Shown here: positions 1 to 32,084 of the stretch, piece after piece
Position numbering within the stretch: position 1 is the stretch's first letter
How the letters are laid out: each line of letters starts with the position of its first letter
Assembly (NCBI GenBank): GCA_016202645.1
Contig: JACQOF010000049.1
Span: 1-32,084 of the forward strand
Length of the DNA: 32,084 nucleotides
Origin: a bacterium
Lineage (GTDB): Bacteria > Lindowbacteria > 2-12-FULL-62-27
Reading direction: 5' to 3'
Program-made: the position numbers and the translations under genes
Notes under the pieces: model-generated
Told to the model about the DNA's origin: nothing
The model's input: only the letters and a program-made list of their open reading frames with translations
Database searches by the model: none

Positions 1-204
1 GCCCAGAACGTCGTCCTCACGACGCTGTCCGACATGTGCGGGCATGACATCGGCATGCTCACGACCCTTATCGTCGGCAATTCCCACACGTTCGCGAAAG
101 ACGGTCTGATGGTCACGCCGCGCGGGTACGAGAACAAGTACGTGCTGGACACGGGGGAAGTGCTGGAGGGGCAGAAACCGGGGATATCGTTAAAGATCAA
201 TTAG
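1..204 (+). CDS. cobJ: Precorrin-3B C17-methyltransferase, C-terminal fragment
   Basis: The last 67 codons of a gene that enters from the left edge, read in frame 1 to a TAG. The visible residues include DMLT-like and IVGNSHTF segments followed by MVTPRGY, which match the conserved C-terminus of CobJ/CbiH. That enzyme uses S-adenosylmethionine to methylate C17 of the corrin precursor and contracts the ring. The identification is supported by cobM, the next enzyme of the pathway, lying downstream on the same strand. Only the end is visible, so fusion to another cobalamin enzyme upstream cannot be excluded. The gene stops 10 bases before the left arm of the DUF559 unit that separates it from cobM. 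Confidence 0.85.
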   Translation, partial: AQNVVLTTLSDMCGHDIGMLTTLIVGNSHTFAKDGLMVTPRGYENKYVLDTGEVLEGQKPGISLKIN

Positions 205-214
205 CCGCACTTCA

Positions 215-252
215 CTTCCTCCCCCCTTGCGGGGGAGGCCAGGAGGGGGGTC
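215..252. repeat. Family A arm, left end of the DUF559 unit
   Basis: A pyrimidine-rich then purine-rich imperfect palindrome: a CCCCCC run, TTG, a GGGGG run, then AGG...GGGGGG. It is the inverted counterpart of 584-621, with four mismatches in 38. It lies in the gap between the cobJ stop and the DUF559 start codon. Confidence 0.85.
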
Positions 253-263
253 GAGGTTTCCGC

Positions 264-641
264 ATGACAAACGCACGCGCCATAGAATTGCGAAAGACCA
301 TGACGGAATCCGAGAAAAAGTTGTGGTATCATCTCCGCCTTCGGCAAAGGGACGGCTGTAAATTCCGCCGGCAGCATCCTCTCGGGCCCTATGTGGTCGA
401 TTTTGTGTGTCTCGATAAACGTCTGATCATCGAAGTAGACGGCGGACAGCATGCCGAGCAGGAAGGATACGATCGTGAGCGGACAGCGTGGCTTGAAAGC
501 GCGGGATTTCGCGTGATGAGATTTTGGAATAACGAGATATTGAGAGAGATGGAAGCGGTTCTGGAACAAATCGACCAAACATTGACCCCCCTCCCAGCCT
601 CCCCCTCAAGGGGGGAGGAGGTTGAAGGTCAAATGCCATGA
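264..641 (+). CDS. DUF559 endonuclease-like protein
   Basis: A 125-residue protein of the DUF559 family, which has the very-short-patch-repair/restriction-endonuclease-like fold. Visible hallmarks are E18 in SEKKLW, D46 in VVDF, then IIEVDGGQH with E57, D59 and H63, and the C-terminal GFRVMRFWNNEIL block. The D...ExD...H arrangement suggests an active metal-dependent nuclease; no substrate is known from sequence. Residues from about 108 onward (TPLPASPSRGEE) are encoded by the right repeat arm and are not part of the normal domain. The gene is flanked by inverted repeats, and its TGA overlaps the cobM ATG (ATGA), so the two may be translationally coupled. The family assignment is firm; a role in moving the repeat is inferred from position only. 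Confidence 0.85.
   Translation: MTNARAIELRKTMTESEKKLWYHLRLRQRDGCKFRRQHPLGPYVVDFVCLDKRLIIEVDGGQHAEQEGYDRERTAWLESAGFRVMRFWNNEILREMEAVLEQIDQTLTPLPASPSRGEEVEGQMP
584..621. repeat. Family A arm, right end of the DUF559 unit
   Basis: The inverted partner of 215-252. It is read through by the DUF559 frame as TPLPASPSRGEEV, so the arm forms the C-terminus of the protein. Its core, CCTCCCCCTCAAGGGGGGAG, is shared with the arms at 1429-1467, 7401-7437 and 22961-22996. Confidence 0.85.
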
Positions 642-1471
642 GAAATTCGGAAAATGCACCCGTGGTTTACCTTGTCGGCGCCGGCCCGGGCGACCCGGAA
701 CTCATCACGATCAAGGGCAAGCGCCTGCTGGAGGAAGCCGACGTCGTCGTCTACGCGGGGTCGCTGATTCCTCCGGAAGTTTTAAAGATGGCCGCGTGCG
801 CCGAGGAACTGCATGACAGCGCCAAAATGACGCTGGAGCAGATCGTCGATGTGATTTCGGCGGCTGTCCGCGCCGGGAAAAAAGTTGTGCGGCTTGCGTC
901 CGGAGATCCGACTATTTTCGGAGCGTCCGCCGAGCAGTCGGAGGCTCTGGCGAAGGCCGGGATTGATCTTGTCACCGTGCCCGGCGTGAGTTCCTTCACG
1001 GCGGCCGCCGCCGCGCTCGGTCAGGAACTCACGCTTCCGGAAATCTGCCAGACCGTCATCCTCACCCGCGCCGCCGGCCGCACGCCCATGCCGCCGGCCG
1101 AAAAACTCCGGGAGATGGCCGCGCACCGCGCGGTCATCGCGCTGTTTCTGTCGGCCTCTCTCGGCAAAGACGTCCAGCGGGACCTCATCGACGGCGGGTA
1201 TGCCGCCGACACGCCGGTTGCGCTGGTCTACCGCGTGACCTGGCCGGACCAGCGCGTCGTGCGGTGCCGGCTGGAGGAGCTGGCGGAAACGCTCAAATCC
1301 GAAAAAATAACGAAAACCGCGCTGATCCTCGTCGGCGAGGCTGTCCGCGAGCGCGGCGAGCGGTCGAAGCATACGCGGTCGAAATTGTATGATCCGGGGT
1401 TCAGCCATGAATATAGAAAATCCGTTGGAACCCCCCTCCCTGCCTCCCCCTCAAGGGGGGAGGAGGGATGA
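638..1471 (+). CDS. cobM: Precorrin-4 C11-methyltransferase
   Basis: A 277-residue tetrapyrrole methylase of the CobM/CbiF group, which transfers a methyl group from S-adenosylmethionine to C11 of precorrin-4 in cobalamin synthesis. The N-terminal SAM-binding loop VGAGPGDP is at residues 13-20 and RLASGDPTIFGA at about 85-96. The typical family ending RSKLYDPGFSHEYR is present. After it, residues 265-277 (TPLPASPSRGEEG) come from a family A repeat arm that replaced the original terminus. The ATG overlaps the upstream DUF559 stop, and the TGA overlaps the start of the next gene. Together with the cobJ end this is part of a cobalamin cluster extending left of the window. Whether the pathway is aerobic or anaerobic cannot be decided here. 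Confidence 0.92.
   Translation: MRNSENAPVVYLVGAGPGDPELITIKGKRLLEEADVVVYAGSLIPPEVLKMAACAEELHDSAKMTLEQIVDVISAAVRAGKKVVRLASGDPTIFGASAEQSEALAKAGIDLVTVPGVSSFTAAAAALGQELTLPEICQTVILTRAAGRTPMPPAEKLREMAAHRAVIALFLSASLGKDVQRDLIDGGYAADTPVALVYRVTWPDQRVVRCRLEELAETLKSEKITKTALILVGEAVRERGERSKHTRSKLYDPGFSHEYRKSVGTPLPASPSRGEEG
1429..1467. repeat. Solo family A arm at the cobM 3' end
   Basis: One arm in the same orientation as 584-621. It is translated in frame as the cobM tail TPLPASPSRGEEG. Its purine-rich end (GGGGGGAGGAGGG) lies directly before the ATG at 1468 and would serve as the Shine-Dalgarno sequence of the GH57 gene. No inverted partner is next to it. Confidence 0.85.
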
Positions 1472-3453
1472 GACCGGTCGACTTCTGTCTCGTCCTCCAC
1501 GCCCACCTTCCGTACGTGCGGCATCCGGAGGTGGAGGAGCACGGGTTTGAGTGGTGGTTTTATGAGGCGTGCTGGGAGGTTTACGGGCCGCTGCTTCGAA
1601 TGTTCGAGCGGCTTGAGCATGACTCCGTGCCGTTCCGGATGACGATATCGATTTCTCCGCCGCTTCTGGCGATGTTTTCCGACCAGCTTCTTTCCGAACG
1701 GCTCGAACGGCACTTGAAGCGGCTTGCGGTCCTGACGGAAAAGGAGCGTGAGCGCACGCAAAACACACACTTTGCCGCCGCCGCCGCCCATTTTTATTAC
1801 CGCGTGCGGGACGCGCTTGACGTGTACCGCCGCTACCAGGGCAACCTCGCCGCGGGGTTCCGGCACTGGCAGGACGCGGGGCGGATCGAAGTCATCACCG
1901 CGCCGGCGACGCACGGGTTTTTGCCTCTGCTCCAGAGTTCTCCGGAATGCGCCGCGGCCCAGGTCCGGGTCGGCGCCAAATCCCACGAGAAGTTTTTCGG
2001 ATCCAAGCCCGCCGGGATGTGGCTTTCCGAATGCGCCTACATGCCTGCTCACGACGGCCAGCCGGGCGTGGACGATTTGCTTGCCGACGCCGGCATCCGG
2101 TACTTTTTTCTCGAATCCCACGGCGTGACGGGCGCCACGCCGCGCCCGCCCCGGGGCGTGGCCGCGCCGGTGCTGTGCCCGAGCGGCGTCGTCGCGTTCG
2201 GCCGGGACCCGGAGACTTCGAAACAAGTCTGGAGCGCGACCGAGGGGTATCCGGGAGACGCGTGGTACTGTGAACATCACAAGGATGCCGGATATTTTCT
2301 ATCGGCCGAACAGATCAAGCCCTTCCGTCCGGACCGGACGGGCCGGATTCCCATCGGGCTGAAATATTTCCGGGTCACGAGCAAGTCTTCGGGCCAGAAG
2401 AAAGCCTACGAGCCCCACATGGCGCTTCGCCGGGCGGCGTATCACGCCTCGCATTTCATTGGAAAACGCGCCGCCCAGGCCTACGGCCTCCAAAAGTTCT
2501 CCGGGAACGACTGGCCTGTCATCGTCGCGCCCTACGACGCGGAACTCTTCGGGCACTGGTGGCATGAAGGCCCCAAATTTCTGGAATACGTGTTCCGCAA
2601 GGCCCACGAGCGTCCGGGCCGCCTGCCGTTCCGGTTTGCCGTTCCATCCGACCGTCTCAAGTACCCGGTCTGGCACCGCGCTGTCCCGGCGGCGTCCAGT
2701 TGGGGCGACGGCGGCTATTTCAAAGTCTGGCTGAACGGAACGAATGATGAGCTTCTGCCGCTCATTGAATCCGCGAACGCCGCGATGGTCCGCGCCGTCC
2801 GGGATCACAGCGGGACCAAATCGGAGGTGCGCCGTCGCGCGCTGGAGCAGATGGGCCGACAGCTTCTGCTCGCGCAAAGTTCCGACTGGCCCTTCATCGC
2901 CACGACGTCCGGCGGGATCCGGGAGTACGCGAAGGACAAGGCGAAAAAATTTCTGAAGCGGTTCTGGGGCCTCTATCGCGCGGTGCGGAAGGGCGAAGTC
3001 TCATCCAGGGCGCTGGACACGCTCGAGCAGGACGACAACATTTTTCCGTGGCTGACAATCGGGGCCTGGAAGCCCGTCGCGGCGCCCGCCGGGAATCCGG
3101 ACGGGGCGATGGACCCGCTGCGCGCGGACCTGCTGGGCGTCAAGCCTGTCGAGCCTTTTCTCGGATTTGTCTGGTGGGATTTTTCGGCGCTTTCAAAAAA
3201 AATCGGGAAATCGAAACTCAGTTTGACCGTGAAGTGCCTGACGCCGCCCTTGTTTGAAAAATCAATTCCCTCGAACGCCCCGTCCGGCCGGTGGTACCTC
3301 CACCAGATCCGCCCGGGGTCGCGGTATCAGATGGAGGCCCGGCTGGAACCGGGCGGCGATCTGCTCGCGGTCTCCGTCCCGGCCCTTCTACCGGGAAGAA
3401 CGCGGCCGAAGAAGTGGACTTTCTTTAAGGGAGAAAGGGAGAAAGGGAGATAG
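1468..3453 (+). CDS. GH57 family 1,4-alpha-glucan branching enzyme (DUF1957 type)
   Basis: A 661-residue GH57 protein. The N-terminal HAHLPYV motif is at residues 11-17. WLSECAY contains the presumed nucleophile E188, and PYDAELFGHWWHEGP contains the presumed acid/base D357, matching GH57 branching enzymes. These cleave alpha-1,4-glucan and rejoin it as alpha-1,6 branches in the cytoplasm, in glycogen metabolism. A helical DUF1957-like region follows. Residues from about 560 (FLGFVWWDFSALSKK onward) look like an added beta domain resembling DUF4912, which is less certain. The start overlaps cobM (ATGA) and uses the repeat's G-rich end as ribosome-binding site. The last residues, GEREKGR, and the TAG are encoded by the family B repeat at 3427, so the natural C-terminus has been altered. 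No metabolic link to cobalamin is evident. Confidence 0.85.
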   Translation: MRPVDFCLVLHAHLPYVRHPEVEEHGFEWWFYEACWEVYGPLLRMFERLEHDSVPFRMTISISPPLLAMFSDQLLSERLERHLKRLAVLTEKERERTQNTHFAAAAAHFYYRVRDALDVYRRYQGNLAAGFRHWQDAGRIEVITAPATHGFLPLLQSSPECAAAQVRVGAKSHEKFFGSKPAGMWLSECAYMPAHDGQPGVDDLLADAGIRYFFLESHGVTGATPRPPRGVAAPVLCPSGVVAFGRDPETSKQVWSATEGYPGDAWYCEHHKDAGYFLSAEQIKPFRPDRTGRIPIGLKYFRVTSKSSGQKKAYEPHMALRRAAYHASHFIGKRAAQAYGLQKFSGNDWPVIVAPYDAELFGHWWHEGPKFLEYVFRKAHERPGRLPFRFAVPSDRLKYPVWHRAVPAASSWGDGGYFKVWLNGTNDELLPLIESANAAMVRAVRDHSGTKSEVRRRALEQMGRQLLLAQSSDWPFIATTSGGIREYAKDKAKKFLKRFWGLYRAVRKGEVSSRALDTLEQDDNIFPWLTIGAWKPVAAPAGNPDGAMDPLRADLLGVKPVEPFLGFVWWDFSALSKKIGKSKLSLTVKCLTPPLFEKSIPSNAPSGRWYLHQIRPGSRYQMEARLEPGGDLLAVSVPALLPGRTRPKKWTFFKGEREKGR

Positions 3454-3528
3454 GGAGATAGGGGGAGAAATTCGTATTTCTTTCAATCTTTGACTTTCTC
3501 CCTTTCTCCCTCTCTCCCTTTCTCCCTG
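3427..3528. repeat. Family B two-arm GGGAGAAA repeat between convergent genes
   Basis: The left arm (3427-3470) has tandem GGGAGAAA/GGGAGATA units on the plus strand. The right arm (3495-3528) is the inverted equivalent. The spacer is about 24 bases. Each arm has at least four GGG runs separated by five bases, which meets the usual G-quadruplex pattern on its G-rich strand. The GH57 stop lies in the left arm, and the Rieske stop abuts the right arm. It may act as a two-way transcript end; that is inference. Confidence 0.85.
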
Positions 3529-3828
3529 TCAATCCACCAGGACGTCGTCCCCCACAACCGTGATCTTGGGACACTCGACGGTGACATCCGGATTATTTTC
3601 GCAGGCGCCGGTCTTCACGTCAAAACTCCACCCGTGCCACGGGCACGTCACCACGCTTCCCTCCATCGACCCTTCGCCCAATGGCCCGCCAGCGTGCGGA
3701 CAGACGCCGTTCATGGCGTAAATCTGGCCGTCGACGTTGTAGAGCGCGATGCTCCGTCCGTCCGGCGCGTCGACCGGGATGCATTCTCCGGCCGGGATGT
3801 CTTTTACACTTGCGATTTTGGTTGGCAT
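3529..3828 (-). CDS. Rieske [2Fe-2S] ferredoxin
   Basis: A 99-residue single-domain Rieske protein. The cluster ligands are in CPHAGGPL (C43, H45) and CPWHGWSF (C62, H65), the standard CxH...CxxH pattern. There is no signal peptide or membrane segment, so it should be a soluble cytoplasmic electron carrier of the type that serves ring dioxygenases or nitrite reductases (NirD-like). The ATG at 3828 is preceded by GGAGG about 10 bases away. It stands alone, convergent with the GH57 gene and divergent from the helicase gene. No partner oxygenase is adjacent, so its redox partner cannot be named. The siroheme reductase at 16974 is one possible partner in this window, but nothing links the two. 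Confidence 0.9.
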   Translation of the reverse strand: MPTKIASVKDIPAGECIPVDAPDGRSIALYNVDGQIYAMNGVCPHAGGPLGEGSMEGSVVTCPWHGWSFDVKTGACENNPDVTVECPKITVVGDDVLVD

Positions 3829-3869
3829 GTCTGCGACACCTCCAAATTTGCTCTTGGCTGATTGCTAAT

Positions 3870-3901
3870 GGCTATTGGCTAATAGCTATTAGCAAATAGC
3901 C
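3870..3901. repeat. AT-rich 32-bp palindrome
   Basis: An inverted repeat with one mismatched pair, centred on the perfect 16-base palindrome GCTAATAGCTATTAGC (3878-3893). Related GCTAAT/GCTATT motifs extend it to about 3856-3909. It stands out against GC-rich surroundings. It lies in the divergent intergenic region between the Rieske (-) and helicase (+) genes, so it could be an operator or a dispersed palindromic repeat. I lean towards a dispersed repeat because of the tandem sub-motifs. Confidence 0.7.
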
Positions 3902-3957
3902 AACAGCAAACCTCTCTTCGGTTGCTCCGGCGGACTTTTAACTGGTAACCTGTCCTC

Positions 3958-6006
3958 ATGTCAATCGCCGCGTATCTCGGCCCGAAGGGCCGGTGGCTGA
4001 AGGAGGGGATGGAGTTTCGCCGCCCGCAGATGGAGATGGCCGAGGCGGTGTCCGACGCGCTGGACCGGGGCGAGTCGATGCTGATCGAGGCCGGCACGGG
4101 CGTCGGCAAGTCGATGGCGTATCTTCTGCCGGCGGCGCTCGCGGCGGCCCGCGACAAAATCCGGGTGCTGGTGTCGACCCACACCAAGGCGCTCCAGCAG
4201 CAGCTTGTGGAAAAGGATCTGCCGTTTCTCCAGGAGAAACTCCGGGCGGACGGCATACAATTTTCCTTCGCGCTTTTCATGGGCAGTGAAAATTTTCTGT
4301 GCCTCCGGCGGTTCCACCAGGCCTTTCGGGACTCGGCGTCCCTGTTTGATCAGGACGCCCACGCGGCGGCGCTTGCGCGCGTCAAAGAATTTGTCGATGC
4401 GCACCCAGCGCCGTCCCAGAGCGGCCTGCGGATGGATCTGCCGGAAGTTCCGGAGGAAATCTGGCGGCAGATTTTGCGGGAGAGCGACAACTGCATGTCG
4501 ACCCACTCGCCGTTTTACAAGGCCTGTTACCACCACGCGGCGCAGGACCGGATGAAGCAGGCCGACATTCTCGTCGTCAACCACGCGCTTTTCTTCACCA
4601 ACCTCGCCGCCGGCGGGCGGGTTCTGCCGAATTACGACGCGGTGATTTTCGACGAGGCCCACTCCGTCGAGGAAGTCGCGGCGGCGCACATGGGCATATC
4701 GGTGTCCAACACGTCGATCCGATGGCAGCTCGACCAGCTCCACCATCCCGGGTCCGAAAAGGGCCTCGCGCTGAGGTTCGCAAGCGTCGGGCCGCAGTGG
4801 CGGCGGAGCGTCATGGACCGCGTGAAGCGACTCCGGACTTTGGCGGACGCTTTTTTTGAAACCGTCCGGTCGGCCCTCAAGGCCGGCGCGGAGGAGGCCA
4901 TGCGGATCCGCAAAGCGGGGTTCGTCCCGGACACGCTGTCGAGGCCCCTCGATGACCTGTCGGAACTTTTGCGGGAGGGCCGGGACAGCCTGGAGAAACC
5001 CGAAGACAAACAGGAACTCAAGGCATACGCCGACCGGATCGCCGGGATGGGCGCGAAAATACGGACGTTTCTCAGTCAGGAAGACCGGATGATGGTTTAC
5101 TGGGTGGAAGTCGAGCTCCGCTCGCGCCGGGCGCGGCGCGACCGCGTGACACTGAAGGCCTCGCCCGTGGACCTTTCGAAGACCCTGAGGCAGGCGTTGT
5201 TTTCGAAGGACGGACCGCCATCCATTCTGACCTCGGCGTCTCTCACCGTTCAGAACGATTTTGATTTCATCCGAAGCCGGATCGGCGCGACCGAAGCCGC
5301 CGTTCCCGGCATTTCTCTCGGATCGCCGTTCGATTTCGCCCGCCAGGCCCTCCTGTATATTCCCGAATCCCTCCCGGACCCGGTAGATCGGGAGTCCGAG
5401 GCGTATTATGCCGCCGTGCTGAAGGAAACCCGCGATCTGATTTCCGCGTCGGGCGGCGGCGCGTTTGTGCTCTGCACGAGCCACGACTGGGTCGGGCGTC
5501 TCTTCCGCGATTTGTCGGACGAGCAAGCTCGACTCGCGGATTTTCATTTTTTCAAGCAGGAAGGCGCGCGGTCGTTCGGGATGCTCGATGAATTCCGGCG
5601 GACCGACCGCGCCGTCCTCATCGGCACCGACACGTTCTGGCAGGGCGTCGACGTTCCCGGCGACGCGTTACGGCTTGTCGTCGTCACGCGCCTGCCGTTT
5701 GCGCGGCCCACTCACCCGCTCGAGGAAGCGAGAGTCGAACACCTCCAAAACCAGGGATTCGATCCCTTCAACCGCCACACCCTCCCGACCGCCGTCCTGA
5801 TGCTCCGGCAGGGCGTGGGCCGCCTCATCCGCCGGGAGGGCGACCGCGGCGTCATCGCCATTTTGGATCCCCGCATCCGCACGCGGACCTACGGGCAGGT
5901 ATTTCTCAAGTCTCTGCCGCCGGCCAAGCGCACGACGCGTTTATCGGACGTCCGCTCGTTCTTCACTGGAGCAGGGAGAAAGGGAGAAAGGGAGAAAGGG
6001 AGATAG
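3958..6006 (+). CDS. DinG/XPD-family superfamily 2 helicase
   Basis: A 682-residue ATP-dependent DNA helicase of the DinG/YoaA (XPD-like) group, which unwinds 5'-3' in repair and R-loop or replication-conflict processing. The Walker A EAGTGVGKS has K51. The Walker B DEAH box is at 232-235, followed by typical motifs (TSASL; GTDTFWQGVDVPG; RQGVGRLIRR near the C-terminus). The region that normally holds four Fe-S cysteines has C115, C179 and C190, but Ser184 where the third cysteine is expected. The ATG at 3958 was chosen because the conserved N-terminus (FRRPQMEMAEAV) begins soon after. The C-terminal RKGEREKGR and the stop lie in the family B repeat at 5973. The DinG-type assignment is firm; the exact subfamily is not. 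Confidence 0.88.
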   Translation: MSIAAYLGPKGRWLKEGMEFRRPQMEMAEAVSDALDRGESMLIEAGTGVGKSMAYLLPAALAAARDKIRVLVSTHTKALQQQLVEKDLPFLQEKLRADGIQFSFALFMGSENFLCLRRFHQAFRDSASLFDQDAHAAALARVKEFVDAHPAPSQSGLRMDLPEVPEEIWRQILRESDNCMSTHSPFYKACYHHAAQDRMKQADILVVNHALFFTNLAAGGRVLPNYDAVIFDEAHSVEEVAAAHMGISVSNTSIRWQLDQLHHPGSEKGLALRFASVGPQWRRSVMDRVKRLRTLADAFFETVRSALKAGAEEAMRIRKAGFVPDTLSRPLDDLSELLREGRDSLEKPEDKQELKAYADRIAGMGAKIRTFLSQEDRMMVYWVEVELRSRRARRDRVTLKASPVDLSKTLRQALFSKDGPPSILTSASLTVQNDFDFIRSRIGATEAAVPGISLGSPFDFARQALLYIPESLPDPVDRESEAYYAAVLKETRDLISASGGGAFVLCTSHDWVGRLFRDLSDEQARLADFHFFKQEGARSFGMLDEFRRTDRAVLIGTDTFWQGVDVPGDALRLVVVTRLPFARPTHPLEEARVEHLQNQGFDPFNRHTLPTAVLMLRQGVGRLIRREGDRGVIAILDPRIRTRTYGQVFLKSLPPAKRTTRLSDVRSFFTGAGRKGEREKGR

Positions 6007-6091
6007 GCGGGATATCAGGTCAAAATCGCTGTTGGTGCGGTTGAAAAGGGTTGTCCTTTCTCCCTTTCTCCCTCTCTCCCTATCTCCCTTT
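5973..6091. repeat. Family B two-arm GGGAGAAA repeat, second copy
   Basis: The left arm (5973-6006) has GGGAGAAA units on the plus strand and the right arm (about 6055-6091) is inverted; the spacer is about 48 bases. As at 3427, it lies between convergent genes. The helicase stop is inside the left arm, and the DHH gene stop sits at the outer edge of the right arm. Each arm has four or more GGG runs on one strand. Confidence 0.85.
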
Positions 6092-7257
6092 CAAGAAACC
6101 CGGAGGGGATGCGTCGATTCGATCCTGACGCCTGTGGCGGTCCGGATGCGCTGGGCGAGGTATCGGCAGTACCAGATGAAGTTTCTGCCGCTGATGTAAG
6201 TCAGGCGTTCTCTCGGAAAATACCAGTTCGCCTGCGGGCGGCCGCTGGCCGCTTCGGGATGTCCGCCGTCGCGCGGCGCGCAGATTTTTTCAACGAGCGC
6301 CCCGAGATTGATTGCGCCGGGCCGAGTCGTGGCTTTGCGCGTGGTCAGGGCCCGGGATCCGTAGCAGTAGAAAAAATAATCCATCTGGACGAAATCCTTC
6401 AGATACCGCATCGCCGCCGCGACGTTCGGCAGGGGCTCGTGCTCGTAAACTTTCGGCACGAGACAGCAGACGATGTTCCAATCCTCGTCGGTCCCGGCGG
6501 GCTTGAACCGGATCTCGCAGAGACTGCGCTTAAGACGCGGCAGAACCCGGCTGATTCGCTCGTCATGCTCGGCCACGTAATGCTCCCAACCGAGGGCCTG
6601 AAAGAGGCGCGGCAGGTCCTCCGGCTCCTTCAATGTCTTCAGCGCCGTCGCCATCGCGTGTTTTGAATAGCCGTAGCCGATGAGTTTCGACAGCCGGACC
6701 CCGAGGGGATCTTCGCCGGTGTTGAGGTCCTGCTGGCGCGTGATTCGTCGCAGTTCCCGGAGGCCGTCGGTGTCGCAGGGGCCGTCGCGGATCACCGCGT
6801 CGTGGACCAGCTCCGCGCCGCAGGCCTGGGCTTCCTTCGGGAGTTGCTCTCCTTTTCTGGCGCCCGCGAGCGCATATCGTTCGATCAGTCCTTCCGACTT
6901 GAGACGGTTCAGAAGATCCACCTGCCAGTCCGACCAGGGATGGTGGTCGAGAAAATGGACGATCCGGCTGCCGCGCCGGCCCAGTTCCCGGATGTCGCCT
7001 TCAAGATCCGGAATCGTGTCGAGCGGGAGGTCGGGAATATAGAGGTCGGCGTTTTCGAACTCGCCGAGATTCCGGAGCAGTCCCTCGTGGTACTGCACGA
7101 ACGCCAATTCGTGCGGTACGCCGAGCTGTGTGGCCCAGGCGCCGTAAAACGCGTTCGAGCTGACGGTGTCGAGGTCCCCGCCTTCCTCCCGCGCGTCAGG
7201 ATGCCGCGGCGTGGCCCCGCGGCCATGGATGACAAACACTTTGAGTCGTTCTGCCAT
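6091..7257 (-). CDS. DHH/DHHA1-family phosphoesterase-like protein
   Basis: A 388-residue protein with both halves of a DHH-type phosphoesterase. The N-terminal half has GDLDTVSS (a DxD metal motif), DLYIPDLPLD, and VHFLDHHPWSD with the signature DHH triad. The C-terminal half has the substrate-binding GGHPEAASG motif of DHHA1. Characterised relatives hydrolyse short oligonucleotides, cyclic dinucleotides or polyphosphate using manganese. The central helical region and the charged N-terminal insertion (about residues 14-28) differ from classic NrnA or RecJ, so the substrate is unknown. There is no signal peptide. The gene is monocistronic, convergent with the helicase gene, with its stop at the edge of a family B repeat. 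The superfamily is confident; the function is open. Confidence 0.8.
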   Translation of the reverse strand: MAERLKVFVIHGRGATPRHPDAREEGGDLDTVSSNAFYGAWATQLGVPHELAFVQYHEGLLRNLGEFENADLYIPDLPLDTIPDLEGDIRELGRRGSRIVHFLDHHPWSDWQVDLLNRLKSEGLIERYALAGARKGEQLPKEAQACGAELVHDAVIRDGPCDTDGLRELRRITRQQDLNTGEDPLGVRLSKLIGYGYSKHAMATALKTLKEPEDLPRLFQALGWEHYVAEHDERISRVLPRLKRSLCEIRFKPAGTDEDWNIVCCLVPKVYEHEPLPNVAAAMRYLKDFVQMDYFFYCYGSRALTTRKATTRPGAINLGALVEKICAPRDGGHPEAASGRPQANWYFPRERLTYISGRNFIWYCRYLAQRIRTATGVRIESTHPLRVS

Positions 7258-7344
7258 AAGCGGGGTACCCTACCAAATGATTGGAGGAAATTGTACACTC
7301 GGCGGAATGAAGAGGAAACCGGGCTCGGAAGGGCGGTCATCAAA

Positions 7345-7437
7345 CTCTTCCCCCCTTGAGGGGGAAGTTGGAAGGGGGGTTTCAGCAGGGCGCGGCAGGA
7401 CACCCCCCACCCAGCCTCCCCCTCAAGGGGGGAGGAG
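7345..7437. repeat. Family A two-arm unit (93 bp, no gene)
   Basis: The left arm is about 7345-7380 and the inverted right arm 7401-7437. The spacer begins TTTCAGCA directly after the GGGGGG run. The whole unit aligns, arms and spacer start included, with the reverse complement of 22904-22996. It lies upstream of the dehydrogenase gene, and its G-rich right end (GGGGGGAGGAG) is placed to act as that gene's ribosome-binding site. Confidence 0.85.
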
Positions 7438-7438
7438 T

Positions 7439-8191
7439 TTGCGACAGCGTTACACGAACAGAGACATTCGTGTGGCATTGGTAACCGGCGCGGGCCGGCG
7501 GGTCGGCCGGATCATCGCGCTGCGCCTGGCGGCGGCGGGTTACGCGGTCGCGTCGCACTATCGGTCATCCGGCAGGGAGGCTGTGGACCTTGTTCGGGAA
7601 ATTCGAATGCGCGGCGGCCGGGCTGAAGCTTTTCAGGCGGACCTCACGCAAGTCTCGGAAATCCGCCGGCTGACCCGCTCCGTGGAGAAGCGCCTTGGCC
7701 CGGTGCGCCTGTTGGTCAACTCGGCGTCCGTTTTTTTTCCGCGGCCGTTTTCGTCCGTATCCGAACGGGACTGGGACAGGACCATTGACGCGAATTTAAA
7801 ATCCGTTTTTTTTCTGTCGCAGGAAGTTTCCCGCCGGATGATCCGCCGCGCCGCGGCGGGCGTCATCATAAACATCGAGGATGCCGCCGTCCGGAGACCC
7901 TACCGGAACCACGCGCCCTACCTCGTTTCAAAAGCCGGCGTGGCCATGCTGACCCGCGTCCTGGCGATGGAACTGGGGCCGCGCGTCCGTGTCTGCGGCG
8001 TCGCGCCCGGCCCGGTGCTTCTGCCGGAAGGATACTCGGCGGCCGCCCGCCGCAAGGCCGTACACCATACGCTTCTCAAACGCGGTGGATCGCCGGAGGA
8101 CGTCGCCGCCGCCGTCCTCTTTCTCGCCGACCGCGCCCCCTACACCACCGGCACGACCGTTTTCGTCGACGGCGGCCGCTCGGCCGCGTAG
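7439..8191 (+). CDS. Short-chain dehydrogenase/reductase (pteridine-reductase-like)
   Basis: A classical SDR with an N-terminal Rossmann fold: VTGAGRRVG (cofactor loop), HYRSS, LVNSAS, and the catalytic Tyr/Lys in PYLVSK, then VAPGPVLLPEG and a C-terminal VDGGRS. The pattern GAGRRVG...NSAS...PGPVLLPEG is typical of SDRs annotated as pteridine reductase or FolM-like, which reduce dihydropterins with NADPH; the true substrate is unknown. The start is uncertain. I chose TTG 7439 because the repeat-derived GGAGG lies just upstream (250 residues). GTG 7472 gives 239 residues but has no visible ribosome-binding site. The usual serine is replaced (NIEDAAV), as in some members of this subgroup. It ends 20 bases before the ligase gene, so the two may be co-transcribed. 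Confidence 0.82.
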   Translation: MRQRYTNRDIRVALVTGAGRRVGRIIALRLAAAGYAVASHYRSSGREAVDLVREIRMRGGRAEAFQADLTQVSEIRRLTRSVEKRLGPVRLLVNSASVFFPRPFSSVSERDWDRTIDANLKSVFFLSQEVSRRMIRRAAAGVIINIEDAAVRRPYRNHAPYLVSKAGVAMLTRVLAMELGPRVRVCGVAPGPVLLPEGYSAAARRKAVHHTLLKRGGSPEDVAAAVLFLADRAPYTTGTTVFVDGGRSAA

Positions 8192-8211
8192 CGCTCGTGG
8201 AGACCGGCGTG

Positions 8212-10668
8212 ATGTGGGAGGCCCGCGATGCGGCGGCGGTCGCGGTCGTTTTTTTTCTCGCGCTATGGGCTCTGACCCGCCGGCCCGATCGCCTGTCGCA
8301 AGTTTTGTTCGGAGGTATCCTCGTCACTCTGGTTTTTGTGATTTTGTATTTTTCGGTCAAGTTTCAAAACATCGTGATCGGCAAGGATATTTTCGCCCAG
8401 GTGGCGGGGTATACGCTCTTCCTGCTCTGGGTTTCGCACCTCTTCCGGAAAAACGGCTTTCAATTTTCGCCAGGCCCGCTCAACATCGCGGTCTGCGCGT
8501 TTTTCCTCCTCTCGGTTCTGTCGGCCTTCCTGGCGCCGCGCTGGGCCTGGTACTATTCGCTGGAGGAAATATCGAGGATCGCGGCGATGATCCTCCTCTA
8601 CTTTCTGACCGTCCGGTTTCTGAACACGGAATATCGCTGGAAAATCGGCCTCTACGCCATCCTCACCCTGATGGTTGTCACCTCCGTCTACGCGATCCTG
8701 CAGATCCACGGGTATGACTTCATGTCGTGGGGATTCATCGTGAACGTGTCGACCTTCGGCAACAAGGATTTCTTCGCGTCCTTTCTCACGTACACTTTTC
8801 CCATCGCCCTCTTTATGGCCGTCGGGGCGAAGAACGTCTTCGACCGGATCCTGTATCTGGCCATGTCAGGCCTGGCGCTCTACAACATCATCGAAGGCAA
8901 GACCCGCGGGGCGTGGGTAGGGCTGATGGCCCTGGCGGCGGTCTGGATCCTCTTTGAGGCGAGACTTGGGCGTCTGAGGGAGTGGCTCGGCGGTTTCAAA
9001 AAGCAGGCGATCTTCTGGGCCGCAATATCCGCCGTTCTTCTCGCGCTGATTCCGTTCGTTCCCGCCCACGAAAAGGAAACCTTCCGGTCCATCTTTCAGG
9101 CCAACCGCGGCACGAATATCATCCGGATCTATATCTGGTGGGCGAGCTTGAGAATGTGGTGGGACGAGCCGGTGATCGGGCAGGGACTCGGAACGATACA
9201 GCTGACGTACCCGTTTTTCCGGCCCGAGAGATACCACCGAATCGGGATGTCCCACAACACCCGGCACGCGCACTCGGAGGAACTGGAGCTTCTCGGCGAG
9301 CAGGGCATCCTCGGGTTTTCGGCGTGGCTTGCGTTTATCGCGATCTTTTTTTGGCTGGGCCTGAAAAAACTCAGGCGAATCCCCGGACTTTCGGACCGCT
9401 ACCTTTTTTTCGGTCTCCTGTCCGGCATGTTCGCGGGTCTGGTGCACGATTCGATCAACGTCAACCTCCGGTGGATGACCAGCGCCGTCACGTTCTGGTT
9501 TCTGCTTGCTGTCTGCACCCGCCGCATCATCGGCTTTGATCCGCCGCCCGACCTCAAGGCCGCCCGGAAATCTGAAAGCCGGACGGCGGCGTGGCGGCCG
9601 GACTGGCGCGAGTGGATTCTGGCGGTCCCGATCACGGCGGTCTTCGCGTTCATGTTCTGGATGGAGTGGCGGGTCCTGCGGGCTGATTGGATCTTGAAAA
9701 CAGTGGAGGGCACGATCGAGCGGGATGGAGGCCAGGAGCGGGGCATCGCGGCGGCCCGCCAGGTTTTGCTGGACGTGCCGTACGATCATTCCGCCTACTA
9801 CAAGGGTGCCTACGGGTATCTTCGCCTGAACCGGATCGACGAGGCCCAGGCGTTCTATCACCGGCTCATGAACATGGCGCCGAACTACGCGCAGATTCAC
9901 CAGAACATGGCGCTGATTGCCTACCGGAAATTTCTCGCGAAGGGCGATCTGAAGTGGCTCTACCAGGCGGTGATTGAATTCGAATGGTCCACCATTCTCG
10001 AAAATAATTACGACAACCACTTCCGCCTCATCCAGCTTTACACCCAGCACCTGCCGGGCGGCGCGCGCCACCGCTATCACAACCGGTATCTGTTCTGGAA
10101 CGCCAAAGAGGATTCCGTCTTCAACGCCTGGCGATATTACTACGGAATTGGGATCCTGCCCAACGCGGCGGAGTCTGTCCGGCGGCACTACTATGACGAG
10201 TACATGAAGTCGGTCGATGAGGGCACCCTGACGTACTGGCTCTACCGGGTCGACCTGGCCAAACAGCTTGGCCGGCCGATGGAGGAACAACGATACACGT
10301 TGAACACGGCCATCCTGTTCAAGCCCGACCATCGCGACCTTGTCAACCTCGCGCTGAATTCTCTCCTGCTCGATCCGTCCTCCGACCGGCCGGAGGACCG
10401 GAATCAGAATATCCTGACGATCCTCCGGATCATCGAGGGACTGCCGCCGGAATCCGGCGCGACGGAGATTTGGGGTCGGATCCGGCAGGAACTGGAGCAC
10501 CGCGCGGCGTTGCCGGGACGACAGGCCGACCCGGTTCTCACATACGCCCTCGGCGTCGCGGCGTACCGGCAGGGGGACATGGACCGTGCCCGGACCTGGT
10601 TTTCCGAGGCCAAATCCCTGACGCGGCAACGAACCCTACTTGACGGGATCGCCGGATACGGGATATGA
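8212..10668 (+). CDS. O-antigen ligase-like membrane protein with TPR tail (copy 1)
   Basis: An 818-residue protein. The N-terminal half has roughly 11-13 hydrophobic membrane helices. The middle has a Wzy_C-type periplasmic loop including NVSTFGNKDFFASF, IGQGLGT and SHNTRHAHSEELELLGEQG. The last 320 or so residues are soluble, with tetratricopeptide-like helical repeats (RIDEAQAFYHRLMNMAPNYA). The Wzy/WaaL/PglL superfamily moves lipid-linked glycans onto lipid A, protein or a growing polymer at the periplasmic face; the acceptor here is unknown. The ATG at 8212 has GGAG nine bases upstream; GTG 8197 is possible. The protein is closely paralogous to the next gene. No glycosyltransferases are adjacent. 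Confidence 0.82.
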   Translation: MWEARDAAAVAVVFFLALWALTRRPDRLSQVLFGGILVTLVFVILYFSVKFQNIVIGKDIFAQVAGYTLFLLWVSHLFRKNGFQFSPGPLNIAVCAFFLLSVLSAFLAPRWAWYYSLEEISRIAAMILLYFLTVRFLNTEYRWKIGLYAILTLMVVTSVYAILQIHGYDFMSWGFIVNVSTFGNKDFFASFLTYTFPIALFMAVGAKNVFDRILYLAMSGLALYNIIEGKTRGAWVGLMALAAVWILFEARLGRLREWLGGFKKQAIFWAAISAVLLALIPFVPAHEKETFRSIFQANRGTNIIRIYIWWASLRMWWDEPVIGQGLGTIQLTYPFFRPERYHRIGMSHNTRHAHSEELELLGEQGILGFSAWLAFIAIFFWLGLKKLRRIPGLSDRYLFFGLLSGMFAGLVHDSINVNLRWMTSAVTFWFLLAVCTRRIIGFDPPPDLKAARKSESRTAAWRPDWREWILAVPITAVFAFMFWMEWRVLRADWILKTVEGTIERDGGQERGIAAARQVLLDVPYDHSAYYKGAYGYLRLNRIDEAQAFYHRLMNMAPNYAQIHQNMALIAYRKFLAKGDLKWLYQAVIEFEWSTILENNYDNHFRLIQLYTQHLPGGARHRYHNRYLFWNAKEDSVFNAWRYYYGIGILPNAAESVRRHYYDEYMKSVDEGTLTYWLYRVDLAKQLGRPMEEQRYTLNTAILFKPDHRDLVNLALNSLLLDPSSDRPEDRNQNILTILRIIEGLPPESGATEIWGRIRQELEHRAALPGRQADPVLTYALGVAAYRQGDMDRARTWFSEAKSLTRQRTLLDGIAGYGI

Positions 10669-10678
10669 GATACGGGAC

Positions 10679-13147
10679 ATGATGGATATTCTGTTCTACC
10701 TCTTCCAGAAGCCGATGGTATACGCCATCGGCTATGCGACTGCGGCCTTTGTGGTCTTCTATTTCCTCAGCCGGACCCGGCAGGGCCTAGCGAACGTGGT
10801 CTTTGTCTGGATCCTGGTCGAGATCGTTTTCGTCAGCCTTCACTTCACGGCGCGCCTGAACAACATTGTCATTCTGAAGGACATTTCCTACCAGGTCATT
10901 AATTTCGGCCTCCTGCTCCTATGGATCTCACATCTGCCGGAAAAGGACGGCTTCAAGTTCACCCCGACGCCGATGAATATCGCTGTTTTCGGGTTTTTCG
11001 TGGCGTGCGTCATCACGACCTACACCGCCCCCCGGATTTTCTGGTACTACGCGGTCGAGTGGGCCTCGCGGTTCGGCGCGTCCATCGCCATCTTTTTTCT
11101 GATCGTCCAATTTTCGAACACGCGTTTCCGGTGGAACATCACTCTCTACACGCTTCTGGCCATGATGGTTGTCTCGTCCATTTACGGCATCATGCAGGTG
11201 CGCGGCTACGATTTCATGACCTGGGGCCGCGTCGTGAACGTCTCGACATTCGGGAACAAGGATTTCTTCGCGTCCTTTCTGACCTACACCGCCCCCATTG
11301 CGCTCTTTATGGCGTTCGGCGCGCGCAATATTTTTGACGGCCTGCTCTATCTGGCCATGGCCTGGACCGGCCTCTACAACATGTGGACGGGCGAGACCCG
11401 CGGGGCCTGGGTCGGCATGATGGCTCTGGCGGGTGTGTGGTTTATATTCGAGTGCAGGTTTGGGCGTCTGCAGAGATTGCTGGGAAGCTGGAAAAAGCAG
11501 GCGGTCTTCTGGTCGGCTTTGCTTGTTCTCACCGTCGTTCTGACACCCGTGCTCATGTCCCCGCACCGGCTGGAAACCTTCCGGTCCATTTTCCAGTTTC
11601 ACAAGGGCACCAACATCATCCGCGTCTATATGTGGTGGACCGGCGGGCGCATGTGGTGGGACGCGCCGATTCTCGGGCAGGGACTGGGGGCCTCGCACGT
11701 CACCTATCCCTTCTACCGCCCCGACCGGTATCACCGCATCGGCATGTCGCACAACACCGACTACGTCCACTCCGAGGAACTGCAATTTTTGTGCGAGCAG
11801 GGGATCGTCGGATTTTCGGCGTGGCTGGCGATGATCGGGGTGTTTTTCTACATCTGCTACCGGAAACTGAGGACTCTCGGGGACGTCACGGAACGGTACA
11901 CGCTCTTTGGCATCGCCGGCGCGTTTTTCGCGGCGGTGGTCCACGACTCCATGAACGTCAACCTCCGCTGGACGGGGAGCATGATCGCCTTCTGGACGGT
12001 CCTCGCCCTCGGCACCCGCTACGCCATCGGGTTTGACCCGCCGTCCGACAGCCGCATCGTGCAGAAGGAAACCCGGCGTCGCGGCCTCCGGAGGGACTAT
12101 ATCGCCTTTTCCTACAAGACCTGGATTCTCTTCCCCGTGGTGACGGCGGCGTTCGCGTTCATGTTTTACGGACAGTACCGAGTCCTCCGGGGCGATTGGG
12201 CCCTCAAGAACACAGAGGATGGCAGCGGGCCGCCGGCCACGGCGTCGGGACACGATACGCTGAAGTATAATCCCTACAGCCATTCCGCCTACTACAAGGT
12301 CGCGTATCATTATCTGAACGAGAGCAACCTCAAAGACGCGTTAAAGATGTACGAAGGCCTCCTGACCATCGCGCCCAATTACGCCCAGACCCACCAGAAC
12401 ACGGGGCTGGTCTATTACCGGTTTTACGGCAATAGCGGCCAGAGAAAATATCTTTATCAATCGGTTCTCGAGTTTGAGTGGGCGACGATCCTTGAAAACA
12501 ATTTCGACAACCACACCAAACTCCTCCAGCTCTGGACCCAGCTCTTGAGCCACTCCGGGCGCGCCCGGTATCACAATCAGTACATTGCCTGGAACAGCCT
12601 GGAGGATGCCGTCCACAACCTCTGGCTGTTTTACGTCAACCACTGGAACATGCCCAATGCGGCACAGGCCACCAAAGACCACTTATACGACGTGTACATG
12701 AAACCGATCGACGAGAGCCGCAAGGCCTACTGGCTCTACCGCACCGACACGGTGCGGCGGGTGGGCCGGCCGAAGGAGGAAATCCGCTACGCGATGAAGA
12801 TGTCGACGCGGTTTGAGCACGCGAACATCAACCTTCTCCAGTACGGGATCAATTCCCTTCTGGTTGACCAGGTTCAGACAGCGGAGGACATGCTTTTTCT
12901 CATCAGCATCATCGAGAGCATGGATCCCCGGGAAGTTCCTCCGGCGCTTTTTTATCAGGGCCTGCAGACTCTGCGGGAGCGAGTGATTCCTTCCAACTAC
13001 GAGGCCATCGGCGCCTACGCCATGGGGGTTCTGTCGCATAAACTCGGCGATCTTTCCGGCGCCCGGAATCACTTCCAGATCGCCCAGGGGTTGGGGGCGT
13101 CGCGCTACGAATTCATCCGGGAGGGCGTCAAGAAGTACGGGATTTAG
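10679..13147 (+). CDS. O-antigen ligase-like membrane protein with TPR tail (copy 2)
   Basis: An 822-residue tandem paralogue of the upstream gene with the same order: hydrophobic helices, Wzy_C loop, soluble TPR-like tail. Long blocks are the same or nearly so, for example NVSTFGNKDFFASFLTYT, GTNIIRVYMWW, RYHRIGMSHNT and HSEELQFLCEQG. The tail keeps SHSAYYK and APNYAQTHQN. ATG 10679 or the adjacent ATG 10682 starts it, 10 bases after the first gene's stop, so they should be one transcript. The paralogues have diverged most in the N-terminal helix and the linker before the TPRs, consistent with an old duplication and different acceptors. The family is clear, the substrate unknown. Confidence 0.82.
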   Translation: MMDILFYLFQKPMVYAIGYATAAFVVFYFLSRTRQGLANVVFVWILVEIVFVSLHFTARLNNIVILKDISYQVINFGLLLLWISHLPEKDGFKFTPTPMNIAVFGFFVACVITTYTAPRIFWYYAVEWASRFGASIAIFFLIVQFSNTRFRWNITLYTLLAMMVVSSIYGIMQVRGYDFMTWGRVVNVSTFGNKDFFASFLTYTAPIALFMAFGARNIFDGLLYLAMAWTGLYNMWTGETRGAWVGMMALAGVWFIFECRFGRLQRLLGSWKKQAVFWSALLVLTVVLTPVLMSPHRLETFRSIFQFHKGTNIIRVYMWWTGGRMWWDAPILGQGLGASHVTYPFYRPDRYHRIGMSHNTDYVHSEELQFLCEQGIVGFSAWLAMIGVFFYICYRKLRTLGDVTERYTLFGIAGAFFAAVVHDSMNVNLRWTGSMIAFWTVLALGTRYAIGFDPPSDSRIVQKETRRRGLRRDYIAFSYKTWILFPVVTAAFAFMFYGQYRVLRGDWALKNTEDGSGPPATASGHDTLKYNPYSHSAYYKVAYHYLNESNLKDALKMYEGLLTIAPNYAQTHQNTGLVYYRFYGNSGQRKYLYQSVLEFEWATILENNFDNHTKLLQLWTQLLSHSGRARYHNQYIAWNSLEDAVHNLWLFYVNHWNMPNAAQATKDHLYDVYMKPIDESRKAYWLYRTDTVRRVGRPKEEIRYAMKMSTRFEHANINLLQYGINSLLVDQVQTAEDMLFLISIIESMDPREVPPALFYQGLQTLRERVIPSNYEAIGAYAMGVLSHKLGDLSGARNHFQIAQGLGASRYEFIREGVKKYGI

Positions 13148-13160
13148 CGCAGTGAAACCC

Positions 13161-13240
13161 GTCACCCCCGCGAAAGCGGGGGTCCAGACGCCGTTTTCGC
13201 CCAGGCAACCGACTGGATTCCCGCTTTCGCGGGAATGACG
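13161..13240. repeat. Family C two-arm CCCGCGAAAGCGGG palindrome
   Basis: The left arm (13161-13190) contains CCCCCGCGAAAGCGGGGG. The right arm (13211-13240) contains CCCGCTTTCGCGGG in inverted orientation, with matching TCCAG/CTGGA flanks. The spacer is 20 bases. It lies between the convergent second ligase and FecR genes. This palindrome type is widespread in bacterial genomes. It may fold as two hairpins in either transcript and serve as a terminator. Confidence 0.9.
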
Positions 13241-13268
13241 AATGTAAAGAGACTTCTGTGACGCCCCA

Positions 13269-13865
13269 TCAGCGCTGTGCGTCCAGGATTTTTTGCAGGG
13301 CCGAGATTTCCACGTTCGTGTGACCGATGAATTTCGCCGGCGTGAGTTTGTATTCTCCTTCTTTAGCGGGCGCCGCCGTCACGGCCCTATGGCGAAGCAC
13401 CGGGGTTTGCAGGGTCTCGGTGCCGGATTGGGTTTCGATCAGGATTTCTCCGTCACACAGACACACGTACGACTGGTCGAGCCCGCGCGCCTCCGTATAA
13501 AACGTCGTGCCCCGCACTCCGACAACCGCGGCCGGCGTGCTGATCTTGAAGCGGGGAACGGGTCTTGAGGCGGTGAGGACCGAGCCGTAATCGAGCTGAA
13601 GATGAAACGTGTCGCCGAGTTCCTCAAAAACCAGTTTGCTTGAGGCTTTTACCTGAATGGCCGCCTGCCCGGCCAGCCGGGCCACCACCACGGAACCCTC
13701 GTCCACGATGAGCGTCTCGCCCCGGCCGATGGCGTCACCGGGTTTGACCGGCTCGCCGGATTTCGATCCGGTTCCGGTCACCGACACGACCACCATCTCG
13801 GTTTCATTCCCGGAGCCATCCGGGGAACCACAGCCGGCGGCGAAGAGAAGGGCAAGGGAAGCCAT
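13269..13865 (-). CDS. FecR-domain lipoprotein
   Basis: A 198-residue secreted protein. A short hydrophobic N-terminus ends in FAAGC, a usable lipobox, so it is probably lipid-anchored in the periplasm. The rest is a FecR-type beta domain: GDAIGRGETLIVDEGS, then LQLDYGSVL, then FKISTPAAVVGVRGTTFYTE, the classic FecR core. Proteins with this domain outside iron signalling are often envelope or sensory proteins of unknown role. No sigma factor or TonB receptor gene is near, so FecR-type iron signalling is not indicated. The start lies 14 bases after the amidase stop with GGAAG upstream, making it the last gene of the leuB-asd-amidase run. The n-region lacks basic residues, which is odd for a signal peptide, but no longer start is available. 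Confidence 0.82.
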   Translation of the reverse strand: MASLALLFAAGCGSPDGSGNETEMVVVSVTGTGSKSGEPVKPGDAIGRGETLIVDEGSVVVARLAGQAAIQVKASSKLVFEELGDTFHLQLDYGSVLTASRPVPRFKISTPAAVVGVRGTTFYTEARGLDQSYVCLCDGEILIETQSGTETLQTPVLRHRAVTAAPAKEGEYKLTPAKFIGHTNVEISALQKILDAQR

Positions 13866-13879
13866 GCAGATTCGACTTC

Positions 13880-14746
13880 CTATCTCCCCTCACGCTCCTG
13901 CGCCGCGATCAGTTCCGCCCGGCGGTCCTTGACCTCCAGCTTGATGACGTCCGACCGCATGTGCCCGAGCGCCGGAAGACGTTTGCGGCACTCGGCCAGG
14001 ATCTGAAAATCCAGCGTGGCGTACCCGATGCCTTCGGCCTCGCCCATGTCGAGAAGAACTTCCCCCCAGGGCGACACCACGAGGCTGTGGCCGTAGGTTT
14101 CGATCCGGTTGCCCGGATCAAATCCACACTGGGCCGGCGCGACGACGTACGACAGGTTTTCGACGGCGCGGGCCCGGAGCAGGAGATGCCAGTGGGCTTC
14201 GCCGGTGGGCTTCGTGAAATTGGACGGGACGAACATCACGTTCGCGCCGGCCTGGGCGTGAAGACGAAAGAGCTCCGGGAAACGCAAATCGTAGCAGATG
14301 GTAAACCCGTAGACCGCCTCCCCGTCCCGGTGGGTCCAGACCCGGTTGCCGCCGCGGAAGGTGCGCGACTCGTCGATCGACTTGCCGTCTTCAAAGGCGA
14401 CGGAGAAGAGATGCAGTTTTTTGTACCGTACGGGACCCTCGCCGCTCGGCATATAAAAAATGCTCGTGTTGTACAGCTTTCCCCGGTCCCCCGTCGGTTC
14501 CGGGACGGTTCCCAAAAGAAGCCGTATTCCCAGTTCCTTGGCCAGCCGGCTGAACCGGAGCGTGGTGGGCTTCAATTTCAGGCTGATGTCCTGCAAATTC
14601 TGGGGACTGCCCCGGTAGAGAAAACTTTCCGGCAGCGCCACCAGCTGGGCGCCCGCCTTGGCCGCCTCGCGGATGAACCCCTCGGCCTTGTCGATGTTCC
14701 GTTGAAGATTGTCCGTTGAGCAGATCTGAACGAGTCCGATGCGCAT
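13880..14746 (-). CDS. Nitrilase-superfamily carbon-nitrogen hydrolase
   Basis: A 288-residue carbon-nitrogen hydrolase with the complete catalytic triad: E40 in ALPESFL, K110 in RYKKLHLF, and C151 in FTICYDLRFPELF. The sequence most resembles the Nit1/omega-amidase branch, which hydrolyses amides such as deaminated glutathione or alpha-ketoglutaramate; the exact substrate cannot be read from sequence. It is cytoplasmic, with no signal peptide. It lies 12 bases after asd and 14 bases before the FecR lipoprotein, so it is probably expressed with the amino-acid genes. A metabolite-repair role beside biosynthetic genes is plausible but inferred. Confidence 0.88.
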   Translation of the reverse strand: MRIGLVQICSTDNLQRNIDKAEGFIREAAKAGAQLVALPESFLYRGSPQNLQDISLKLKPTTLRFSRLAKELGIRLLLGTVPEPTGDRGKLYNTSIFYMPSGEGPVRYKKLHLFSVAFEDGKSIDESRTFRGGNRVWTHRDGEAVYGFTICYDLRFPELFRLHAQAGANVMFVPSNFTKPTGEAHWHLLLRARAVENLSYVVAPAQCGFDPGNRIETYGHSLVVSPWGEVLLDMGEAEGIGYATLDFQILAECRKRLPALGHMRSDVIKLEVKDRRAELIAAQEREGR

Positions 14747-14758
14747 GGCGTTACCGGT

Positions 14759-15772
14759 TCACAGCCATTTTTTTTCCACGAGCAGTTCCGCAATCTGGAC
14801 CGCGTTCAGCGCCGCGCCCTTGCGGATGTTGTCCGATACCACCCACATGTTGAACGCGCGGTCGGACCCCGTATCCCCGCGGAGCCGCCCGACGTACACC
14901 GGGTCGCGGCCTTCAGAGTAGACCTGGAGCGGGTATTCCTTGTTGGCCGGATTGTCCACGATTTCCAGGCCCGGCATCCGGGACATGGCGCCACGGACGT
15001 CCTCGACCGACACCTTTTTTTCAGTCTCGACATAGACCGATTCGGCGTGTCCCCGGAAAACCGGCACGCGCACGCATGTGGCGGTCACCCGGATGTTCGG
15101 GTCGAGGATCTTGTGAGTTTCATTCACCATTTTCATTTCTTCTTTCGTGAACCGGTTCTCCATAAAGACGTCGATTTGCGGAATGCAGTTGAACGCGATC
15201 GGATGGGCGAATTTTTCCGGCGGAGGCGCCTCGATGCCCTGGACAAAAGCGTTGACCTGGGCCTCCAGCTCGTAGATCGCCCGGCTGCCGGCGCCGGATA
15301 CGGACTGGTAGCTCGACACCACCACCCGCGTGACCTTCGCCAGATCGTGGATTGGCTTCAGGGCCACAACCATCTGGATGGTCGAGCAGTTCGGGTTCGC
15401 GATGATGTTGCGCGGATGGTTCTTCGCGGCCGAACCGTTCACCTCCGGCACCACGAGCGGCACGTCGGGTTCCATCCGGAAGGCGCTCGTGTTGTCGATG
15501 ACGACAGCGCCGGCTTTGCCGAAGAGCGGCATGAACTCCCTCGAGACGGACGCCCCGGGACTCGAAAGGACGATCTGGATCCCCGATAAGTCGGCCTCCT
15601 TCGAAAGTTCCTCAACGGGGATTTCCGCACCCTTGAACGTCAGCGTCAGTCCCTTCGACCGCGCCGACGCAAACAGCCGGACTTGCCGGATCGGAAACTC
15701 ACGCTCCTCCAGGATCGATAAAAATTCCTGCCCCACAACTCCAGTCGCTCCAACCACCGCTACCGTGTACAC
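14759..15772 (-). CDS. asd: Aspartate-semialdehyde dehydrogenase
   Basis: A 337-residue enzyme that reduces aspartyl phosphate to aspartate semialdehyde with NADPH, the branch point to lysine/diaminopimelate, threonine and methionine. The N-terminal VVGATGVVGQEF is the nucleotide-binding loop. The catalytic cysteine is C129 in ANPNCSTIQ, and RVPVFRGHAESV holds the usual histidine. The start is GTG at 15772, three bases after the leuB stop; GAGGAGG at the end of leuB supplies the ribosome-binding site. The length is normal and all conserved blocks are intact. It is the second gene in the leuB-asd-amidase-FecR operon. Confidence 0.95.
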   Translation of the reverse strand: MYTVAVVGATGVVGQEFLSILEEREFPIRQVRLFASARSKGLTLTFKGAEIPVEELSKEADLSGIQIVLSSPGASVSREFMPLFGKAGAVVIDNTSAFRMEPDVPLVVPEVNGSAAKNHPRNIIANPNCSTIQMVVALKPIHDLAKVTRVVVSSYQSVSGAGSRAIYELEAQVNAFVQGIEAPPPEKFAHPIAFNCIPQIDVFMENRFTKEEMKMVNETHKILDPNIRVTATCVRVPVFRGHAESVYVETEKKVSVEDVRGAMSRMPGLEIVDNPANKEYPLQVYSEGRDPVYVGRLRGDTGSDRAFNMWVVSDNIRKGAALNAVQIAELLVEKKWL

Positions 15773-15775
15773 GCT

Positions 15776-16906
15776 TTATGCCTCCTCTGATATTTTCTGG
15801 ATGACGCGTTCCGTCACTTCCGCTGTGCCGGCCGCCCCGCCCAAGTCCCTCGTTCGAAGCCCGCTTTTCAGCGCGCCCGCAACGCCCCGCTCGACCTCGT
15901 CCGCCAGATCCGGCCGCTTGAGGCCGTGGCGGAACATCAAGGCGATCGTCAGAAACATCGCCAGCGGATTGGCCAAGCCCTTCCCCGCGATGTCCGGCGC
16001 GCTGCCGTGGACCGGTTCGAAGAGGCCCGGGCCCGACGCGCCGAGGCACGCCGACGGCAGAAGCCCGATCGAGCCGACCAGTTCAGCGCACAGGTCAGAC
16101 AAAATGTCTCCAAAAAGATTCTCCGTCAAGAGGACGTCAAACTGGCCCGGGTCCCGCACCAGCTGCATCGCGGCGTTGTCGACGTACAGATGCAGGAGTT
16201 CCACGTCCGGATAATCCCGGGCGACCTCGGTCACGACTTCCCGCCAGAGCTGTGAAACTTCCAGGACGTTGGCCTTATCGACACTCGTCACGCGTTTCCG
16301 CCGCCCCCGCGCCGCCTCAAACGCCATCTTCGCGATCCGCCGGATTTCCTCCTCTGAATAGATCATCGTATTATACGCAGTCCGCCCTATCGCCGTTTTG
16401 CCTTTCTCCCTTTCTCCCTTTCTCCCTTTCTCCCTCTCTCCCTCCCCCCGCCCCCGCGGCTCCCCGAAATACAACCCTCCCGTCAACTCCCGGAACACGA
16501 TCAGATCCACGCGCGCGGCGATCTCGGGTTTCAGTTTCGACGCCGAAACCAAGTCGGGAAAAATCCTGGCCGGCCGAAGATTCGCGAACGCACCGAGACC
16601 CTTCCGAAGCGCGAGAAGCCCCGCCTCGGGCCTCAGATTCGCCGGGCCGGTGTCCCACTTCGGCCCGCCGAGCGCCGCCAGAAGCACTGCGTCGGAACTG
16701 CGCATGAGGTCGAGATCCGCCGGCCGGAGCGGCACGCCGTGCGCGTCAAGCGCCGCGCCGCCGATGGCGTACTCGGCGTACTCGAAGGCGATCCCCCGAC
16801 GCCGAGCCAGATCATCCATGACCCGGCGGCCCGCCGCCATGACCTCGGGACCGATTCCGTCCCCGGGCAAAAGCGCAATCCGATACCGATGAGCGGTCGC
16901 ATTCAT
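15776..16906 (-). CDS. leuB: 3-isopropylmalate dehydrogenase with repeat-encoded insertion
   Basis: A 376-residue leucine biosynthesis enzyme that oxidises and decarboxylates 3-isopropylmalate using NAD. Visible blocks: LLPGDGIGPEVM, LRPEAGLLALRK (substrate arginines), ELTGGLYFGEP, VDKANVLEVSQLW, LTENLFGDILSDL and GPGLFEPVHGSAPDIAGKG. Residues about 154-171 (GEGEREKGRKGEREKGK) are not part of the family. They are encoded by a family B repeat arm inserted in frame in the loop between GEPRGR and AYNTMIYSEEE, making the protein 10-15 residues longer than usual. The ATG at 16906 was chosen because the conserved N-terminus starts a few residues later. All catalytic residues remain, so the enzyme is probably active. 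First gene of its operon, divergent from the siroheme reductase. Confidence 0.93.
   Translation of the reverse strand: MNATAHRYRIALLPGDGIGPEVMAAGRRVMDDLARRRGIAFEYAEYAIGGAALDAHGVPLRPADLDLMRSSDAVLLAALGGPKWDTGPANLRPEAGLLALRKGLGAFANLRPARIFPDLVSASKLKPEIAARVDLIVFRELTGGLYFGEPRGRGEGEREKGRKGEREKGKTAIGRTAYNTMIYSEEEIRRIAKMAFEAARGRRKRVTSVDKANVLEVSQLWREVVTEVARDYPDVELLHLYVDNAAMQLVRDPGQFDVLLTENLFGDILSDLCAELVGSIGLLPSACLGASGPGLFEPVHGSAPDIAGKGLANPLAMFLTIALMFRHGLKRPDLADEVERGVAGALKSGLRTRDLGGAAGTAEVTERVIQKISEEA
16401..16448. repeat. Single family B arm inside leuB
   Basis: Tandem TTTCTCCC units on the plus strand (GGGAGAAA on the leuB coding strand), inserted in frame in leuB. No inverted second arm is adjacent. 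The leuB coding strand here has more than four closely spaced GGG runs. Confidence 0.85.
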
Positions 16907-16935
16907 CGCGGTCAAAATAGCCCATTTGCGCAAAC

Positions 16936-16964
16936 TTGACAACCCAAAAGCGATGGCGTAGGGT
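16936..16964 (+). promoter_or_regulatory. Candidate sigma-70 promoter for the siroheme reductase
   Basis: TTGACA (16936-16941), 17 bases, then TAGGGT (16959-16964). The expected start of transcription is within a few bases of the ATG at 16974, so the message would be nearly leaderless. The -35 is perfect and the -10 is moderate. It lies in the 67-base divergent gap with leuB. Confidence 0.5.
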
Positions 16965-16973
16965 TGATCGGAC

Positions 16974-19283
16974 ATGACCATTTCAGAAAAGGAAACGAGC
17001 GGGGACACCCCGGCGGAAATCTGGAAACGCCGGCTGGCCGGCCGAATGCCGGCCGACTGGGCCGAAGGGATCGACCACTTTGAGACCGAGATCCTGCTGA
17101 AGAAGCAGGGCAAAATCGAAGACAAGGTCTTTGCCGAGACCCGTCTGCGCCGCGGGGCTTACGGCCAGCGCTACGACAACGGGTTCAGGCACGATGGCGC
17201 GTCTCAGCGCGCCATTTCCTATCCGGCCGCCGCGACCAAAGGCCCGAACACCCTTTGGGATGCGCCGGGGATGCAGAGAATCAAGATTCCCTTCGGGGGA
17301 ATGACCACCGAACAAATGGATGTGATCGCGGACCTGTCGGAGGAATACGCCGATTCGATCTGCCACGTCACCACCCGCCAGGATTTCCAGCTCCACTACG
17401 TCTCCATCGACGACACGCCGTCCATGTTCCGGCGCCTCGCGGCGGTCGGAATCACGACGCTGGAAGCCTGCGGGAATTCCGTCCGGAACGTCACCGCCTG
17501 TCCCGTGGCGGGCGTCTGCCGGGACGAATCGTTTGACGTGACGCCTTACGCCAGGGCCGCCTTTCGATATCTTCTCGGCCATCCCGACGTCCAGGATTTC
17601 GGCCGGAAATTCAAAATAGCCTTTTCGGGATGCCGCCAGCATCCCTGCGGCCTGACCAGCATGCACGATCTCGGATTCATCGCGGTGAAGCGAACGGAAA
17701 GTGGCAGAGAGCGGCGCGGGTTCGAGATGGTGGTCGGCGGCGGTCTGGGATCCGATCCTTACAAGGCCAAGGTCTTCGCCGAGTTCGTCCCGGAGGAGGA
17801 ATTTCTCGCCCTGACCCAGGCAGTCTGCCGTGTCTACGCGAGGCTGGGTGAAAAGAAAAAACGCGGCCGCGCGCGGATCAAGTTTCTAGTGTCGGACCTC
17901 GGGATCGAAAAATTCCGGGAACTTGTGGTTGAAGAGCGGGCCAAGCTGCCAAAAGACGCGCGCTGGACCGATTTTCTCTCTCAGCTTTCCGAAACCGACG
18001 AGTCCCCCCTCCGAAGCCCACAAGAGCGTGAGCGCACTCCTGGCGAAGGAGGGAACGAATACGAATACTGGCTTTCCACCAACGTCGCCCCCCAGCGCCA
18101 GCCGGGTTATGCCGTCGTCAGCGTGACATTGCCGCTCGGCGACATTACCGCCAACCAGATGCGCGGCCTGGCCGACATCGCCCGGAAATTCGTGAAGAAC
18201 ACCGTGAGGACGACGGTCGAGCAGAACATCATCCTTCGATGGGTCAGCCAGTCGGACGTGCCGGCGGTCTACGCGGCCCTCAAGTCGATCGATCTGGCCG
18301 AGCCTGGGGCGGGGACCATCGTCGACGTCACGGCCTGTCCCGGCACCGACACCTGCAAACTGGGCGTGTCGTCCTCCCGGGGCCTCGCGGGCGTTCTGCG
18401 GACCCGTCTGGCGGAAAAGAGCATGCAGCTCGACGAAGCGATCCGGGGTCTTCGGATCAAGATCAGCGGCTGTTTCAATTCCTGCGGCCAGCACCACATC
18501 GCCGACATAGGATTTTACGGAACCAGCCGGAACGTGCGCGATTTCGTCGTGCCGCATTTTCAACTGGTGCTGGGCGGAAAATCAAAGGAGAACGCCGCGT
18601 CCTACGGACTGGCCATGGGCAACATTCCCTCCAAATCCGTCCCGGCAACTGTCGATCGCCTGACAGATCTCTACGCGCGCGGCCGCCAGGCTGGAGAAAG
18701 TTTTCAGGCATTCATCGCGCGGCTCGGCAAGACGGAAATCAAGAAAGCGCTGGCGGATTTGGCGGAAGTTCCCCCCCGCGAAAAGGACGCGTCCTACTAT
18801 ACGGATTGGGGCGATGTGCGGGAGTATTCAACCAAGGACAAGGGCATGGGCGAGTGCGCCGGGGAGGTGGTCAGCCTGACCGAGTTCGGCCTCAAGGCCG
18901 CCGACCGGGAGGTGTTCGAAGCGCAGGTGTTGCTCGACCAGGGCGAGCCTCAGAAAGCCGCCGAGACCGCCTACCGCGCGATGATGCATGCCGCGCAGGC
19001 CCTCATCAAAAAATATAACATCGACATCTCCGAGGACCCGGAGGCCGTCGTGAAGGAATTCCGGTCGCGGTTCTACGACACGCAGATTTTTCATGACCCC
19101 TATGCGGGCCCGAAATTCGCCGCCTATTATTTTCGCGCCCACGAGCGCCGGACCGGAGTCTTCGACGCGGAGAAATCCCATCATCTGGTCGAGGAGGCCC
19201 AGCTCTTCATCGAAGCCGCCTACAGCTGCAACATCCGAATGAGCATGGCGCAAGCCTCCTCAAACGCCGTCCTCAACGCCTGA
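16974..19283 (+). CDS. Siroheme nitrite/sulfite reductase with C-terminal HEPN domain
   Basis: A 769-residue ferredoxin-type nitrite/sulfite reductase that would reduce nitrite to ammonia or sulfite to sulfide in the cytoplasm by six-electron transfer. The second half has the siroheme/[4Fe-4S] ligands C455 and C461 (TACPGTDTC) and C500 and C504 (GCFNSC). The first half carries a parallel set, C176, C182, C220 and C225 (TACPVAGVC; GCRQHPC). Residues about 343-362 between the halves contain a low-complexity insertion (SPLRSPQERERTPGEGG). From about 635 to the end is a helical HEPN-like domain (AAETAYRAMMHAAQALIKKY). Nitrite versus sulfite cannot be settled: no cysD/cysN/cysH or nitrate genes are nearby. 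The following unknown gene probably belongs to the same operon. Confidence 0.88.
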   Translation: MTISEKETSGDTPAEIWKRRLAGRMPADWAEGIDHFETEILLKKQGKIEDKVFAETRLRRGAYGQRYDNGFRHDGASQRAISYPAAATKGPNTLWDAPGMQRIKIPFGGMTTEQMDVIADLSEEYADSICHVTTRQDFQLHYVSIDDTPSMFRRLAAVGITTLEACGNSVRNVTACPVAGVCRDESFDVTPYARAAFRYLLGHPDVQDFGRKFKIAFSGCRQHPCGLTSMHDLGFIAVKRTESGRERRGFEMVVGGGLGSDPYKAKVFAEFVPEEEFLALTQAVCRVYARLGEKKKRGRARIKFLVSDLGIEKFRELVVEERAKLPKDARWTDFLSQLSETDESPLRSPQERERTPGEGGNEYEYWLSTNVAPQRQPGYAVVSVTLPLGDITANQMRGLADIARKFVKNTVRTTVEQNIILRWVSQSDVPAVYAALKSIDLAEPGAGTIVDVTACPGTDTCKLGVSSSRGLAGVLRTRLAEKSMQLDEAIRGLRIKISGCFNSCGQHHIADIGFYGTSRNVRDFVVPHFQLVLGGKSKENAASYGLAMGNIPSKSVPATVDRLTDLYARGRQAGESFQAFIARLGKTEIKKALADLAEVPPREKDASYYTDWGDVREYSTKDKGMGECAGEVVSLTEFGLKAADREVFEAQVLLDQGEPQKAAETAYRAMMHAAQALIKKYNIDISEDPEAVVKEFRSRFYDTQIFHDPYAGPKFAAYYFRAHERRTGVFDAEKSHHLVEEAQLFIEAAYSCNIRMSMAQASSNAVLNA
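18004..18053. repeat. Possible in-frame repeat insertion in the siroheme reductase
   Basis: A 50-base segment with CCCTCC at one end and GGAGGG at the other, able to pair imperfectly (CCTCCGAAGCC against GGCGAAGGAGG). It is translated as PLRSPQERERTPGEGG between the two reductase halves, where related proteins have a short linker. No second full copy was found in this window, so the repeat status is tentative. Confidence 0.4.
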
Positions 19284-19295
19284 TCGGCTTTCGGC

Positions 19296-19868
19296 ATGGA
19301 CATCCAAAAAATCAACTGGAAGGTTTTTCTGGAGGATCCCGCGCCGGCTGACCCCGATATTTTTTTTCGCGTGTTCAATACATGGATCCCGGACAGCCCG
19401 GAAATTTTTGTCGACGTGGCCGATTACCGGCACGTCCACGACGGACCCCTCACGGCGCTCATCGGGCATCACACGGACTACTGGCTGGACGAAACAGACG
19501 GCCGAAGGGGCCTTCTCTACAATCGGCGAACGCGGACGGAGGGGTCCAACAAGTCGAAACTCACCAAATCCCTTCGCGATATCCTGTCGGCCTGCCGCCG
19601 CCTGGAAGCGGACCCGGCCTTCGGCGGGAAACTCCGCTTTTCCGGGAAGGAACTTTTGTTTCTGATCAACGACCGCGCCATCGCGCCGAACACGCCGGAG
19701 ACATACCGCGCGGTCAAACCGGATCTTGAGGAAATCCTTGCCCGCGCAGCCGGGGGCGCGGAATCAGCCCTCGAACACCTGGCGGACGACCGCCGGAGAT
19801 TTTCCGTGAAGATAAAATTTGAAAGGCCGCAGAACCTGGGCGAAATGATCAGTCGGCTGGGCGGCTGA
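19296..19868 (+). CDS. Conserved protein of unknown function, partner of the siroheme reductase
   Basis: A 190-residue soluble protein starting 12 bases after the reductase stop. I do not recognise a named domain. Visible features: an N-terminal FLEDPAPADPDIFFRVFNTWI, an acidic central VDVADYRHVHDGP and LIGHHTDYWLDETDGRRGLLY with several histidines and aspartates, and FLINDRAIAPNTPETYRAV near the end. There is no signal peptide, membrane helix or cysteine cluster. From memory, similar proteins occur beside HEPN-tailed reductases in other genomes, which would suggest an assembly or regulatory partner; I cannot verify this here. Its stop is only three bases from the stop of the convergent peroxiredoxin gene. 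Confidence 0.75.
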   Translation: MDIQKINWKVFLEDPAPADPDIFFRVFNTWIPDSPEIFVDVADYRHVHDGPLTALIGHHTDYWLDETDGRRGLLYNRRTRTEGSNKSKLTKSLRDILSACRRLEADPAFGGKLRFSGKELLFLINDRAIAPNTPETYRAVKPDLEEILARAAGGAESALEHLADDRRRFSVKIKFERPQNLGEMISRLGG

Positions 19869-19871
19869 GAC

Positions 19872-20351
19872 CTATTTGATCTTTTCGAGCGCGGACTTGA
19901 TCGCCGCGAAATTCGGCAGATCTTTCGGCGTCGGGGTCTGCTCGCTGTACTGGATGACGCCTTTCTTGTCGATCACAAACGCCGCCCGCGCGCTGACCGA
20001 CCCGAGCCCGATGAGGTCCGGCAGGAGCACGCCATAGCTTTCAGCCGTTTTCTTGTTGAGGTCCGAGAGCAGCGGGATCTTGATCGATTCCTTCTGCGCC
20101 CACGCCTCCTGGGCAAACGGGCTGTCGACGCTGACGCCGTAGACTTGGGCGTTCAGCTTGGCGTACTCGTTCAATCCCTTCGAAACATCGCACATCTCCT
20201 GCGTGCAGACGCCCGTAAAGGCCAGCGGAAAAAACAGGAGAACCGTATTTTTCTTTCCGACCGTATCGCTCAGTTTGACGTCCTTCGGCCCCTCCGCGGT
20301 CTTGGTCTTGAGCGTAAATTCCGGCGCTTTGGTTCCAACTGAAAGTGGCAT
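19872..20351 (-). CDS. Peroxiredoxin (AhpC/TSA superfamily)
   Basis: A 159-residue thiol peroxidase. The active-site motif PLAFTGVCTQEMC places the peroxidatic cysteine at C49 with the usual preceding threonine, and C54 nearby. The later WAQKESIKIPLLSDLNKK and ARAAFVIDKKG are typical of the AhpE/BCP-like single-domain group. It reduces hydrogen or organic peroxides using an unidentified thiol donor. The start at 20351 is set by an AAGGAG ribosome-binding site (20358-20363) six bases upstream; a longer reading from 20366 would lack one. It follows the Deg protease gene on the same strand after 119 bases and may have its own promoter. Confidence 0.92.
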   Translation of the reverse strand: MPLSVGTKAPEFTLKTKTAEGPKDVKLSDTVGKKNTVLLFFPLAFTGVCTQEMCDVSKGLNEYAKLNAQVYGVSVDSPFAQEAWAQKESIKIPLLSDLNKKTAESYGVLLPDLIGLGSVSARAAFVIDKKGVIQYSEQTPTPKDLPNFAAIKSALEKIK

Positions 20352-20378
20352 GAATGTCTCCTTCAAGCATGGATTTCA

Positions 20379-20395
20379 GCCCGCCCGTCGCGGGC
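20379..20395. promoter_or_regulatory. Small perfect hairpin in the peroxiredoxin leader
   Basis: GCCCGC, a five-base loop, then GCGGGC in the 119-base gap between the Deg protease stop and the peroxiredoxin start. There is no U-run on either strand, so it is not a classic terminator. It could mark the end of the protease message or a leader structure. The rest of the gap shows nothing clear. Confidence 0.35.
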
Positions 20396-20470
20396 CGGAT
20401 GTCAAAACATCACAAAAGCGCGTACGAGTCAATGGAATGAATTAAATCCCAAGGACAAAAGTGGCGACGG

Positions 20471-21829
20471 TCAAAGCCGGACCGTAAACGTGTAGAGGAC
20501 ATTCTGGCGGCGAATGACGAATTCCACGCGCATGCCCTTCTTGAGCCGGCGCTGGATGTCCTTGTAGGCCTGGACCGACTCGACCGCCGCGCCGGCGATG
20601 CTTACGAGAATATCTCCCGGCGCGAGCGTGGGCTGGTCCATCTTGCCAAATATCCCCGTGGAACGGATGTCTCTCACGACCACGCCGGTTCCAACCCGCC
20701 GGCGGTATTGGATCGAAACGTCCTGCACGTCCAGACCCAGGTCGACGCGAATCAGTTCCTCCGGGATTACCCGGGCTTTCAGCCGCAGGGTCCGGCCCGC
20801 GCTGTCCCCGGTGACGCGGACGGAAACCGTCTGGCCGATCCGGACCGACAGGAGCAGTTTCTCGTAGTCCGCCATGGTTCTGATTTTTTGCGTTTCAATT
20901 TCTTTTAACTCCATTCCGGACCGGACGCCCGCGGCCGCCGCGGGCCCGGACGGATGGACCTCCCGGACCACAAGACCCGCTTCCTTGTCCTCCTCCAATT
21001 CCCATCCAAACCACGCCGGCCGGATTTCTCCCGCGACCCGCAGGTCGTCGATGACCTTCAGGGCGTGATCCGCCGGGATCGCAAATCCGAGTCCCTCCGA
21101 GCCGCCGCTTTGCGACATGATCACCGTGTTGACGCCGACGACCCGGCCATCGGCGTTGACGAGGGGGCCGCCGGAATTTCCGGGGTTGATGGCCGCGTCT
21201 GTCTGGATCATGCCCAGATATGTGTAGTCCTGTTTGGCCGGAAGGCGCCGGTCCACCGCGCTGATCACGCCCGCCGTCACGCTTGCCTCCAGATTCGACG
21301 GCGCGCCGATCGCAATCGCCCACTCGCCGAGCGCCAGGTCCGAGGCGGTGCCCAGGGTCACGTACGGCAGATCAACCTTCGCGCCTTTCGGCTGATCGAT
21401 CTCCAGAAGCGCCAAGTCGAGCGGCAGTCCCCGGCCGCGAAGTTTCGCCGGAAAGACGCGGCCGTCCGACAGAGTCACCTGAATGTTTTCCGCGTCAGCA
21501 ACGACATGATCATTGGTGATCACCAAGCCCGTGGGGTCGACGATGATGCCGCTGCCAAGGACGGCCATCCGCACCACCCGGCGGAATCCACCGAAAAAAG
21601 GGTCGGAAAACCAGTCCGAAAAAAATTCGTTGTGGAGACTTCGAAACGGATTCACCTGCTGGACCGCAACGCGTTCCGCGCCGATGGTCACGGTTGCCGG
21701 GAGAACTTTTTCGACCGCCGTCACGATCGCCGTCCGGCGGGAGGCCGACAGGCTATCCGCCGCCGAAGCAGGAGCATGCATCGAGAGCGCGATGAGGACC
21801 GTCCCGACCATTCTCCGCCCCGGCGTCAT
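20471..21829 (-). CDS. DegP/HtrA-like periplasmic serine protease
   Basis: A 452-residue S1C protease. The signal peptide ends near ASA (residues 20-23). The catalytic triad is complete: H108 in TNDHVV, D138 in LPLDLALLEI, and S219 in GNSGGPL. Two PDZ-like domains follow, from about 265 and about 365 (APGDILVSIAGAAVESV). Deg proteases degrade or refold damaged envelope proteins. The spacing before D138 (GRGLPLDLALLEI) is slightly unlike the usual D-x-x-T-D-L-A-V-L. Its ATG overlaps the stop of the transglutaminase-like gene (ATGA), so the two are coupled. Together with rseP at 30369, it adds an envelope-stress theme. Confidence 0.9.
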   Translation of the reverse strand: MTPGRRMVGTVLIALSMHAPASAADSLSASRRTAIVTAVEKVLPATVTIGAERVAVQQVNPFRSLHNEFFSDWFSDPFFGGFRRVVRMAVLGSGIIVDPTGLVITNDHVVADAENIQVTLSDGRVFPAKLRGRGLPLDLALLEIDQPKGAKVDLPYVTLGTASDLALGEWAIAIGAPSNLEASVTAGVISAVDRRLPAKQDYTYLGMIQTDAAINPGNSGGPLVNADGRVVGVNTVIMSQSGGSEGLGFAIPADHALKVIDDLRVAGEIRPAWFGWELEEDKEAGLVVREVHPSGPAAAAGVRSGMELKEIETQKIRTMADYEKLLLSVRIGQTVSVRVTGDSAGRTLRLKARVIPEELIRVDLGLDVQDVSIQYRRRVGTGVVVRDIRSTGIFGKMDQPTLAPGDILVSIAGAAVESVQAYKDIQRRLKKGMRVEFVIRRQNVLYTFTVRL

Positions 21830-22827
21830 CGCCTGAAAAATTCCCGGATGGAAACGCCGAGCAGCGTCAGTTCCAATCCCAAAATCCAGAGCGTCAGAGA
21901 CCGGAGGTTTCCGGCAGGCGGACGATCAGCGGAGCGGAGCTGAGTCGCGTGGAAGATCGGCTCGCCGAAAGCCAGATACCGGAAGATCCGTTTGGCATCC
22001 CGCGTGTGCAAGTCGAAATCCATCAGCCGGGGGCCTTCGACGACCATCGCCAGGGGATTGCCCCGGTAGGCCAGACGGATCGTGGAATCCGAAAAATCCG
22101 GATCGTTCTCAGATCCGGTTGTGAGGCGGAAGGGGGCCGGTATTTCCGGCGAATCCAGAATCGTCGTGACCCCGGCCCAGCGTCCCGCCCCCTTCGCAGA
22201 TTGAAGGAAATCCCGTCCTGGAATTTCCTGAGTCTGTAGCTTCGGGGACTGGACATCCCTGTCCGCCGGGAGGCGGAACATCAGGTTTCCGTTCGAGTCG
22301 ACCACGACCCATCCGTATCCCGGAAAGAAAATCTCCGACGTGGTGTGCCCGTCCATCCAGATGACGCGTCCCGTGAGGCCCAGAGACTGCGCGGCGGCGA
22401 CGACGATTTTGGAATATTCCGAACACAGTCCCGGATACTCCTGAACCGGCTCGCCGAGGACCGCGTCCACCCGGCGCAATACCCCGGGCGCCTGCCGCAT
22501 CCGGCCCCGCACGAACCGCGCGATACGCCGGCCCGCCGCTTCAACGTCCGTGTCTCCGTACGGCTCGCCCGGCGGCGGATAGCCGCCGCCCAGCAGGTTT
22601 CGAAACGCGGCCGCGTTTTCTTCCGACATGGGAATTCGAACGTCGAATTCCGGATCACCCGCCCGATTGAATTCTTCCTCTGAATGTACCGGGCGGACCG
22701 AAGCGAACGGAAAGACGGCGGCCTTGAGATAAATCAGAAACCCGGCGCCGACCAGCAGGGCCAAAAGTCCCGTCCACAGAAACCGGGCTGGTCCCCGCCG
22801 GGCGCGTGTCGTCAGGATGCCTTCCAT
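21826..22827 (-). CDS. Membrane-anchored transglutaminase-like protein
   Basis: A 333-residue protein with an N-terminal membrane helix (about 16-38) and a C-terminal hydrophobic segment (about 308-326). Between them is a transglutaminase-like papain-fold domain. The likely catalytic triad is C135 (GLCSEYSKIV), H161 (MDGHTTSEIF) and D177 (GWVVVDSNG). Such bacterial proteins act as proteases or crosslinkers at the membrane; the substrate is unknown. The domain should face the periplasm. The gene is translationally coupled to the Deg protease, which suggests a joint envelope function. It starts 180 bases after the alpha-CTD-like gene, with a family A repeat in between. Confidence 0.82.
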   Translation of the reverse strand: MEGILTTRARRGPARFLWTGLLALLVGAGFLIYLKAAVFPFASVRPVHSEEEFNRAGDPEFDVRIPMSEENAAAFRNLLGGGYPPPGEPYGDTDVEAAGRRIARFVRGRMRQAPGVLRRVDAVLGEPVQEYPGLCSEYSKIVVAAAQSLGLTGRVIWMDGHTTSEIFFPGYGWVVVDSNGNLMFRLPADRDVQSPKLQTQEIPGRDFLQSAKGAGRWAGVTTILDSPEIPAPFRLTTGSENDPDFSDSTIRLAYRGNPLAMVVEGPRLMDFDLHTRDAKRIFRYLAFGEPIFHATQLRSADRPPAGNLRSLTLWILGLELTLLGVSIREFFRR

Positions 22828-22903
22828 AACATTCGTAGTATATCAGATTTCGATATCACGCGCCCGCGATATTTTACCCAGGCCCGTCTCCGGTTTTTAA
22901 AAA

Positions 22904-22996
22904 CTCCTCCCCCCTTGAGTGGGAGGCTGGGAGGGGGGTGCCCAAACGTCGCATTGCTGAAACCCCCCTCCTTACCTCCCCCTCAAGGGGGGAGGA
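22904..22996. repeat. Family A two-arm unit (93 bp), opposite orientation
   Basis: The left arm is 22904-22940 and the inverted right arm 22961-22996. Its reverse complement aligns with 7345-7437, including the spacer start TTTCAGCA and the following GCG. It occupies most of the 180-base gap between the alpha-CTD-like gene (stop at 23008) and the transglutaminase gene (start at 22827). The remainder of that gap shows nothing clear. Confidence 0.85.
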
Positions 22997-23007
22997 ACGG
23001 CGTTTCC

Positions 23008-23832
23008 TTAAAGGCGGAGGGTAGCGCCGAGTTTTAAAAGGATCCGGATTTTTTCGTGGCTCATGCCCAGTTTTCGCGCGGCGCGCTTCAGGCTTCCGGT
23101 TTCCTCGTAGGCCGACTTGGCCCGCATGAGTTCCCGGTAGGGCTTGTGCTTTTTCCAGTCAAACGGGGTTTCCGGGTCGAGGAGCCGGGGGACGATCGAT
23201 TTAAATTTATCGCGGACGAATGCGGTCAGCCTGTCTCCCCCGAGGAATTTTTTGAGGGTCCGGTGTCGGAGGCCAGCCGCCTGCGCGAAGAAAAACTCGT
23301 CCGCGGGCGTTTTCAGTCTCGCCCGCAGGGTCTCTCGAATGTGGTCAAGCCGGTCCACCCATCGGCCCGCATCGGAGAGGATCAGGTCCATGCCGAGGTC
23401 CAGGCCGAGGTCGTTGAGGACATGCCGGATGATTTTGAGCCGCCGCGGGCCAATTTGCGGATACCGGAGCAGGTCCCGGGCCTGTCGCGTTGCCAGTTCA
23501 CCCACCCGCTCGATCTGCGCCAGATGGAGGCATTCGACGAGCGTGTCGGAAAACCCGACCTGGGCGATGTCCATGCCGAGGATTGCCGCCAAGTCCGGCG
23601 GCCGGCGGTCGATTTGCCACCGATATCCCATCCGGCGCAAAACGCGCGCCAGGATTTTCATCGAGCCCGCGCCGAAATTTCTCAGGGCCAGAATATCCGC
23701 CAGGGGAGTCCGCAGGACAGATTCCACCGTGTGCAGACCCGCCGACTTGAGACAGCGGTACGCCCGCGGCGGGAGGTTCAGCCGTTCAATGGGCAGGTTG
23801 GGCGTGCCGGGCGCCGCCGAGTTTCCATCCAT
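23008..23832 (-). CDS. Protein with two RNA-polymerase alpha-CTD-like modules and a C-terminal HTH
   Basis: A 274-residue protein from ATG 23832 (a start at 23910 would add 26 residues and overlap the divergent promoter). Residues about 14-70 (PIERLNLPPRAYRCLKSAGL...LRNFGAGSM) closely follow the alpha C-terminal domain of RNA polymerase, keeping the arginine, cysteine, glycine and serine used for DNA contact. A second, more diverged helix-hairpin-helix copy follows at about 80-145 (ECLHLAQIERVGELAT...YPQIGPRRL). The C-terminus has a small helix-turn-helix (ETGSLKRAARKLGMSHEKI). No alpha N-terminal dimerisation domain is present, so this is not rpoA. It may be a DNA-binding regulator, possibly binding UP-like elements or RNA polymerase; the role is inferred. 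It is divergent from the nucleoside kinase gene. Confidence 0.75.
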   Translation of the reverse strand: MDGNSAAPGTPNLPIERLNLPPRAYRCLKSAGLHTVESVLRTPLADILALRNFGAGSMKILARVLRRMGYRWQIDRRPPDLAAILGMDIAQVGFSDTLVECLHLAQIERVGELATRQARDLLRYPQIGPRRLKIIRHVLNDLGLDLGMDLILSDAGRWVDRLDHIRETLRARLKTPADEFFFAQAAGLRHRTLKKFLGGDRLTAFVRDKFKSIVPRLLDPETPFDWKKHKPYRELMRAKSAYEETGSLKRAARKLGMSHEKIRILLKLGATLRL

Positions 23833-23861
23833 ATTTTTTTCAACGATCCTCCTTCCGCCTC

Positions 23862-23891
23862 TTGAAAACTTGCCCCAATTCGATCTATCCT
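23862..23891 (+). promoter_or_regulatory. Candidate promoter for the nucleoside kinase-murG operon
   Basis: TTGAAA (23862-23867), an 18-base spacer, then TATCCT (23886-23891), 33 bases before the ATG at 23925. It lies in the short divergent gap with the alpha-CTD-like gene. Moderate match only. Confidence 0.4.
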
Positions 23892-23924
23892 CCCGAAAAT
23901 GAACCGACACATCAACACCCGGCC

Positions 23925-25634
23925 ATGAGCGTGCCCAACACGATCGTGAAGATCGTCAACAAGCACGGCGCGATCGAGGATTTCGATCTGTCCCGGATCG
24001 CGCGGTCCATCAATGCGGCCATCGTCGACGTCGCCGGCAACAACCTCGGCATCTCCCAGCATCGAGCGCTCCGCTACGCCCGCCGCGTCGCCGCGCGGGT
24101 CTACCGGGAATACTACGACCTCGCCTGGATCAAATCCGACTTCGTCGTCAAATTCGTCAATTACGATCCAGCCGAAAGAAAAATCCGCATGGACGACGCC
24201 TTCGTGACCGAACGGATCGCGTACGTCCTTCTCGAAAAATTCAAGGACCAGCTCGGCTCCAAGAAAATAGCCGATTCCGCCGCGCAGATCAAGGACTGGA
24301 TCCGGGCCGAGGTCGATTCCGCTGAAGTCGACGCCAAGTACACCCACAATCTGTTTCCCAAGTTCGACGAAGCGACTCGCCGGGAAATGACCGAGTACCT
24401 TTTCGAGAAGGTCATCGCCCTGTCCGGAAGCTCCCTGCCGCCCCACGTTCTCTGCCCGCCGCGGGAATATCTGCAGGATTCCATCGAGCGGGAGCTGAAG
24501 GACATCGGGGAGATCGAAGTCGCGGAGGGCTACATGATTTACCGGGAGGGCCGCCGGAAGATCCATTCCGGGGACATTTCGGAACTGCAGTTCACCCGCG
24601 ACGGCATTCCCCGGGATGCGGTGCGGACGACTCTCGAGTGGAACATCGACAACGACTGCGACAGCGTTTTTGCGCTGAACGACTGGGTCATGGGCCGGAA
24701 CGGCAAGGACCTCCGCGAACTCATTGGCCTTGCCGAGCGGCGGTACCACGACGACATCCTGGCCACCGCGAAAAAAATCCTGGACCTCAAGGGCGCCATC
24801 CAGGTCGTCATCATCGCCGGCCCGTCCTGCTCCAACAAGACCACCACCACGGTGATCATCGGCAACGAGCTCAAAAAGGAAAACCTACGCTTCCGCCAGC
24901 TCAACGTCGACGACTACTTCTTCGACCTCTCCCAGCAGCCGAAGGACGAGTTCGGGGACTATGACTTCGAAATGCCGGAGGCGATCGACATGGACCTCCT
25001 GAACCGCAATCTCGAGGACCTCCTGGCCGGCCGGGAAATTCAAAAACCGAAATACAATTTCAAAAAAGGCCGGCGGGACGGCACGGAACCTTTTCACCTC
25101 GAGTCCGGCGAGATCATCCTGATCGACTGTCTTCACGGCCTCTACCGCCGCCTCACCGGGGCCGTTCCCCAGAACAAGAAATTCCGGATCTACATCGAGT
25201 CGATGAACGTCATCCGGAACGTCAGCGGCGGCTGGACCCGTTGGGCGGACGTCCGCATGTTGAAGCGCATGATCCGGGACGTCCGGCACCGCGGGTACAG
25301 CGTCGAGCAGACTTTGAGCCACTGGCCCTACGTGCGGAAGGGCGAACTCAAGCACATCATCCCCTACATTTTTTCCACGGACTCGGTCATCAACGCGGGT
25401 CTTCCGTATGAACTCCCGGTTCTGAAACATGCCCTGAAGGATTATTTTCCGGAACTCACCTACATCGAAAGTCTTCGCGCGGAGGGACGGCTGGACCCTT
25501 ACGTCCGCGGCATCCGCACGTATTCCCTGCTCAACACCCTCGCGGAATTTTCCAACCTGGACCTCATCCCGCCCACCTCGCCGCTCCGGGAATTCATCGG
25601 CGGTTCCGCCTACATCATCCCCCACAACGATTAA
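23925..25634 (+). CDS. ATP-cone/uridine-kinase-like nucleoside kinase
   Basis: A 569-residue protein. The N-terminal region (IVKIVNKHGAIEDFDLSRI, with AEGYMIYREGRR later) is an ATP-cone, the nucleotide-sensing module of ribonucleotide reductases. The C-terminal half is a P-loop kinase of the uridine kinase/phosphoribulokinase type (NVDDYFFDLSQQPKDEFGDYDFEMPEAID). The P-loop at 299-306 reads GPSCSNKT, with Asn304 where the second glycine of GxxxxGK is normally found; K305 and T306 remain. It probably phosphorylates a nucleoside or sugar, with activity tuned by adenine nucleotides, but this is inferred. An upstream TTG at 23862 would add 21 residues and is less likely. First gene of the long plus-strand run; its TAA overlaps the proposed murG start. 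Confidence 0.8.
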   Translation: MSVPNTIVKIVNKHGAIEDFDLSRIARSINAAIVDVAGNNLGISQHRALRYARRVAARVYREYYDLAWIKSDFVVKFVNYDPAERKIRMDDAFVTERIAYVLLEKFKDQLGSKKIADSAAQIKDWIRAEVDSAEVDAKYTHNLFPKFDEATRREMTEYLFEKVIALSGSSLPPHVLCPPREYLQDSIERELKDIGEIEVAEGYMIYREGRRKIHSGDISELQFTRDGIPRDAVRTTLEWNIDNDCDSVFALNDWVMGRNGKDLRELIGLAERRYHDDILATAKKILDLKGAIQVVIIAGPSCSNKTTTTVIIGNELKKENLRFRQLNVDDYFFDLSQQPKDEFGDYDFEMPEAIDMDLLNRNLEDLLAGREIQKPKYNFKKGRRDGTEPFHLESGEIILIDCLHGLYRRLTGAVPQNKKFRIYIESMNVIRNVSGGWTRWADVRMLKRMIRDVRHRGYSVEQTLSHWPYVRKGELKHIIPYIFSTDSVINAGLPYELPVLKHALKDYFPELTYIESLRAEGRLDPYVRGIRTYSLLNTLAEFSNLDLIPPTSPLREFIGGSAYIIPHND

Positions 25635-26724
25635 AACCACGCGAATCGGTCTTGCCGCCGGCGGCACTGGCGGCCACCTGTTTCCCGCGATCGCCCTGGC
25701 GGAGGAAATCACGTCCCAGCCGGACGCGCCGGAAGTGCTGATCCTGGCCGCGGGCCGCCCCCTCGACCGGCAGATCCTCCGGCAGTCCTTTCCCCACGTC
25801 TTTCTTCCGGGCAGCGCCTTCGGCGGCCAGGGGATTTTTCACAAGCTGCTGTCGCTGGCCAGGCTTTTTTGGGCCATTCTTGCCGCGATTTCCCACGTGC
25901 GGCGGTGCCGCTGTATCGTCGCCTTCGGAGGATTTCCTTCCGTGGCATCTGTCCTGGCGGCGAAGCTATGCGGGGTGAAGGTTTATCTGCACGAGCAGAA
26001 CGCCGTTCCCGGCCGCGCGAACCGCCTGCTCGCTCCGCTGGCGAAGAAAATTTTTATGACCTTCGAGGAGGCCGCCGGGAAATTCGGCCCCCGCAAATCG
26101 CGCTGTGTCCTCACCGGATGCCCAGTCCGGAAAAAAATCCTGATCGAGCGCGAGCCGGCCGGCCGCGGCCGGATGCGGATGCTGGTGGTCGGCGGCAGTC
26201 AGGGATCCAAATTCTTTCTCGATTTTTTTTCCGGCCGCCCCGATTTCTTCGCGTGGCTCATGGAACGTCTCGACGTGCTTTTTCTGGCCGGTCCCAATCT
26301 CGCCGATATCCCGGCGGCCCGGCGCCTCATCGACAACGCCCGGGACCTGCGCGGCAGTTTCACGCTTCTGCCGTTTCTCGAACGAATGGGCCCCGCCATC
26401 CGTTCGGCCGACATTGTTCTCTCGCGGGCCGGCGCGTCATTTCTGGCGGAACTCGCCAGCGTCGGGAAAGCCCGGGTCGTGCTGGTGCCTTATCCGCGCG
26501 CCCTGGACGACCACCAGACCGCGAACGCCCGGGCGATTCTGGCCCACCCCGGCGCGCTCGCGGATGTCCAAATTTTCGAGGAGGGAAAAATCGACAAGTT
26601 GGAGGAGGCCCTTCGGGCGTTTATCGTGGCGGGGCCGGTGGATCCCCCGCAGACGTTTTCGGACCGCCACGCCGGCGCGGCCTGCCGGATCCTGGAGGAA
26701 CTCCGGGACGCTGACGGGCCGTGA
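25630..26724 (+). CDS. murG: UDP-GlcNAc:undecaprenyl-pyrophosphoryl-MurNAc-pentapeptide transferase
   Basis: A 364-residue MurG, which converts lipid I to lipid II at the cytoplasmic membrane. The N-terminal glycine loop LAAGGTGGHLFPA, FGGFPSVAS, HEQNAVPGRANR (H121-N124), VVGGSQGS and SRAGASFLAELASVGKARVVLVPYP are all present. The start is unusual: the reading frame has no ATG, GTG or TTG between an upstream stop (near 25423) and GTG 25735, which lies well inside the conserved domain. The best candidate is ATT at 25630, overlapping the kinase stop (ATTAA), which would give MKTTRIGLAAGG. A sequencing error of one base (ATG to ATT) would also explain it. The end overlaps def (GTGA). Function is firm; the start is not. 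Confidence 0.88.
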   Translation: MKTTRIGLAAGGTGGHLFPAIALAEEITSQPDAPEVLILAAGRPLDRQILRQSFPHVFLPGSAFGGQGIFHKLLSLARLFWAILAAISHVRRCRCIVAFGGFPSVASVLAAKLCGVKVYLHEQNAVPGRANRLLAPLAKKIFMTFEEAAGKFGPRKSRCVLTGCPVRKKILIEREPAGRGRMRMLVVGGSQGSKFFLDFFSGRPDFFAWLMERLDVLFLAGPNLADIPAARRLIDNARDLRGSFTLLPFLERMGPAIRSADIVLSRAGASFLAELASVGKARVVLVPYPRALDDHQTANARAILAHPGALADVQIFEEGKIDKLEEALRAFIVAGPVDPPQTFSDRHAGAACRILEELRDADGP

Positions 26725-27221
26725 CCGGAAAGACTCCCCTCGATATTCTCACGTACGGCAATCCCGTTCTCCGGAAAAAATCCGACCCCATCGCGCGGAT
26801 CACCGCGTTGATCCGCCGCCTGGCCGACGGCATGCGCGCGGCCATGCACGCCGCGCAGGGCGTGGGCCTGGCCGCGCCCCAGGTCGGCGAGAATCTTCAG
26901 CTCTGCATCGTCCAGCATCCGAAACTTCAACCCAGGCCGTTGACCCTGATCAATCCAGTAATTCTGGAGAAGTCGGACGAACTGGTCCCTCTGGGGGAAG
27001 GCTGTCTCTCTCTGCCCAACCTCACAGTCCAGGTGATCCGTCCCCGGGCCGTCCGCGTGCGGTACATGGACTTGAAAAACAAACCCGTCGAGCGCGAATT
27101 CACCGATCTCCTCGCCCGGATCGTCCAGCATGAAATGGACCATCTCACCGGCAAACTGATCGTCGACCAGCTCGACCTCGCCGAACGCCTCCGGTTCGAA
27201 GCGCGGCGCCGGGCGACATGA
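26721..27221 (+). CDS. def: Peptide deformylase
   Basis: A 166-residue metalloenzyme that removes the formyl group from the N-terminal methionine of new proteins. All three motifs are intact: GVGLAAPQ (47-54), EGCLSLP (93-99, metal ligand C95) and QHEMDHLTG (136-144, ligands H137 and H141, catalytic E138). The start is GTG at 26721, overlapping the murG stop. Its own stop overlaps the fmt ATG. The def-fmt pairing is common, joining formylation of initiator tRNA with later deformylation. Length and motifs are ordinary for the family. Confidence 0.96.
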   Translation: MTGKTPLDILTYGNPVLRKKSDPIARITALIRRLADGMRAAMHAAQGVGLAAPQVGENLQLCIVQHPKLQPRPLTLINPVILEKSDELVPLGEGCLSLPNLTVQVIRPRAVRVRYMDLKNKPVEREFTDLLARIVQHEMDHLTGKLIVDQLDLAERLRFEARRRAT

Positions 27222-28168
27222 GCGGTCTTTCGGTCCTTTACCTCGGCAGTGGCGAGTTCGGTCTGCCCTGTCTTGAACGAATTCTCGCGCGTCCGGAACT
27301 CCGTCTCCACGTCGTGACCCAGCCGGATCGGCCGGCCGGCCGCGGGAAAAAATCGAGGCCAACGCCGGTCGCCGATTTTCTGGCGGGGAAGCGGGTGGCC
27401 GTGAAAAAAATCCCCAACGTGAATGATCCGCGCGCCGTCGAGGAACTGACCGGCGTCCATGCGGATCTTTTTCTTGTCTGCGATTTCGGCCAGATCCTGA
27501 AACCTTCCGTGTTGGGTCTCGCGAAACTTGGGCCCTACAACATCCACGGATCGGTCCTGCCGGCCTGGCGCGGCGCGGCGCCGATCCAGAGGGCGATTTT
27601 GAACGGGGACCGGACGACCGGCGTGACACTGCTTCGGGTCACCGAACGCTGTGACGCCGGGCCGATCGTTTCGACCGCGGAAACGCCCATCGGCCCGGAC
27701 GAAACATTCGGAGCCCTGCGTGCGCGGCTCGCCGAAATGGCCGTGCCGCTGTTGGACGCATTTTTGGATGACATCGGGCGCGGCCACGCGCCTGCGCTCA
27801 GGCCCCAAGACGACGCGCGGGCGACGATGGCGCCCAAAATCAAGAAGGAGGAACTTCATCTTTCCTTCGACCAGCCGGCCGAAATCGTCGCGCGACGGGT
27901 TCGGGCATTTTCTCCCGAGCCTGGGGCATTCGCGTTCTGGGGGAACGCGCGACTTAAAATTCTCACGGTATCCGCCCGTCCAGAATCCGCCGGCGGTATT
28001 CCCGTCGCCGGGGTTGGCCGGAGCGCCGCCGGCCGTTTCTTGACAATCGGGTGCTCGGAATCTACCCTCCTTCATGTCGATCAAATCCAGCTTGAAGGCA
28101 AACGCGCCGGCCCGGCGCGGGAACTTCTGAACGGCCATCCGGGGCTGGTCGGAAGCGTTCTGACGTGA
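27218..28168 (+). CDS. fmt: Methionyl-tRNA formyltransferase
   Basis: A 316-residue enzyme that formylates Met-tRNA(fMet) using 10-formyltetrahydrofolate. The catalytic residues are visible: N108 and H110 in YNIHGSVLPAWRGAAPIQ, and D146 in TERCDAGPI. The N-terminal LYLGSGEFGLPCLE and the folate-site QPDRPAGRGKK are typical. The C-terminal OB-like domain (SFDQPAEIVARRVRAFSPEPGAF) is complete. The start overlaps def (ATGA). The active-site block reads GSVLPAW where most members have ASLLPRW, a mild deviation that should not remove activity. Confidence 0.95.
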   Translation: MSGLSVLYLGSGEFGLPCLERILARPELRLHVVTQPDRPAGRGKKSRPTPVADFLAGKRVAVKKIPNVNDPRAVEELTGVHADLFLVCDFGQILKPSVLGLAKLGPYNIHGSVLPAWRGAAPIQRAILNGDRTTGVTLLRVTERCDAGPIVSTAETPIGPDETFGALRARLAEMAVPLLDAFLDDIGRGHAPALRPQDDARATMAPKIKKEELHLSFDQPAEIVARRVRAFSPEPGAFAFWGNARLKILTVSARPESAGGIPVAGVGRSAAGRFLTIGCSESTLLHVDQIQLEGKRAGPARELLNGHPGLVGSVLT

Positions 28169-28184
28169 CGGGGATGTGACGGAA

Positions 28185-29207
28185 ATGGCAGGATCAAAAA
28201 ATCCGGTCGGCGCGATGGAGAGGGAACGGCGGCTCGCGGAACACCAGTTCAGCCTGGGCCGCGCGGCCCGTGCCCTGCCGCATTACAGGCGGGCGCTTCT
28301 CGGCGAACCGGATTCCATCCAGCTCAGTCTTCGGGTCGGCCAGTGTCTGGAGCGTCTCGGCCGGACCGACGAATCCTATGATTTCTTTCGCGGCATTCTC
28401 CAGCGGGGCATCGCGCGGTGCGACGAGCCCCTCCAGCGGGAAATTCTTCTCGCCCACACAAACCTCTGCCTCCGCATCGGCCGGGTGATCGAAGTCTCGG
28501 ATATTCTGGGCTCGCACGGACCCCTCGTCGAGCAGACACCCGCCCTCTTCTACAACCTCGGGATCGCCCACTACAAGTCCGGGCGGTACGAGGAGGCTGC
28601 CGGAAGTTTTGAAAAACTCCGGGCGGTGCATCCCAACAATTCCGCCGGATACGTCGGGCAGGCCATTCTCCACTGCCATTTCAACCGGCTGGACGCCGCC
28701 GCTCAGGTTTTGCAGGAAGCGCGGCGCATGGCGCCCGGCGACATTCAGATCATCGAAAATCTCGCCGTCGTCCAGATGAAATCCGGCAATCCCCTCGGCG
28801 CCGTCACCACCATCCGGCAGGCCCTGCCGACTTTCCGCCGGAACCCAAAACTTCTGCATCTTCTGGGCATGGCCCATCTGCGGCTGGGAGACCTAGCGCG
28901 CGCGGAGGTCGAGCTTCAGAAGAGCCTCGAAATATCCAGGTCGCCCGAAGCGCTCCGTGAACTCGGCTGGCTCCGGGTGGCCAAGGGCGATTATCCGGGC
29001 GGGATGGTGTTTTTGAAGGAAGCGCTCCAGATCAATCCGAACGACATCTGGGCCAAGGTTGACCTCGCCGTGGCTTATTTCAAGCAGGGAATCACCGCCG
29101 AGGCGCAGGTCTTGTTTGACGAAGCCCGCGCGGCGGCTCCTTCATCCGACGTCAGCCGGCTTCTCGACGATCTGGCGCGGCTCATCGCCGTCGGCCAAAA
29201 GCCCTGA
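28185..29207 (+). CDS. Tetratricopeptide-repeat protein
   Basis: A 340-residue soluble protein made almost entirely of TPR-like helical pairs. Examples are GRAARALPHYRRALLGEPDS, YNLGIAHYKSGRYEEAAGSF, LLGMAHLRLGDLARAEVELQ and the last LAVAYFKQGITAEAQVLF. There is no signal peptide or membrane helix, so it is probably a cytoplasmic scaffold. The ATG at 28185 was chosen with GGGGA about 10 bases upstream; GTG 28176 is the alternative. It sits 16 bases after fmt and 10 bases before dxr in a tight run. No specific partner can be named. Confidence 0.85.
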   Translation: MAGSKNPVGAMERERRLAEHQFSLGRAARALPHYRRALLGEPDSIQLSLRVGQCLERLGRTDESYDFFRGILQRGIARCDEPLQREILLAHTNLCLRIGRVIEVSDILGSHGPLVEQTPALFYNLGIAHYKSGRYEEAAGSFEKLRAVHPNNSAGYVGQAILHCHFNRLDAAAQVLQEARRMAPGDIQIIENLAVVQMKSGNPLGAVTTIRQALPTFRRNPKLLHLLGMAHLRLGDLARAEVELQKSLEISRSPEALRELGWLRVAKGDYPGGMVFLKEALQINPNDIWAKVDLAVAYFKQGITAEAQVLFDEARAAAPSSDVSRLLDDLARLIAVGQKP

Positions 29208-29217
29208 CCCCGTCGTC

Positions 29218-30381
29218 ATGCGTCGGATCGCTCTCTACGGCAGCACGGGATCCATCGGCCGGTCCGCCCTCGACGTCATCCGAAAATTTCCGGACCAATT
29301 TCGCGTTCGGGTCCTCGCGGCGCGCGGGCGGCGCATCGATCGGCTCGCGCGCCAGGCCCGCGAATTCAGGCCCGACTATGTGGTGGTCACCGACGAGGCC
29401 GCCGCGAAAAAAATACGGAAGCATCTGCCGAGATCCGCGCGCCTGCTCTCCGGCATGGACGCCCTCACCGAGATCATCGACCGGGCCAGGCCGGACATCC
29501 TGCTTCACGGCATCGTCGGCGCCGCCGGCCTCCCCTCCGCCCTCGCGGCCGTCCGGCGGGGCATTCCGCTTGCGATCGCGAACAAGGAATCCCTCGTTTG
29601 CGCCGGCGAGTTTCTCCTGCGCGAGTCCAAAAAGTCCGGTGCGCCGCTCCTCCCGGTCGACAGCGAGCACAACGCCGTGTTCCAGGTCCTGGTCGGCGAG
29701 GATCCCGCGTCAATCCGCAAAGTCCTGCTCACGGCTTCCGGCGGACCCTTTTTCCGAAACGGAAAACCTCTATCGCGGGTCACCCGCGCGGAGGCGCTCC
29801 GGCACCCGAACTGGAAAATGGGCCCGAAGATCACGATTGATTCCGCCACGCTCATGAACAAGGCGCTCGAGATCATCGAAGCCAAATACCTGTTCGATTT
29901 GCCGGCCGACAAGATCGGCGTCGTGATCCATCCCGAATCGATCGTCCACTCGATGGTCGAGTTCGTCGACGGCAGCGTCAAGATGCAGGCCGCCGTGCCC
30001 GACATGCGCCTGCCGATCCAGTACGCCCTTTTCTATCCCGAGCGCCGGGAACGCTGTGTGGCCCGCCTGGACCTGCCGAGGGTCCGGACCCTGTCGTTCC
30101 ACGAACCCGACCGGCGGCGGTTTCCCTCGATCGATCTGGCCTACCGCGCGCTGGCCGCGGGCGGATCGGCGCCGGCAGTGCTGTCGGCGGCGAACGAGAT
30201 CGCGGTGCAGGCGTTTTTAGCGGGCAAAATCCGGTTCGATCACATTTTCGCCGTCATCCGAAAAACCTTTGACTCGACGTTTTCCTTCCGGGCCGCCCGT
30301 CTCGAGGACATCCTTCGGGCCGACCGGATCACGCGCCTCCGTGCCGCGGCCATCGTGGAGAACCACCCGTGTACTACGTAA
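29218..30381 (+). CDS. dxr: 1-deoxy-D-xylulose 5-phosphate reductoisomerase
   Basis: A 387-residue enzyme of the MEP isoprenoid pathway. It rearranges and reduces DXP to 2-C-methylerythritol 4-phosphate with NADPH. The N-terminal YGSTGSIGRSALDVI is the cofactor loop (residues 8-14). NKESLV (122-127), PVDSEHNAVFQ with metal ligands D148 and E150, MNKALEIIEAK with E218, and HPESIVHSMVEF are all present. The ATG at 29218 sits directly before the conserved start. The last 13 bases overlap rseP, whose GTG starts in another frame. dxr next to rseP is a frequent pairing in bacteria. Confidence 0.95.
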   Translation: MRRIALYGSTGSIGRSALDVIRKFPDQFRVRVLAARGRRIDRLARQAREFRPDYVVVTDEAAAKKIRKHLPRSARLLSGMDALTEIIDRARPDILLHGIVGAAGLPSALAAVRRGIPLAIANKESLVCAGEFLLRESKKSGAPLLPVDSEHNAVFQVLVGEDPASIRKVLLTASGGPFFRNGKPLSRVTRAEALRHPNWKMGPKITIDSATLMNKALEIIEAKYLFDLPADKIGVVIHPESIVHSMVEFVDGSVKMQAAVPDMRLPIQYALFYPERRERCVARLDLPRVRTLSFHEPDRRRFPSIDLAYRALAAGGSAPAVLSAANEIAVQAFLAGKIRFDHIFAVIRKTFDSTFSFRAARLEDILRADRITRLRAAAIVENHPCTT

Positions 30382-31724
30382 TCGGCACCCTGATCGTCCT
30401 CGGCGTCGCGGTCCTCGTCCACGAGCTGGGCCATTTTATCCTTGCGCGCCGCAACGGCGTCCGGGTCGAGGAATTCTGCATCGGATTTCCCCCGCGGATC
30501 TGGTCGACCACGCGCGGCGGCACCCGCTACAGCCTCGGCGTTATTCCCGTCGGCGGATTCGTCAAAATGGCGGGCGACGATCCCGAATCGCTCAGCGGCC
30601 AGCCCGACGAATTTTTTTCGAAATCCATATGGATCCGGGTAAAGATCGCCCTGGCCGGGCCGACAGCCAATTTTGTCTGCGCGTACCTCTGCGTCGTGAT
30701 CTATCTCTGGACCGGCGGCATTCAGACGCCCATTTACGAACCGATTTTCGGCACGCCTGCCGACGGCCCTGTAGTCTATGAAAAATACGGCATCGACGTC
30801 GGCGACCGCGTGATCGAGATCGCCGGGCGGAAACCCGGGCGGTATGACGAGATTTTCAAAATTCTCGAGGAAGAAAAAACCTGGCCCGTCACGCTCGTGT
30901 GCGAAGGCGACAAGGGCCGCAAGACCCTGCGGCTCGAATCGGGCGCGGCCGCCGAGTTGGCCAAAATCGCCTATCCCCGCGTGGATCCGGCAATCGCCCG
31001 TGTGTTTCCCTCCAGTCCCGCCTCGCGCGCGGACCTCATGGCGGGTGACCGCATCGCGGCGGTCAACGGCAAACCGATCTCCGAGTGGAGCGAGCTTCAC
31101 AGCGCCATTTCCCGCGCGCCCGGCGAGACGCTGATCCTGGGCGTTGTCCGGGAGAGCGGTCCTGTGACCCTCACGCTGATTCCGGAGGCGCACCAGGTCC
31201 AGAACGCGCAGGGCGAAGTGGAGACAGTCGGGCGGATCGGCATCCAGAGCGGCGTGAAGACCGAATCGCAGAGGGTCGCGTTCATGGAAAGCCTCAAGAT
31301 CGCCTGCATGATGCTCTACGAATTCGTCCTGAAATTCCTCACGGTGCTCTGGCAGCTCGTCTCCGGCTCTCTCTCCGTCAAAATGCTCGCTGGCCCGGTC
31401 GGCATCGCCCAGTTTGCGGGGGACAGCCTCAAACAGGGCGGATATCCCTTTCTGGAATTTCTCGGCATGATCAACGCCAACCTCGGATTCGTCAACCTCA
31501 TCCCGCTCTTTCTCATCACCGACGGCGGCCTCATTTTCCTGTTCCTGATCGAGGCCATCCGCCGCCGGAAAATGTCGGTCAAAAGCCTCGAACGCTGGAA
31601 CATCCTCGGCTGGGCCATGGTCCTCACGCTCCTCGTGATGGCCACCTACAACGACCTCATGATCCGCCTGCGGCTGGGCGAGAAACTCGCGCGGGGATTC
31701 GACACCCTGAAAGATATTTTTTAA
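30369..31724 (+). CDS. rseP: RseP-family site-2 zinc metalloprotease
   Basis: A 451-residue membrane protease. The first membrane helix carries HELGH (H18, E19, H22), the zinc site. A PDZ-containing periplasmic region follows (IARVFPSSPASRADLMAGDRI), and C-terminal helices contain FLITDGGLIFLFLIEAIRRR with the third zinc ligand D385. RseP cleaves anti-sigma factors and leftover signal peptides within the membrane. The start is GTG 30369, overlapping dxr by 13 bases. The sequence before DGG (LFLIT) differs from the usual PxPxLDGG, but the aspartate is kept. An anti-sigma factor target is not in the window; the Deg protease at 20471 would be a natural partner in envelope stress. Confidence 0.94.
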   Translation: MYYVIGTLIVLGVAVLVHELGHFILARRNGVRVEEFCIGFPPRIWSTTRGGTRYSLGVIPVGGFVKMAGDDPESLSGQPDEFFSKSIWIRVKIALAGPTANFVCAYLCVVIYLWTGGIQTPIYEPIFGTPADGPVVYEKYGIDVGDRVIEIAGRKPGRYDEIFKILEEEKTWPVTLVCEGDKGRKTLRLESGAAAELAKIAYPRVDPAIARVFPSSPASRADLMAGDRIAAVNGKPISEWSELHSAISRAPGETLILGVVRESGPVTLTLIPEAHQVQNAQGEVETVGRIGIQSGVKTESQRVAFMESLKIACMMLYEFVLKFLTVLWQLVSGSLSVKMLAGPVGIAQFAGDSLKQGGYPFLEFLGMINANLGFVNLIPLFLITDGGLIFLFLIEAIRRRKMSVKSLERWNILGWAMVLTLLVMATYNDLMIRLRLGEKLARGFDTLKDIF

Positions 31725-31794
31725 TCCGCACGGTTGCGCTTTAGAATTGAATCGCATTGCAAAAGCAGGATCGATTAGATAGGATGTCTATACT

Positions 31795-32084
31795 ATGTGG
31801 TGGTGGGCGAATCGAGTTGTGACATCTGTCGGTCTCTGTCTGGCGCTCGGTATTGCGCCTGCCGGATCAGCCTCTCCAGAGTTCTCCACCGACGGCGGGT
31901 CGGCGTCTCTGACGCCGGCCTTTTCGGATACTTCTCCGGTCGATATTTTCCTGCAAACAAAGCCGCAAACGATTTTTTTAAATTTCACACGGACGGATAT
32001 CGGGGTGGTTCTTCAGGCGCTGGCGAAGCTGGCGGACGTGAACATCGTGCCGGACAGGGACGTGACGGGGCCCGTGGATATCCA
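31795..32084 (+). CDS. Secretin (PilQ/GspD-like), N-terminal fragment
   Basis: The first 96 codons of a gene that runs off the right edge. MWWWANRVVTSVGLCLALGI followed by APAGSAS is a Sec signal peptide, so the product is exported. Residues about 62-96 (LNFTRTDIGVVLQALAKL, then ADVNIVPDRDVTGPVDI) match the STN/N0-type domain found at the start of secretin periplasmic regions, as in PilQ of type IV pili or GspD of type II secretion. The fragment is too short to decide between them. It begins 70 bases after rseP, so it may belong to the same transcript or have its own promoter; a TATACT lies right before the ATG but has no good -35. Confidence 0.75.
   Translation, partial: MWWWANRVVTSVGLCLALGIAPAGSASPEFSTDGGSASLTPAFSDTSPVDIFLQTKPQTIFLNFTRTDIGVVLQALAKLADVNIVPDRDVTGPVDI

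Follow-up and report, generated by a model that had tools for sequence, protein, structure and literature searches.

Near the start of the window (the whole stretch of DNA that was analysed, 32,084 nucleotides), a small gene on the + strand (264..641) encodes a DUF559 nuclease of 125 aa (PF04480, 148.5 bits, E 7e-44). It lies between a gene that we take to be cobJ from its C-terminus and a cobM-like tetrapyrrole methylase gene (638..1471, + strand; PF00590; 82% identity in the relative G001). Two arms accompany the DUF559 gene. The left arm (214..259) has a hairpin on its outer side and a G-rich tail towards the gene. The right arm (577..622) is its inverted copy (inverted repeat I1) and overlaps the 3' end of the ORF, and the last ~17 DUF559 codons are read from it. 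The sequence-only reading of this stretch had described 38-base inverted repeats (34/38 identical). The inverted arrangement holds, but the extent is corrected to 46 nt for each arm, with 87% complementarity and 317 nt between them. Moreover, each arm consists of a hairpin (CCTCCCCC-loop-GGGGGAGG, with pyrimidines on the 5' side) joined to a G-rich tail. There is no GTAG-type tag in the arms as read.

The same reading had located gene-less copies of the arms, and these are found in the window. Two-arm units lacking a gene lie at 7341..7441 (arms 7341-7383 and 7399-7441, 15-nt spacer; inverted repeat I5) and at 22901..22997 (22-nt spacer; inverted repeat I20). A solo arm lies at 1430-1469. As an insertion (1427..1467) it extends the 3' end of cobM by 39 nt in frame, which adds GTPLPASPSRGEE. 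The peptide TPLPASPSRGEE is common to the C-terminal ends of DUF559, where it comes from the right arm, and of cobM, where it comes from the solo arm. Tails point inwards in most of the paired units examined, as they do around the window DUF559 gene. Paired arms at the loci examined are mostly in the order '-' then '+', 61-82 bp from start to start, which is the geometry found around DUF559. G000, the window's genome (2.9 Mb, 82% complete), contains a single full DUF559 gene. With up to 3 mismatches allowed, the 22-nt arm core matches this genome 138 times and the reversed pattern 0 times, so the copies are not a product of chance. These dispersed arms are solo or form inverted pairs. The window also holds arrays of 8-nt units (CTTTCTCCC / AGGGAGAAA) at 3412-3550, 5965-6112 and 16394-16466, another pyrimidine/purine repeat that partly forms facing inverted pairs around genes. 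Two tandem genes at 8547-12315 are 72-75% identical and 2.5 kb apart, and the first matches the O-antigen ligase family (Wzy_C).

Both insertion sites can be compared with relatives. The cobJ gene of G002, a genome of the same family, ends in KPGVSLKIN, and cobM follows ~60 nt on, with neither arm nor DUF559 between them, whereas the inter-cob interval of the window (205..637) holds the arm-DUF559-arm unit. The next gene directly abuts the cobM terminus (FSHxYRKASV) in G001 as well as in G002, and the solo arm is absent from both. Compared with them, the solo arm is a clean 39-nt in-frame insertion in the window cobM. Because these sites are empty in relatives, the arm-DUF559-arm unit and the solo arm would be insertions in the window lineage, less likely losses elsewhere. 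The arms are inverted like the terminal repeats of DDE-type IS elements and MITEs, but no target-site duplication is definable at three empty sites (cobJ-cobM, the cobM 3' end, and a recG site described below).

The sequence-only reading had placed a small DUF559 gene with intact putative catalytic residues between cobJ and cobM. The PF04480 match agrees with this, as does conservation: E15, W19, Q35, E55, D57, G58 and D68 are invariant over 79 homologues, and D44 and H61 are nearly so. The protein also matches PF18741 weakly and does not match PF01797, the family used to recognise Y1/HUH transposases. Structural relatives found by profile A5 include 3hrl, an 'endonuclease-like protein' (4e-37), and the homing endonuclease I-Bth0305I (3r3p, 1.6e-6 over 69 positions). 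On profile similarity, DUF559 is a distant relative of I-Bth0305I. EDxHD enzymes have a restriction-enzyme-like active site (reviewed in PMC3943268), and a DUF559 gene has been placed in the EDxHD family (PMC9403480). There are also DUF559 genes that have been reported together with inteins. The evidence favours a putative EDxHD/Vsr-like nuclease of the homing type, and no chemistry shared with RAYTs is implied.

In Caulobacter, the DUF559 protein VsrA causes DNA damage and SOS induction upon loss of a cytosine methyltransferase, and it has been interpreted as a Vsr-like repair enzyme (PMC12907096). This finding speaks for an explanation in which DUF559 is a host Vsr-like repair or defence nuclease and the arms are regulatory hairpins (terminators or attenuators) that damp a toxic gene. 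The strong folding of the arms also speaks for it. However, 100+ arm copies lie far from DUF559, arms are read in frame within protein-coding genes, and the arms form an inverted pair on both sides of the gene. We regard this explanation as improbable. The defence-system reading itself was rejected, with no strong defence-family match and only a weak match to DpdF.

DUF559 loci were collected by searching for the family in 98 genomes, nearly every one from a separate family, and in one class. Further loci came from a protein search of GTDB contigs and from extra copies, and 117 had enough flank. An arm-type hairpin lies within 200 bp of DUF559 at 96 of the 117 loci, from many phyla, compared with 68 of 1,189 random equal-sized stretches of the same loci. 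Hairpins on both sides are seen at 51/117 loci and around 3/1,189 random stretches. Arms thus flank DUF559 well above chance, as had been expected from the window. Their density is 0.84-0.88 per 150 bp directly upstream of DUF559 and mostly 0-0.1 past 300 bp. Purine-first control hairpins are rare around DUF559, and arms accompany none of ten weak DUF559-like domains within large proteins. Reading into the arm is common, with about 51 of 125 DUF559 ORFs terminating inside or beyond the downstream arm.

In 62 of 72 cases, the two arms at a locus are inverted relative to one another, and they match each other better than they match the arms of other loci. Arm similarity tracks DUF559 protein similarity (Mantel r 0.36, p 5e-4). 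DUF559 paralogues sharing a genome have different arms. In G001, for example, two full DUF559 genes (L003 and L166) have distinct arm types, and both types are dispersed in a 400-kb sample.

Arm copy number was also predicted to track DUF559, and it does so in the 98 genomes, in the single class and, as a trend discussed below, in E. coli. For these counts a generic hairpin pattern was used with a reversed control; the pattern can also catch unrelated GC-rich repeats. Among the 98 genomes, arm copy number is higher with DUF559 (p=3.6e-7), and an arm excess of at least 3 is seen in 14/19 genomes with DUF559 and 11/79 without (p=8e-7). In the class, comprising 150 genomes, the median is 50.5 arms with DUF559 versus 2 without (p=8e-7), and the link persists in a family-stratified permutation (p=2.5e-4). 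Across the genomes surveyed, these comparisons show that arm abundance goes with DUF559 presence and that paralogues differ in their arms. The sequence-only reading had named DUF559 orthologues that commonly lack flanking arms, and arms equally abundant in relatives without DUF559, as counter-evidence. Armless DUF559 genes and arm-rich genomes lacking DUF559 do occur, but as exceptions: about 20% of DUF559 genes have no nearby arm, the family f105 reaches up to 333 arms without DUF559, and the genome G041 is likewise arm-rich and DUF559-less.

G041 has 19 Y1_Tnp genes, and G000 has 10. In addition, Y1_Tnp presence weakly predicts arms in the 98 genomes (p=0.004). These observations would fit mobilisation of the arms by RAYT or TIRYT (Y1_Tnp) enzymes, with DUF559 as cargo or a chance neighbour. 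However, window-type arms flank none of the eight G000 Y1_Tnp genes examined. Instead, those with clear inverted repeats carry others, such as CAGTGCCAGGTATTGAGTTATTGAGTTATGGG, which fit the TIRtrons of Di Nocera (PMC3733652). Furthermore, DUF559 predicts arms in Y1-positive (p=4e-5) as well as Y1-negative (p=0.01) genomes, and in genomes with DUF559 the presence of Y1_Tnp makes no further difference. In G096, 70 arms occur with two DUF559 genes and no Y1 gene. Given the other flanking repeats and the effect of DUF559 within the Y1 strata, a RAYT as the arm mobiliser is not supported, and we give this explanation little credence. The Y1_Tnp genes of G000 (L120-L127) mostly encode ~300 aa, and at least four have their own long inverted repeats on either side. 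One of these repeats (CCAGGTATTGAGTTATTGAGTTA) is also solitary near arms at L040 and L041.

The arm-DUF559-arm unit is also found within host genes. At many loci it is read in frame within a host protein, namely the LeuRS editing domain, RecG, IleRS, Mfd, a CapF-like protein and a Type ISP enzyme. The inserts in LeuRS and RecG are ~150 aa long and bounded by arms, and uninterrupted structures align on both flanks. Arm-flanked DUF559 occupies one LeuRS editing-domain site in many genera of Flavobacteriaceae (L085, L090, L091, L114, L115 and others), and because the site is the same in so many genera, this insert appears to have been long maintained. In a Rickettsiales Mfd (L061), DUF559 is accompanied by many translated in-frame copies of the arm (NPLPKEGEG, SLFGERVG). 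Rickettsia palindromic elements likewise place palindromic repeats in frame in protein-coding genes. We know of no enzyme associated with those elements, whereas DUF559 units have a nuclease gene between the arms. No intron or intein domain was detected at the in-frame inserts examined. At one locus (L182), DUF559 lies within a protein that resembles an intein by eye; no intein family matched, and the intein assignment was dropped.

The recG site of Flavobacteriaceae presents several states. It is empty in Algibacter, Marixanthotalea and Mariniflexile. H. ulvae and Confluentibacter have a lone right arm, Flavivirga has a left arm plus a remnant, and Hyunsoonleella flava has the full 407-bp insert. 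Read from sequence, this series shows a unit bounded by its arms. The order of events is not fixed, since a solo arm may be what a lost unit left behind. The series could represent the decay of an ancestral unit, for which gain would not be required. Taken with the window sites, the comparisons show that arms mark the ends of insertions, and that units and solo arms fill sites left unoccupied in relatives, some of them in frame within genes.

The solo arm at the site occupied by DUF559 in H. flava is also what would be expected if DUF559 were a selfish homing endonuclease that targets an arm or a two-arm unit. The arms would then be spread by another enzyme, and the gene would replace the short spacer. 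Two-arm units have spacers of 15-30 nt and the geometry of arm-DUF559-arm, and DUF559 has a homing endonuclease among its relatives, both in keeping with this explanation. By itself, however, homing does not account for arm copy number following DUF559 or for arm type following the DUF559 protein, and these correlations argue against it. No other candidate arm mobiliser was found, the Y1 genes of G000 having other repeats. We consider homing into arms unlikely, although it is the main rival.

In E. coli, the DUF559 gene ycjD has an arm-like repeat, CCCCTCGCCCCTCTGGGGAGAGGGTTAGGGTGAGGGG, in its 3' flank. The gene is held by 3,365 of 5,426 E. coli genomes. The repeat occurs at 1-23 places per genome, and in the sampled genomes the median number of other arm places is 13 with ycjD versus 3 without, a trend confounded by phylogroup. 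In K-12, ycjD (L157, NC_000913 1351407-1351760 and downstream) has a second, degenerate copy of the DUF559 3' end and another arm behind it. The arm-like repeat is probably Box C (56 bp, 32 copies); like the arms, it adjoins a DUF559 gene and is dispersed in the genome. Box C has been catalogued (PMC2267715), and ycjD is not mentioned there. Three polymorphic E. coli sites, yjdP-phnP, ypfG-tkt and zntA-tusA, were rejected as clean empty sites, being overlapped by other repeats or deletions. Strains lacking ycjD carry another insertion (TetR/efflux genes) beside fabI and therefore do not provide an empty site.

Together, these findings suggest that the DUF559 gene makes up a single small mobile element with its two hairpin arms, and that the gene-less arms and pairs are its derivatives, standing to it as REP/BIME repeats do to RAYT genes and arising by DUF559-driven copying. 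We assign this reading a probability of about 0.6. The mobility of the arm-DUF559-arm unit is well supported by the comparative data, and we infer that DUF559 probably performs it. As a mechanism, the DUF559 protein, with its predicted PD-(D/E)XK fold of the EDxHD/Vsr-like type, would recognise the arm hairpin or its junction and nick or break DNA at the arm or at the target. Copying repair would then leave an additional arm or a pair of arms, and occasionally an arm-gene-arm unit. The arms may remain tolerable through their small size, their frequent in-frame position and their tendency to land at gene ends.

The element resembles RAYT/REPtron and TIRtron systems. In each case, a small nuclease gene lies between short palindromes in inverted orientation, many further copies of which are scattered singly or in pairs, and paralogues each have their own repeat type. 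It differs from RAYTs in that DUF559, a PD-(D/E)XK protein, lacks the HUH/Y1 domain that defines them. Its hairpins are of the pyrimidine/purine type (CCCTCTCCC..GGGAGAGGG) with a G-rich tail, and they are often in frame in genes. Di Nocera 2013 (PMC3733652) reports that CGTC REPs have no dedicated transposase, and no DUF559 link is described in the sections consulted. In the accessible part of the DUF559/COG2852 literature, which excludes subscription papers, we found no report of repeat association.

The EDxHD homing endonuclease I-Bth0305I shares detectable homology with DUF559, and genes of both kinds can lie in frame inside host genes. However, DUF559 has dispersed palindromic arms with no intron found, and it is a bare domain of ~110 aa, whereas I-Bth0305I has extra DNA-binding regions. 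EDxHD genes lie in an intron or intein, or are free-standing at a cleaved site with empty alleles. For DUF559, in-frame inserts with empty sites are seen.

The best reading of the sequence data is a putative REP-like mobile unit with an EDxHD/Vsr-like nuclease in place of a Y1 transposase. The original proposal of a REP-like system built on DUF559 thus gains partial support, from the flanking arms, their copy number and the other repeats at RAYT-like genes. There is an even chance, in our estimation, that DUF559 units make up a separate class of mobile element. Here, an EDxHD/Vsr-like nuclease would multiply arms by cutting and repair, independently of HUH transposases, in many phyla and in frame into essential genes. 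Widespread CCCTCTCCC/GGGAGAGGG repeats, with E. coli Box C probably among them, would originate from such a class.

If the model is true, GC-rich palindromic repeats that are very common in bacteria would have an enzyme of their own, and a role would be assigned to the large PF04480 family, whose function is unknown. The model would also account for the odd presence of DUF559 inside LeuRS, RecG and other housekeeping proteins. REP-like repeats would have a second route of origin with different chemistry, and the presence of ycjD in E. coli K-12 makes the model directly testable.
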